Virus record (IMG/VR): IMGVR_UViG_3300025132_000101
Coordinates: 1-39,240 of that record
Length of the DNA: 39,240 nucleotides
Source of the DNA: a virus
Direction: 5' to 3' (one strand)
Under the pieces are notes generated by a model. It did not search any database, was not told the origin of the DNA, and was given only the letters and a program-made list of their open reading frames with translations. Both the position numbers and the translations under genes were made by a program. Each line of letters begins with the position of its first letter. Within the stretch, counting starts at the first letter, position 1. Shown here in pieces: positions 1 to 39,240 of the stretch.

Positions 1-339
1 TAAGGATCGTCAATGCCAATGCTTGTCTCCTTTAGGAGTGCCCAAGCAAGGTCGAGACGCCCTGCATCGGCAGCCCAAGCAAGAGCATCTTGCTTCTGAC
101 CTTCGAACTTGTCTTCTGCCACGTTCTCGTGGAAGTCAACAAAGCGACGAAGGATGATCATGGCTGCAACTTTGTGAACCAGCGGGTCGCTGAGTTCTTC
201 ATACATTGCAGTGAGGTGCTTGTTTGCAACCTGCCAAAGCTGACTATGCAGATCAGCAGGTTCAATTTCAGGCACTTCAGGAGTTAGAAGAGCTTTCAGT
301 TCTTCTGGTGATACTGAATCAGGGATGAAGGATTGCATA
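1..339 (-). CDS. Hypothetical protein, 3' end outside window
   Basis: An open frame starts at the ATG at 339 and is still open at base 1, giving 113 residues. The protein begins MQSFIPDSVSPEELKALL and contains a Trp/Ala-rich helical stretch (DALAWAADAGRLDLAWALL). There is no signal peptide or membrane segment and I do not recognise the family. The start lies 24 bases after a UAAC hairpin that closes the preceding gene, the same arrangement as its minus-strand neighbours, which supports this start. The sequence between hairpin and start includes GTAAATATA, a string also found after two other hairpins in this arm. Confidence 0.75.
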
Positions 340-363
340 ACTTTCTTATATTTACTAAAAAAA

Positions 364-383
364 CCACTGGAGTTATCCAGTGG
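364..383 (-). terminator. UAAC-loop hairpin H1, terminator-like
   Basis: Perfect 8-bp stem with TAAC loop on the minus strand, followed by seven T residues. It lies about 10 bases beyond the stop codon of the upstream gene. Looks like an intrinsic terminator. Confidence 0.8.
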
Positions 384-393
384 AAGGCTGTTA

Positions 394-606
394 TCAGACG
401 TACTCACATGTGAGGTACGACTGACCTGCGTCAGATATGAAGTCGCCTACGGCTTCCATATCGACAGCAGCTACACCGTTTTTCATGACGGCAAGATGGC
501 ACTCATCAGTCATGAAGTTCAAAGCGTCTTCATGGTTTGGTTGAATGAGTGCAACGCCACGCACGAAGGTATCTTCGGTGATGGTGTAATCGAATGAATT
601 GTTCAA
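394..606 (-). CDS. Small hypothetical acidic protein
   Basis: About 70 residues ending in DAGQSYLTCEYV, rich in Asp/Glu. The frame is open further upstream to 750, but hairpin H2 (640-657) and two better genes occupy that stretch. I therefore place the start at TTG 606, which has an AGG nine bases ahead of it; another in-frame TTG lies at 636. No ATG exists in frame between the hairpin and residue FMTDE, so the start is uncertain. Family not recognised. It lies in the short-gene minus-strand block and is followed by hairpin H1. Confidence 0.55.
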   Translation of the reverse strand: MNNSFDYTITEDTFVRGVALIQPNHEDALNFMTDECHLAVMKNGVAAVDMEAVGDFISDAGQSYLTCEYV

Positions 607-639
607 GGTATTACCTATATGTTTTACATATAACAAAGC

Positions 640-657
640 CACAGGGGTTACCCTGTG
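640..657 (-). terminator. UAAC-loop hairpin H2 with stop codon in loop
   Basis: Perfect 7-bp stem (CACAGGG/CCCTGTG) with minus-strand loop TAAC. The TAA at 650-648 is the stop codon of the 24-residue gene just upstream. Only a weak T-rich tail follows. Confidence 0.75.
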
Positions 658-722
658 ACTGGCTGTTTGATTACTCTTACGAGTCTTCCCGTAACGGGGT
701 CTTTCTTGTAGGTGTAATTCAT
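648..722 (-). CDS. 24-residue micro-protein
   Basis: A 25-codon frame beginning MNYTYKKDPVTG and ending KQPVTG, basic and hydrophilic. The ATG (722-720) overlaps the TGA of the preceding gene (721-719) as ATGA, which suggests translational coupling. The TAA stop sits exactly in the loop of hairpin H2. Three other genes in this arm share the Thr-Gly-stop ending within such a hairpin, which makes a chance frame less likely. Function unknown. Very short frames are weak evidence by themselves, so confidence rests on the coupling and the shared ending. Confidence 0.55.
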   Translation of the reverse strand: MNYTYKKDPVTGRLVRVIKQPVTG

Positions 723-889
723 ACAGGTGTGATGCCGCAAGTGAGTTCATCGGTGGGCATTACTGACCACAGATCTTCAGGAGCTTGATTCTCCTGAAGA
801 AACTCTTCGGCATCGCTGATGTCACTCCAAAAGCCGACGATATCGTCGTTTAAGATGTCGTAGACGGCCCAGAACATGTTATTTTTCAT
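719..889 (-). CDS. Small hypothetical acidic protein
   Basis: 56 residues starting MKNNMFWAVYDIL and containing an acidic helix (DISDAEEFLQEN). I chose ATG 889 rather than the TTG at 907, because 907 lies in the arm of hairpin H3. The protein pattern (aromatic N-terminal strand, then an acidic helix) resembles many short phage accessory proteins, but no family is recognised. Its TGA overlaps the ATG of the next micro-gene as ATGA, so the two are probably co-translated. Confidence 0.7.
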   Translation of the reverse strand: MKNNMFWAVYDILNDDIVGFWSDISDAEEFLQENQAPEDLWSVMPTDELTCGITPV

Positions 890-906
890 AAGTACTAAAA
901 AACTCA

Positions 907-922
907 ACTGGGGTTACCCAGT
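907..922 (-). terminator. UAAC-loop hairpin H3 with stop codon in loop
   Basis: 6-bp stem ACTGGG/CCCAGT, extended by CTC/GAG across a bulged A. The minus-strand loop is TAAC and contains the TAA stop (916-914) of the 39-residue basic gene. Six T residues follow. Confidence 0.75.
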
Positions 923-1033
923 GAGTTTGGTCTTTAATGCCTTTAAGGCTGTTTTTCTTGCACGCAAAGCTTGAGGCTTAAGCTTACGCTTAGCTTCTTT
1001 GCGGCTGTGTTTTTGCCAATTAGGAACAATCAT
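914..1033 (-). CDS. 39-residue basic protein
   Basis: Translates to 39 residues beginning MIVPNWQKHSRKEAKRKLK and ending KTKLTG. Arg/Lys-rich, so probably nucleic-acid binding or ribosome-associated (inference from charge only). The ATG overlaps the TGA of the upstream gene as ATGA, and the stop TAA lies in the loop of hairpin H3. It is too short for most gene callers. Its overlap with a similarly basic 40-residue gene suggests the two form a coupled pair. Confidence 0.6.
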   Translation of the reverse strand: MIVPNWQKHSRKEAKRKLKPQALRARKTALKALKTKLTG

Positions 1034-1152
1034 TTACCTTGCCCTCGCAACATCTTTTTGTTGTGCTTGGGCTTAGAGTGAGTTCCTTGGCCCTGGCGAG
1101 TTTTCTTAGGGGAACTCTTGACGAAGGTGTGACCAGAAAGTGAACGAGCCAT
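1030..1152 (-). CDS. 40-residue basic protein, cyanophage-like
   Basis: 40 residues, starting MARSLSGHTFVKSSPKKTR and ending in a Lys/Gly/Gln-rich tail (MLRGQGK). Strongly basic and without acidic residues. The KKTRQG...SKPKH...RGQGK pattern resembles short conserved proteins I recall from marine cyanophages; this is a memory-level match and was not searched. The gene is followed by ATGA-coupled translation of the 39-residue basic protein. The start is the only ATG available and lies about 30 bases after hairpin H4, the usual spacing in this arm. Confidence 0.65.
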   Translation of the reverse strand: MARSLSGHTFVKSSPKKTRQGQGTHSKPKHNKKMLRGQGK

Positions 1153-1182
1153 GTGCTTATTTATGAAGTTACATTGAAAAAA

Positions 1183-1202
1183 CCACTGGTGTTAACCGGT
1201 GG
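1183..1202 (-). terminator. UAAC-loop hairpin H4
   Basis: 8-bp stem with one C-A mismatch on the minus strand (G-U if read from the plus strand), TAAC loop, then six T residues. It lies 8 bases beyond the stop of the gene ending at 1211. Confidence 0.7.
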
Positions 1203-1210
1203 CTTGGTTG

Positions 1211-1405
1211 TTAAAAGGTACCGAAGTTGTCTTCAAGCTCTACCAGAAGTCCATCGAAGTCTTCGGATGGAGGAAGGATTGAGGTAAGAGCTTCGACAAG
1301 ATCTGCACCGTATTCTTCTGCTAAATCCGCAAGGTATTCCTTACGGTTAGCAAAACCGTGTTGTTGATAGTCTGCATCGTTAAATGCAAAAATGTCTTCA
1401 GACAT
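1211..1405 (-). CDS. Small hypothetical acidic protein
   Basis: 64 residues beginning MSEDIFAFNDADYQQHGF and ending DNFGTF, very acidic, predicted helical in the middle (EYLADLAEEYGADLVEALTS). No recognised domain; negative charge could mean DNA mimicry or protein binding, but nothing specific supports it. The gene lies between hairpins H5 (upstream) and H4 (downstream). A minus-strand ATACAAT at about 1478-1472 could be the -10 of its promoter. Confidence 0.75.
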   Translation of the reverse strand: MSEDIFAFNDADYQQHGFANRKEYLADLAEEYGADLVEALTSILPPSEDFDGLLVELEDNFGTF

Positions 1406-1435
1406 GGTTGTAAGATATTGAACATCCAGAAAAGA

Positions 1436-1451
1436 ACAGGTGTTAACCTGT
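1436..1451 (-). terminator. UAAC-loop hairpin H5
   Basis: 6-bp stem ACAGGT/ACCTGT with TAAC loop on the minus strand and a TCTTTTC tail. It follows the same AACAGCCAAG-like leader found after other stops, although no minus-strand gene now ends here. Confidence 0.65.
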
Positions 1452-1495
1452 GCTTGGCTGTTGGTATTATATAAGTATTGTATTGCTCAGTTGTG

Positions 1496-1876
1496 ATGGG
1501 TGGAAGTGGACGATTGCGCAAAGCAATGGAAGCCATAGCCATGGCTGACAATGCAGTGCAGAAGGCAATTCGTGAGAAGATCTTGTATCTACAAGATGAT
1601 GTTGTGCCCAAGAAAGAGACAGTGAAGTCTTTACTTGGTCAAACTGTCTTTAGACCAAACCGTTTGGCACCCGATAGTTATTACAAGTCTCAGACACCAG
1701 GGGTGGCTGAAGACATTGCAACTATCTTGGCTGCCCGTGCTCTGCAAGCTGGAGTAGTAGCCGGAGGTGTCGGCACAGGCTTGGCTGCTGCAGACGGTAC
1801 CCAGCGTGCATTAGAGCAACTAGGTTTGGTAGAAAGAAAAGAAGACCGAGGCGTTAGCCCCGGTCTGATGATTTGA
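1496..1876 (+). CDS. Hypothetical protein on opposite strand to its neighbours
   Basis: 126 residues from ATG 1496 (an in-frame TTG at 1478 would add six). The N-terminus is helical (LRKAMEAIAMADNAVQKAIREK); the C-terminal part holds a Gly/Ala-rich hydrophobic stretch (ALQAGVVAGGVGTGLAAADG) and the tail RALEQLGLVERKEDRG. Gly/Ala-rich stretches of this type recur in the virion proteins further right. It is the only plus-strand gene in the left arm and sits between two minus-strand terminator hairpins. The last codons coincide with hairpin H6, and its TGA abuts the TGA of the convergent gene with no spacer. Confidence 0.7.
   Translation: MGGSGRLRKAMEAIAMADNAVQKAIREKILYLQDDVVPKKETVKSLLGQTVFRPNRLAPDSYYKSQTPGVAEDIATILAARALQAGVVAGGVGTGLAAADGTQRALEQLGLVERKEDRGVSPGLMI
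1843..1866 (-). terminator. UAAC-loop hairpin H6 inside a plus-strand coding end
   Basis: 10-bp stem with TAAC loop. On the minus strand it is fully paired, with one G-U; on the plus strand the same position is an A-C mismatch. The minus-strand tail is TCTTTTCTTTC. It is also the coding sequence for the last residues of the plus-strand gene. Confidence 0.7.
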
Positions 1877-2098
1877 TCAAGCCTCAACAGCTTTAGCTGC
1901 TGATTTCTCATCAGCGACGGCGTTGATTTTACTGACAGCTTGCTTGGCAGAGTAGAAACTACCGCCAACAGCAAGACTGTCTACACCGCCGTTTTTATAC
2001 TCGACACCACATTCGACAATGTCGTATTGGTTGTCTTGTGAAACGACCTTCTCGAAGAGACGGACGTGAACGTCGGTGCCTGGAAAGCGAAAGCGCAT
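1877..2098 (-). CDS. Small hypothetical protein
   Basis: 73 residues from ATG 2098, beginning MRFRFPGTDVHVRLFEKV and ending in an Ala/Glu/Lys helix. The start at 2119 would place the N-terminus close to hairpin H7, so 2098 is preferred. The pattern is a beta-strand-rich N-terminus followed by a helix (SAKQAVSKINAVADEKSA). Family not recognised. Its stop codon directly abuts that of the convergent plus-strand gene (TGA|TCA), with H6 just beyond. Confidence 0.7.
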   Translation of the reverse strand: MRFRFPGTDVHVRLFEKVVSQDNQYDIVECGVEYKNGGVDSLAVGGSFYSAKQAVSKINAVADEKSAAKAVEA

Positions 2099-2128
2099 AA
2101 GTGTAAATGCAATGAACACACAGCAACC

Positions 2129-2146
2129 AACAGGCGTTAGCCTGTT
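2129..2146 (-). terminator. UAAC-loop hairpin H7 with stop codon in loop
   Basis: Perfect 7-bp stem AACAGGC/GCCTGTT with TAAC loop. The TAA (2139-2137) is the stop codon of the 75-residue gene. The T tail is poor, so termination here is less certain than at H1 or H8. Confidence 0.7.
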
Positions 2147-2364
2147 GATCTCAAGTGTTTGGTTAGTTCAAGATATTCCTGATCAATGAGTTCAGACAAG
2201 GGGTCAATACTCAGATCAGTGTATGGTTTTAGTTCGTCTAGTTGGAAGGAGTGGAGAAAGTCAATAACTTCAGGGAAGGTATTAAAGGCTGACCACGTAC
2301 CCTCGAACTTGACGTGGAAGCGTGTATTAGGTGCACGCTTCTGTTGGATCACGAGTTTCAACAT
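2137..2364 (-). CDS. Small hypothetical protein ending in hairpin loop
   Basis: 75 residues, MLKLVIQQKRAPNTRFHVKF at the N-terminus and KHLRSTG at the end. A basic beta-rich start is followed by an acidic helical half (YTDLSIDPLSELIDQEYLELT). The start ATG overlaps the TGA of the upstream gene as TGATG, indicating coupling. The UAA stop lies in the loop of hairpin H7 and the protein ends Thr-Gly, as in three other genes of this arm. Function unknown. Confidence 0.75.
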   Translation of the reverse strand: MLKLVIQQKRAPNTRFHVKFEGTWSAFNTFPEVIDFLHSFQLDELKPYTDLSIDPLSELIDQEYLELTKHLRSTG

Positions 2365-2522
2365 CAGCTAAAACGTGATGTGAGTGACTCAATGAACTCT
2401 TCATCTTGTTCTTGAAGCCAAGCCTCGTTATCGAAAGCGACACGCGCTGCTTGTTCTTCAAGCCACGAGATCATCTCAACATCGTTGGAGATCTCTTCGG
2501 GAATGAAATGCAAGTTGTTCAT
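2364..2522 (-). CDS. 52-residue acidic protein
   Basis: 52 residues beginning MNNLHFIPEEISNDVEMIS, with two Trp-containing acidic segments (SWLEEQAARVAFD and AWLQEQDEEFIE). It looks like a small helical acidic protein. No family recognised. The start lies 28 bases after hairpin H8, and the TGA overlaps the next ATG (TGATG), so it is probably expressed with the 75-residue protein. The high negative charge next to a basic partner could mean they interact, but this is only a guess. Confidence 0.65.
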   Translation of the reverse strand: MNNLHFIPEEISNDVEMISWLEEQAARVAFDNEAWLQEQDEEFIESLTSRFS

Positions 2523-2549
2523 GAAATTATCAATAATCAGTTAACAAAA

Positions 2550-2567
2550 AACAGGCGTTAGCCTGTT
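2550..2567 (-). terminator. UAAC-loop hairpin H8, terminator-like
   Basis: Perfect 7-bp stem AACAGGC/GCCTGTT with TAAC loop, followed by six T residues. It lies 12 bases after the stop of the gene ending at 2579. Confidence 0.8.
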
Positions 2568-2578
2568 CTTGGTTGTTA

Positions 2579-2752
2579 TTAATCGTTCGTAGTTTCGAGA
2601 TTTGAGGCTATAGCTTCACGAACACGAATGATTTTTGGATCGTGAGCCTTGACTTTGTCAATGGCTACACACACGTCAGTTGCTTCAACATAGTTGACAA
2701 CTGATTCACCCGTTTTGTAAACGGATTCGAGGCGATAAATGATATTTTTCAT
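2579..2752 (-). CDS. Small hypothetical protein
   Basis: 57 residues from ATG 2752, beginning MKNIIYRLESVYKTGESVV. The pattern of an N-terminal strand pair followed by a helix (VCVAIDKVKAHDPKIIRVREAI) resembles small phage proteins of unknown function that take the form of one strand-strand-helix unit. The longer frame to 2794 would overlap the upstream lipoprotein-like gene, so it is rejected. The ATG starts two bases after the upstream TAA, consistent with coupling. Confidence 0.7.
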   Translation of the reverse strand: MKNIIYRLESVYKTGESVVNYVEATDVCVAIDKVKAHDPKIIRVREAIASNLETTND

Positions 2753-2754
2753 GA

Positions 2755-3159
2755 TTAACGAAAGCAGAAGGAAGCAGCATCGTGGTAATAACAACGCATG
2801 TTGCTATGTTCATCTTCAATTAAGGTGACAGGAAGGATACTCATATCTGACCTTATATTGAAGGCTTCAACTTTGTCAGTCTGAGCAATGACAAAAAAGC
2901 TGATAGACTCAGCATTTGTCCCTATTTCTTGGAAAGTGGCAGTGAAAGTAGCATTACCTTGTTCAACAATGGTCATGGTGCATGGTATCCAATCACTGTT
3001 ACCTCTAGGTGTGTAGATCGCACACTCTTTTGTAAATGTGGCCGCACCCTGTAATTGAATAGGATTAACAGGTGTATCTGGCATGGCACAAGCAAGTAAG
3101 CCTGCACATATGTTGGTTAATGTTTGAATGAACATAGTGAGTACAAATGATATAACCAT
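2755..3159 (-). CDS. Predicted phage lipoprotein
   Basis: 134 residues. The N-terminus is a hydrophobic segment of about 20 residues ending in Leu-Leu-Ala-Cys (residues 21-24), a good lipobox, so export and lipidation at Cys24 are likely. The mature part (about 110 residues) is beta-rich and has four further cysteines (KECAIY, IPCTMT, MRCYY, SFCFR), compatible with two disulfides outside the cytoplasm. Phage lipoproteins often act at the cell surface, for example in superinfection exclusion; that role is inferred from localisation alone. An alternative start at Met9 keeps the signal. The ATG at 3159 lies 3 bases after hairpin H9, whose 3' arm supplies GGGAG. Confidence 0.65.
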   Translation of the reverse strand: MVISFVLTMFIQTLTNICAGLLACAMPDTPVNPIQLQGAATFTKECAIYTPRGNSDWIPCTMTIVEQGNATFTATFQEIGTNAESISFFVIAQTDKVEAFNIRSDMSILPVTLIEDEHSNMRCYYHDAASFCFR

Positions 3160-3162
3160 GAA

Positions 3163-3182
3163 CTCCCGGAGTTATCCGGGAG
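3163..3182 (-). terminator. UAAC-loop hairpin H9, adjoining a start codon
   Basis: Perfect 8-bp stem CTCCCGGA/TCCGGGAG with TAAC loop. No T tract follows; instead the start codon at 3159 comes 3 bases later and the GGGAG of the 3' arm is Shine-Dalgarno-like. It may therefore control translation rather than end transcription. Confidence 0.65.
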
Positions 3183-3188
3183 AGGGGG

Positions 3189-3380
3189 TTAGATAATGTC
3201 GTCAGACATAGTCTTGAGCGATTCGAAACGTTGGAGTGAATCACGGTGGTACGTGATCCAACGATCAATCGCTATTTGAAATGCTTCAATAAGCATTTGA
3301 TGCTCTTGGCAATCTTCATCACTGCATTCACTGATGATATCGGAGAATTGAGTGATGTAATAATCTTTATTATGTAGCAT
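3189..3380 (-). CDS. Small hypothetical acidic protein
   Basis: 63 residues from ATG 3380, beginning MLHNKDYYITQFSDIISE. Contains an acidic Cys pair (ECSDEDCQEH) and a helical second half ending KTMSDDII. The start at 3380 overlaps the TGA of the upstream gene as TGATG; the 3398 start lies inside that gene and is rejected. The protein is followed six bases later by hairpin H9. No family recognised; the close Cys-Cys pair with His could bind metal, but this is weak. Confidence 0.7.
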   Translation of the reverse strand: MLHNKDYYITQFSDIISECSDEDCQEHQMLIEAFQIAIDRWITYHRDSLQRFESLKTMSDDII

Positions 3381-3613
3381 CAGACCAGTGGATTGCAAAG
3401 GTCAGAGTCCGCAGTGATGCGGTACTCATAGAAGTTTCCCCATTCTTCCTGATAGTGAGTCACACGCTTTAGACAAGTGTCGTGACCACTAGCCGGGTAG
3501 GTCATGTGGAACCAGTAGCGATCGTCACCCTGACGGGCGCGACACCAGATCCGACATTGACCTGCAATGAATGGGTAAAGTTCACGAAGCTCTTCGCGTT
3601 CTTGAACAGTCAT
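3380..3613 (-). CDS. Small hypothetical protein
   Basis: 77 residues starting MTVQEREELRELYPFIAGQ. Aromatic- and Cys-containing core (CRIWCRARQGDDRYWFHMTYP, where the two Cys are three apart) and a C-terminal strand (FYEYRITADSD). Looks like a compact alpha/beta protein, family unknown. The start lies about 35 bases after hairpin H10 and the stop is coupled (TGATG) to the following 63-residue gene. Confidence 0.75.
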   Translation of the reverse strand: MTVQEREELRELYPFIAGQCRIWCRARQGDDRYWFHMTYPASGHDTCLKRVTHYQEEWGNFYEYRITADSDLCNPLV

Positions 3614-3647
3614 TGGGAATAGAGTATATATTTACAATGAAAAACAC

Positions 3648-3665
3648 AACAGGCGTTAGCCTGTT
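3648..3665 (-). terminator. UAAC-loop hairpin H10, terminator-like
   Basis: Perfect 7-bp stem AACAGGC/GCCTGTT with TAAC loop and a GTGTTTTTC tail. The following spacer has GTAAATATATA, similar to the spacers after H1 and H11. Confidence 0.75.
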
Positions 3666-3676
3666 ATGTAGTTATC

Positions 3677-3865
3677 TTAAATGCCATTTAAGAAATCGTG
3701 GAGAGCATCTTGATACTCTCTCTTTGTCTTAAAGGTTACTCCATGAATAGTGAGTGGGAACTCACGTTTCTTAGGAGTTGAGTTGCGCATTGATGCGCTT
3801 ACGTCCCAACGAGTGCAACCTTGTTGGTCGCAGATCTGTTGGACGTAGGGGTTGTTATCTATCAT
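3677..3865 (-). CDS. Small hypothetical protein
   Basis: 62 residues beginning MIDNNPYVQQICDQQGCTRW. The first half has a CDQQGC motif; the second half (FKTKREYQDALHDFLNG) looks like a helix. The segment TIHGVTFKTKREYQDAL resembles short repeats often seen in small phage proteins, with an aromatic strand followed by a helix, but I cannot name a family. The ATG is TGATG-coupled to the upstream 58-residue gene; hairpin H10 follows the stop. Confidence 0.75.
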   Translation of the reverse strand: MIDNNPYVQQICDQQGCTRWDVSASMRNSTPKKREFPLTIHGVTFKTKREYQDALHDFLNGI

Positions 3866-4041
3866 CAGGCAACTCCTGTGCTTGTGATAATACGGAAGCG
3901 GATTCCTGCACCGGAGGCACGAGTCTGCTTGATGTAGTCGAACTGACGCTGACGAACAATGTCACGATCAGTTGAGGAAACGCCCATGGGTTTCCACTGA
4001 GCTTCACGCTCATTCCAGTATTGACAAGTGTAGGTTGTCAT
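3865..4041 (-). CDS. 58-residue basic protein
   Basis: 58 residues starting MTTYTCQYWNEREAQWKPM and ending FRIITSTGVA. Basic (several Arg in IVRQRQFDYIKQTRASG) with a CQYW motif near the start. It is coupled to the next gene by a TGATG overlap. Start ATG 4041 lies 31 bases after hairpin H11. Function unknown; the Arg-rich helix could bind nucleic acid. Confidence 0.7.
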   Translation of the reverse strand: MTTYTCQYWNEREAQWKPMGVSSTDRDIVRQRQFDYIKQTRASGAGIRFRIITSTGVA

Positions 4042-4071
4042 GGTTAAGTAAATTATATTTACTAAAAGAAA

Positions 4072-4091
4072 CCACCGGTGTTAACCGGTGG
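4072..4091 (-). terminator. UAAC-loop hairpin H11, terminator-like
   Basis: Perfect 8-bp stem CCACCGGT/ACCGGTGG with TAAC loop and a TTTCTTTTAG tail, 7 bases after the TAA of the upstream gene. Confidence 0.8.
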
Positions 4092-4098
4092 ATGGCTG

Positions 4099-4248
4099 TT
4101 AAAAAGGTAGCTCCTCTTCAACTTCATACAAGTCATACTTGTCTGAGTCTTCGAAGCTTTTGATGTGTGCCCAAGCTGCTTCTTCAGAGAAGAACATCTT
4201 GGTTTGTTGCTGCCGCTCTACGTGAAAGACGTGGTAGGTGGTGAGCAT
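4099..4248 (-). CDS. 49-residue acidic protein
   Basis: 49 residues beginning MLTTYHVFHVERQQQTKMF and ending YEVEEELPF. An N-terminal strand pair is followed by a helix (SEEAAWAHIKSFED) and an acidic tail. The aromatic strand-Phe-Phe-Ser-helix layout is similar to other small proteins of this arm, so distant paralogy is possible. Flanked by H12 upstream and H11 downstream. Function not recognised. Confidence 0.7.
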   Translation of the reverse strand: MLTTYHVFHVERQQQTKMFFSEEAAWAHIKSFEDSDKYDLYEVEEELPF

Positions 4249-4276
4249 TTAGAACATATATTGTTACTCAAACGAA

Positions 4277-4296
4277 ACACCGGTGTTAACCGGTGT
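4277..4296 (-). terminator. UAAC-loop hairpin H12 with stop codon in loop
   Basis: Perfect 8-bp stem ACACCGGT/ACCGGTGT with TAAC loop. The TAA at 4288-4286 is the stop of the 58-residue membrane protein. The tail is TTTCGTTTGAG. Confidence 0.75.
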
Positions 4297-4462
4297 ATGG
4301 CTGTTGCTTTGAAAGCCACTCAAGATAGGAACCAGGCTTGGTCATATCCATCTGTGCTTTGACCTTGGCAAGGCGTGCTTGTGCATGCTTCAGTTCTTGA
4401 TACTCACGAACGAAGCGACCAGCACAGACGCCGAAGGCAATAGCCATTACTAATGAAAGCAT
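4286..4462 (-). CDS. Small single-span membrane protein
   Basis: 58 residues. Residues 1-14 form a hydrophobic segment (MLSLVMAIAFGVCAG) followed by Arg and a charged helix (EYQELKHAQARLAKVKAQMD), so probably a small inner-membrane protein with a cytoplasmic coiled tail. It ends KQQPYTG with the UAA stop in the loop of hairpin H12. The start ATG is 32 bases after hairpin H13. It is the first gene of the minus-strand arm next to the repeat-rich divergent region. The role is unknown; it could also be a very short lysis-related protein. Confidence 0.7.
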   Translation of the reverse strand: MLSLVMAIAFGVCAGRFVREYQELKHAQARLAKVKAQMDMTKPGSYLEWLSKQQPYTG

Positions 4463-4493
4463 GTTTAGAGTAAATAGATTTACTCATTAAAGA

Positions 4494-4509
4494 GCAGGCG
4501 TTAGCCTGC
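4494..4509 (-). terminator. UAAC-loop hairpin H13
   Basis: Perfect 6-bp stem GCAGGC/GCCTGC with TAAC loop on the minus strand and a short TCTTTAATG tail. It precedes the first gene of the left arm; no gene lies upstream, so it may act as a leader hairpin or stop transcription from the repeat region. Confidence 0.65.
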
Positions 4510-4644
4510 GTGTAGCTATGTGGGTAAAAACGGGCGGCCACGCGTAGCGTGATTAGGTATTTAAGCCCCCTGCTTATTTATATATACCTACCCCCTTTTA
4601 ATCTCTACCGAGATCCCACACAATACCCACACCTTCCCACAATC

Positions 4645-4800
4645 ACGGCAGACTTACTGAGGACTACAGAGATCCACGGCGGACTACTGAACATCACGGC
4701 GGATCTACAGAGATCCACAGTAGATGTACGTAGAACAACGGCAGATCTACGGCAAGGGGGGTAGACCCTCTGAAGATCTACGGCAGGGGCACGGCAGATC
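4645..4800. repeat. Phased ACGGC(A/G)GA boxes
   Basis: ACGGC occurs at 4645, 4676, 4696, 4738, 4749, 4780 and 4791, with a degenerate ACAGT copy at 4717. Steps are 31, 20, 21, 21, 11, 31 and 11 bases, all near multiples of a 10.5-bp helical turn. A perfect inverted repeat (GGATCT ACAG AGATCC) lies at 4700-4715. It looks like an array of protein-binding sites on one DNA face. Confidence 0.6.
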
Positions 4801-5058
4801 CTCAGATAGATAGGCACGAGGAGAGGTGAAGGTATATAGTTAAAAGAATGTGAAGATAACTTAGGAGAGTAAGAGCAATACAATAGCTCCGCTCGACTGT
4901 TAGCTGAACATCAGCGGTGAGAACAAAGATGTACGACGAAACATAGACGCAGTAAATGTTAAGCAGTCGTAACACATAAAAGACATTGCACAACAGTTAT
5001 CACGAGTAACCTAAAGGTTGTGAGACTTTAGTAACTCATAAGTTGTGACAGATGTGAG

Positions 5059-5151
5059 CCCGATGTACGAACACAAGTATCAATAGCATCTGTTAACAAC
5101 GAAGGTTAAACCTTAAGTAATAACAGAAGAAGTAACTTGTGTAACATCGGG
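5059..5151. repeat. Nested imperfect palindrome
   Basis: Outer arms CCCGATGT (5059-5066) with ACATCGGG (5144-5151) and ACACAAGT (5071-5078) with ACTTGTGT (5135-5142); middle arms CTGTTA (5090-5095) with TAACAG (5121-5126); inner AAGG (5102-5105) with CCTT (5111-5114). It could form a cruciform or a long RNA stem. Confidence 0.55.
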
Positions 5152-5201
5152 TGAACGCCCTTGATTCACGTCAGTTAACTTACGCTAGATAACTTTGGTT
5201 A

Positions 5202-5319
5202 TCACTTCAGTTAACACAGGTAACTTACGTTATCACTTCAGGTAACTCAGGTAACGTGAGTTGTCACTTCAGTTAACGGAGGTAACTTACGCGATACCTT
5301 CAGTAACCTACGGTGATAG
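5202..5319. repeat. Tandem 31-bp iterons
   Basis: Units start at 5202, 5233, 5264 and 5295, exactly 31 bases apart, each opening with TCACTTCAG (TACCTTCAG in the fourth, truncated unit). They share AGTTAAC and AGGTAACTTACG blocks. A more degenerate copy seems to precede them from 5171. 31 bp is three helical turns. Confidence 0.7.
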
Positions 5320-5570
5320 TCAAGGGCTAGTTTATTTTTTTTGTTCCACCGGCAGTCGGGGAACTAAGGGTATTAGAAGTGTCAAAAATTTTGTAGCACT
5401 TTTCACCCTCTATAGGCCGTTTTTCTCTGGGGTACACCAATAGCGAGTGTATATTAAGTAACAGTACATATTTAGGCTGCCCCAAGATGTCCGAAACGTA
5501 AGCCGTTTCTAATGTTGAACAAAAGAAATGGGAGTCAAACTTCAAAGCATCCGTGCTTAGAGATCTAAAG

Positions 5571-5698
5571 CTACGTTGCTACACAAACTACGTGGGGTTT
5601 CTATAAACCCTATTTGTAATTCTCCCTATGTACCCTCTACTAGTATTTTTTAAATTGGGTATATACTGTACAGCGTAGTTAGCGTAGTTTTGTAGTTT
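5571..5698. repeat. GTAG-triplet inverted-repeat element, copy A
   Basis: CTAC at 5571, 5579 and 5588 faces GTAG at 5675, 5684 and 5692; spacings are 8 and 9 on one side and 9 and 8 on the other, separated by 83 bases. The spacer has a hairpin (GGGTTT CTAT AAACCC, 5595-5610) and the palindrome CTGTACAG. It ends 34 bases before the first plus-strand gene. A second copy lies at 33546-33673. Confidence 0.65.
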
Positions 5699-5731
5699 GT
5701 AAGATATAAAGAGCAACTGCATTCGAAGAAA

Positions 5732-6190
5732 ATGGATCTCGGAAGGAAATACTACCCGGAAGGAATGGCAGGAGAGTTTGCTCTGAAGAATGATATTAAA
5801 AGGGAGAGAAAGAAGCGCCTAGATAAGGCAATGTGCTACGAAAGCCACGGCCCAGGTTGGACATACAACGAAACCATCGGTAAATGTCTAATGCCTGTGG
5901 CTTTTCCGCAAGATGGCAGCAATGTGCCAGATCTAGTCAATGAAGGTATGCCACCGAACGCACTACCAGAGCCTGAGAACCTACCGACCTCACCACCAGA
6001 GGGTGGAGGTAATAGTGCTATTCAGGCAGAGATAAATAACAGGAAGGATGAGGCCCTGCTTGGTGCATCTCAAGCTAAAGCCAACGTTGCTCGTAAACGT
6101 AAGGGTTTAGAAGCCAAAATTGCAATGGAACAGGTAAATCAGCTCGCACAGCAGCAGCAACAGATGCGTCGTCCTGCTAAAAACCTTTGA
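5732..6190 (+). CDS. Hypothetical protein, first gene of right arm
   Basis: 152 residues, MDLGRKYYPEGMAGEFALK at the start. A basic N-terminal helix (DIKRERKKRLDKAM) is followed by a two-Cys segment (MCYESHGPGWTYNETIGKC, residues 34-53), a Pro-rich linker (about 75-95), and a helical C-terminus with a run of Gln (LAQQQQQMRRP). This mix of Pro linker and Gln/Ala helix is like the other putative virion proteins that follow. TATAAA at 5704-5709 is a plausible -10. The function is not recognised. Confidence 0.8.
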   Translation: MDLGRKYYPEGMAGEFALKNDIKRERKKRLDKAMCYESHGPGWTYNETIGKCLMPVAFPQDGSNVPDLVNEGMPPNALPEPENLPTSPPEGGGNSAIQAEINNRKDEALLGASQAKANVARKRKGLEAKIAMEQVNQLAQQQQQMRRPAKNL

Positions 6191-6232
6191 TAGAGCAAGT
6201 TAACATATAAGTACTGCTATCCATAGAAATAA

Positions 6233-7393
6233 ATGTATTCAGGAAGATACGGTGCTAAGCGCAGGGAAGAGCTAGGTATTGAGAACCCAAGCCTCAATCT
6301 CTTTGGTGGCAGAAGTGGCCTAAATCCGGCGGAACGTCGCGCAGCGCGTCGTAGTCAACCGATGCCTGAGCGAACACCTGAAAGACCTGAAAGACCTACG
6401 GGTATCCCGAGCATGGGTGAAAACTATGCAGCCAAAGAGCTGATGTACGGCAATAAAGTCCGCGAGCTGCGTGGTGAAGAGCCATATATCCCTGCACGTA
6501 ATCAAAACGCCCCCAGAGACCCCAACAATACGGGTGCAACTGGGACAATTACCGGATTATCCGGCGGATCTTTGTCAGGAGCCTTTGATTCAGACAAATA
6601 TTTGAGCAAATTCATGCAAGATGCAGGGATTGAAGTGCAAAATCCCTTCGATTCTTCGCCTGTTGCTGGCTCATACGAGTCATTAGCCCAAATGTCGCTG
6701 AAACCCGGCATGATTGAGGCCGCTGGAGTGTCATTTACGGGTGGTATTCCCAAATTAACGGGATTTTCGACCCAAAGAGAGATAGGAGACAACCTGTATA
6801 ACAAGTTTTCAGAGTTCAGGGCGCCTATTGACATGGAATCTTTCGCTAATCAGGAGCTGGTCAGCGGAATGGAAGCTGCTCAAGCCCCGATTGGCAGTGG
6901 TGCTGAGTTAGGTGAGAACAAATTGAGCGGATTGTCTGCAAGATCCCGTGCATTCCTGGATTATGACGGTCCTGGTGGAGCAATGGGTGCTCTTCGTGCA
7001 GCTGATGCAAGCCAAGGGATGGTGAGAGCTGGTGGCAAGATGTATTCCATGGATCAAGCTGGTGATCTGCAAGAAGTCACGAAAGAAGGTGCTCGTATGC
7101 GTGCATCTGGCCAGATTGATGCTCAAACATTGCTTGATGACTACTTGGCTAATGTTCCTGAGAAAGCAATCGAGAAAGTTATCGAAACTGGTGATCCTGA
7201 GGTGCTTGATCCCACTAAGGCAGGCACAACACCGCTCGGAAACTTCGAACAACTATCTAATGTCAGTAATGCTGGCAATGAGATGTCAGCTGCCAAGCTA
7301 TATAACACTACTGCCCCTGAAGGTGGCGGTCCAGGCTTCGACATGATGGATGAAATCTCCAGAGTAGTTGAACCTTACCGCAGAAGAAGGTGA
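6233..7393 (+). CDS. Hypothetical protein, probably virion-associated
   Basis: 386 residues. The N-terminus is basic and Pro/Arg-rich (RRAARRSQPMPERTPERPERP), the middle low-complexity Gly/Ser, and the remainder rich in Ala, Gly and acidic residues without a membrane segment; it ends EPYRRRR. I recognise no domain. A -10-like TATAAG lies near 6206 and the start ATG follows AAATAA without a good Shine-Dalgarno, as for several genes here. Position among internal virion-like genes suggests a structural role, but this is inferred only from context. Confidence 0.8.
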   Translation: MYSGRYGAKRREELGIENPSLNLFGGRSGLNPAERRAARRSQPMPERTPERPERPTGIPSMGENYAAKELMYGNKVRELRGEEPYIPARNQNAPRDPNNTGATGTITGLSGGSLSGAFDSDKYLSKFMQDAGIEVQNPFDSSPVAGSYESLAQMSLKPGMIEAAGVSFTGGIPKLTGFSTQREIGDNLYNKFSEFRAPIDMESFANQELVSGMEAAQAPIGSGAELGENKLSGLSARSRAFLDYDGPGGAMGALRAADASQGMVRAGGKMYSMDQAGDLQEVTKEGARMRASGQIDAQTLLDDYLANVPEKAIEKVIETGDPEVLDPTKAGTTPLGNFEQLSNVSNAGNEMSAAKLYNTTAPEGGGPGFDMMDEISRVVEPYRRRR

Positions 7394-7403
7394 TTTAAAC
7401 TTA

Positions 7404-7419
7404 CTACAATAAATAGTAG
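7404..7419 (+). promoter_or_regulatory. CTACAAT -10-like element with CTAC/GTAG dyad
   Basis: CTACAAT (7404-7410) followed by GTAG (7416-7419), 26 bases ahead of the GTG start at 7437. Same motif and spacing as at 25062, 25561 and, on the minus strand, 28283. Confidence 0.5.
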
Positions 7420-7436
7420 GTTTATATGGCAAGATA

Positions 7437-9515
7437 GTGTTTAACAATCCTCTTGAAGGTAAGCAACTGTTGCATAATCGCATCATTAGTGATTCAGCAA
7501 GCGTATCGCCTAGTAATAACCCTCAACAAATAGCTAGAGACGTTCAAAAGAAGCGTACTGAGGAATTATTGGGCGGCGCAGCAGCGTTAGCTGCTGGTGA
7601 AACGCTTGGATTGAATACAGAAGAAACACTCAAGCTAATTTCAAGGGAAACACGTCGTCAAAAGCGTGCTGACCACACTGTTACCGAAGAAGATGTGTTG
7701 CGTCAGTTCGCGCAGACACAGAAATCACTTGCAGAAGCTGGCCCTGCTGAACTTGCTGGCATCGCTCTGCGTGAACAGCCTGAAGTTGACCCATTCGGTC
7801 AGGCTCAAGATGATATTCAGACTTATAGCCGTGATGAAGCGGTGATGTACGGACTGATCCCCGAAGATCAGATGTACAACGATGAATTGATCCGTAGAGG
7901 TGACGCAATGGAGCGTCCATCCTCCGGACAAGCTGGTGTAGCCGATGCACTGCGTAGATTGGAAGCCGCCAAAAGCACGGCGCCCGGCGCAGCCGCTGTA
8001 GCTGGCTCACTAGAGCAAAGCTTGGGTGGAAGAATCCAGAGAGACGCTGATGCGTCAATGGCAAGAGACTTGGTGATGCGTGAAGCCGGTCTGCGTAACC
8101 CAACACGTGCTGGTTACAACGATGTCAAGGCAGCTATCGAAGCTGAAGATATTGCACGTCGTGATTTCACTATTGGTGGCAAAGGTGCCATTGCAGACGA
8201 GGTAATGCGCCGGATTGGTGGTGCAAACCAAGAAGTCAGAGAGATGGCGATGCTTGATCCTCGGACTGGTACTTATATGGGTTCAGACGGTAATCCGTTG
8301 GCAATCCAAGGCCCCGAAAGAGCCATGGCTGGTGTCAACGCCTCTGATACCGCAAACATGCTGAACGCACCTCAGAAAGAAAGTGCAATCAACTATGTCG
8401 TCAAGCAACTCCCTGACTTCAAGGAAGGTGGACGTGTATTCGGCGATTTCAACCAGACTGACATGACTGGAGCGTCAACATTGTTCGCTCAGCGTGTTGC
8501 ACAGAGTGGATTGGTTGATCCCCGGATGGTTCCTGGAGATCTGCGCACCGTTGAGGAATTCCAAGGTGCAATCAACATGTTGGCTGGAGCTGCTAAGGAG
8601 CAAGGCGTCAAAATGTACGGTTTGGAGCAACAGCAAACTCCAGACGGCCGCACCTTGATGCAAAAGTCCCTGGTCCCTGCAGATCGGGTTGGTGCAAGCG
8701 AGGTTATGAACTATCTCCGCTACACACCGGCTGAAGCTGGTCAATTCGCCAACATGCTGTATCAGTCTGAGGTTGCCAGAGGAACGCAGATCAACCAGAA
8801 CGCTAAGAACCAGTACTTCGGTCGCGGAGCTGTTGCACCTGGACCTAAAGACAACATTGTGTTCAGTGCAGCTGAAGCCATCAACCCCCGTGATGGTGAA
8901 GCACAAGTTGCACGTATCCGTGGTGGCCAAACCATCGGAACCGGCAAAGAGAAGACTGACATTAAAGCTGCCTTCCGTCAGCTAAGTGAGCCTGGTGCTC
9001 GCCAGCCATTCATCGGTCAGGTTGAAGGCCAAGCTCCTCGGATTAACCGCTACGTCGGTAAGGCTGCAGCTGGGCTTGATTCTTCAGATATTCCCGCAGC
9101 ACTTCGTGAGCAAGAAATGGGCTTCGCCCGTAACAAGGCTCGTCGTGCAATGAGTAAAGAAGGGGCGCTGATTAGCCCAATGCGGGTTGATCGTCGTGCA
9201 GAAGGAATGATTGATGAAGCTGCACTGAAGGACAAAACCGTTAAGGCTCAGTTGGTACGTGAGCGTGCAGTTCGTGACAACAAAGCTCGTAATGAGCGTG
9301 AGTTCAATATCCGCACTCGTCAAGGTATGCCCCCGGCAGAACCGGGTCGTATGGGTGGAGCACCTCAAGCCCAGTCCGCACCTACCGGACCTACACAAAG
9401 TGGTGACTCTTATCAGAGTAAAATAGCAGAAGAGCGGTATAACCGCAACATTGCTAAAGAGCAAGAAGAAGCTAACAGCTTCGCTTCAAGAATCCGTCGT
9501 CTGAGAGGTATGTGA
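7437..9515 (+). CDS. Large hypothetical structural protein
   Basis: 692 residues, hydrophilic, mostly helical and rich in Ala, Arg and Gln, with several segments of the type EEDVLRQFAQTQKSLAEA and RDNKARNEREFNIRTRQG. No enzyme motif or membrane segment is visible. The start is GTG 7437; the ATG at 7426 opens a three-codon frame (ATG GCA AGA TAG) that ends just before it, so the tiny frame could couple to or moderate translation. The C-terminus (SFASRIRRLRGM) resembles the end of the long Gln-rich protein (KYARSLAGMF). The next gene starts by TGATG overlap. A virion or internal-core protein is the most likely role, inferred from context. Confidence 0.8.
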   Translation: MFNNPLEGKQLLHNRIISDSASVSPSNNPQQIARDVQKKRTEELLGGAAALAAGETLGLNTEETLKLISRETRRQKRADHTVTEEDVLRQFAQTQKSLAEAGPAELAGIALREQPEVDPFGQAQDDIQTYSRDEAVMYGLIPEDQMYNDELIRRGDAMERPSSGQAGVADALRRLEAAKSTAPGAAAVAGSLEQSLGGRIQRDADASMARDLVMREAGLRNPTRAGYNDVKAAIEAEDIARRDFTIGGKGAIADEVMRRIGGANQEVREMAMLDPRTGTYMGSDGNPLAIQGPERAMAGVNASDTANMLNAPQKESAINYVVKQLPDFKEGGRVFGDFNQTDMTGASTLFAQRVAQSGLVDPRMVPGDLRTVEEFQGAINMLAGAAKEQGVKMYGLEQQQTPDGRTLMQKSLVPADRVGASEVMNYLRYTPAEAGQFANMLYQSEVARGTQINQNAKNQYFGRGAVAPGPKDNIVFSAAEAINPRDGEAQVARIRGGQTIGTGKEKTDIKAAFRQLSEPGARQPFIGQVEGQAPRINRYVGKAAAGLDSSDIPAALREQEMGFARNKARRAMSKEGALISPMRVDRRAEGMIDEAALKDKTVKAQLVRERAVRDNKARNEREFNIRTRQGMPPAEPGRMGGAPQAQSAPTGPTQSGDSYQSKIAEERYNRNIAKEQEEANSFASRIRRLRGM

Positions 9516-9799
9516 TGTCAGCTGGTCATTTAGAAATTTCAAGAGCGGAAATACAGGCCGGTAGTTCAAAGCAACGGGAACTGAAGGAAACCCCTACGGA
9601 GTTCCGCAATCCTGAAGGTCTACAGAAAAATAGCTCCCGTCGAATGGCGGGACTTATGGGCGAGCGTGCTCAGAACCTGATGAACGATCCGATGGAGAAA
9701 CAGAGAACCGATGAGTGGATGGGGCTCTTTGGTTTATCTAACGAAGGCTCACAGTTTGAACAAGCTAAAATACAGAAAGCTATGCAGGGCATGATCTAA
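9515..9799 (+). CDS. Small hypothetical protein
   Basis: 94 residues starting MSAGHLEISRAEIQAGSSK. Charged, helical, without Cys, ending KAMQGMI. The ATG at 9515 overlaps the TGA of the large upstream gene (TGATG), and its TAA overlaps the next ATG (TAATG), so it is translationally coupled on both sides. The region RMAGLMGERAQNLMNDPMEKQ is Met-rich. Family unknown; it probably belongs to the same virion module as its neighbours. Confidence 0.75.
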   Translation: MSAGHLEISRAEIQAGSSKQRELKETPTEFRNPEGLQKNSSRRMAGLMGERAQNLMNDPMEKQRTDEWMGLFGLSNEGSQFEQAKIQKAMQGMI

Positions 9800-10326
9800 T
9801 GAAAAGCGCATTAATCAAAGCCCTTCTGGGTAAAGAAGCTAGAGAGAATGCAGGGAAGATGGCCGGTAATATCGGACGTTTCCTTAAGCCTGAAGATATG
9901 GGTAGAGGAGAACTAGCACTGGCCCTGCTGCCTGATGCAGCGTTTGGTCTTATGGCAGCAGGTATGGCACCTGCAGAAGCTTCGGTGGTAGATAGAGGAG
10001 CAATGTTCCTTGGCTCAGCACTCGGTGGTGGTCTCGGTGGTTTGGCTACCGGTGCTGCTGTACGCAAGCTCCCCGGCGTAGGCAAGATTGCTGGGGCTGG
10101 CTTAGCCGGTGACATGCTCGGCTCTATCGGTGGTGACATGGTGGGCCATCAAGCAGCCATGGGTGTTAGCTCATTAGCTGGTGGCGGTAAGAACATTTAT
10201 GAGCGTATGGAAGGTGTTGCAGCTGAAGAATATCGCAAACAGATTGAACAAGAGACTTTGGCTAAGTTAGGCATATTGCCTGGAGTCCGTCACGATGAAT
10301 TCATGCGTTCTCAAGGACTGGGCTAA
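9799..10326 (+). CDS. Gly-zipper protein, probable internal virion protein
   Basis: 175 residues. Residues 35-60 and 70-115 are Gly/Ala-rich hydrophobic stretches with repeated GxxxG spacing (FLGSALGGGLGGLATGAAV and GAGLAGDMLGSIGGDMVG). Such glycine zippers insert into or pack against membranes. Similar stretches occur in at least five other proteins of the window. In podovirus-type particles, internal proteins with this composition are ejected into the host envelope; that role is inferred. Coupled at both ends by TAATG overlaps. Confidence 0.75.
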   Translation: MKSALIKALLGKEARENAGKMAGNIGRFLKPEDMGRGELALALLPDAAFGLMAAGMAPAEASVVDRGAMFLGSALGGGLGGLATGAAVRKLPGVGKIAGAGLAGDMLGSIGGDMVGHQAAMGVSSLAGGGKNIYERMEGVAAEEYRKQIEQETLAKLGILPGVRHDEFMRSQGLG

Positions 10327-11531
10327 TGCGTATTGCTGGAAAGGTTGCAGGAGATGATGTCAAGTCATTTTTAGAACGCTTCAAGGAAGGGTTCATGCGG
10401 GATGTGGCTGTAGGTAGAGAAGATATTCAACAAGCTACTTACGACGCACTTGACGCAACCGGTCGGCCTAGAGAGCAGGCCATGTTTGATTCAATGATGA
10501 TGAATCATCCAGTTAGCTATCGCACTCGGGAACTATTGGGTGTTGCTGATCCTTCCTTTGTACAAGCCAGAGAAAATGCTGGCATGGGATTCAGTAAAGA
10601 TCGTGCTACTGCTATCGGACAGATGGCTGGATCAGTGGCACACGATGTTATTCACGATGGTACTCGTGGCATCTATTGGCTCCTTAATGCCCCCCAGGCT
10701 GCAGGTCAGGTTATTGCTGACCAAGCTCTGCGTGGTGCAAACAACAAAGCGGTGGCTCAGGGCAAAGGCTTCGAGATCTTTGGATCATCCCCTGTTGCTA
10801 TAAAAACAACTGATGGCAATAGGAAGGCAACAATTAAGGATAGAGACTTCTTGATTAAGAACAAGATGGCTCGGCTTGATAGGACAGGCAATATCCGCAT
10901 GATGCCTGGTTATTCGAAGGGTGAGACTGGAGATATATTCAAGAGGAATTTGAATCCTGCACAGCGCATCGCACTAGCTGCACCAGCGGGCTTGCTGATC
11001 AATACTGGCATTGGTTTGATGAATCCGATGGGTGGTAAAGAGGGCTATAAAGCCATCATGCCTAGCGAAGAAGATCCGAGTAAGACTGATAATGTCCTCG
11101 GTGAAGTTGCCATGAAATACCTGTTAGGCCAGAGCGGACGCTTGCTGCCCTACGACGAGTTCTCCAAGGTTCGTCCAGATGTTTCGAAGGAAGAGTATAG
11201 AAACTATAAGATCAATATGAATGATCGCCGAGAAGATTACAATCCTTTCGATGGTGACATTGCTATAGGCGGAGGATTGCTCCGTGCGACCGACGAAGGT
11301 ATCCATGGACCTGAAGTTCAGTTCATGGGACGCAGCCTGCCGGTCACCACGACGATCTTACCTGCCGCAGCATCCATTGCAGGAATGGCAGCAGGGGCGG
11401 GAACTCAACGCTCGTACCGGAATGCACTGATGGGCTCCGTGGGCGGTGCTATCGGTGGATCTATTGTTGGTAACCTTCTTGAGGCCGAACGTCGCAGACG
11501 CAACGCTGAGGAGAACGGAATACAGCTTTGA
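10326..11531 (+). CDS. Hypothetical protein with C-terminal glycine zipper
   Basis: 401 residues starting MRIAGKVAGDDVKSFLERFK. The first 130 residues are helical and Met-rich, the middle is mixed (RNLNPAQRIALAAPAGLLIN is a hydrophobic segment near 210-230), and residues 340-385 form a Gly/Ala-rich zipper (AASIAGMAAGAGTQRSY and MGSVGGAIGGSIVGNLL) followed by a basic tail (EAERRRRNAEE). Two or three membrane-active segments are therefore likely. No enzyme motif is seen. Its TAATG overlap with the upstream zipper protein suggests that they are assembled together, perhaps as ejection proteins. Confidence 0.75.
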   Translation: MRIAGKVAGDDVKSFLERFKEGFMRDVAVGREDIQQATYDALDATGRPREQAMFDSMMMNHPVSYRTRELLGVADPSFVQARENAGMGFSKDRATAIGQMAGSVAHDVIHDGTRGIYWLLNAPQAAGQVIADQALRGANNKAVAQGKGFEIFGSSPVAIKTTDGNRKATIKDRDFLIKNKMARLDRTGNIRMMPGYSKGETGDIFKRNLNPAQRIALAAPAGLLINTGIGLMNPMGGKEGYKAIMPSEEDPSKTDNVLGEVAMKYLLGQSGRLLPYDEFSKVRPDVSKEEYRNYKINMNDRREDYNPFDGDIAIGGGLLRATDEGIHGPEVQFMGRSLPVTTTILPAAASIAGMAAGAGTQRSYRNALMGSVGGAIGGSIVGNLLEAERRRRNAEENGIQL

Positions 11532-11558
11532 TAATATATACATATAGAGGGCATTATT

Positions 11559-11978
11559 ATGAGATTCAATGCTAGTGTATCTAGTTTTCTAGGACCTAAG
11601 TTAGGCATAGATGAAATGTCTGCACAGGGTCTTGTTGAAGACTCAAAGTCATTCGCTCAAAATGTTAGAGACATTGCAGGCACACATGCCCAAGGGCTCA
11701 ACAACAAAGCAAAGATTGCTTCTGCCAAGAACTTGGGTGAGGCACAGTCAGCTGCAGCGGGAAGTGCGGCTAATGCTGCCATATTCGGCGGTGCAATGGG
11801 TGCAGTGACTGGGATAGCTGGAGGCATTGACTTTGGTGGTGGTGGGGGTAATGCCTCCACATCGACCGACCTGGGCGTGTTCAATCTCGGCACGCTTGAC
11901 GGTATGGACTTTGGCACCGACCTTTACAAAAAACGGTTTGCCGGTGATGCACTTGGTGGCTTTACATTTAGGTACTGA
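11559..11978 (+). CDS. MRF-module protein with glycine zipper
   Basis: 139 residues starting MRFNASVSSFLGPKLG. A helical section (AQGLVEDSKSFAQNVRDIAG) is followed by an Ala/Gly zipper (AAIFGGAMGAVTGIAGGIDFGG, residues 75-97) and an Asp/Gly-rich tail. The opening MRF, the helix and the Gly/Ala segment are shared in outline with the next gene and with the minus-strand hydrolase at 13983. A GAGGG lies 10 bases before the ATG and an AT-rich TAATATATA further upstream. Probably a virion component; function unknown. Confidence 0.75.
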   Translation: MRFNASVSSFLGPKLGIDEMSAQGLVEDSKSFAQNVRDIAGTHAQGLNNKAKIASAKNLGEAQSAAAGSAANAAIFGGAMGAVTGIAGGIDFGGGGGNASTSTDLGVFNLGTLDGMDFGTDLYKKRFAGDALGGFTFRY

Positions 11979-11980
11979 TT

Positions 11981-12625
11981 ATGAGATTTGCAGGATCAGG
12001 CGCTAAATTAAATATCACACCATTCCAGTTCTCAGGACGTGGTGGTAAAGGCATTGGTGCAGCTGGTGGTATGGCCACCGGTGCTGAAGCATTTCAAGCA
12101 GTCAGAAGTAGAGCACCTAAGTACGGAAACATTGGAAAGATAGGCATTGCCTCCCAAGGTGCTAAAGGACGCGCAGTATCTGCAGCCGAGGCCGCTGTGC
12201 ATAGAGCAGGGATGAGTGCTCAAGCTACGGTCAAAGCTTCTGAGATTAGATCGAAGTATATGAAGGACGCTGCTGCTAAGCAAGCAAAGGGTGCAATGAT
12301 TGGTAGTGCATTAGGTGCTGTTGGATCTATTGCCTCAGCCTTCTCAGACGAGAAAACCAAAGATTGTATTGAGCGTCTTTACAGTGGTCTAGACATTATC
12401 CGCAACCTAGAGCCAGTAACCTTCCACTATACGGAAGAATATACTGATGAGCCATGGCGTATGCATTACGGCTTCATTGCTCAGGATTACGAAAGAGTAA
12501 TGCCTAATCAAGTGTATAAAGATCCTATAAGTGATCTACTGAAGATCAATACAAATGAGTTGATCGCAGTTTTGGTAAAATCTATTCAGGAGCTTGAATC
12601 GCGCTTAGAGGCATTAGAAAAATGA
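11981..12625 (+). CDS. Short helical protein with C-terminal peptidase S74 (chaperone) domain
   Basis: 214 residues. Residues 1-120 are Ala/Gly-rich and helical, opening MRFAGSGAKLN and ending in a zipper (GAMIGSALGAVGSIASAF). Residues 122-214 match the peptidase S74 intramolecular chaperone: SDEKTKDCIERLYSGLDII with Ser122 and Lys127 at the places of the autoproteolytic Ser-Lys pair, then VTFHY...GFIAQDYERVMP and a C-terminal coiled coil (VKSIQELESRLEALEK). S74 domains normally trimerise a beta-helical fibre and cut themselves off. Here there is no fibre body, which is odd. The ATG follows three bases after the previous stop, and the next gene begins by ATGA overlap. Confidence 0.85.
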   Translation: MRFAGSGAKLNITPFQFSGRGGKGIGAAGGMATGAEAFQAVRSRAPKYGNIGKIGIASQGAKGRAVSAAEAAVHRAGMSAQATVKASEIRSKYMKDAAAKQAKGAMIGSALGAVGSIASAFSDEKTKDCIERLYSGLDIIRNLEPVTFHYTEEYTDEPWRMHYGFIAQDYERVMPNQVYKDPISDLLKINTNELIAVLVKSIQELESRLEALEK

Positions 12626-13194
12626 ATCCTACTGACGAAGAGTACAAACGACTTTTAGAAATGAGCATGCTTACAGGAGTATTTCCTGGCATGCCTACCA
12701 AAGATGCCGGAAGTGGTTTAGGTAACCTGTTGATGGAAGGTGCCGCTAGCTTAGGTCAAGGCGTTGCTAAGTACGATCGAGCAGTCACACCTATTGCTAA
12801 TCAGGCACAGGATGCTTTGACTGGTGCTATCGGCCGTGCAGGCGGTGCAACCAAGTTGGGCAGTGCGGCTGGACGCTTTGCTGGTGGTGCTAGAGCTTTG
12901 GGACTTCTGAAAGCACTCCCCGCCGCTGGTGCTGTGGGTGGTGCATTGGGTGCTGGAGATATTGTCTTCGGTGGTGATAGTGCAGGCAATAAAGTTATGG
13001 ATGGCGCAGCAATGGCAGTCGGTGGAGCACTGGGTGCGGTAGGCGGACCGCTCGGGGTCGCTGCTGGTGCCGGGGTTGGTAAAATGGTTTCAGATGGCAT
13101 CCAAGGCATAGGCGGAATGTTGGGCATTGAGTCCCAAGAAGAACGCCGTGCACGTGAGATGGCTGAAATGCTTCGTCGTTCAGGTATGGTTTGA
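12622..13194 (+). CDS. Gly/Ala-rich membrane-active protein
   Basis: 190 residues, MNPTDEEYKRLLEMSML at the start. Most of residues 60-165 is Gly/Ala with hydrophobic residues (ALGLLKALPAAGAVGGALG; MAVGGALGAVGGPLGVAAG), a strong glycine-zipper pattern, followed by a charged tail (ESQEERRAREMAEMLRR). This composition is seen in proteins that insert into membranes or pack as helical bundles in phage cores. No enzyme motif. Start codon overlaps the previous stop (ATGA) and its own TGA overlaps the following ATG (TGATG). Confidence 0.75.
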   Translation: MNPTDEEYKRLLEMSMLTGVFPGMPTKDAGSGLGNLLMEGAASLGQGVAKYDRAVTPIANQAQDALTGAIGRAGGATKLGSAAGRFAGGARALGLLKALPAAGAVGGALGAGDIVFGGDSAGNKVMDGAAMAVGGALGAVGGPLGVAAGAGVGKMVSDGIQGIGGMLGIESQEERRAREMAEMLRRSGMV

Positions 13195-13982
13195 TGGCTT
13201 CCTCGTATAAGGATCTGATTCAACAAGGAAAAAGTAAGCGTAATGCTCTTGATTCCTTTATGGGCTTTTTTGGCCAAGGTGTTGACAATGAGAATTACAC
13301 ACCTGGAGTTGACGCTGACGGAAACGTTAAGGCCCTAACACTAGGTGAGCGGCTTAGTGGTATATCAATGGCTGAAAAAGAAGCCGCCAACGCTCGGGTA
13401 CAACTAAGGGATGCAAAGAGGGACGAAAACTTTCAGTATTTAGAAGCAGAAGGCCAAATGACGGAAGGCGACCTAGGTCGTGACATTAGTCGTGCTGATC
13501 TTGCTAAGAAAACACGTGACTTTTCAGAGGTAAAAACCGCTGAAACCGCTGCACGAGTGGAAGGCGTCGATGCACAAGCAATTGCTGAGTTGAAAAATAG
13601 TGGCTTAGGAGCTACCGCAATCAGCTCTGGTTTGTACGACTTGACCAGAAAGCAGAAAGAGTTTAACGCAAACGAAACGTTAAGAAATAGCCCTGGATAT
13701 CAAGATCGAATAGAACAGCGAGATTATCAACGAAATCGTAACCGCATTGCGGATGAGCGTCTAGCTTTCGATCGGGAGCAGGCTGCACAGCTACGTCGTG
13801 ACCAGCTGATTGAAAACAAAGAGGCGCGTATCGGTCAGCAAGAGATGCAACTTCTTCAGCTGAACCGCGACGAACGCATCCACAACGCAAACCTTGAGTA
13901 CAAGCGTGAGCAAGATGCTGCATCACGTAGGGAGAACATCGCAGCTGCACTCAGCAGCCTTGCAATGTCATTCTTTGCTTAA
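13194..13982 (+). CDS. Coiled-coil protein
   Basis: 262 residues beginning MASSYKDLIQQGKSKRNAL. Residues 55-130 are charged helices (MAEKEAANARVQLRDAKRD), and residues 165-255 form a long Arg/Glu/Gln-rich coiled coil (DYQRNRNRIADERLAFDRE; NLEYKREQDAASRRENIA) that ends in a short hydrophobic tail (LSSLAMSFFA). No membrane span beyond the tail and no catalytic motif. Its TAA abuts the TAA of the convergent hydrolase gene without a spacer (TAA|TTA). It could be a structural core protein; the family is not recognised. Confidence 0.75.
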   Translation: MASSYKDLIQQGKSKRNALDSFMGFFGQGVDNENYTPGVDADGNVKALTLGERLSGISMAEKEAANARVQLRDAKRDENFQYLEAEGQMTEGDLGRDISRADLAKKTRDFSEVKTAETAARVEGVDAQAIAELKNSGLGATAISSGLYDLTRKQKEFNANETLRNSPGYQDRIEQRDYQRNRNRIADERLAFDREQAAQLRRDQLIENKEARIGQQEMQLLQLNRDERIHNANLEYKREQDAASRRENIAAALSSLAMSFFA

Positions 13983-14909
13983 TTACTGATAGCTGTAGTG
14001 GAAGAAGTTACCCTTGTCATGGAACATGGGATCTTCTTCTGCAACTCTATTTTTAAGCTGTGTTTGTCCTTTGAAATCTGTACGGCCTTCAAGGATATTC
14101 ATTGCATTAGTAATCTTTCTGCGACCTTCTTCAGAACCGAGGTGTGCAGCTAAGGCGTCGTCATATTTAGCCAAACCTTTGGTGATAGCTTCGTATTGCT
14201 TAGGCTGATAAATAACATCAGAGATTGTGTTTGGGAAATCTCCAGAAAGCTTTCTATTAATCACAGATGCTGCAACTGCATACTCATCATCCGTGCCCCG
14301 CTCAGCTTCAGCAGATACAACGTATGCGAGATCCTTCATCTCACCGGGAGTAAGGTTCGCAACAACATCACTTACATCAACACCCTCAAGTTTGCTTGAC
14401 GTACGAGGAGCAGGCGAATCTACAGTTGATGAAGTATCAGTAGAAGTAGACGAAGGTTTGAATACTTCTAAAGGTGAGTTCTTGAGATCTTCTAGGGCTT
14501 TTTTGCCCTCAGTCATTTTCCCAGTGATATGCTCCCTGATACCACCATCATCAAACTCAGCACGCTCAATAGGCTTGCGTAAACCGTCTGCTGCAAACTT
14601 ACCGGCTGCAGCAATAGCTCCTGCTTTTCGTAAACCTGATTTAGCATCAGCTCTTGCCTTGGCATTCTCTACATCTATTTCCGCAAGTTTCATTTTAGCG
14701 TCTATATTTATCCCCGTGATTGTCATATTCTTCTTATTCTCAATCTCCTGCTGGAAATTAAGAGCATCCTGCTTAAGACCTTCAGCAGCTAGATCTCCAT
14801 AGTTTGGTGCATAAGCACGAGCAGTACTTTGGATGCTTGCACTAGCACTGGCTGCATTACGACCTGCAGCTATGTAGTTACTTGCACTGGAAGCAGCGGC
14901 GAAGCGCAT
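13983..14909 (-). CDS. SleB-type cell wall hydrolase with virion-type N-terminus
   Basis: 308 residues on the strand opposite to its neighbours. Residues 1-115 are Ala-rich and helical, opening MRFAAASSASNYIAAG and ending in a short zipper (AGAIAAAGKFAADGL), in the style of the proteins at 11559 and 11981. A Ser/Thr/Pro linker (about 150-170) leads to a Hydrolase_2/SleB-like domain (about 185-308): LTPGEMKDLAYVVSAEAERG with the candidate catalytic Glu201, AVAASVINRKLSGDFP and QPKQYEAI. SleB enzymes cut peptidoglycan glycan strands. Either a virion-borne hydrolase used at entry or the lysis enzyme. No holin is evident. A CTACAAT lies 24 bases before the start. Confidence 0.8.
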   Translation of the reverse strand: MRFAAASSASNYIAAGRNAASASASIQSTARAYAPNYGDLAAEGLKQDALNFQQEIENKKNMTITGINIDAKMKLAEIDVENAKARADAKSGLRKAGAIAAAGKFAADGLRKPIERAEFDDGGIREHITGKMTEGKKALEDLKNSPLEVFKPSSTSTDTSSTVDSPAPRTSSKLEGVDVSDVVANLTPGEMKDLAYVVSAEAERGTDDEYAVAASVINRKLSGDFPNTISDVIYQPKQYEAITKGLAKYDDALAAHLGSEEGRRKITNAMNILEGRTDFKGQTQLKNRVAEEDPMFHDKGNFFHYSYQ

Positions 14910-14928
14910 ATCTAATTCCCATCAATAT

Positions 14929-14942
14929 CTACATTGTAGAAT
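14929..14942. promoter_or_regulatory. Palindromic divergent promoter candidate
   Basis: CTACATTGTAG (14929-14939) lies in the 43-bp gap between two divergent genes. Read on the minus strand it gives CTACAAT (14939-14933), 23 bases before the hydrolase ATG. On the plus strand it gives GTAGAAT (14936-14942), 10 bases before the GTG of the long Gln-rich gene. Confidence 0.5.
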
Positions 14943-14952
14943 GTAATTAATA

Positions 14953-17900
14953 GTGTCTAACCTGGCAGAGATGATTCCCAATAACAAGAAGGCTAATAAC
15001 AATCAGAGAGCGCAGGTTACCGATTTTTTTGCTCGTACAGGTGGTGCTAATACTGCTAAAAACTCCACGGTAAAAGGAGCTCGTGGTGCTAGTGCTCAGC
15101 AAGGCATCATAAACCAACAAACAGGCCAATCTGTGTTAGATGTCCGTGGCGGATCTGCCCAACAAGGCCGACCGACGATGACAACCCGTGATGCGGGAGG
15201 CATGCAAAGTGCAGCCGTCAATCCGGTTATCAGACCCAGTAATTCTGGTATGCAAAGTGCAACCAGCAACCCGGTGATCACAGGCCAGGGGAACAACGTT
15301 GTGGGATCGATGCCAGCGAATCCAACTTTCACCCCGCTGCCAGTAAGAGAAATAGCTCAGAACCCAGCCGTTGTTGGTAATCCTACTGCTTCTAACCCAT
15401 TCGATAACAGTGGTGCTGGGCAGTTTAACTTAGCCCAGGCGAGGGATAATCTGTATTCAAATGCTGGAGCAGACAATCCAGAAGTACAAGCCATAAGAAA
15501 TACCTTCCAGGCCAACATGGTGCAGTCTGCGTTTGACACGCAGATGGCCACTCAGATGGCTTATCAGAACCAGGCTATTGCTTCACAGGCAATGAACCAG
15601 GCTGCCAACCTGGAAATGCGGAACCAAGCGCAATTGATGCAGGATGAGTACACGTACGGCATGAACCGTATGGGTGCTGAGTTTGCATTCCAGGATCGCT
15701 TTGCCACTAACGATGCTCAGCGTCAGACAGCATTGGGTTCGCATATGGCGAACTTGCAGCAGAATCAAACAATGCTGGAGGGCACGGAAAACCGGCTCAA
15801 CATGCAAGAGCAGGGCCAACAGAACAGGCTGACGCAACAGCAGTTGAGCAATCAGCAATTGGCTCAGCTGAATGCTGGATTCCAAAATCAACAGCTGATG
15901 CAGAACGTTGCTGGTCAGCAGCAGATGGATCAGCTTAACGCCAACATTGGCAGCCAGGAGCGGATGCAGCAGGTTGCTGGTCAACAGCAATTAGCGCAAA
16001 TCCTGGGACAAGGAGATCAATCATTCCGTTTGCAGGGTCAGCTAGGTGAGCAACAGTTGGCTCAACTAAATGCTGGATTCCAAAATCAACAGCTGATGCA
16101 GAACGTTGCTGGTCAACAGCAAATGGATCAGCTGAATGCCAACATTGGCAACCAGCAGCAGATGCAGAACGTTGCTGGTCAGCAGCAGTTACAGCAAATT
16201 AATGCATCAGGCGATCAGCAAAGGCTAAGTCAATACCAGCTGAGCAATCAGCAGTACCGTCAACAACAACTGCAAGGTGACCAGGCTCTTCAACAGATTC
16301 GTGTCCAAGGCAACCAGCAATTCCGTTTAGGCGAGCAGCAGAATCAGGCTGCCTATCAGCAGCAACAGTTGCAAGGCAATCAAGCGCTGCAACAGATCCG
16401 TGGACAAGGTAACCAACAGTTCCGTTTACAAGGACAGTTGGGTAACCAGCAAATGGCTCAGCTGAATGCCCAGTTAGGTAGTCAGCAGCAGATGCAAAAT
16501 GCTGACATACAGAATCAGCAATTCTTGCAAAACCAAGCTGGGCAGCAAGCGCTGCAGCAGATCCGTGGCCAAGGTAATCAGCAGTTCCGTTTACAAGGAC
16601 AGCTTGGTAACCAGCAGATGGCTCAGCAGCGACTGCAAGGCCAACAGTCCATGCAACAGCTGAACCGTCAAGGTGCGCTGGACTATCGCATGCAGCAGAC
16701 GTTGGGTAACCAACAAATGGCTCAGCTGAATGCTCAAAACCGTGGTCAGCTTCAACAAATTAATGCCCAAGGTAACCAGCAGTTCCGTTTAGGTGCTCAG
16801 CAAAACCAAGCTGCAATGCAGCAGCTAAATGCTCAAAACCGTGGTCAGCTTCAACAAATTAATGCTCAAGGTAACCAACAGTTCCGCTTACAAGGACAGC
16901 TTGGTAACCAGCAGATGGCTCAGCTAAATGCTCAGAACCGTGGTCAGCTTCAACAAATTAATGCTCAGGGCAACCAACAGTTCCGTTTAGGTGCTCAGCA
17001 AAACCAAGCTGCAATGCAACAGCTGAACCGTCAAGGTGCATTGGATTATCGGATGCAGCAGACGCTGGGTAACCAGCAAATGGCACAGCTTAATGCATCA
17101 AACCAAGCTGCACTACAACAGCTGAATGCTCAAAACCGTGGTCAGCTTCAGCAACTGAACCGTCAAGGTGCGTTGGATTATCGGATGCAAGGACGTGTCG
17201 GTAACCAGCAGATGGCACAGCTGAATGCATCAAACCAAGCTGCGCTGGACCAGCTGAACCGTCAAGGTGCATTGGATTACCGAATGCAAGGACGCCTTGG
17301 TAACCAGCAGATGGCTCAGCTTAATGCATCAAACCAAGCTGCGCTGCAGCAACTGAACCGTCAAGGTGCATTGGATTATCGGATGCAAGGACGCCTTGGT
17401 AACCAGCAGATGGCTCAGCTTAATGCAGCAAACCAAGCTGCAATGCAGCAACTAAACCGTCAAGGTGCATTGGATTACAGAGCACAAGATCAGCTGGGAC
17501 GCCAGCAAATGGCTCAGCTTAATGCTCAGAACCGTGGTCAGGTTCAACAAATTAATGCACAGGGTGCTCAGGACCTAAACAGAATTGGTGCGCAAGGTCG
17601 CCAAGACCGTGCTGCCATCGGTGCGCAAGGTAACCAAGATGCGCGACTTGCAAACATCACTGGTCAGCAAGCTATTGATCAACTGCGCCAACAGGGTGTT
17701 AATGAGCAGGAGCTACAAGGCATGACTGGGCAGCAAGCTATAGCTCAGTTGAGGGAGCAAGGTCGCCAAGATCGCGCCAACATGGCAGGTCAGGGTGAAC
17801 AAGAGCGATTGAACATTGCCGCTCAAGGTCAGCAGAACTTAAACCTGCAAAACATGACCGGTGATCAAGCTATTGATCAGCTTCGTGCTCAAGGTGCAAA

Positions 17901-18654
17901 TGAGCAAGAGCTGGCTGAAATCACAGGTGATCAGGCCCTCGCTCAGCTGAGAGAACAGGGGCGCCAAGAACGAGCGAGTATTGCAGCTCAGGGTGCACAA
18001 AGGCTGGCTTTACAAAACATGACCGGAGACCAGGCAATCGAACAGCTTCGATCGCAGGGTGTCAACGAACAAACTCTGGCTTCGATGACAGGCGACCAGG
18101 CTCTGCAACAGCTGCGAACTCAAATAAGGAGCCAAGAGCGTATGCAAGCTGAGTCTGGGCTACAAGCCCTGCAACAGATTGATAGAGATACTAGCCGCCA
18201 GTTGGCTATAGGGGAACAGTCTGGTGAACAGGAACTAGCCAACATTGGCGCTCAGGGTGTTGAAGCCGTTAGGCAGATTCGAGAACAGAACCAATCAACC
18301 GAGCGTCAGCAACGTGAATCGGGCCGTCAAGCCCTGCAGCAGATTGGTGCAACTAGCAATGCTGATGTCAGAAGTATTGGTGCTCAAAGCCGAGCTAATC
18401 TCGCTAGCGGCGCTCAGCAAGGTCTTTTGGCTTTACAGCAGATTGATGCTAGCGGACTTCAGAATAGGCTAAACATTCGTGCTCAAACCCGTTCTGATCT
18501 GACAAGAGGTCGTCAGGAAGGTGATCAGGCTATGGACCAGATTCGTGGCCAAGGTGAGGAGAGCCGCGCACTCCAAGACAATGAGCAAATGAACGTTCAG
18601 AGAAATCGCAAGAATGAGTCTAAATACGCACGTAGTTTGGCAGGTATGTTCTAA
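14953..18654 (+). CDS. Giant Gln-rich protein of 82 tandem 11-residue repeats
   Basis: 1233 residues from GTG 14953. Residues 1-170 are low-complexity (Asn, Gly, Ser, Pro). Residues 305-1206 divide without one gap into 82 units of 11 residues, such as QLNRQGALDYR, MQGRLGNQQMA and QLNASNQAALQ. Hydrophobic residues sit near positions 1/2, 5 and 10; Gly is at position 6 in about 57 units by hand count. An 11-residue period is the hendecad of coiled coils (three helical turns), so a very long rod is likely, about 135 nm if fully helical. Tape measure, internal core or long fibre are possible roles. The repeat phase is kept although units differ strongly, so selection maintains the length. Confidence 0.85.
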   Translation: MSNLAEMIPNNKKANNNQRAQVTDFFARTGGANTAKNSTVKGARGASAQQGIINQQTGQSVLDVRGGSAQQGRPTMTTRDAGGMQSAAVNPVIRPSNSGMQSATSNPVITGQGNNVVGSMPANPTFTPLPVREIAQNPAVVGNPTASNPFDNSGAGQFNLAQARDNLYSNAGADNPEVQAIRNTFQANMVQSAFDTQMATQMAYQNQAIASQAMNQAANLEMRNQAQLMQDEYTYGMNRMGAEFAFQDRFATNDAQRQTALGSHMANLQQNQTMLEGTENRLNMQEQGQQNRLTQQQLSNQQLAQLNAGFQNQQLMQNVAGQQQMDQLNANIGSQERMQQVAGQQQLAQILGQGDQSFRLQGQLGEQQLAQLNAGFQNQQLMQNVAGQQQMDQLNANIGNQQQMQNVAGQQQLQQINASGDQQRLSQYQLSNQQYRQQQLQGDQALQQIRVQGNQQFRLGEQQNQAAYQQQQLQGNQALQQIRGQGNQQFRLQGQLGNQQMAQLNAQLGSQQQMQNADIQNQQFLQNQAGQQALQQIRGQGNQQFRLQGQLGNQQMAQQRLQGQQSMQQLNRQGALDYRMQQTLGNQQMAQLNAQNRGQLQQINAQGNQQFRLGAQQNQAAMQQLNAQNRGQLQQINAQGNQQFRLQGQLGNQQMAQLNAQNRGQLQQINAQGNQQFRLGAQQNQAAMQQLNRQGALDYRMQQTLGNQQMAQLNASNQAALQQLNAQNRGQLQQLNRQGALDYRMQGRVGNQQMAQLNASNQAALDQLNRQGALDYRMQGRLGNQQMAQLNASNQAALQQLNRQGALDYRMQGRLGNQQMAQLNAANQAAMQQLNRQGALDYRAQDQLGRQQMAQLNAQNRGQVQQINAQGAQDLNRIGAQGRQDRAAIGAQGNQDARLANITGQQAIDQLRQQGVNEQELQGMTGQQAIAQLREQGRQDRANMAGQGEQERLNIAAQGQQNLNLQNMTGDQAIDQLRAQGANEQELAEITGDQALAQLREQGRQERASIAAQGAQRLALQNMTGDQAIEQLRSQGVNEQTLASMTGDQALQQLRTQIRSQERMQAESGLQALQQIDRDTSRQLAIGEQSGEQELANIGAQGVEAVRQIREQNQSTERQQRESGRQALQQIGATSNADVRSIGAQSRANLASGAQQGLLALQQIDASGLQNRLNIRAQTRSDLTRGRQEGDQAMDQIRGQGEESRALQDNEQMNVQRNRKNESKYARSLAGMF

Positions 18655-19196
18655 TGAGTACTTCAACTAAGGCAGCAATTGGGAGCAAGGTATACATCAG
18701 CTACGTTGACGAGTGGCTAGATTCGCTTACCGCTGCTGATGCAGAGGACTTCAAAGAATTTGCTGAGTTCACTCCCAGCATTATTGAAATTTGGGTATAT
18801 GCAGGAATCCTGCAGTATCCAGGATCATTCAACGATATGTCTCGTTGGGTCAAGATGAAGTACAAGAAGCTTGACCGTCGTGGGATCCTCAACAGTGAAA
18901 TCACCGCTTTGCACTCTGACATTCAAGAGCTTCGGATGGCGATTACGTCTGGAGAGATTAAGGGTGATAACGGGGCTGCAAGGTTGGGTGCACTTGAGAA
19001 AGAACTCAGGAGCCATATTGAAACAAGTGAGCGCATGAATAAGTCTACTGACAAACGAGGACTTATTTTGGCAGGTGCTGACAAAGTCATGCGTGAGATG
19101 ACAATGATCTTTAAAGATGATCCACAGTTTGCTGAAGCAATTGAAAATGCTATCCAGGCATCGTGGGCCAAGCTTTACTCAGAGCTGACGAACTGA
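18654..19196 (+). CDS. Hypothetical protein, small-terminase candidate
   Basis: 180 residues starting MSTSTKAAIGSKVYISYVDE. Predicted all-helical: an acidic first third (LTAADAEDFKEFAEFTPS), then WVKMKYKKLDRRGILNSEI, a central coiled coil (EITALHSDIQELRMAITSG and LGALEKELRSHIETSERMN), and a C-terminal helix (FAEAIENAIQASWAKLYSEL). Small terminases are short, helical, with a DNA-binding N-terminus and a coiled-coil centre, and lie just before TerL, as here with one gene between. This is a context guess; no helix-turn-helix is clear. Start codon overlaps the previous stop (TAATG). Confidence 0.65.
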   Translation: MSTSTKAAIGSKVYISYVDEWLDSLTAADAEDFKEFAEFTPSIIEIWVYAGILQYPGSFNDMSRWVKMKYKKLDRRGILNSEITALHSDIQELRMAITSGEIKGDNGAARLGALEKELRSHIETSERMNKSTDKRGLILAGADKVMREMTMIFKDDPQFAEAIENAIQASWAKLYSELTN

Positions 19197-19456
19197 TGCT
19201 TCCAGAGATCCCAAAACTGCCAGAGATTCAAAGTGCTCAAGTATCAGCACTGAACTCTCATCATTACAAGGCTGTGCCAGGTATGCCTCACCTTCGCTGG
19301 GAAAGCATCCTTGGTTATCACCCATCTGAGGTGGCAGCAGCCCAGTATGCACAAGAGGTGGCAATTGCTTATGCAATCACTCGTGAGCAAAACAGAATAA
19401 TGGAAGCCAAAGCCCGTGCACGTAATCGTATATTCCAAAGAGAAGCTGAACGTTAG
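19196..19456 (+). CDS. Small hypothetical protein
   Basis: 86 residues from ATG 19196, which overlaps the TGA of the previous gene as TGATG; the upstream GTG at 19163 is rejected because it lies inside that gene. The sequence begins MLPEIPKLPEIQSAQVSAL. The C-terminal half is a helix rich in Ala, Glu and Arg (YAITREQNRIMEAKARARN). The Pro-rich opening PEIPKLPEI is notable and could be a docking peptide. It lies directly before TerL, so it may belong to the packaging machinery. Confidence 0.7.
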   Translation: MLPEIPKLPEIQSAQVSALNSHHYKAVPGMPHLRWESILGYHPSEVAAAQYAQEVAIAYAITREQNRIMEAKARARNRIFQREAER

Positions 19457-19480
19457 AATGTAACCATTTAGGGGACATAA

Positions 19481-21019
19481 ATGTCAGGCGCTAGTATCTC
19501 ATTAGCTTATCGTCGCAACGCGATGATGACAGCGACAAAAGTAACGACAAAGCCGCCTAGTGAAGAGGTATTAGAAGCAAGAGATAATTTTATGGCTTTC
19601 TGCAAAACAATGGGAAAGCCCCCAGCCAAACACATGATGGAATGGCATAATGAATTATGTACCGGCAATGATACAGAATGTCTAATGGGGATCGGGGGAG
19701 CAAATACTTCGATCCTCGCGCCCAGAGGATCTGCGAAAAGCACTGTCCTTGGTTTGTTTGCTGCATGGATGATTGGACGACATGCAGCTGCCAAGACAAT
19801 GCTGCGGATATTATATATAGCTTATATGGTTGATATAAGCAGAGCTAAGTCAGCAACTATAAAAGGGATCCTTGCCAGCCCTAAATATCGAGAGATATTT
19901 CCAATGGTTAGATTATCAAAGATAAAACGAAGCGACGAATACTGGTCGATTGATTATGAATTTGCAGGTGTTGATACAGCGGGAGAAGAGGCGTTTACCA
20001 TAGCGTGTGGAGGTCTCAAGGGTGCGATCACATCTAAGCGATCTCAACTCGTACTTATCGATGACCCTATTAAATCCGCTGCGTCCATCTCAAACCCTGA
20101 CATACGTCGTGAGATGGAACAGACATGGAGTAACGTTATTGCGCCGACAATGTTTCAGGGCGCAAGGGCCATATGCTTGGGGACTAGATTCCATTTTGAC
20201 GATATCCATGCCACCCTCTTCGTACCGAAAAACAACTGGAAGCAGATTGTTCAAAAAGCAGTAATTACTGACGACGAAGGTAGGCAACGTTCATATTGGC
20301 CTGATATGTGGTCAATGAAGTATTTGAACGAACGTAAGCTGGAGGACAGGATTGCATTTGCATATCAGTATTTAAACACTGCTGTACAGTCGGGTGATGT
20401 TGGACTTTCGCCCGAGTTAATTGTCAAGGGTGAAACTCCGGACTCATTCGACTGCATTGGCGTAGGTATTGACCTTAGTGCTGGCTTGAATGAAAGAAAT
20501 GACTATACAGTGTTTACGTTGGGTGGCATCGATAATGGCAAGATCTACTTGATTGACCAACGTCGGATCAAGACAATGGGCAATATTGAGAAAATGGATG
20601 CACTTTGTGAAATGCTGGCTGACTGGAACATCCTTTTGGAAAATGAGGATGGCAATTATTTCCCTACAACATCATCTTGTGTAATCTGGCCAGAAGCTGT
20701 TGCATATCAGTCGTCATTCGAAGGTGACTTTAAGCGAGTAATGTTCGAGCAACGTGGTTTGTACAACCTTGCCTGTAGTCCAGTCAAAGGATTTAAAGGC
20801 GACAAGCTATCGCGTTTGCGTGGTGTTCTCGGACTTTATGAACACAAGAAAGTTATTTGGAACAAGTGGCGCAAGTGGGACATCTTGGAAGATGAACTTC
20901 TAAACTTTGGTCAGACAGCACACGATGACTGTGTTGACTCAATGGTGCTTACTATGGGAGGTCTGTTGAGAAGGGGTCAGTTACAATTAGAATATAATGA
21001 TGATAGCTTCTCCGAGTAA
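19481..21019 (+). CDS. terL: Terminase large subunit
   Basis: 512 residues, within the usual size range. The enzyme packages DNA into the procapsid: an N-terminal ATPase drives translocation and a C-terminal RNase H-like nuclease cuts the concatemer. Walker A is APRGSAKST (residues 80-88), Walker B LVLIDDP (190-196), and the coupling-type motif CLGTRFHFDD lies at 232-241. The nuclease domain has Asp331 (VGIDLSAG) and the Asp pair region HDDCVDSM (481-488). An AGGGGA lies 7 bases before the ATG. It precedes the structural and portal genes, the standard order. All key residues are present, so it should be active. Confidence 0.95.
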   Translation: MSGASISLAYRRNAMMTATKVTTKPPSEEVLEARDNFMAFCKTMGKPPAKHMMEWHNELCTGNDTECLMGIGGANTSILAPRGSAKSTVLGLFAAWMIGRHAAAKTMLRILYIAYMVDISRAKSATIKGILASPKYREIFPMVRLSKIKRSDEYWSIDYEFAGVDTAGEEAFTIACGGLKGAITSKRSQLVLIDDPIKSAASISNPDIRREMEQTWSNVIAPTMFQGARAICLGTRFHFDDIHATLFVPKNNWKQIVQKAVITDDEGRQRSYWPDMWSMKYLNERKLEDRIAFAYQYLNTAVQSGDVGLSPELIVKGETPDSFDCIGVGIDLSAGLNERNDYTVFTLGGIDNGKIYLIDQRRIKTMGNIEKMDALCEMLADWNILLENEDGNYFPTTSSCVIWPEAVAYQSSFEGDFKRVMFEQRGLYNLACSPVKGFKGDKLSRLRGVLGLYEHKKVIWNKWRKWDILEDELLNFGQTAHDDCVDSMVLTMGGLLRRGQLQLEYNDDSFSE

Positions 21020-21025
21020 GTAACA

Positions 21026-22192
21026 ATGGCGATGACTAACCCCCAGGAAGAAGAAAAGAAGTTTGAATTAGGTACTGCAACGAAGAAGCGTCTTAGTGAG
21101 ATGCGTGGCAAACAAGATCATATTGGTCTGGGTGACTTGAACGCTCGCCGTGCCGAAGGTGCTAGTCAGGAAGAACTTCAGCAGGAATACAATCAAGCAA
21201 AAGAGGCAGGCGACCGTGTAGGTATCCGTGCTCAGGCTCGGATGAATGATTTCACTCAAGCCCAAACCCTTGATGATTTCAATCCTGATGAGATCAGTGT
21301 GCGTAACGCAGGTAAGCAAGGCGGGAATGATGTCAATAGAGCGGAGATGGCATCTCTGCTAGGTATGGGTAATCTGGTTGGTGATGGTATTAAGAATCAC
21401 GGCGTAGGTGGCGTAGGCTTCAAGGCAAGTGAAGTCAACGACATGATTAAGAGCAAAGGATATACACTCAGTAGCGGTGCACAAAAGATGCTCAATAAGC
21501 GCCTTGCTGCTTTGGGATCTGAAACACCTACCGACGTCACCGATCCTGGTGATGGCACCCCTGTGGTGGACACTAAACCACCTATGCAAGTAGAGCCTGA
21601 ACTGGAGCGGCTGCCGGTTTCTGATGTTGCTGACCTCATTCAAGGCCAGAGCCCCATTCAAGGCCAGGGTGCTAACAGGCTTAATAACAACAAAATTGAA
21701 ACCAGCGTTGGTGATGGCAACACCTTCAACGGAAACTTCAACAGTGGAATCATTGATCAAAGCATCAATCTCCAGGGCCAGACCACTGCTTCGAACCGTG
21801 TAGGTGGCGAGACCAGCGATGGTGGAGTAGTTAGCCAGAATGGTGCAATGAGCATGGGTGGTCGAGGTGCAGATAACTTCGCTAGTGCAGCAACCACGAT
21901 GGGTCTTCTAGAGAACATCTACAACCGCAGTAACACAAACTTCAATCCGTATGCTGAAGCTCAGAGGGCTATCACAGCTTCTGAAAATCAAATCGGTGCA
22001 ACTGAACGTATTGCCAATTTGGATTACTTGACCCGCCTTGATCCAATGTATAACGAAATGAAGGCTGCTCAGGTTGAGAATCGCTACTTGGGTGACCTTG
22101 ATGCGACGAAGACACCAGATTGGGTACAGACTGCTAACCCTGAAAAGTATGAAACTGACTTCGACGAGATTGCTAACAAATATAAGCTTTGA
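21026..22192 (+). CDS. Hypothetical protein between terminase and portal
   Basis: 388 residues. The start at ATG 21026 (MAMTN) could also be ATG 21032. Residues 1-75 are charged helices (LNARRAEGASQEELQQEYN). Residues 120-150 contain a Gly-rich hydrophobic segment (NHGVGGVGFKASEVNDMIK) that may be a small folded domain, followed by a Pro-rich linker (TPTDVTDPGDGTPVVDTKP). Residues 215-290 are Asn/Gly/Ser-rich and beta-like (NTFNGNFNSGIIDQSINLQ), and the C-terminus is helical. No recognised domain. Gene position suggests a head or DNA-packaging accessory, perhaps a virion protein. Confidence 0.75.
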   Translation: MAMTNPQEEEKKFELGTATKKRLSEMRGKQDHIGLGDLNARRAEGASQEELQQEYNQAKEAGDRVGIRAQARMNDFTQAQTLDDFNPDEISVRNAGKQGGNDVNRAEMASLLGMGNLVGDGIKNHGVGGVGFKASEVNDMIKSKGYTLSSGAQKMLNKRLAALGSETPTDVTDPGDGTPVVDTKPPMQVEPELERLPVSDVADLIQGQSPIQGQGANRLNNNKIETSVGDGNTFNGNFNSGIIDQSINLQGQTTASNRVGGETSDGGVVSQNGAMSMGGRGADNFASAATTMGLLENIYNRSNTNFNPYAEAQRAITASENQIGATERIANLDYLTRLDPMYNEMKAAQVENRYLGDLDATKTPDWVQTANPEKYETDFDEIANKYKL

Positions 22193-22224
22193 TCACGCTA
22201 GAGTAACAGTAACTAGGGCTAAAT

Positions 22225-24489
22225 ATGAGCAACACTAATCCACAGTTTCAGGAAATCCTCGATTCTGCAAAAGCCCGTCGTGGGGATACAAATACAGACA
22301 CAATGATTGTGGCGTCCCATCTGGCTCAGATGCGGACGTTCATTCTGCGTAGAGGGATTGAGTTTTACTGTGAGCAAGATTCATACGGCAAGCGTCGTGA
22401 TTTTCTGCAAAGAATCTACGACGAGAACATGCTTGAGATGAAGCTTGATAGCATCATCGATCATTTCTTATGTGACGGTCAAGGGCTGTTCTACTTCCGA
22501 CCCTCAGGTGAAGTTTATCAACTGCTTTATTTTCCTAAAGATAGATACCGGTGTTACCGCGATCAAAACAATGAAATTAACAACGTTGTATTGATCTACA
22601 GTTTTGCTGTCAAGGGGAAAGGGTTTGCTGGATCTGCTCCTTCTACATATGGTGCTGCGCCACAGAGAGGTGGTCGTAAAAAGTACATCAGACTATCCGT
22701 ATTCAAAGATCGCATTGAGCAAACAATATCTGATGAAAAGATTGAGTTTGACGATAAGGGCACAGGCTTCCCTTCGCAAGCAAAGCCCGGTTCTACAGAA
22801 ACTCTGACAAACAGTCTTGGCTTCATCCCTGCCGTTGAGATCTTCAACCATCTTGATTGTACTGGTGAGACGTCAGGCCGTGGTGAATTTGATTGGCTGA
22901 GCCATCAAATTATGTTCCACGACGAACTCGTTCGCAACGTCCGAAAGAACATGAAGTTCTTCGGAAACCCCACGTTGGTCTCCAGCCGACCGAAGCATGA
23001 CATTGTTGAGAGTGGAAATGACAGTGGTACAAGACCAACCATCTCTTCAGCTGCTGGCTTCAAGCCAATGCAGGCACCGGGGCAACCTTTCGGTGGTCCA
23101 TCACCTTTAGATGGTCAAATCAAAGTTCCCAGGGTTATTGCAAACCTTGAGCCAACTGACCGCGTCAGCTACATGACACCTGACGCTGTTAGTGGTGACC
23201 AGAACCTTTATGTCAAGCAGTACCGAAGCGAGATTCGTCTTGCACTGGGGGGTGTGGATGACATTGATATCAACACCGCTTCTACTGCGTATGAGATCAA
23301 ATCTCTGTATGGCCGTGTAGCTGCTACTGCAGAGAAGAAAGCTAAAGCCATGTTTGAATTCGGGCTTTGCAAAGTGTTGGCAATGATGATTCAACATGAA
23401 GAGTTCTTGTTTGAAGAGTCTTTTGCCCGTGCTATCGGCTTGCAGAAACCTGTCATTCCTTTGGAAGAAGAATTCAATGGTGATCAGGCTGCATATGAAT
23501 TGGCATTAGGCAATTACCAGCAATTGCAGGCAGCTTTTCTTCAGCAAAGAGACCAACAGTTCCGTGCTAAACTTGACATAGGAGACATACCCCCAGGAGT
23601 AGTTGGTCTAATTCCAGATGGAAGCACTAAAGTTTCTTGGCGATGGACTGGCGAAGTATTTGAAGATGACACTCAAGACATACTTAATAACAGTATTGTC
23701 GTTAGGAACCTTCAAGAACTAGGTGTTGATTCAATTGAGGCACTTAAGTACCTCTTCCCAGGAAAGACAGATGAAGAGAGAGCAGCAATGCTTTCTGGTT
23801 ATCCGTTCCGAATGGTTCAACAAACCCAACAATCTCTGCAATCATTTATTGGGTTGTTGGGACAACTATATCAGTTGCCTCATCCTCAAACACCAAATCT
23901 ACCGTTGGCATCAGATCCCAACCTAGATATTACAGGTTTCCTATACAGATCTCTAGAATTTTTACGTAAGGAGTTAAGTTACAGTGGAAGGTATCAACCA
24001 AGCAGTAGCGACAAGCGCCCCAGCAAGCTCAACGACGCCGACAGGCTCCGCTCCGAGCGCGGTCAGCCCGTCCGCGATGAACGCAGGATTAAGTTACCAG
24101 GCGTCACCGACGACGGCTCAAGCACCAGCAGCTCCGGCACCGATTTACCAACAGCAGGCGGCCCCGGCAGCGACGGGGAATCCATGGCAGGAAGCCTTCC
24201 AGGCTTTGAGCGCAAGTCTGAATACGCCCAGCCAATCCCAAGCCCAGGTTCCGTACTCGGCATATCAAACACCGACGAACCAAGTCAGCTACCAAGCACC
24301 ATTGGGTTCAGTTCTGCAACAGCCGCAAGCCCAGTATTCGGCAGCCCAGACGTTCAGTCCCCAAGCTTCAACCCAGGAGTATTCGGCGCAGGTGGCGGAC
24401 CAGGCCCAATTGGCGGCATTGGCCCAGGCCCAATACCTCAACAGCCAGTCCCAGTACAGCCAGCCCCTCGCCGCAGAAAGCGCAAGTGA
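22225..24489 (+). CDS. Portal protein with long overprinted C-terminal tail
   Basis: 754 residues. Portals form the dodecameric ring at the head vertex through which DNA passes. The first 585 residues are consistent with a portal: N-terminal helical region (IILRRGIEFYCEQDSYG-like), wing strands around DRYRCYRDQNNEINNVVLIY, and the segment YRSEIRLALGGVDDIDINT followed by a long stem-type helix (LYGRVAATAEKKAKAMFEF). Residues from about 587 on are Ser/Pro/Gly-rich and disordered, ending in PAPRRRKRK. That tail is encoded over the same DNA as the start of the next gene in another frame. Assignment rests on position after TerL plus overall pattern. Confidence 0.8.
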   Translation: MSNTNPQFQEILDSAKARRGDTNTDTMIVASHLAQMRTFILRRGIEFYCEQDSYGKRRDFLQRIYDENMLEMKLDSIIDHFLCDGQGLFYFRPSGEVYQLLYFPKDRYRCYRDQNNEINNVVLIYSFAVKGKGFAGSAPSTYGAAPQRGGRKKYIRLSVFKDRIEQTISDEKIEFDDKGTGFPSQAKPGSTETLTNSLGFIPAVEIFNHLDCTGETSGRGEFDWLSHQIMFHDELVRNVRKNMKFFGNPTLVSSRPKHDIVESGNDSGTRPTISSAAGFKPMQAPGQPFGGPSPLDGQIKVPRVIANLEPTDRVSYMTPDAVSGDQNLYVKQYRSEIRLALGGVDDIDINTASTAYEIKSLYGRVAATAEKKAKAMFEFGLCKVLAMMIQHEEFLFEESFARAIGLQKPVIPLEEEFNGDQAAYELALGNYQQLQAAFLQQRDQQFRAKLDIGDIPPGVVGLIPDGSTKVSWRWTGEVFEDDTQDILNNSIVVRNLQELGVDSIEALKYLFPGKTDEERAAMLSGYPFRMVQQTQQSLQSFIGLLGQLYQLPHPQTPNLPLASDPNLDITGFLYRSLEFLRKELSYSGRYQPSSSDKRPSKLNDADRLRSERGQPVRDERRIKLPGVTDDGSSTSSSGTDLPTAGGPGSDGESMAGSLPGFERKSEYAQPIPSPGSVLGISNTDEPSQLPSTIGFSSATAASPVFGSPDVQSPSFNPGVFGAGGGPGPIGGIGPGPIPQQPVPVQPAPRRRKRK

Positions 24490-25027
24490 CGGCTATCTGA
24501 GTCAGATCTCCGACACTAGCCTTGAAGTTCTTGAGCACTTCGGTGCTGAAGCCCCTGCTCTGCTTAACGAGTATGCATGTGCTGTTGAAGATGCTCTGAT
24601 CGAACAGGTCAAAACCGGCCAGGCCATGAACTTGATGCTGAATGCTGCTGGTGAAGAGCGTGCAGCCATGAACATCATGCTGACCGATCCCGACATTTTG
24701 GCTGACTACGTCAACGACTTCTTTGGTGCTAATGGTCCTTACCCAACTGAGACTGAAGATGAAGCTATTGCTTCTAATGCTGCTGCTGCCCGTGCTCAGT
24801 TCGAAGCTGAAATCGCCGCTCAAGAACAGCGTCAAGTTCCTCAAGCTTTCCAGCGTCCGCAGATGAATATGCCGACCCCCGGCGAACAACCTGCTGGTAA
24901 CGATGCTCGTAACTTCTGGAACGGCTTCAGCGAGATGATGGATAACTCTCCCGAGAACGCTTGGAAGTATCTCTCCCAAGCTCCTGGTGCTGCTTTCCAG
25001 ACCAAAGCTCTGATCCAAGATATGTGA
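23984..25027 (+). CDS. Scaffold-like protein overlapping the portal gene
   Basis: 347 residues from GTG 23984, in the +1 frame relative to the portal gene and sharing 506 bases with it. An AAGGAG lies 10 bases before the GTG, so the internal start is credible. Residues 1-168 are Ala/Pro/Ser/Gln-rich and disordered; residues 169-347 are acidic and helical (SLEVLEHFGAEAPALLNEY; LNEYACAVEDALIEQVKTG), typical of scaffolding or core proteins made just before the major capsid protein. The second half uses codons like the neighbouring genes; the overlapped half is GC-rich and atypical. A hairpin (25042-25063) follows the stop. No protease motif is seen. Confidence 0.75.
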   Translation: MEGINQAVATSAPASSTTPTGSAPSAVSPSAMNAGLSYQASPTTAQAPAAPAPIYQQQAAPAATGNPWQEAFQALSASLNTPSQSQAQVPYSAYQTPTNQVSYQAPLGSVLQQPQAQYSAAQTFSPQASTQEYSAQVADQAQLAALAQAQYLNSQSQYSQPLAAESASDGYLSQISDTSLEVLEHFGAEAPALLNEYACAVEDALIEQVKTGQAMNLMLNAAGEERAAMNIMLTDPDILADYVNDFFGANGPYPTETEDEAIASNAAAARAQFEAEIAAQEQRQVPQAFQRPQMNMPTPGEQPAGNDARNFWNGFSEMMDNSPENAWKYLSQAPGAAFQTKALIQDM

Positions 25028-25041
25028 TCTAGGTGAAGACT

Positions 25042-25063
25042 AGGGGGTGTATCTACATCCCCT
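25042..25063 (+). terminator. Hairpin after scaffold-like gene
   Basis: 10-pair stem (one G-U) with a minimal loop: AGGGGGTGTA at 25042-25051 and TACATCCCCT at 25054-25063. There is no T tract, so it may slow transcription or process the RNA rather than end it. Its 3' end merges into the next promoter-like element. Confidence 0.5.
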
Positions 25064-25075
25064 ACAATATAAATA
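25062..25075 (+). promoter_or_regulatory. CTACAAT and TATAAATA promoter candidate
   Basis: CTACAAT (25062-25068) overlaps TATAAATA (25068-25075), 25 bases before the ATG at 25094. The first matches the recurrent TA(C/G)AAT element of the window; the second equals the T4-type late promoter core but no gp55-like sigma is seen here. Confidence 0.5.
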
Positions 25076-25093
25076 ACGCACAGTAGTTGAAAC

Positions 25094-25546
25094 ATGAACT
25101 CATTACGTCCTGGTGGTCCTTCTCGTCACGAGATGAGTGACAACGAAATGATGCGCGGCTATGGCGCAATGATGCCTGGCGGCCAAGGTCTTAGCAACCG
25201 TAACGACATGGGCCTCGCTGCCAAAGTTGAATCTGAGCATCAGATGGTTCAGCAGGCAAACTACAAGATGCAGCAAGCTCGGCAGAATATGCGTGACGCA
25301 CTGCCTGGTCAGCAAGTAGCTCAGCAAGATGCCATGCGTGAGATGACACTGGGTGAAAGCGATAAGCAGAACAAACTGCAGACCGGACTTAATGCTTTGA
25401 TGGCAAACATCATTGAAAACGCTACTCCCTCTGGTGGCAAATACTTGACTGAGCTACATGCAACCACTGCTGATCCGGTCGCTGGGCCTGAGTTCCAATC
25501 TCGTCTGCGCAAAGGACAAGCTCTGGGTGTACCTCAAGGCTATTGA
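25094..25546 (+). CDS. Hypothetical head-region protein
   Basis: 150 residues beginning MNSLRPGGPSRHEMSDNEM. Met- and Gln-rich helical centre (QMVQQANYKMQQARQNMRD), then a short globular-looking part (ALMANIIENATPSGGKYLTE) and a tail with QSRLRKGQALGVPQ. No family recognised. It sits between the scaffold-like gene and the sigma factor and has its own promoter-like element. A minor head or core protein is likely from context. Confidence 0.75.
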   Translation: MNSLRPGGPSRHEMSDNEMMRGYGAMMPGGQGLSNRNDMGLAAKVESEHQMVQQANYKMQQARQNMRDALPGQQVAQQDAMREMTLGESDKQNKLQTGLNALMANIIENATPSGGKYLTELHATTADPVAGPEFQSRLRKGQALGVPQGY

Positions 25547-25559
25547 TAAATAAGAATTT

Positions 25560-25576
25560 ACTACAATAGTTGTAGT
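25560..25576 (+). promoter_or_regulatory. CTACAAT promoter candidate in a perfect dyad
   Basis: ACTACAA TAG TTGTAGT is an exact inverted repeat that includes CTACAAT (25561-25567), 23 bases before the GTG at 25591. It may be both a -10 and an operator. Confidence 0.5.
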
Positions 25577-25590
25577 GAATATATAAAGCC

Positions 25591-25896
25591 GTGGGTTGCT
25601 CTTGCGAAAGATTTGCTGGTGATGAAATAGAAATAACACCTGAAGTGTTTCAGGCGATATGGAAGCACCTAAAATCTGATGGAGTAGAGGATCAAGCTGC
25701 CAATCACTTGGCTGCCGAGATGGCTCATCACGGCGAAGACTTTGATAGTTCTATTGAGCTGTATGAAGAATATTTAGCTAATTACAAATCTAAAGGATTT
25801 AATGAGCATGCCGCTCAAGCAATGGCAGTAGAAAGCATGGAAGGTAGAGAAGAACCTCCCGCAACAAGTGTTAGATTTGCGATGCTAAGAGGCTAG
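25591..25896 (+). CDS. Small hypothetical protein
   Basis: 101 residues from GTG 25591, beginning MGCSCERFAGDEIEITPEV. The N-terminal CSC is notable; the rest is acidic and helical in repeats of about 30 residues with aromatic and Ala residues (AANHLAAEMAHHGEDFDSS; AAQAMAVESMEG). The start has no good Shine-Dalgarno and no ATG fits near it. Located just before the sigma factor gene. Possibly a two-helix repeat fold; the function is unknown. Confidence 0.7.
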   Translation: MGCSCERFAGDEIEITPEVFQAIWKHLKSDGVEDQAANHLAAEMAHHGEDFDSSIELYEEYLANYKSKGFNEHAAQAMAVESMEGREEPPATSVRFAMLRG

Positions 25897-25916
25897 ACAA
25901 AATATTATTTAGGGTA

Positions 25917-25922
25917 TAGAAT
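25917..25922 (+). promoter_or_regulatory. TAGAAT -10 candidate for sigma gene
   Basis: TAGAAT within GGTATAGAATTAAATATAC, 21 bases before the ATG of the sigma gene. Confidence 0.4.
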
Positions 25923-25943
25923 TAAATATACACAAAAACATAT

Positions 25944-26882
25944 ATGCCTCAGCAAAAAATAACTAGTGATCCTGTGAGAGCTTATCTTAAGGACATTGGC
26001 CGAATACCTCTCCTTGCGCATGACGAAGAGATTCTTCTTGGTCGAAAAGTTCAGCGTATGATTGAACTCAACGAAATGAAAAAAGAGCTTGACCTAGATA
26101 ATGCACAACTTGCCGAATCACTTGATGTGCCTGTTCGTCAAGTACTGCGTGAACTTCGTGATGGTAGACGTGCAAAGGACAAGATGGTTACTGCTAATCT
26201 TCGCCTAGTTGTCAGCGTTGCAAAAAAATACACCAAAAGAAATATGGAGCTATTAGATATCATTCAAGAAGGAACTATTGGACTTATCCGTGGCGTTGAA
26301 AAGTTTGATCCTGGTCGTGGCTACAAGTTTTCTACCTACGCCTACTGGTGGATTCGCCAGGGGATCACTCGTGCTATCGCGGAGAAGAGTAGAGCCATAC
26401 GCTTACCGATCCATGTTACTGAAAACCTCAACAAACTTAAGAAAGCCCAGCGTGAATTAAGTCAGCTTAACGGACATCTGCCTACTGTTGAAGAGCTTGC
26501 CGAAGAACTGAACATCACTCAGGATGATGTAAAAGATCTTATGTGCAAAGCACGTCAGCCAACCTCACTTGAAATTAAGATTGGTGAAAACCATGACACT
26601 GCTCTGGTCGACATGCTGGAAGACGCAGATCAAACACCTGAGGTTAACTTAGAAGCAGCTTGTATCAAGGAAGATATTCGTAATGAGATCAGTATGCTGC
26701 CCCGTCTACAAGCTGAAGTAATTAGCATGCGCTATGGGATTGGTGATGACACACTTGAGCCGCTTTCTATGACAGCCATTGGCCAGGTACTAAACATGAG
26801 CCGCGATCGTGTCCGCACTTTAGAGCATAAAGCACTCCGCACTCTTCGGGAGAATGGAAGTCAGGTTGCAGAATATCTGTAA
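25944..26882 (+). CDS. Sigma-70 family factor, group 2 type
   Basis: 312 residues. Region 1.2 (DPVRAYLKDIGRIPLL, residues 9-24), then a non-conserved helical insert with an HTH-like segment (AQLAESLDVPVRQVLRE), region 2 (about 80-155: NLRLVVSVAKKYTKRN, DIIQEGTIGLIRGVEKFD, YKFSTYAYWWIRQGITRA), region 3 (about 160-235) and region 4 (about 245-305: AEVISMRYGIGDD and the -35 helix SRDRVRTLEHKALRTL). No region 1.1, as in group 2 factors. The sequence style is that of cyanobacterial group 2 sigma factors, so it was probably captured from a host. It should redirect host RNA polymerase. Its place among capsid genes suggests a late-gene role, which is inference. Confidence 0.93.
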   Translation: MPQQKITSDPVRAYLKDIGRIPLLAHDEEILLGRKVQRMIELNEMKKELDLDNAQLAESLDVPVRQVLRELRDGRRAKDKMVTANLRLVVSVAKKYTKRNMELLDIIQEGTIGLIRGVEKFDPGRGYKFSTYAYWWIRQGITRAIAEKSRAIRLPIHVTENLNKLKKAQRELSQLNGHLPTVEELAEELNITQDDVKDLMCKARQPTSLEIKIGENHDTALVDMLEDADQTPEVNLEAACIKEDIRNEISMLPRLQAEVISMRYGIGDDTLEPLSMTAIGQVLNMSRDRVRTLEHKALRTLRENGSQVAEYL

Positions 26883-26884
26883 AA

Positions 26885-26892
26885 TATAAATA
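26885..26892 (+). promoter_or_regulatory. TATAAATA element
   Basis: TATAAATA directly after the sigma gene stop, 20 bases before the next ATG; TAAAAT (26880-26885) overlaps it. T4-like late core or an ordinary -10. Confidence 0.35.
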
Positions 26893-26912
26893 CCACTTAG
26901 GTATGGGTTGAT

Positions 26913-27608
26913 ATGACACGGGATGTAACTAATGCTGTTCAACGCATACGCAACACTTATGGTGGTAGTGATAATACTAACCCTCGCAACTTATCTGCAA
27001 ACAAGTCGATTAATTATGCGAGCGGTAACACCTTTATCAATGCCAACTCACTTCGCGTTACTGTTGCACCATCTAGCTTTACTCTCACTGGAGAAGTGGG
27101 GCTATTTGGTGTAGAAAATGATTTTATCAAAATAGATTTAAATATACTGAATACCGGAGGAGGCGGTGCAAGCATTCCTGACAATGATGGGTACTCTTCT
27201 GCATCATTTATTCAAGAACCTGAAACCAGTGATTACGCTGATGCAGCAGTAGATTACACATTAGATACAACAGTTGTAAATAGCTATAATGCTGCTGCCC
27301 TATCAAATACTCTTGCTAATTACTACTTACCCACTGTAGACATTAAACTGATCAATAATGGCACAGGAAATATTTATATGGACAGTCATGTAGATGTAAG
27401 TCTATATACAGAAGACCGCCGCCCTCTAGCATTTGATAACGCTTTTGTGTCAGCGCAAGGATGTTTCTTTATTGGAATCCACGCAAGAAAATCACGACGT
27501 CTGCCTTACAACGTAAGCGTGACGCTTGGTGAAAGATATGTTTCTCTGCTTGACTTAAACGCAAATGAAAGAGACAAAGTCCTTACTACGTTAGGAGGCA
27601 GTTACTGA
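26913..27608 (+). CDS. Hypothetical virion protein
   Basis: 231 residues starting MTRDVTNAVQRIRNTYGGS. After an Asn/Ser-rich opening it is beta-rich (SLRVTVAPSSFTLTGEVGL; KIDLNILNTGGGGASIPD) with an acidic middle (EPETSDYADAAVDYTLD). The C-terminal segment PYNVSVTLGERYVSLLDLN could form a beta sandwich edge. No domain recognised. It precedes the capsid gene with only minus-strand genes between and probably encodes a head protein. Its 3' end overlaps the convergent Ig-like gene by 18 bases. Confidence 0.75.
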   Translation: MTRDVTNAVQRIRNTYGGSDNTNPRNLSANKSINYASGNTFINANSLRVTVAPSSFTLTGEVGLFGVENDFIKIDLNILNTGGGGASIPDNDGYSSASFIQEPETSDYADAAVDYTLDTTVVNSYNAAALSNTLANYYLPTVDIKLINNGTGNIYMDSHVDVSLYTEDRRPLAFDNAFVSAQGCFFIGIHARKSRRLPYNVSVTLGERYVSLLDLNANERDKVLTTLGGSY

Positions 27609-28247
27609 CAGAGTCTCAGCTACAGGAGCATCTGTTGCAGATTCAGAGGTGATGTTACAAGTAACGTTGTACGTTCCGGCTTGATTAAACACGATGTTGA
27701 CCGTTGCTAAATCTTCATCAGTCACGCTTGCAGAGTTAGTCGTGACCCAGTTGTAAACAATATCCTTGGCATTGCCAGTAATAGAAACCGAATAAGACTC
27801 ATTATTGCCTACTTCAGCGGTTACATCTCCGGTTATGGTTACTGTACCAATAGTTATATTTGGCAAATCCGCGAGTGTACGCTTCAGAGTGGAGCCCCCG
27901 GCGATTCTAGAAAATTGATACTCCTGCAACAATGTAGTCCCTTTTGTTCCAAAAACCCCGATACGCTCGACACCACGATGAATGGGGAACTTAAATGTTT
28001 GAGTTACGTCATCCCAAATAATTTCTAGATGTGTTTTAACAGTCGTTGGAATTACAATACGTATATTACCTCCAGCACGTGTGACTTCAAAGATTGTCAC
28101 AGTTTCATATTGAACAGTACCCTTCTTGTTCCACCAACGTGGAAACATATGATATCCAGGCCCTTTAGTAGACTGAACCAAAGCAAGGTCACTACCTGTT
28201 TGGCCAGATACATCTTTATAGCCTTTGAGGGTAAGTCTGTCAGCCAT
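27591..28247 (-). CDS. Protein with Ig-like C-terminal domain
   Basis: 218 residues on the minus strand inside the plus-strand head block. Residues 1-125 are beta-rich and end in the segment EYQFSRIAGGSTLKRTLADL. Residues 130-218 look like one immunoglobulin-like (PKD/Big type) fold: ITIGTVTITGDVTAEVGNN, YSVSITGNAKDIVYNWVTT, AGTYNVTCNITSESA. Such domains decorate phage capsids and tails and help binding to carbohydrates or surfaces. It overlaps the 3' end of the previous gene by 18 bases. A CTACAAT lies upstream within the HNH gene end. It could be a decoration or host-binding protein; the family is inferred from pattern. Confidence 0.7.
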   Translation of the reverse strand: MADRLTLKGYKDVSGQTGSDLALVQSTKGPGYHMFPRWWNKKGTVQYETVTIFEVTRAGGNIRIVIPTTVKTHLEIIWDDVTQTFKFPIHRGVERIGVFGTKGTTLLQEYQFSRIAGGSTLKRTLADLPNITIGTVTITGDVTAEVGNNESYSVSITGNAKDIVYNWVTTNSASVTDEDLATVNIVFNQAGTYNVTCNITSESATDAPVAETLSVTAS

Positions 28248-28274
28248 GGGAGTTATTTAAACGAAGCAATATTT

Positions 28275-28637
28275 CTATTGTAGATGATTTCTAGTAGACC
28301 ACTTAAGATTAGTTACAGTGCAGTTCGCCCGATTACCATCGATATGCGTAACGCCACTACATCCTTTTTTACGACCATAAGGAGTAGGTGCAGTGGGCAA
28401 AAACGCCAAGGCAACGAGCTTATGAATATAGACTGAGATTATAGATTTACGTCCTATACGCTGAGTTAAGTTCACAGATAAATAGCCGCGTTTACTTACT
28501 TTAGGTTTAAGGACACGTTCAACTACACCCTTAGTGGATTTTATTGATCCCGCTTTGTTTACATAGTATTCGATGCAGCACTCAAAGCCTGGGAGGGAAT
28601 GTATAGGTACCCATTCATTGCTATCTATAAATTCCAT
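28275..28637 (-). CDS. Free-standing HNH homing endonuclease
   Basis: 120 residues. Residues 5-45 carry the NUMOD4 pattern (EWVPIHSLPGFECCIEYY, then NKAGSIKS), and residues 65-120 the HNH nuclease (YIHKLVALAFLP; THIDGNRANCTVTNLKWST) with the His, Asn and Asn/His landmarks. The domain pair is typical of phage homing endonucleases that cut intron-less alleles of neighbouring genes and spread by repair. It lies on the minus strand 109 bases before the capsid gene. The preferred target may be in the adjacent capsid region. Complete and apparently intact. Confidence 0.88.
   Translation of the reverse strand: MEFIDSNEWVPIHSLPGFECCIEYYVNKAGSIKSTKGVVERVLKPKVSKRGYLSVNLTQRIGRKSIISVYIHKLVALAFLPTAPTPYGRKKGCSGVTHIDGNRANCTVTNLKWSTRNHLQ
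28277..28283 (-). promoter_or_regulatory. CTACAAT promoter candidate, minus strand
   Basis: CTACAAT read on the minus strand, 29 bases before the ATG of the Ig-like gene, inside the 3' end of the HNH gene. It is the same motif as on the plus strand. Confidence 0.5.
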
Positions 28638-28746
28638 AACCCTAACATTTTGAGGTATATCTTATATATTATATTAAACACATATATAGTTAGTGTATGT
28701 GACAAATTCGTCGCAATAAACCTTTTAGTTTTGGAGTTATTATCCC

Positions 28747-29901
28747 ATGTGGATTGATAATGATTTTCCGAAACTTCTTGGTGCAGAACTTTACCGTCCG
28801 CACCCGGCATACATCATTGAGATGGCTGTGGAACCTGTGGTGGTACATGACTTCAGCAAGCAACCCGGTCAGACAGTTCAACTGGACCGCTATCGCTTCT
28901 GGGGTAAGCCTGGCACCAAGGAGTCTCGTGAGCGTACCGCCGACCAAACTCTTGGAACCGCTTCTGCCCGTAACATCGTTAAAGACAAAGTTTTGGTGAC
29001 TCTTCGTGAGTACACCGGACCTGCTGATACACGTGATTCTGCACAACCTTCTACCTTTAAGGTAGCCCGAGAGACCCTGATCACTGCTCAGCGTCTGCTT
29101 CTCGATACCGGCAACCTGAATGTTTTTCATCAGTCCATCGGTTCGCTAACCCTTCTGGACGACTATCGCCGCTGGCGTGATCGCGTTTTCGCCAACGAAC
29201 TCCTGAAAGCAGAAGCCAATGGCGCTGCTTCTAAGGATCAAGGTGGTTACTACCTGCCCGGCAGTAAGGTGAAAACTGCTGGTTCCGGTGGAACTCTGGG
29301 TGTTACTTACGCTACAGGTGCTTCTGCCAAGTTCGATGTCACCACCGACCTGCTTGAGGTGGTTAAGGACATGCGTAAGCGCAACGTCCCTACCTTCTCT
29401 GATGGTTACTACCGCTGCATCGTCGATCCGACAGCGATGATGCACCTGCGCCAAAACAGCGACTTCCGTGAGATTGCTCGTTACCCCGGTAGCGGCATGA
29501 TCAACCCGATGTCCCCTGCTGAAGCTCCTAACGCCAACTTCTACCAAGGCATGGGTCCTGCCTATGGCCAAGCTGGTTTCGTTGCTGGACAACCTGTTAT
29601 GCCTTCTGGCTTTCTCTTTGAAGGCGTCCGTTGGTTTGAGTCTACCAACCTGCCTGAGACCACTTACAACCTCGTGATTAACGATGCTGGGTCTAGCTCT
29701 GCTGCTGATTACACAGCTAGTCAGCTGATCTTCTTCGGTCCTCAAGCTGTAGGTGTGGGTATTGGTGGTAACAACGCTCAGATTTTGTTGAACAACAACG
29801 ATGACTTCAGTCGTTTCATCATCATGATCTGGTCATTGTTCGCCGGGTTTGAAGTTCTGAATAAGGACTTCATCACTGTTGGTTACTCTTTCGTATATTG
29901 A
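28747..29901 (+). CDS. Major capsid protein candidate
   Basis: 384 residues, cytoplasmic and beta-rich without membrane or signal segments, as expected for an HK97-fold capsid protein. Position (after portal and scaffold) and the strongly C-biased codon choice typical of highly expressed genes support this. N-terminal helix region VVVHDFSKQPGQTVQLDRY, a loop region with GTKESRERTADQT, and C-terminal strands (GVGIGGNNAQILLNNNDD; LNKDFITVGYSFVY). A GGAG lies 11 bases before the ATG. No separate protease gene was found, so a maturation protease may be absent or lie elsewhere. The call is by context and composition. Confidence 0.8.
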   Translation: MWIDNDFPKLLGAELYRPHPAYIIEMAVEPVVVHDFSKQPGQTVQLDRYRFWGKPGTKESRERTADQTLGTASARNIVKDKVLVTLREYTGPADTRDSAQPSTFKVARETLITAQRLLLDTGNLNVFHQSIGSLTLLDDYRRWRDRVFANELLKAEANGAASKDQGGYYLPGSKVKTAGSGGTLGVTYATGASAKFDVTTDLLEVVKDMRKRNVPTFSDGYYRCIVDPTAMMHLRQNSDFREIARYPGSGMINPMSPAEAPNANFYQGMGPAYGQAGFVAGQPVMPSGFLFEGVRWFESTNLPETTYNLVINDAGSSSAADYTASQLIFFGPQAVGVGIGGNNAQILLNNNDDFSRFIIMIWSLFAGFEVLNKDFITVGYSFVY

Positions 29902-29912
29902 GGTAATTAACA

Positions 29913-30467
29913 ATGTCTGTAATTTATCCCGGTAACTACGTTACCCATCTGAATGCTTACAAGGCCCAAGGAGTTGAAGCACTTCCAGGTGTTGAGTTCT
30001 ATCGAGTCATTGGTGTATACAATGCGACTGGCACAGTGTCCGCTGGTGCCCTTGCATTAGTTGTCCCTTCACCTGACCAGCGTGGCGACGACAAACCCCG
30101 CCTTGATAAAACTATGAGCATCCCTGCTGGTGCCAAGATTTATCGCACAGCGGTAAACGTTAAGAACCTGTCCTCGACTGGTTCTGCCACGATTCAAGCT
30201 ACCGGCATCTCTGGAGGCCAAACTCTGACTGCTGCTTCAGGTACTTTCCCCGATGGTGCCGCAAGTGCTTACGATCCATCTGTGCAGATTACCGCTCTTG
30301 GCTCTGCAACTGCTGTTACTGCTACCGCTTCTGCTGACCTGAATATCATTGACTCCGGTGATACTGCCGCTGTCATTGTTGAGGTTTGCTACTTCTTGGA
30401 TGCTCCTGCACCTGATGCAGAAGATGTCCATCTCGGTTACAAGATTGAAGCTGGTCAGAGTTCCTGA
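29913..30467 (+). CDS. Capsid decoration/stabilising protein candidate
   Basis: 184 residues, 11 bases after the capsid gene. Codon use has the same high-expression bias as the capsid gene. Beta-rich with Ala/Thr/Gly segments (VSAGALALVVPSPDQRGDD; NVKNLSSTGSATIQATGIS) and an acidic tail (DAPAPDAEDVHLGYKIEAG). Small beta-sandwich proteins encoded directly after the major capsid protein usually decorate the shell. The strong terminator at 30491-30516 ends this two-gene unit. A tail-tube or vertex role cannot be excluded. Confidence 0.65.
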   Translation: MSVIYPGNYVTHLNAYKAQGVEALPGVEFYRVIGVYNATGTVSAGALALVVPSPDQRGDDKPRLDKTMSIPAGAKIYRTAVNVKNLSSTGSATIQATGISGGQTLTAASGTFPDGAASAYDPSVQITALGSATAVTATASADLNIIDSGDTAAVIVEVCYFLDAPAPDAEDVHLGYKIEAGQSS

Positions 30468-30490
30468 TCTCTTTAATCACTTCAAGAAAG

Positions 30491-30516
30491 GAGGGCCATC
30501 GTTGCCCTCTTTTTTT
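30491..30516 (+). terminator. Strong intrinsic terminator
   Basis: Stem GAGGGC/GCCCTC with loop CATCGTT, then seven T residues. It closes the capsid-decoration unit. Confidence 0.92.
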
Positions 30517-30522
30517 GTGACC

Positions 30523-30528
30523 TATAAT
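30523..30528 (+). promoter_or_regulatory. TATAAT promoter candidate
   Basis: Perfect -10 TATAAT right after the terminator, 25 bases before the next ATG. TTGCCC at 30502-30507 is a possible but poorly spaced -35. Confidence 0.5.
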
Positions 30529-30553
30529 AAATGAAGAAGACACAAATACCCTA

Positions 30554-30988
30554 ATGTCTAATAACCTATTTCAGGACGAAAAAACTGGAGCACTTGTCGA
30601 GTTTATCTCTAAGCATGACGGCGAATATGCCATGGTTCGTACCGGAGATGGTGCAATTAAGTATGTAGATCTTGATTCACTTGTACCCTACGATACCGAA
30701 AAAGGTCGCCTTGCTAAAGTCGAGGCACCTCAGATTAAAAAGTCTGAGGAAGAAAAGGCACCTGAGCGTGTTGTACCACTCAACGATACTCGTTTAAATT
30801 TAAACACCGCACCACCTGAGCTGATTGCAAAGCGCCTTCCTGGTGTTGGCTATGCAACTGCTAAGCGTATTGTTGAACTGCGTGGTTCACTCTCAGGTGA
30901 ACGCTTTAGTAACCTCAAGCAGCTTGAAAACATCCCTCGTGTTAACTGGGAGCAGCTGATTTCAGAAGATCTCATCTTCATTGCTTGA
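30554..30988 (+). CDS. Helix-hairpin-helix protein
   Basis: 144 residues. The first 55 residues are beta-rich (GALVEFISKHDGEYAMVRT; GAIKYVDLDSLVPY) and could form a small barrel. A Lys/Glu-rich linker (50-72) precedes a ComEA-type double HhH (residues 80-144): LNLNTAPPELIAKRLPGVG, YATAKRIVELRGSLS, FSNLKQLENIPRVNWEQLI. HhH motifs bind DNA backbone without sequence preference. Next to the capsid genes, it may sit inside the head with the DNA or in the packaging vertex. An alternative is a host-directed DNA-binding protein. Confidence 0.8.
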   Translation: MSNNLFQDEKTGALVEFISKHDGEYAMVRTGDGAIKYVDLDSLVPYDTEKGRLAKVEAPQIKKSEEEKAPERVVPLNDTRLNLNTAPPELIAKRLPGVGYATAKRIVELRGSLSGERFSNLKQLENIPRVNWEQLISEDLIFIA

Positions 30989-31001
30989 TAAACTATAAGT
31001 A

Positions 31002-31013
31002 CTACTGCAGTAG
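31002..31013 (+). promoter_or_regulatory. CTACTGCAGTAG palindrome upstream of gene
   Basis: Perfect 12-bp palindrome, 4 bases before the ATG at 31018, preceded by TATAAG (30994-30999). It fits the CTAC/GTAG dyads that recur before plus-strand genes. Confidence 0.45.
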
Positions 31014-31017
31014 ATAG

Positions 31018-31404
31018 ATGACTGAAGAAGACCTCTTGCTGCTTGCAGCACTAAAACAAAAGGGCGAAGGTCTGGGTTCACCAGAAGTTGCCGGTGCTGC
31101 TGGATCCTTTGGTGGTGCACTTGCTGGTCTTGCTGCTGGTTCAATTCTGCATCCAGTAGGACGTGGAGTTGGTCAACTTCGTGGTACTAACAATCGATTT
31201 AAGCCAGGCTTTCGTTTGGCAGGTAGCCTAGTGGGCTCGATCCTTGGCGGTCAACTCGGTATAGATGCACGTGAAAAGATGCTGTCTAATTCAGAAGAAG
31301 CCCGCATCCTTGCTGCTGAAATGGCTGGCACAGCAACAGAAGAAGACCTCTTGCGTAAGCAGCTGCTTATTCAACAACAACTTGGCAAAATGGGTATTGG
31401 GTAA
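31018..31404 (+). CDS. Glycine-zipper protein
   Basis: 128 residues starting MTEEDLLLLAALKQKGEGL. Residues 25-45 (AGAAGSFGGALAGLAAGSI) and 65-82 (RLAGSLVGSILGGQLG) are Gly/Ala zippers; the remainder is charged helix (RKQLLIQQQLGKMG). Resembles the internal zipper proteins around 9800-13190, so probably another membrane-active virion component. The TAATG overlap with the next gene shows coupling. No enzyme motif. Confidence 0.75.
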   Translation: MTEEDLLLLAALKQKGEGLGSPEVAGAAGSFGGALAGLAAGSILHPVGRGVGQLRGTNNRFKPGFRLAGSLVGSILGGQLGIDAREKMLSNSEEARILAAEMAGTATEEDLLRKQLLIQQQLGKMGIG

Positions 31405-31886
31405 TGGAACTAGACGAGTTTAATAAATCTAAAGTTCGTTTCCATCTAGGATTCAACTCAGGCTCACAAATTCCTGCTGGAGATAGGTCTCGTTTAGAAG
31501 AGGCAATGTCCATCATTCCTGATGAATTCTTTTACAACCAAATCATCAATCACATCCGCCGTTGTGATGCTGCGTGGGACAACTCCGAATACTTCCCAAG
31601 AGATGCTAACGGCAGTCCTAACTACAGTCGATTAGAGCAGATTGCTGGTGACGTTCAACGAACGATGGCTACGTCTGATCCGTTAAAAGGTGATGAGTAT
31701 TTCCGTGAGATTTATTTAAGAGAAGTCGATCGTATGGCTGAGACCCTTTACGTGCCTAACTATCGCAGGCCGGAATATCGACGATATGCATTTGAGCGCA
31801 GTGGGGCTGAATTTATTATGGCGGTGCCTGGCCCTGCTGATACTGCAGTTGGTTCACGCATAATGTTGAATCAAGTTTGGCGCTAA
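31404..31886 (+). CDS. Head-to-tail connector candidate
   Basis: 160 residues beginning MELDEFNKSKVRFHLGFNS. Opening helix, then SQIPAGDRSRLEEAMSIIP, and a core with HIRRCDAAWDNSEYFP and EVDRMAETLYVPNYRRPEY. The HLGFNSGSQIPAGDRSRLEEAM-type opening resembles small adaptor proteins that dock below the portal, but I can only offer it as a guess. No transmembrane or catalytic pattern. TAATG coupling with the zipper protein upstream. Confidence 0.7.
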   Translation: MELDEFNKSKVRFHLGFNSGSQIPAGDRSRLEEAMSIIPDEFFYNQIINHIRRCDAAWDNSEYFPRDANGSPNYSRLEQIAGDVQRTMATSDPLKGDEYFREIYLREVDRMAETLYVPNYRRPEYRRYAFERSGAEFIMAVPGPADTAVGSRIMLNQVWR

Positions 31887-31888
31887 GT

Positions 31889-31908
31889 GTAGAATATATC
31901 TAGAAAGA
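31889..31908 (+). promoter_or_regulatory. GTAGAAT element followed by ATATCT hairpin
   Basis: GTAGAAT (31889-31895) lies 26 bases before the ATG at 31922. ATATCT AGAA AGATAT (31894-31909 region) follows and could be an operator or leader hairpin. Confidence 0.45.
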
Positions 31909-31921
31909 TATTTGTAAAACT

Positions 31922-32374
31922 ATGTCCAATAGAGGCGGCGGAGCGTTCAACTACGGCAACGTTCCCATTCGTATTAAAGGGGACGGTGACTACATGTCAA
32001 AGCTGGCAGAAGCTGAAGCACTGCAAAGCAACGCCTTCATCTTTGGAATGCAATCTTTGGCTAACGAGGGAAGCGGTTCTGTTGTATCCGCCAACCGGCA
32101 TCCGCAATATGGCAATAGCAATCTAACCACAGGCCGAGGTATTGGCGGTGAGAATTCTAATTTCCAACCTCAAACTGACTCGATGGGAAATGTAGTTACT
32201 ACCGACTTCGCAAACCAAACTGGCTTTGGTCCCAGCACGGGCATGTCTGCTTCTAGTTCCCCTCACGATGATCCTCGATCTATTGGACAAAACGCCGAAA
32301 TGCGTATTCAAGGAATCGCTGCTGGAATTCAGTTTCCCGGCTACAACAATCGTCAACAAATTAATCGTGCTTGA
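31922..32374 (+). CDS. Hypothetical protein
   Basis: 150 residues, starting MSNRGGGAFNYGNVPIRIK. Gly/Asn/Ser-rich and low in hydrophobic residues, with one helical segment (SKLAEAEALQSNAFIFGM). Probably largely disordered, like several virion-linked proteins here. No family recognised. The next gene starts three bases after its stop. Its own promoter-like element lies just upstream. Confidence 0.75.
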   Translation: MSNRGGGAFNYGNVPIRIKGDGDYMSKLAEAEALQSNAFIFGMQSLANEGSGSVVSANRHPQYGNSNLTTGRGIGGENSNFQPQTDSMGNVVTTDFANQTGFGPSTGMSASSSPHDDPRSIGQNAEMRIQGIAAGIQFPGYNNRQQINRA

Positions 32375-32376
32375 TC

Positions 32377-33024
32377 ATGAGTGAATCAAAAAGAAAGCGC
32401 CGTGAGTCAATGATGGGACCTCAAGGTACTGTCAGAAATAATTCAGCAATGCCAGGTGCACCTCAAGGACAAGTACCTTTGCGCCCTCAAGCAATGATGG
32501 ATCAAAGCCCTAACAATCAGGACTTAAACCCACTTAATATGATGGAACAGCCTGCTGGTGGCGGTAAGATTGACGGTGCTCCTAATCAGTACATGTTCGG
32601 TGAAGACGTTATGCCTGACGTTTCACCTCGCATGGGCTATGTATCAGGACAAGTAGGTAATTCAGGGCTGCGTCCTGATATGAGTGGCCGCCAGGGTTTG
32701 AATATGGCAGCTGACGGACTACCACCCACTCCTTCTGAAATGTATGTTCAGATGGAAGGTAATTACTTCATGGAAGAGGCGCAAAAAGCAGTAATGCGCA
32801 ATGCACCTGATGGTATGGCACCCTCAGAAATTGGTGCTATGGGATTCATTGGTAGCCCCGCAAATGTGGGCGGCATGCCAGAACCCCCTGCTAGGATGGA
32901 AGAACTTCCGACCCAAGGAATGCCAAGTACGGACTTCTCAAGTCCTGATCCTATGGCATTGGCGCCTGGAAATAATCCCATTCAATTAAACTCACCGAAT
33001 CAAAGAAGGAAAGGTAAAAAGTAA
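32377..33024 (+). CDS. Pro/Met/Gly-rich hypothetical protein
   Basis: 215 residues from ATG 32377; the frame also permits a TTG at 32371 that overlaps the previous stop. Very rich in Met, Pro, Gly and Asn (MMGPQGTVRNNSAMPGAPQ; RPQAMMDQSPNNQDLNPLN) with a basic end (NSPNQRRKGKK), so mainly disordered. One helix (MYVQMEGNYFMEEAQKAV) is near residue 125. TAATG coupling to the next gene. Could be a minor virion protein or assembly factor. Confidence 0.75.
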   Translation: MSESKRKRRESMMGPQGTVRNNSAMPGAPQGQVPLRPQAMMDQSPNNQDLNPLNMMEQPAGGGKIDGAPNQYMFGEDVMPDVSPRMGYVSGQVGNSGLRPDMSGRQGLNMAADGLPPTPSEMYVQMEGNYFMEEAQKAVMRNAPDGMAPSEIGAMGFIGSPANVGGMPEPPARMEELPTQGMPSTDFSSPDPMALAPGNNPIQLNSPNQRRKGKK

Positions 33025-33545
33025 TGGCATCAACTTCCACTAATAAGCAACCCCTGTTGGTAGACCGCGTATTTAACGAGGTTTACAGCATGAATGACGC
33101 AAAAATTGGCGCTATTGACGTTTCAGGTACGAACTTCGCACAGCTTGTACTGAACTGCACAACAAATGATGGTGCTGTCATTGAAGACATCTATGCTATT
33201 TCCCGTGGTTCAGACAGTAGCACTACTCCTGCATCAGGCTATCAAATAAATTTGTATCTGTCCTCAGATAATGACTTCCTCCGTCCCCCGTCCCAGAGCG
33301 CTGCTGCTGTGACTGGTGGTATTTATGTAGGTAGCCTAATTGCTTCTACAACTTTGGGAACCTGGGTTCACTCATCAGACATGCCATTTATATTGGCCCC
33401 TGTGCCTGCCGTGGGTACTCCTCAAAAGAATACTGGTTTTTATGTTCCCAAGGGTAAGAATTTGTGGGCTGCAAGGCAAACAAGCAATATTAACGACAAC
33501 ATCACTAATGCACCTTTATTAGGAGTAAGTGGCGGCTTCTTTTAA
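33024..33545 (+). CDS. Beta-rich structural protein
   Basis: 173 residues beginning MASTSTNKQPLLVDRVFNE. Alternating hydrophobic strands and Ser/Thr/Gly turns (GTNFAQLVLNCTTNDGAVI; GYQINLYLSSDNDFLRPP), ending LLGVSGGFF. It looks like a beta-sandwich virion protein, for example a tail, collar or decoration subunit. It is the last gene before GTAG-element copy B and its ATG overlaps the previous TAA. No family named. Confidence 0.75.
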   Translation: MASTSTNKQPLLVDRVFNEVYSMNDAKIGAIDVSGTNFAQLVLNCTTNDGAVIEDIYAISRGSDSSTTPASGYQINLYLSSDNDFLRPPSQSAAAVTGGIYVGSLIASTTLGTWVHSSDMPFILAPVPAVGTPQKNTGFYVPKGKNLWAARQTSNINDNITNAPLLGVSGGFF

Positions 33546-33673
33546 AAACTACAAAACTACGCTAACTACCTCCCCTGCTATATAAATCTCTAGAAAAGGA
33601 TAGAGAGAGCTAGGGGAGTAAGATTAAAATATAGGTTATATGGAAAACATCGTAGTTAATGTAGTTACGTAGC
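33546..33673. repeat. GTAG-triplet inverted-repeat element, copy B
   Basis: CTAC at 33549, 33557 and 33566 faces GTAG at 33652, 33661 and 33669, with the same 8/9 and 9/8 steps as copy A and a spacer of 82 bases. The left arm is the exact reverse complement of 5675-5698 over 24 bases. The spacer has a stem: CTCCCCT (33570-33576) with AGGGGAG (33612-33618) and TCTCTA (33587-33592) with TAGAGA (33601-33606). It fills the gap before the gene at 33674. Confidence 0.65.
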
Positions 33674-35428
33674 ATGCCTAGAAAAAAGAATGGTTGGGGA
33701 TCTTTGAAGTCAACTGAATTCAAAGGTATCAACGGTCGCATAGACAAGGCAAAAGGCCGAAGAGCACAGGGTTATTACCCATCAAATAATAGTTTTGGCT
33801 CTACTGTCACTAGATCAGCTATTGAGCAATACGATATTGACAGTAAATGGTCAATGTGGCGTAAAGGCATGGAATTTTACTATGCAGCGGCGTGGTATAG
33901 ATTAAACGAAATTGACCCTTACTCATTAGAAGCACAAGATGTGCAACTGTCTACAAAGTTGTATCAAGGTCAACCAGAAGAATATGACGTTACTTTTGAA
34001 GGATTTAAATTTGCTACCACTAATGCTGATACTAATTCCCATTATGTGATGAAGCGTTCATTGACTAACCCTCCATCACTAGGGACAATTAAGTCTGTCC
34101 GAAATGACAGAGATCTATATCCAGAAAATTTTGCAAATCACGAAATACACGTAGAAATATTATCTACTTCAAGTACGCCGCTTCTTACAAGCATGATTGG
34201 CGATCGGATCACTGACGGTATTTCAGAGGCCAGCCTAAAGAATGTACTTACTAGCGATGGTAAGCCTGCAGTTTACAAAGGGAAGTCTGACAACAGCCGT
34301 CTTCTTGTTTATGTCCCTAAGTTTGAGTTTAACGCTCATCAACTTCAAAACTTAGATGAATTCGTTGGTAAAATTGGTTATCTCGACGATATACAAATAA
34401 GAAGTCCGATTGGTACTGAAGTATTTGAAGATCAAAGGGAAACATTTAGTGTGAAAACATCTAAGCGTAAAGGTCCACAGGGATTTAGAGTTTTGGACTC
34501 AGCAAATGAGCCAATAACCACGTTTGATATTCTCTCACTTTCCAATAACTTCAGTACAAATAAAGCAGAGGTAGAGCTGCAAAGTACCTTCATCTTTCAA
34601 AAAGATGATTATCAACCCCTATTCGGTCGTCAGTATTTAACTGCTGAAGAAGTTGAATCTGAAGTAAATCAGTTTAGCTTCAACGTTTTACCCTTTGAAA
34701 TAAAATCAACCTTTTCAGAGTTAGGTTTTGTAATTTTTGAAGCAGAAAGTTACCCAGACGAATTGAAACTATTTGCACCTGCTGAAGGGGGTGTTCTTGT
34801 ATTCAACAGTAAGAGTTTTACCAAGAAAGTGCTGGATGAATACAACGGCCTGAGTTATCACATACTGTCCCCTCAAGAAGACCCTTGGAAGCGCCTAGAG
34901 ACGGACGTAGATGCATGGATGGATGAAACCTTCACGGCTGGCTTTAGCTTGACCCCAGCGACGCTATACACATGCTCCTGCCCTGCATACTCACACTCTC
35001 AGTTACGAATACCAGAGTCAACAGAAAGTGAGTTTGATCGTAAGGTCAACAGACAGCAGAGATATCCTTTGCCCACAGCAAAAGGTAAGAAGCAATCAAA
35101 TACTGTAGGTTTATCTAAAGCTAGTGGTCGTATTCAATCATGGGCAACAGATACTTATAAAATCAGCTTTAAGGTCTGCAAGCATACAATTGCTGCAATG
35201 TTCATTGAAAAGCTAAAAGTAGCAGAGCCTAGTCAAATACCTTCATACGATACACGTATTAAATTCGAAGCCAAGCTCAAGGAAGAAATGAGGCAGGTTG
35301 GAGAAGAGTTTGTTCAATCATATCAGCGTGGTGATCTGTCTCTACTGGAACTTGTGTTTGCGAACGCAGAAGGTTTGAATATGGATGAAGTAGAATTAGC
35401 AAATGCAATGTTAAATACTAAGTTCTAG
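33674..35428 (+). CDS. SWIM-type zinc finger virion protein candidate
   Basis: 584 residues. The N-terminus is basic (RKKNGWGSLKSTEFKG). Residues 60-415 are mixed alpha/beta with beta-rich sections and no recognised enzyme. A SWIM-like CxC...CxH pattern follows: Cys434, Cys436 (YTCSCPAYS), then 65 residues including a basic NRQQRYPLPTAKGKK stretch, then Cys502 and His504 (KVCKHTIAAMF). SWIM fingers bind zinc and nucleic acid or protein; the insert is much longer than usual. I recall proteins with this CSCP/CKHTIA pattern from cyanophages, unverified. GTAG-element B directly precedes the ATG. Confidence 0.7.
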   Translation: MPRKKNGWGSLKSTEFKGINGRIDKAKGRRAQGYYPSNNSFGSTVTRSAIEQYDIDSKWSMWRKGMEFYYAAAWYRLNEIDPYSLEAQDVQLSTKLYQGQPEEYDVTFEGFKFATTNADTNSHYVMKRSLTNPPSLGTIKSVRNDRDLYPENFANHEIHVEILSTSSTPLLTSMIGDRITDGISEASLKNVLTSDGKPAVYKGKSDNSRLLVYVPKFEFNAHQLQNLDEFVGKIGYLDDIQIRSPIGTEVFEDQRETFSVKTSKRKGPQGFRVLDSANEPITTFDILSLSNNFSTNKAEVELQSTFIFQKDDYQPLFGRQYLTAEEVESEVNQFSFNVLPFEIKSTFSELGFVIFEAESYPDELKLFAPAEGGVLVFNSKSFTKKVLDEYNGLSYHILSPQEDPWKRLETDVDAWMDETFTAGFSLTPATLYTCSCPAYSHSQLRIPESTESEFDRKVNRQQRYPLPTAKGKKQSNTVGLSKASGRIQSWATDTYKISFKVCKHTIAAMFIEKLKVAEPSQIPSYDTRIKFEAKLKEEMRQVGEEFVQSYQRGDLSLLELVFANAEGLNMDEVELANAMLNTKF

Positions 35429-35454
35429 GTACAATTAAAAAAAATGCAAATACA

Positions 35455-35991
35455 ATGACTACTTCTAGTAAGCCTAGTTACTCGCCATTAGATGCAAACT
35501 TTGAATCACTTATTGCTGCTATCAATTTACGCCGAATAAATAATTATCAGATGCCTAAAACCTATCCGTCTAATTTTGCTGGACTAGTCGCTGCACTCCT
35601 AGAGCTTAACTGGGGACAGGCAAGTACAGGCCCGCAGCCCCCTACTTGGAATCAATCAACGAGTAATTACGACCCTATCCCTGAAGAAGGAGCATTGTGG
35701 TTTGACACACGTCAAGGACGATTGTTTTGCTACGCCCACGATGGATGGTATCAGACAAATGGTGCGGATGGTTATGTTGTTGTTCGGGAAAGTACTGCAC
35801 CAACGGATCCTGTATTAGGGCAGATGTGGATGGAGTCTCAAACTAAAGAAGTAACTGTGTATGATGGTTCACAGTTTGTGCCTATACAATCATCAGCTTA
35901 CGTTGCGAAAGCTAACATTGAAAGTATTTTAAATGCATCGTCAGATTATGCTGCGTTTAAAACAAATTTGCTAGCCTTTGTAAGTGCATAG
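35455..35991 (+). CDS. Fibre/adhesin accessory protein
   Basis: 178 residues starting MTTSSKPSYSPLDANFESL. Two copies of a Gly-x-Leu/Met-Trp strand motif (EEGALWFDTRQGRLFCYAH and LGQMWMESQTKEVTVYDGS) of the kind found in phage virion and fibre proteins; ends in a helix (AFKTNLLAFVSA). Its position just before the fibre genes supports a tail or attachment role. A GTACAAT and a TACAAT lie upstream within 30 bases. Confidence 0.7.
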   Translation: MTTSSKPSYSPLDANFESLIAAINLRRINNYQMPKTYPSNFAGLVAALLELNWGQASTGPQPPTWNQSTSNYDPIPEEGALWFDTRQGRLFCYAHDGWYQTNGADGYVVVRESTAPTDPVLGQMWMESQTKEVTVYDGSQFVPIQSSAYVAKANIESILNASSDYAAFKTNLLAFVSA

Positions 35992-35999
35992 GTTATACA

Positions 36000-36221
36000 A
36001 TGTTTGAACCTAAAGATTACGAATTACCCCTACAGAAAGCATTCCAGCTGAACGTTATCAACAAAGAGATTGATGGCTGCAATGATATTGAACTCCTGAA
36101 GAATAACTTGAAGGATTCTGTCCGCTTGAGCATGAGCTATCAGCACCTATTAACAGTCTCTGTAAAAGAGTTAATCACTAAAGAGTTAAAAGATTGGTCT
36201 ATAGAAAAAGATAAACTATAG
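36000..36221 (+). CDS. Small helical protein, cyanophage-like
   Basis: 73 residues beginning MFEPKDYELPLQKAFQLNV. Helical with the core LLKNNLKDSVRLSMSYQHLL, a pattern I recall from short conserved cyanophage proteins (unsearched). The ATG overlaps the 3' end of TTATACAATG, so the mRNA may be nearly leaderless if this is a -10. Likely role: fibre assembly or attachment helper, from position only. Confidence 0.7.
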   Translation: MFEPKDYELPLQKAFQLNVINKEIDGCNDIELLKNNLKDSVRLSMSYQHLLTVSVKELITKELKDWSIEKDKL

Positions 36222-36242
36222 GAAGTAAAACTCTGTTATAGA

Positions 36243-36779
36243 ATGTCAACTTTAGGATATTCAAAGAACGTTTTTGGGAGATCATACATATATGTAAATC
36301 CCAATTCAAGTCTTGGTCCCAGCGCCTGGAGACTTTCATCTAAAGACCTAGTAGGTACCGATGCTGATGATGACAGTGAAACCCAATCGGGCTCTGCTGT
36401 TTATGACGCCAACTCCACTGTATCGGCTCAGCGTGGCACCCCCTTAGCATTTACATCTACAGGCACGTTAATCCCAGCAATTGCTACCAGCTTTAGTACT
36501 GCATCAGTTGTAGGACTAGCACTCAATTCTGCTAACCCTGGACAGACAGTGATTTTTTCAAGTGATGCTGACTTGAGCTTTACAGGGATTGCTTCTGTAA
36601 CTGACGAAGGTAATTCGACCCTCTCAGTCGGTTCGAAATATTACCTAAGTGCTACTAATCCTGGTAACTTTACTACCACGCCTGATACTACAACTTCTGG
36701 CAACGTTGTAATTGTCATAGGAACAGCAGTTGATACAAACCGCATTGCAATTGAAATTTCTCAACCTCTGGTAATTTAA
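36243..36779 (+). CDS. Beta-rich structural protein
   Basis: 178 residues starting MSTLGYSKNVFGRSYIYVN. Thr/Ser/Ala-rich with many short strands (TSTGTLIPAIATSFSTASV; ASVTDEGNSTLSVGSKYYL), typical of capsid decoration or fibre-tip proteins. A sequence GTTATAGAATG spans the start, parallel to GTTATACAATG at the gene before. Ends one base before the fibre gene. Confidence 0.7.
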   Translation: MSTLGYSKNVFGRSYIYVNPNSSLGPSAWRLSSKDLVGTDADDDSETQSGSAVYDANSTVSAQRGTPLAFTSTGTLIPAIATSFSTASVVGLALNSANPGQTVIFSSDADLSFTGIASVTDEGNSTLSVGSKYYLSATNPGNFTTTPDTTTSGNVVIVIGTAVDTNRIAIEISQPLVI

Positions 36780-36780
36780 A

Positions 36781-39240
36781 ATGGCAAATCGTCGTCCTAT
36801 AGTCCTTAACAATGCCGGTTATCAGGAATTACTGCCTAGTGGAGATCAAATAGTAGGGGATGCTACGCAAACTGAAAAAGGTTTGATGAGCGCTTCTGAC
36901 AAAGTTAAAATAGATGGAGTAGAAGCTGGAGCAACTGCTGATCAAAGTGGTGCTGAAATTAAAGCAGCATATGAACAGGAGGCTAATGCATATACAGACG
37001 CTAAAAATACAAAGCTTGCTGGAATTGAGACGGGAGCTACGGGAGATCAAAGTGCAGCTGAGATTCGTGTCTTGGTTGCTGCTGCTGATAACAGTAATGT
37101 ATATACCGACGCTGATAGCAGCAAACTGGCAGGAATAGAAAGCGGAGCCACAGGAGATCTCACTGGCGCCGAAATTAAATCACTATATGAAGCAGAAACA
37201 AGCGCATATACAGATACTAAAGACACTAAACTTACAGGTATCGAGGCCGGTGCAACTGCTGATCAAACTGGTGCTGAAATTAAGGCACTGTATGAAGCAG
37301 AGACAGGCGCATATACAGATACTAAAGACACTAAACTTACAGGTATCGAAGATGGTGCAACCGCTGATCAGACGAATGCTGAGATCCGCAGCGCAGTTGA
37401 TGCTGCCTCAGACTCCAACGTCTTTACTGATGATGATCATACTAAACTGGGTAGTATTGAATCTGGTGCACAAGCTAATGTGGCCCACAATCTGAGCTAC
37501 ACAGCGTCTAGTCGTGCTTTAGATATTAGTAATGGGACTGGGATAACCTTACCAGAAGTAACTACAAGTGATGCTGGACTAGCCAGCTCTACCGATAAAA
37601 GTAAGCTAGATGACATAGAGGTAGGGGCTACAGCTGATCAAACCGCCGCAGAGATCCGTTCATTGGTTGATTCTGCCTCAAACTCCAACGTCTTTACTGA
37701 TGCTCAGAAAGCAAAGGTTGATGACATCACTTCAGCAAACCTTACTGACCTAGACAACCTGCCTACAAATTTAGCTGGGAAGGCTGATCTTGACGGTAAC
37801 GGAAAAGTTGTTACATCTCAAATTCCCGATTTAGCTATAACTCAATTTCTTGGAACAGTTTCAACTGTTAGTAATCTGACCACTCTTTCTGGACAGCTTG
37901 GCGACTTTGCCTCTGTAACAAATACTGGGATTCTGTACGTCATTGTGAGTAATAATGGCAGCTCTGCAAGCGACTGGCTTGCTATGCAATACCCTGCATC
38001 CACAACAAACATTGGATACGTTGCTTCAACTCGTGCAGTTACATCTAACACAGGAACAGGCTTTACCTTTCCCGAAGTAGCAGTAAGTGGTAACTCTGGT
38101 TTAATGACTGGAGCACAAGCTTCAAAACTACAGGGCATTGCAGCAGGCGCTGAAGTAAACGTGGGCACTGATTTAACTTATGACGCGTCGACTCGTACGG
38201 TTGAAAGCAGCACTGGTGCTGATGCAACCATTCCTCACGTAGTTTCTAGTGGTAGCTCAGGTTTAATTAGTGGAACTGATAAAGCAAAGTTAGATGCAAT
38301 TCAATCAGCGGCACAGGTTAATGTTGGTTTAGATGGAGTTACAACAATTAGTGGCAATAGTGATAATAACATTACCTTAGGTACAGATAAAATTGTATTA
38401 AATGCTGGAACAGGCTCCGCTCACTTTGATGGCAACGTTGGCATAGGCACGAGTAGTCCGGACGCTAAATTAAATATTAAGCAAGGTACTGAGGCCATTA
38501 GTGATGGTATTCGTTTGACACGGTCAAACGGAAACGCATCTTACACACACTATATTGATACAAGTTCAAAATATAATATCGTAAATAGTAGCCCTGGAAA
38601 TGCGGATCATACATTCCTTACAATTGCCTCAGATGGTAACGTCGGTATTGGCACAACTACTCCCGCTACGCGGTTAGAAGTAAAAAATAACGATAACATG
38701 CCTGGTGGAACTATTCAAAGATGGACTGCAGATACTGGGTCAAACGTACGAGCCTGTAGCTTCTTGGCTCCTGAAACAGACGATCTCGTCTCACCGTTTA
38801 CCTTCAAAACTAACAACTCTTGGAATTTCCGAATTGACACCACAGATGCTTTAACAATCGCAGCTAACGCTAGTGTCGGCATTGGCACGACTAGTCCTAG
38901 TCAGAAGCTAGAAGTGGCTTCAACCGCTCCTAGGATAAGAATTACAGATAATGATACTACTGCTTCTACAGCGACTTCTTACCTTGAGTTTTACGGTAGT
39001 GATGCAAGAGCTGGAGTTATCTACACCGATTCCAGTGGATTAAACGTTCGAGCTGATAATACTGGCGGAGGAAAGCTTAGTTTCTGGACAGGAACCTCTT
39101 CAAAGATGTTAATTGATGCCTCGGGCAACGTTGGCATTAATACGACTGATCCAAAGGAAAAGTTAGACGTAAATGGTGATATTTATCTGTCATCTACAAA
39201 TGAATACGTAAAATTTGCCGTAGGAAATTCCGGTACAGAG
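36781..39240 (+). CDS. Long tail fibre, 3' end outside window
   Basis: 820 codons without a stop up to the window end. Residues 35-310 are tandem repeats around GATADQTGAEIKALYE, AYTDTKDTKLTGIE and SNVFTDAQKAK, each with a GIE(A/S/D)GA turn. A pattern of alternating beta and coiled segments like this is common in cyanophage fibres. From about residue 545 onward, repeats around NVGIGTSSP, NVGIGTTTP, SVGIGTTSP and NVGINTTDP appear; these usually precede a peptidase S74 chaperone, which should lie just beyond the window. A trimeric receptor-binding fibre is likely. A 42-bp direct repeat lies at about 37203 and 37308 (105 bp apart), which suggests recombination-driven repeat expansion. Confidence 0.88.
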   Translation, partial: MANRRPIVLNNAGYQELLPSGDQIVGDATQTEKGLMSASDKVKIDGVEAGATADQSGAEIKAAYEQEANAYTDAKNTKLAGIETGATGDQSAAEIRVLVAAADNSNVYTDADSSKLAGIESGATGDLTGAEIKSLYEAETSAYTDTKDTKLTGIEAGATADQTGAEIKALYEAETGAYTDTKDTKLTGIEDGATADQTNAEIRSAVDAASDSNVFTDDDHTKLGSIESGAQANVAHNLSYTASSRALDISNGTGITLPEVTTSDAGLASSTDKSKLDDIEVGATADQTAAEIRSLVDSASNSNVFTDAQKAKVDDITSANLTDLDNLPTNLAGKADLDGNGKVVTSQIPDLAITQFLGTVSTVSNLTTLSGQLGDFASVTNTGILYVIVSNNGSSASDWLAMQYPASTTNIGYVASTRAVTSNTGTGFTFPEVAVSGNSGLMTGAQASKLQGIAAGAEVNVGTDLTYDASTRTVESSTGADATIPHVVSSGSSGLISGTDKAKLDAIQSAAQVNVGLDGVTTISGNSDNNITLGTDKIVLNAGTGSAHFDGNVGIGTSSPDAKLNIKQGTEAISDGIRLTRSNGNASYTHYIDTSSKYNIVNSSPGNADHTFLTIASDGNVGIGTTTPATRLEVKNNDNMPGGTIQRWTADTGSNVRACSFLAPETDDLVSPFTFKTNNSWNFRIDTTDALTIAANASVGIGTTSPSQKLEVASTAPRIRITDNDTTASTATSYLEFYGSDARAGVIYTDSSGLNVRADNTGGGKLSFWTGTSSKMLIDASGNVGINTTDPKEKLDVNGDIYLSSTNEYVKFAVGNSGTE

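Follow-up and report, generated by a model that had tools for sequence, protein, structure and literature searches.

The window analysed here, a 39 kb IMG/VR virus record taken at its full length of 39,240 nucleotides, carries on its minus strand at positions 364–4509 an array of small early-strand gene cassettes with hairpins between them, and raises the question of what a series of hairpins with one loop and variable stems does at the borders of such genes. Judged from sequence and placement, the hairpins that lie past most small early genes of this ocean virus most likely serve to end each transcript. By protein comparison, the window is a genome fragment from a relative of Synechococcus phage S-EIV1, as its terminase and large virion protein are 55% and 49% identical to their S-EIV1 counterparts, and the S-EIV1 layout, with small genes leftward and structural genes rightward, matches that of the window. 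This kinship suggests that the host is probably a photosynthetic bacterium. As blastn with the first 8 kb of the window as query gave no match among phage records, relatives were sought via protein. The virion protein is encoded on 124 virus-contig stretches, the nearest relative being G001 (88–90% identity in this protein), and eight relatives (G001, G002, G004, G006 and G008–G011) were read nearly whole. The right arm of the window also encodes a phage RNA polymerase sigma factor (phrog_351, 25944–26882, plus strand).

The minus-strand hairpin array

All 13 hairpins of the original prediction are present on the minus strand at the positions given, with the loop TAAC, and the closing pair varies as had been claimed (minus-strand count: C-G 5, T-A 4, A-T 2, G-C 2). 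Where a gene stop lies nearby on the same strand, the stem mostly starts 6–8 nt later, or the TAA of the loop is itself the stop codon. The latter applies in the window to site 907 (907–922, ACTGGG-TAAC-CCCAGT; gene 914–1033), site 2129 (2125–2150, GATCAACAGGC-TAAC-GCCTGTTGGTT; gene 2137–2364), which has the weakest tail with three T in eight, and site 4277 (4277–4296, ACACCGGT-TAAC-ACCGGTGT; gene 4286–4462). Site 364 (364–383, CCACTGGA-TAAC-TCCAGTGG) begins 10 nt past the stop of gene 394–750 and has a TTTTTTT tail, and site 3648 (3644–3669, ACATAACAGGC-TAAC-GCCTGTTGTGT) continues into TTTT. Site 640 (637–660, AGTCACAGGG-TAAC-CCCTGTGGCT) has a closing G-C pair that is T-A in the G001 ortholog, and site 4072 (4072–4091, CCACCGGT-TAAC-ACCGGTGG, then TTTCTTTT) has the stem CCCCGGC in that genome; site 2550 (2547–2570) reads AAGAACAGGC-TAAC-GCCTGTTTTT, and site 3163 (3163–3182, CTCCCGGA-TAAC-TCCGGGAG) is without a G001 ortholog. 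Site 1843 (1843–1866, AGACCGGGGC-TAAC-GCCTCGGTCT) is convergent, lying past the minus-strand gene 1877–2119 and within the 3′ end of the plus-strand ORF 1478–1876. Stems are uninterrupted at 12 of the 13 sites, the exception being site 1183 (1183–1202, CCACCGGT-TAAC-ACCAGTGG, tail TTTTTT), where one A·C mismatch on the minus strand is a G·U when read on the plus strand. Two sites do not follow a gene end: site 1436 (1436–1451, ACAGGT-TAAC-ACCTGT) lies between the heads of the divergent genes 1211–1405 (minus) and 1478–1876 (plus), and site 4494 (4494–4509, GCAGGC-TAAC-GCCTGC) forms the head of the array upstream of its first gene, 4286–4462, with no minus-strand gene recognised before it.

The density of these hairpins is far from random. 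In the comparison with shuffled sequence that had been proposed, 11 minus-strand TAAC hairpins with a stem of at least 6 bp and at least four G-C pairs compare with 0.02 on average over 100 dinucleotide shuffles, in which the maximum was one; no shuffle gave more than two hairpins for any tetraloop sequence, and the plus strand of the window has no TAAC hairpin at these thresholds. The observation that none occurs right of 4510 holds except for a perfect TAAC hairpin at 7579–7596 (minus). It is probably a chance occurrence, because it lies antisense within a late gene, no T tract follows it and the covariance model described below misses it. A scan of the window against Rfam at the gathering score returned no match.

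Stem compensation and loop identity across the lineage

In the alignment of the hairpins 100% of cells are paired, two-sided change is seen at 6/6 pairs and the covariation score is 1.02 as opposed to 0.19 when shuffled, all for stems that had been selected for pairing. A fairer test is offered by junctions matched through their flanking sequence, in which 150 stem pairs were compared, sites whose hairpin is gone in the partner genome being omitted; ten of 11 window array sites in this set have a G001 partner. Twenty of the 150 pairs differ, of which 18 are full compensatory changes, two are wobble (G-U) and none is broken, bearing out the claim of covariation around a fixed loop, and the loops at these orthologous junctions vary only among UAAC, UAUC and UACC. 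The covariance model that had been called for was built from 60 sites and recovers 13/13 sites in the window together with one weak plus-strand match; site 1183 scores 23.7 bits despite its mismatch. The model has 21 hits in G001 and 25 in G008, no match in S-EIV1, P-SSP7 or 50 kb each of S-PM2, S-TIM5 and T4, and 0–3 matches per host genome (1.6–2.9 Mb each), those inspected resembling ordinary terminators with a UAAC loop by coincidence. The model serves as a marker with which the borders of early genes can be annotated in this marine group, which has been little studied.

Hairpins are present on the early strand in all eight relatives read. The loop is UAAC in G001, G006 and G008 and predominantly so in G009; UAUC is found in G004, G010 and G011 alongside some UAAC and UACC, and UUUC is the loop of G002, while S-EIV1 has stray hairpin cases at most. 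Additional early-arm contigs also carry hairpins (G030 13, G031 7, G032 9), and late-gene-dominated stretches of 20–33 kb have almost none. In the virion-protein tree the UAUC genomes G004, G010 and G011 cluster and loops broadly track lineage, and exact-pattern scans of the virus collection confine multi-copy hairpins to the lineage of the window, with singletons elsewhere. The original description of a phage-specific family of gene-end RNA elements is upheld by strand specificity, position past stop codons, compensatory stems at orthologous sites, occurrence throughout a marine S-EIV1-related lineage, and absence both from S-EIV1 and from the other cyanophage sequence tested; its ‘invariant UAAC’ is accurate for the window phage and its nearest kin, whereas lineage-wide just U1 and C4 stay. 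To gauge the loop irrespective of its sequence, T-tailed hairpins directly past early-strand ORF stops were counted across the window plus its eight relatives: U-N-N-C accounts for 69 of 90 tetraloops and UNCG or GNRA for two, as compared with 2/23 U-N-N-C tetraloops in Prochlorococcus sequence; a small Synechococcus/Cyanobium sample gave no gene-end sites in this count. The loop is limited to U-N-N-C within the phage lineage, and this constraint is real.

Why U1 and C4 are kept although loops of the UUCG or GNRA type have the better predicted stability is the question that this constraint poses. In energy tables C(UAAC)G receives a stability bonus; thermodynamic stability was nevertheless rejected as the cause of loop choice, since GAAA and UUCG come out ahead in the predicted energies and since UAUC and UUUC have no bonus. 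A general role of the loop TAA in supplying stop codons was also rejected, as few genes end there and UAUC and UUUC loops contain no stop, and a DNA palindrome or protein site is at odds with the compensated stem variation and with a loop that renders the site non-palindromic. A phage or host protein might instead read the U-N-N-C loop, giving the cyanophages a switchable early-gene control in which loop and reader change together by lineage, whether the hairpins are terminators or units of a nut-like hairpin and a boxA-like element; we regard this proposal as improbable. A very basic, R/K-rich, arginine-rich-motif-like peptide of 39 aa (phrog_3309) is encoded at 914–1033 (minus) and has relatives in G004, G008 and G030; it was considered as the loop reader and rejected, being in just four of the genomes searched. 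The basic 40-aa protein encoded at 1030–1152 (minus; phrog_516) has a relative in the late region of S-EIV1.

Probable transcript ends and the competing readings

Of the three functions originally proposed for the hairpins (terminators, mRNA-end protectors or protein docking sites), the terminator fits best, while the evidence weighs neither for nor against protein docking: the UNNC-loop hairpins are likely to be intrinsic terminators, and hence protected 3′ ends, of the small early gene cassettes. RNA polymerase would pass the stop codon and continue into the hairpin sequence, a GC-rich stem of 6–11 bp capped by the tetraloop would fold in the transcript, and the RNA would be let go within the U-rich tract 3′ of the stem; the stem sequence would be free to drift provided that pairing persists, with the loop held at U-N-N-C. 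Transcription from the minus strand, hairpin folding and termination are steps that we infer, whereas the terminator hallmarks are present in the sequence itself as a GC-rich hairpin, a U tract and, with exceptions at the array head and at 1436, a gene-end location. The prediction that about two thirds of the sites have a T-rich tail proves to be an underestimate, as 12 of the 13 have at least four T in the first 8 nt past the stem, a cut-off also applied to cyanobacterial 3′ ends (PMC13289151). Weak tails are found at two of the 13 window sites; the poor tails at 2129 and 640 correspond to good U tracts in the G001 orthologs. Among 77 hairpins from nine genomes, picked outside ORFs and irrespective of tail, 73 (95%) reach this cut-off, and across these genomes the flanks are A-rich upstream and T-rich downstream of the stem, as fits terminators. 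Terminator-like sites number 20 in window positions 1–5700 as opposed to 4.4 (sd 2.2) in shuffles. The absence of Rho from cyanobacteria (PMC13289151) is counted as further support for intrinsic terminators.

Besides the two weak tails, two observations sit less easily with termination. A role at gene ends alone would leave unexplained the hairpin at 1436 and those at the array head (4494 and its counterparts), which are without a recognised gene before them in six of the seven genomes examined. In addition, the next ATG typically lies ∼30 nt past the stem and sigma-70 promoters show no excess past the hairpins (seven found, 9.5 expected), so that full termination everywhere would require non-standard promoters overlapping the terminators.

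The hairpin at the head, where the array opens ahead of its first gene, would be accommodated if each hairpin were a boxB-like element, with UAAC in a GNRA-like, protein-bound fold, followed by a boxA-like element in the order boxB-boxA and acting in read-through of later terminators, a reading that appears unlikely. The element in question is TGYYCTTTA, which we take to resemble Nus boxA. It occurs (at least 8/9 positions) past 32 of 106 stems in the relatives as opposed to 3.5 in shuffled tails, mostly 12–13 nt past the stem and with a spacing tied to the stem (sd 1.4) rather than to the ATG (sd 13), although the motif was derived partly from the same data. The genomes with this placement are G004, G010, G011, G002, G008 and G009. 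The window itself has the element at 7/9 in two sites only, and an AGTAAAT-like sequence replaces it at several sites. A test for its absence from convergent ends gave p = 0.31, in classes contaminated by mechanical ORFs. A boxA-like word, TGTTGTTTA, is present in the Prochlorococcus rrn leader but is not conserved in Synechococcus RCC307. The closest parallel for the loop is phi21 boxB, whose CUAACC hexaloop takes the UMAC fold and is bound by N peptide (PMC12550061). What is shared is the UAAC loop, a sequence of the UMAC type, for which a GNRA-like fold is known; phi21 boxB, however, has a C-C closing pair and its N peptide partner, whereas the window family closes with Watson-Crick pairs and is followed by a U tract. 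UAAC falls within the UNAC/UMAC tetraloops, whereas the UAUC, UACC and UUUC loops used by some relatives are outside the class or without the energy bonus, UAUC and UUUC lying outside UMAC. The U tract immediately past the stem is a terminator trait, more than ten copies are unlike known nut sites, and no conserved N-like protein was identified.

Stabilisation or processing of mRNA 3′ ends without termination, by REP-like elements or RNase-made ends, would account for the gene-end position and for the weakness of some tails. It is quite doubtful in view of the U tract at 95% of sites across genomes, the A-rich/U-rich flanks that match terminators, and the many stems of just 6 bp, a length that is short for RNase III. 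A role as recombination borders, or as a spreading repeat marking gene cassettes, with RNA function secondary, is very unlikely. In its favour, the segment 923–1422 of the window, between hairpins 1436 and 907, is absent from G001 (at 35952), and the junction coincides with a hairpin, as though one cassette had been gained or lost between hairpins; near-copy stems also recur within one genome (GCCGGC in G008, GCGCCC in G009). Against it, the strand specificity, the U tract and the compensatory changes all belong to the RNA level, and orthologous stems diverge while their pairing persists.

Known systems and the noncoding region beyond the array

As intrinsic terminators, the hairpins would share with bacterial Rho-independent terminators the GC-rich stem, tetraloop, U-rich tract and stop-codon adjacency, and would differ in a loop confined to UNNC, a bias not seen in Prochlorococcus. 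The nearest precedent is the intergenic CUUCGG hairpins of T4 and other phages (Tuerk 1988), which, as far as the account in PMC8948821 goes, are likewise numerous and combine one fixed loop with variable stems. The window family differs in belonging to an unrelated phage lineage, in its loop, with UAAC predicted to be less stable than UUCG and no UUCG among the 13 window sites, and in switching loops between sub-lineages. Searches of the open-access literature on UNAC tetraloops, phage tetraloop terminators and cyanophage terminator hairpins turned up no account of the UNNC-loop family. In Synechococcus elongatus canonical terminators are found at just ∼22% of transcription-unit ends (PMC13289151), and a lineage with terminator-like, constrained-loop hairpins past the majority of its early genes offers natural candidates for cyanobacterial terminators.

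On its upstream side the array head of the window adjoins a conserved noncoding region between the early and late arms (4510–5700), which has iteron-like repeats and conserved islands that are 85–98% identical to G001 and which may encode a noncoding RNA or be an origin or packaging region. It contains an upstream hairpin, CACGC-TAC-GCGTG, the G001 version of which is CAGGC-TAC-GCCTG. A 56-nt element at 5325–5380 (minus), GTTCCCCGACTGCCGGTGGAAC followed by eight A, has a 22-nt core that is exact in G001 only among virus contigs; the whole element is 98% identical in G001 and has diverged matches in G004, G008, G010 and G011.

What the first reader, a model, noticed from the sequence alone, without database searches (positions are those of the whole stretch)
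14953..18654. 82 uninterrupted hendecads in one phage protein
Seen: residues 305-1206 fall into 82 consecutive 11-residue units with no insertion or deletion, although units diverge strongly (from QLNRQGALDYR to LQNMTGDQAID). Gly holds position 6 in about 57 units, which is unusual for a helix. Known: 11-residue periodicity gives hendecad coiled coils; 902 residues at 1.5 A rise would be about 135 nm. Inference: a molecular ruler (tape measure) or long flexible rod; the Gly may mark kinks or a non-canonical fold.
Basis: partly seen in the sequence, partly recalled or inferred. Interest (0 to 1): 0.78.

Follow-up and report, generated by a model that had tools for sequence, protein, structure and literature searches.

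The report
Length-variable helical phage DNA-delivery protein (inferred)
A marine virus of bacteria carries a giant protein built from 83 eleven-residue helical units, the longest of a newly recognised family whose length changes almost only in steps of eleven or four residues, and which probably helps to carry viral DNA through the cell envelope.

Summary
The protein is the longest member of a family absent from PHROGs, Pfam and the PDB: conserved ~123-residue N-domain, array of 0 to 83 units, conserved ~31-residue C-tail, next to the large terminase gene in contigs related to cyanophage S-EIV1. Across 8,938 array residues the 42 register changes are 39 of +4, two of +8, one of +7, although other indel sizes would be detected; proline is absent from 10,603 array residues. 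This is evolutionary evidence for a continuous alpha-helix whose phase matters end to end. A ruler is not supported: near-identical phages differ 83 to 23 units, some members have none, and S-EIV1 is classed as a podovirus. The gene forms a fast-diverging cassette with a peptidoglycan lysin (catalytic domain swapped among six Pfam families) and a helical protein. Best explanation, inferred: a DNA-ejection protein that works like phiX174 H or T7 gp15, without detectable homology. Virion location and oligomer are untested; weak amphipathicity and low AlphaFold confidence over much of the array count against a simple coiled coil.

The parts
14953..18654 (+). hendecad-array protein gene, 1233 aa, GTG start (ATG alternative at 14971)
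15418..15816 (+). conserved N-domain (133 aa here, ~123 in most relatives), ends at invariant Gly288
   Evidence: HMM/alignment A1
15865..18570 (+). 82 consecutive hendecads (residues 305-1206); from Gly288 the phased array counts 83 units
18559..18651 (+). conserved C-tail (last 31 residues), in register with the array
13983..14909 (-). divergent virion-lysin-like gene, 308 aa: conserved N-part plus PF07486 cell wall hydrolase; enzyme domain differs in relatives
13191..13982 (+). helix-rich 263-aa protein with a hydrophobic C-end, third gene of the fast-diverging cassette
18654..19196 (+). conserved 180-aa protein directly downstream (also in S-EIV1, 37.5% identity); slow-evolving border of the cassette
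19481..21019 (+). terminase large subunit (context)
22225..24489 (+). 754-aa virion structural protein, phrog_20475 (used to fetch relatives)
28747..29901 (+). major head protein, phrog_1357, 69% identical to S-EIV1 (context)

Best explanation
The gene encodes an internal virion (DNA-ejection) protein of a short-tailed, S-EIV1-related phage, probably of marine cyanobacteria. The N-domain and C-tail are the working ends; the array between them is an almost unbroken alpha-helix (11/3, with occasional 15/4 units) of evolvable length. On infection the protein would leave through the portal together with the neighbouring peptidoglycan hydrolase and the helical 263-aa protein, and several copies would line up as staves of, or an extension to, the conduit that carries DNA through the envelope. 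Gln/Asn/Arg-rich faces would touch DNA or water, as in the phiX174 H tube. Array length would be tuned to the envelope of each host rather than measure a fixed virion part. Shown: family, synteny, helix-phase grammar, absence of proline, rapid joint divergence, lysin swapping. Inferred: virion location, ejection, oligomerisation, DNA contact, host tuning.
For: Family and synteny: the N-domain occurs in 25 of 25 loci that reach at least 6.5 kb upstream of the 754-aa gene (in L072 as frameshifted pieces), and a minus-strand gene lies directly upstream in 39 of 39 loci examined (duplicates included). Catalytic classes among 32 of these lysins scanned: PF18013 in 7, PF18896 in 7, PF07486 in 3, PF01464 in 3, PF01832 in 2, PF01551 in 1. 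Helix phase: 42 register changes in 8,938 residues are +4 (39), +8 (2), +7 (1); inserted or deleted 1-10 residues are found exactly in 42-48 of 48 trials for every size. Internal control: gap runs in alignment A1 are 1-3 long in columns 1-60 and all 55 are exactly 11 in columns 61-146; leader lengths are scattered mod 11. No Pro in 10,603 array residues against 4.8% in ORFs over 150 aa of the loci. AlphaFold: L026 is one helix, residues 32-296, pLDDT about 90 in the array. Cassette divergence at TerL identity >= 0.9 (medians): downstream 180-aa gene 0.87, N-domain 0.43, lysin N-part 0.28, upstream protein 0.24. S-EIV1 is listed among Podoviridae (PMC9382816, passage). phiX174 H has hendecads and a tube lined by N/Q/R (PMC7354561, passages), and is the only one of 11 reference ejection/internal proteins tested with a clear period-11 signal (z 5.0). 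The T7 set combines a ~200-aa pore protein, a tunnel protein and a murein hydrolase (PMC8954989, passages).
Against: No virion proteomics or mutant exists for any member that I could find. No sequence link to T7, P22 or phiX174 proteins, and T7, P22 and P-SSP7 ejection proteins show no period-11 signal. Hydrophobic moment of the window array is 0.16 against 0.13 shuffled, and at or below shuffled in several relatives; a two-stripe pattern was no better than permuted columns (p = 0.49), so a tube is not indicated by the hydrophobic pattern. AlphaFold of window residues 150-1233 is nearly all helix but pLDDT is mostly 38-60 over residues ~300-590. No membrane segment in the protein. Some members have no array, so a tube of fixed need cannot depend on it. 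S-EIV1, the only named relative found, lacks the gene.
Confidence: 0.5

Rival explanations
1. Tape measure protein: the array sets the length of a long non-contractile tail, one unit per fixed step.
For: Some siphophage tape measures carry 11-residue (or 11/18) repeats and scale with tail length (PMC3271669 passages; PMC5099701 passages); conserved ends with a variable repeat middle fit. The TP901-1 line extrapolates to 127 aa at zero tail, not far from the array-less members here.
Against: 0-2 units in 9 of 47 members; 83 v 23 units in phages with TerL 94.5% and head protein 96.1% identical (window and L003), and 62 in L093 (N-domain 82% identical); no hydrophobic segment, whereas TP901-1 needs one; no tail-tube or chaperone hit among the window proteins scanned against PHROGs (a weak negative); S-EIV1 classed as podovirus.
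Confidence: 0.13
2. External rod or whisker: a coiled-coil fibre standing on capsid or neck, with the array as stalk.
For: Long proline-free helix with register conserved end to end; phage genomes do encode coiled-coil whiskers (recalled: T4 fibritin).
Against: Both ends are conserved and there is no variable receptor-binding head: the C-tail ends in Phe in about 43 of 46. Tail-fibre-like genes are separate (11981-12625 and 36781-39240). Linked instead to a peptidoglycan lysin.
Confidence: 0.12
3. Internal capsid protein with a structural role only (core, scaffold or DNA-organising rod), not ejected.
For: Helix-rich, Gln/Asn/Arg-rich, near terminase; no membrane segment.
Against: Scaffolds usually lie next to the head protein (recalled), here 10 kb away; net array charge ranges from +16 to -33 between relatives, unlike a DNA condenser; does not explain the linked lysin or the fast divergence.
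Confidence: 0.12
4. Lipid-coating 11/3 amphipathic helix, like alpha-synuclein or perilipin repeats (recalled), acting on the host membrane.
For: 11-residue repeats with a regular Gly and low hydrophobicity.
Against: Hydrophobic moment hardly above shuffled, and below it in several relatives; no consistent positive charge.
Confidence: 0.05

Closest known systems
phiX174 protein H (DNA pilot protein)
   Same: Hendecads, Gln/Asn/Arg-rich, delivery of DNA through the envelope; measurable period-11 signal
   Different: Three hendecads then heptads, decameric tube of 17 nm; here 0-83 units, Gly at one position, tailed dsDNA phage, no homology
T7 gp14/gp15/gp16 and P22 gp7/gp20/gp16 ejection proteins
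   Same: Podovirus context; a cassette combining helical proteins and a peptidoglycan hydrolase; fast divergence
   Different: No homology, no period-11 signal in T7, P22 or P-SSP7 proteins; the lysin is a separate, divergently transcribed gene
Siphophage tape measure proteins with 11-residue repeats (e.g. TP901-1)
   Same: 11-residue repeat arrays of variable number between conserved ends
   Different: No W/F marker, no hydrophobic region, extreme length change between near-identical phages, no long tail known in the lineage
Right-handed hendecad/pentadecad coiled coils (tetrabrachion, YadA stalk)
   Same: 11/3 and 15/4 units and 4-residue stutters are the theory's right-handed series (PMC4786415 passages; tetrabrachion recalled)
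   Different: Weak hydrophobic seam, Gly in the centre of it, Gln+Asn near 39% of the window array

Membership tests
hendecad alpha-helix / coiled coil | 11/3 periodicity and phase conservation | tested here: met
   Period 3.668; 11n+10 lengths in 30 of 44 members; 39 of 42 register changes are +4
hendecad alpha-helix / coiled coil | Helical backbone | tested here: met
   No proline in 10,603 residues; AlphaFold helix 32-296 in L026; window model nearly all helix but of low confidence over much of the array. Predictions only
hendecad alpha-helix / coiled coil | Hydrophobic seam and oligomer | tested here: inconclusive
   Moment 0.16 v 0.13 shuffled; clear seam only in the L035/L028 subgroup; oligomer not testable
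tape measure protein | Length proportional to tail length | not testable with these tools
   No micrographs; indirect evidence is against
tape measure protein | Hydrophobic (membrane) region | tested here: not met
   Highest 19-residue Kyte-Doolittle mean 0.36
tape measure protein | W/F marker at a fixed place of 11-residue repeats | tested here: not met
   No W and 10 F in 902 array residues
podovirus ejection proteins (T7/P22 type) | Sequence or profile homology | tested here: not met
   No significant PHROG, Pfam or PDB match to the N-domain or protein
podovirus ejection proteins (T7/P22 type) | Cluster of internal proteins with a murein hydrolase activity | tested here: inconclusive
   Cluster with an enzyme domain is there: minus-strand neighbour in 39 of 39 loci, enzyme domains; that the products are internal is inferred
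podovirus ejection proteins (T7/P22 type) | Packed in virion and ejected into host | not testable with these tools
   Needs proteomics and infection assays
phiX174 H-type pilot protein | Homology to H | tested here: not met
   One of 31 N-domains hit a PHROG named pilot protein at E 0.41, not significant
phiX174 H-type pilot protein | Hendecad helices rich in Gln/Asn/Arg | tested here: met
   function not tested

The most novel reading that the evidence does not exclude
A new kind of genome-delivery stave: tailed phages build their envelope-crossing conduit from single helices whose length is set by the copy number of a phase-locked 11-residue unit, with 4-residue stutters as almost the only other tolerated step, so that the reach of the conduit evolves by duplication, independently of the rest of the virion, together with an interchangeable peptidoglycan-cutting enzyme.
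Probability: 0.2. Interest if true: 0.85.

Novelty: new variant of a known kind. Interest (0 to 1): 0.62.

Why it matters
The family gives a rare evolutionary read-out of helix phase: tens of diverged natural sequences in which the permitted indels are the ones that coiled-coil theory predicts (11 and 4). It names a probable DNA-delivery cassette for a widespread but little-understood cyanophage lineage, and predicts that array copy number should follow host envelope, not virion size, which can be tested on isolates.

Tried and rejected
Homology: tblastn of the whole protein, of relative L073 and of the N-domain in 50,697 phage records gave no match (the low-complexity filter may hide the array, not the N-domain). 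A whole-record search of S-EIV1 with the N-domain profile found nothing; no S-EIV1 ORF in positions 1-76569 has a period-11 z above 3. A genome-contig scan found no relative. Foldseek against viral models found no match at E <= 0.001; the model is one long helix, so this says little.

A two-stripe (barrel-like) hydrophobic pattern looked plausible but failed a permutation test and is not claimed. Simple amphipathic membrane helix: rejected on moments. Ruler: rejected for the reasons given. A first phase walk that included the C-tail was noisy and was replaced by one on the array only, with a detection control. One search (fewer members) gave 32 of +4, 4 of +8, 1 of +7; one search is the one quoted. 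Rows dropped: near-duplicates L025, L049, L080, L084, L087, L089, L092, L094, L095, L096 and the frameshifted L030 in the mod-11 count; five arrays too short to walk. The 47 members still include frameshifted L030, and L060 and L088, whose unit counts are measured from an earlier point. Lysin length correlates negatively with array length (rho -0.52, n = 34, not corrected for kinship); not interpreted.

Literature: papers were seen only as search listings or 'find' passages, plus the outline of PMC8954989; the S-EIV1 description (PMC4542036) is not held. Searches for hendecad/phage and related terms listed no report of this family; subscription papers are not covered.
Full report
OBSERVATION. 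ORF 14953-18654 (+) encodes 1233 aa. Residues 305-1206 split into 82 units of 11 without indel, with Gly at position 6 in 57 of 82. Lag-11 identity is 0.222 (500 shuffles: mean 0.139, maximum 0.174), and large hydrophobics have a period of 3.668 over 902 residues. 99-bp duplications exist in the middle. Between eight adjacent 33-aa copy pairs, the nonsynonymous difference is half the synonymous one or less in six (0.03-0.38 v 0.18-0.78), 0.48 v 0.76 in one and 0.71 v 0.66 in one: mostly purifying selection on the units.

ORIGIN. The window is a 39,240-bp virus record. Its terminase matches Synechococcus phage S-EIV1 at 54.7%, and its head protein at 69%. Cyanobacterial hosts are an inference from this kinship.

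FAMILY. The 754-aa structural protein brought 80 loci (of 124 relatives found). A profile built from relative L031 finds the same N-domain upstream of terminase in every locus that reaches far enough (25 of 25 with at least 6.5 kb; in L072 the gene is frameshifted). Two further scans raised the number of members with the invariant Gly placed to 55, or 44 after removal of ten duplicates and one frameshifted copy. The architecture is constant: variable leader, N-domain, array, C-tail. The array runs from 0 to 83 units in 47 members measured; the window has the most. Where whole records were searched, 8 of 10 had a match, at one place each; S-EIV1 and one other contig had none.

THE INDEL GRAMMAR. 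From the invariant Gly to the stop the length is 11n+10 in 30 of 44 members, 19 of 31 clusters (P = 8e-13). A cyclic-phase walk through 8,938 array residues (40 arrays) finds no change in 25 arrays and 42 changes in 15: 39 of +4, two of +8, one of +7. The sites fall, by eye, into at least four sequence types (TDxN type; TQQ..RE type; L008; L027), so they are not one inherited event, although several in one array are clearly copies. The control shows that single insertions or deletions of 1 to 10 residues would have been called exactly in 42-48 of 48 trials per size. Within the N-domain alignment, gap runs in columns 1-60 are 1-3 residues, whereas all 55 in columns 61-146 are 11; leader lengths are scattered mod 11. 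Proline is absent from 10,603 array residues of 55 members, duplicates included, from the last 90 residues of 46 N-domains and from 46 C-tails. 11/3 and 15/4 are right-handed steps of coiled-coil theory, and +4 is its stutter (PMC4786415, passages). I take this as strong evidence for a continuous helix whose phase is under selection end to end.

STRUCTURE. AlphaFold gives L026 (297 aa, 32-row alignment) as one helix 32-296, pLDDT about 90 in the array although Gly is at position 6 of every unit. The window protein (residues 150-1233, 12 rows) is nearly all helix, but mean pLDDT is 61, mostly 38-60 over residues ~300-590, with high-confidence breaks at about residues 900-926 and 1021-1047. There the units read like Gly-capped turns, so some Gly may be kinks. 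Amphipathicity is weak: moment 0.16 v 0.13 shuffled in the window, and no better than shuffled in several relatives; only the L035/L028 subgroup has one clear stripe. I cannot say how many chains assemble.

SURROUNDINGS. In 39 of 39 loci examined the gene is preceded by a divergent minus-strand gene whose N-part is shared and whose C-part is an exchangeable peptidoglycan enzyme: among 32 scanned, PF18013 7, PF18896 7, PF07486 3, PF01464 3, PF01832 2, PF01551 1; one weak Glyoxalase hit is taken as chance, and some have no hit. Before it lies, in most loci, a helix-rich protein with a short hydrophobic C-end. These three diverge far faster than what borders them: at TerL identity >= 0.9 the medians are 0.87 for the downstream 180-aa protein (153 pairs), 0.43 N-domain (153), 0.28 lysin N-part (53), 0.24 upstream protein (37; near the level of unrelated proteins). 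Window against its close relative L003/G001: 96% (180-aa), 94.5% (TerL) and 82% (190-aa) outside; 43%, 48% and 51% inside the cassette.

FUNCTION. A short-tailed relative (S-EIV1 is listed under Podoviridae in PMC9382816, passage), two helical proteins and a peptidoglycan cutter together recall the ejection sets of T7 and P22 (PMC8954989, passages). Among 11 reference internal or ejection proteins only phiX174 H carries a clear period-11 signal, and its tube is lined by Asn, Gln and Arg (PMC7354561, passages). Hence the best explanation: an ejection protein working like H or gp15, not a member of either family. The ruler reading fails because close relatives carry 83 (window), 62 (L093) and 23 (L003) units, L003 with TerL 94.5% and head protein 96.1% identical, and some members have none. 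None of this shows virion location; that remains the decisive gap.

NOVELTY. No significant PHROG, Pfam or PDB match and no paper found in the searches named. I file it as a new variant of a known kind (phage DNA-delivery proteins), with the caution that the kind itself is inferred.

Noticed in passing
window 13983-14909 (-) and relatives: Virion-lysin-like gene with a shared N-part and a catalytic domain swapped among six Pfam families between related phages.
   Followed up: partly
L024 1749-2765 (-) and 2892-3965 (-): Two tandem lysin genes with near-identical N-parts and different C-terminal domains, a possible snapshot of domain exchange by duplication.
   Followed up: no
L019 464-1276, L027 1633-2445: Endolysin-like gene (phrog_10051 in L019; L027 similar in sequence) in place of the helix-rich protein upstream of the lysin.
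   Followed up: no
L030 about 850; L072 5980-6800: Family gene broken by frameshifts, real or assembly error.
   Followed up: partly
window 14953: GTG start without an obvious Shine-Dalgarno sequence; an ATG at 14971 is an alternative.
   Followed up: no
L002 15533-18351 (S-EIV1 AHV82210-AHV82213): At the same place S-EIV1 has unrelated proteins, two of them Gly-rich with hydrophobic stretches, perhaps its own ejection set.
   Followed up: no
window 25944-26882: RNA polymerase sigma-factor-like gene (phrog_351) inside the structural region.
   Followed up: no
window 36781-39240: Tail-fibre-like gene running off the contig end.
   Followed up: no

Follow-up and report, generated by a model that had tools for sequence, protein, structure and literature searches.

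The window (the whole stretch of DNA analysed, 39,240 nt) is a 39-kb virus fragment from a lineage represented in the phage collection by a single isolate, Synechococcus phage S-EIV1. On its plus strand a portal-like open reading frame (ORF) runs from ATG 22225 to TGA 24489 (754 aa), and a second ORF, the probable scaffolding protein gene, runs from GTG 23984 to TGA 25027 (347 aa) in the +1 frame of the portal. The two share 506 nt (23984–24489, plus strand), in which the N-terminal half of the second ORF lies over the portal tail. A Shine-Dalgarno-like AAGGAG is found inside the portal gene at 23968–23973 (plus strand). A preliminary description of this DNA had given these coordinates, the +1 phase and the AAGGAG 10 bases before GTG 23984, and all are exact on recheck. 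Its GC counts are also right (41 of 60 bases at 24001–24060, 31 of 60 at 24541–24600); GC content is 61% in the overlap, above both the portal body (45%) and the remainder of the scaffold gene (51%). We agree that both products are of low complexity in the overlap (Ser/Pro/Gly versus Ala/Pro/Gln).

Residues 1 to approximately 587 of the portal form a conserved body, and the remainder is a disordered, Ser/Pro/Gly-rich tail. The protein matches the head and packaging family phrog_20475 (E=4e-176), and 10 of 18 family members match phrog_64, ‘portal protein’, with a best E of 7e-4. Nearly all leading PDB matches in a Foldseek search with the low-confidence AlphaFold model (mean pLDDT 41) are phage portals, including those of T7 and cyanophage P-SCSP1u. 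A sequence search of solved structures gave no match for the portal or the scaffold candidate. The gene order is terminase (19481–21019), portal and, further downstream, major head protein (28747–29901); together with the phrog_64 and Foldseek matches, this backs the original portal call. The tail does end, as first described, in RRRKRK (24469–24486, plus strand), a basic cluster that is kept in relatives: the last 15 portal residues carry a net charge of at least +3 in 135 of 139 relatives (median +6).

The second protein is acidic, with an Ala/Gln/Pro-rich N half. In a low-confidence AF2 model (mean pLDDT 54) this half is mostly disordered with short helices, one of them at an NPW motif, and the C half of the same low-confidence model contains long helices. 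The motif, N-P-W-x-x-A-F (24179–24199, plus strand), has the highest conservation within the overlapped scaffold half; N66, P67, W68, A71 and F72 are invariant in 18 aligned members from both clades described below, and a single substitution, S for N at the first motif position, occurs in locus L167. In S-EIV1 the order is portal, second ORF, one further ORF and a major capsid protein 68.6% identical to that of the window. The intervening S-EIV1 ORF has no similarity to the 150-aa ORF at 25094 of the window, and of the genes from portal to major capsid protein, only the second ORF is conserved.

From this position and from its acidic, disordered-then-helical make-up, our best inference is that the second protein is a scaffolding protein. 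The scaffold-like assignment made at the outset is probable, in keeping with the gene's position and the protein's acidity and with C-half helices predicted at low confidence, and lacks a match to a known scaffold family: searches of PHROGs, Pfam and PDB sequences gave none for the candidate. Scaffold families diverge fast, so the missing match lowers the probability of scaffold membership but does not exclude it. Taken with the weak AF2 model, it leaves some room for another kind of head protein (an internal virion protein, a decoration protein or a maturation factor), in which case the dual coding would stand. We regard this as unlikely, though the most credible of the alternatives, given an acidic protein with disordered and long helical parts, encoded between portal and major capsid in S-EIV1 where no other gene is conserved.

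Some neighbouring genes deserve mention. In the window, an RpoD-like sigma factor gene, recognized by eye, lies between the scaffold and major capsid genes (25944–26882), and two minus-strand ORFs occur within the plus-strand head module (27591–28637). One of these (28275–28637, minus strand) resembles by eye an HNH-type homing endonuclease and is possibly an insertion. In S-EIV1 the major capsid ORF is intact (L241:3860–4990; KJ410740.1 60859–61989) but is unannotated as such, being covered instead by a minus-strand CDS (AHV82227) and a truncated plus-strand CDS (AHV82228).

Overlap in related viruses

A scan of viral contigs with the window portal returned 80 loci at 69–92% identity. A second large clade came to light in scans that started from S-EIV1 and from a related contig, each of which gave at least 600 matching stretches. 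Portals of the window-like and S-EIV1-like clades are approximately 50% identical. We label the clades marine and freshwater, respectively, after the arctic lake origin of S-EIV1 and the published link of the S-EIV1 group to ocean samples (PMC5332604); the labels do not describe the habitats of single contigs. Both frames are open in 212 loci with 149 distinct overlap sequences from both clades, over 443–638 nt. Marine overlaps measure 443–539 nt and begin with GTG, and freshwater overlaps measure 554–638 nt and begin with ATG, with one locus, L167, at 545 nt. S-EIV1 and its environmental relatives, the closest known system, share with the window the gene order and the overlap itself (554 nt in S-EIV1, with AAGGAG and an ATG start). 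The isolate differs in its deposited annotation (KJ410740), from which the overlap is absent: the second gene, AHV82225, begins 23 nt past the portal stop, and approximately 184 residues are missing.

The GC-rich overlap and its low-complexity products would fit a second frame that is long by chance, owing to repetitive DNA of high GC content, or that is a sequencing artefact. However, the two frames stay open across the overlap, as originally noted, more than chance allows in both of two shuffling tests. Shuffling portal codons by position gives a mean of 5.8 stops in the +1 frame (open frame p=0.0005), and synonymous shuffling gives a mean of 3.0 (p=0.0045). Stops abound in the third forward frame, with 5 in the window overlap and means of 5.7 and 7.5 in marine and freshwater relatives (139-locus subset), whereas the second frame is uninterrupted in 149 distinct sequences, which come from independent assemblies and one isolate. 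On the third-frame stops and the conservation we reject a chance ORF, and its probability is negligible.

Relatives with a stop codon in one frame across the overlap would have spoken against dual coding, and a single contig, L074, has a broken frame there. Several apparent indels cross its portal and scaffold genes (L074:5725–7000), and both frames hop, inside as well as outside the overlap; we attribute these to probable assembly or sequencing errors and do not count the contig as a real broken relative. Locus L064 has a frame break confined to the non-overlapping part of the scaffold gene. No outgroup without the overlap was found, and scans of genome contigs and further viral contigs returned the same two clades. 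Apart from S-EIV1, no isolate yielded a homologue in a tblastn search with the portal, and terminase relatives in isolates are approximately 24% identical. Five contigs of the lineage (L163–L167) had been assigned to MAGs of unrelated bacteria (Blastopirellula, Crocinitomicaceae, Rhodobacteraceae and others), probably through contamination.

Selection on both frames

Substitution patterns in relatives had been proposed as a check of dual coding, and we ran it on substitution classes. Close, disjoint pairs (19 marine, 25 freshwater) were compared. All single changes that could occur were sorted according to what they do in each frame, under a single-hit filter, and intervals were obtained by bootstrap. 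Because that filter may depress every rate, the ratios that follow are relative measures. Given a scaffold-changing mutation, the portal-frame ratio is 0.22 (0.14–0.34) in the marine and 0.25 (0.17–0.35) in the freshwater clade; given a portal-changing mutation, the scaffold-frame ratio is 0.11 (0.08–0.14) and 0.09 (0.06–0.13). Doubly synonymous sites are few, which weakens the estimates at sites silent in the other frame: constraint on the portal tail at scaffold-synonymous sites is moderate, with a ratio of 0.75 in the marine clade (0.47–1.64, an interval that includes 1) and 0.44 (0.31–0.73) in the freshwater clade, and the scaffold ratio at portal-synonymous sites is 0.36 and 0.17. When the single-hit filter is omitted, doubly silent changes in the overlap occur at a rate of 0.089, which equals the neutral rate of 0.080–0.089 for silent changes in single-coding flanks, and the rates are 0.046 for changes silent in the scaffold frame only, 0.029 for those silent in the portal frame only and 0.019 for those silent in neither. 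Among the 19 marine and 25 freshwater pairs, none of the single changes observed introduces a stop into either frame. On the substitution pattern, both frames are under purifying selection in both clades, more strongly in the scaffold frame, and the preliminary claim of true dual coding gains support from this constraint together with the two-clade conservation.

It could still be argued that only the scaffold frame matters and that the portal tail is tolerated read-through, held open by composition, given that the tail is of low complexity and its constraint is below that of the scaffold frame. However, scaffold-synonymous changes that would make a portal stop number 0 against approximately 30 expected from the rate of the other scaffold-synonymous changes (approximately 1,400 weighted opportunities), changes non-synonymous in both frames are depleted 4-fold relative to portal-synonymous ones, and the basic portal C-terminus is retained in 135 of 139 relatives. 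We consider this reading improbable.

Codon usage bears weakly on the order of origin, for which the preliminary description had offered a new tail formed by read-through across a gene already there, or the converse. The shift in scaffold codons just after the portal stop, pointed out earlier, is real: the scaffold frame stands at −0.25 inside the overlap and +0.09 outside. The portal frame is likewise atypical in the overlap (−0.16). It is the nearer of the two to local codon usage in 50 of 63 marine and 44 of 61 freshwater cases, with both frames atypical. By codon usage the evidence leans weakly towards an older portal frame, whereas constraint is stronger on the scaffold frame.

Start site of the second gene

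A TAA in the scaffold frame at 23975–23977 (plus strand) recurs at this position in almost every marine relative, with TGA in the freshwater clade. It is in frame, so the scaffold N-terminus should lie at or after GTG 23984. Immediately before the overlap the portal alone would be expected to constrain the DNA, yet across AAGGAG and the start codon portal-synonymous heterozygosity is approximately 0, compared with upstream means of 0.49 (marine) and 0.40 (freshwater). The marine GTG and the freshwater ATG differ in place by one codon, the GTG being further downstream, and AAGGAG has not moved, which gives spacings of 10 and 7 nt, the former slightly long. A ribosome-binding site that is fixed while the start codon shifts is the trace that would be expected of real initiation, and we infer that the second protein is made by internal initiation. 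The start precedes the portal stop by approximately 500 nt, so coupling to portal termination would not be expected. RNA structure at the start is no more stable than in shuffled sequences (z=1.15).

The same strand, the +1 frame and a Shine-Dalgarno-like sequence that could stimulate shifting are also compatible with ribosomal frameshifting from the portal frame, which would yield a portal–scaffold fusion. We hold this to be very unlikely, given that the conserved site is initiation-like (AAGGAG, 7–10 nt, then ATG or GTG), is frozen in both clades with the start moved by one codon and, unlike RF2-type shifts, has no portal stop codon.

Discussion

We conclude, with a probability of roughly 0.85, that the overlap is an old, maintained case of dual coding, in which the portal tail and the N half of a probable scaffold would be read from one DNA, the second by internal initiation. 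Ribosomes on the head-gene mRNA would make a portal with a disordered, basic C-terminal tail of approximately 165 residues, and other ribosomes would initiate independently at AAGGAG and GTG within the portal gene to produce the following head protein, which is most likely the scaffold. The disordered, Ala/Gln/Pro-rich N half of the scaffold would be read from the portal-tail DNA in the +1 frame. Both frames are thus probably translated. Both segments appear flexible and linker-like, so long dual coding may be tolerable.

In known portals the C-terminal tail exits the barrel into the capsid interior. In P22 the C-terminal part of the portal is a helical barrel that lacks structure in the procapsid; the crown and wing are enclosed by scaffold (PMC12005531). 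A basic portal tail beside an acidic scaffold suggests contact in assembly or with DNA, and the tail may help the portal to meet the scaffold or DNA. A bolder proposal, which we offer as speculation and think improbable as a whole, is that this is an ancient overprint, maintained in a cyanophage lineage of global distribution, whose two products bind each other: the acidic scaffold would be the docking site of the basic portal tail, and one segment would encode both sides, or both tethers, of portal–scaffold nucleation.

Comparable arrangements occur in well-known phages. In phiX174 the internal scaffolding protein B lies wholly inside gene A, which encodes a replication protein, in another frame. 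The likeness is an out-of-frame scaffold inside another gene with internal initiation, but phiX174 is a small single-stranded DNA phage with full nesting, whereas the present case is a partial overlap of two head genes in a tailed double-stranded DNA phage. In lambda the Nu3 scaffold is nested in C in the same frame; there, as would be the case here, translation of a scaffold product initiates inside the adjoining head gene, but Nu3 shares the amino-acid sequence of C, whereas here two different sequences would come from one DNA. In reference genomes of viruses the median +1 overlap is 14 nt, with an interquartile range of 8–26 (PMC8903798); such overlaps share the strand arrangement and the common phase with the present overlap, which is 443–638 nt long. 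In the literature searched, which included few subscription journals, we found no tailed phage with a conserved portal/scaffold out-of-frame overlap of this length, and no paper on the S-EIV1-lineage overlap itself. Overlapping genes are known; one of such length, out of frame and conserved, in a pair of head genes of tailed phages appears to be a new form.

Long out-of-frame overlaps are usually regarded as a small-virus habit. Here, one is kept across two essential-looking head genes in a phage lineage whose one complete isolate has a 79-kb genome, which suggests that, given two disordered products, a large genome can also keep a long stretch of dual coding. Truncation of such genes is to be expected from gene callers with a limit on same-strand overlap; it occurred in the only isolate, and databases probably do not hold the correct second protein for the whole lineage. 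With 149 distinct sequences in two clades, the lineage offers a well-sampled natural case for two proteins that would share one DNA.
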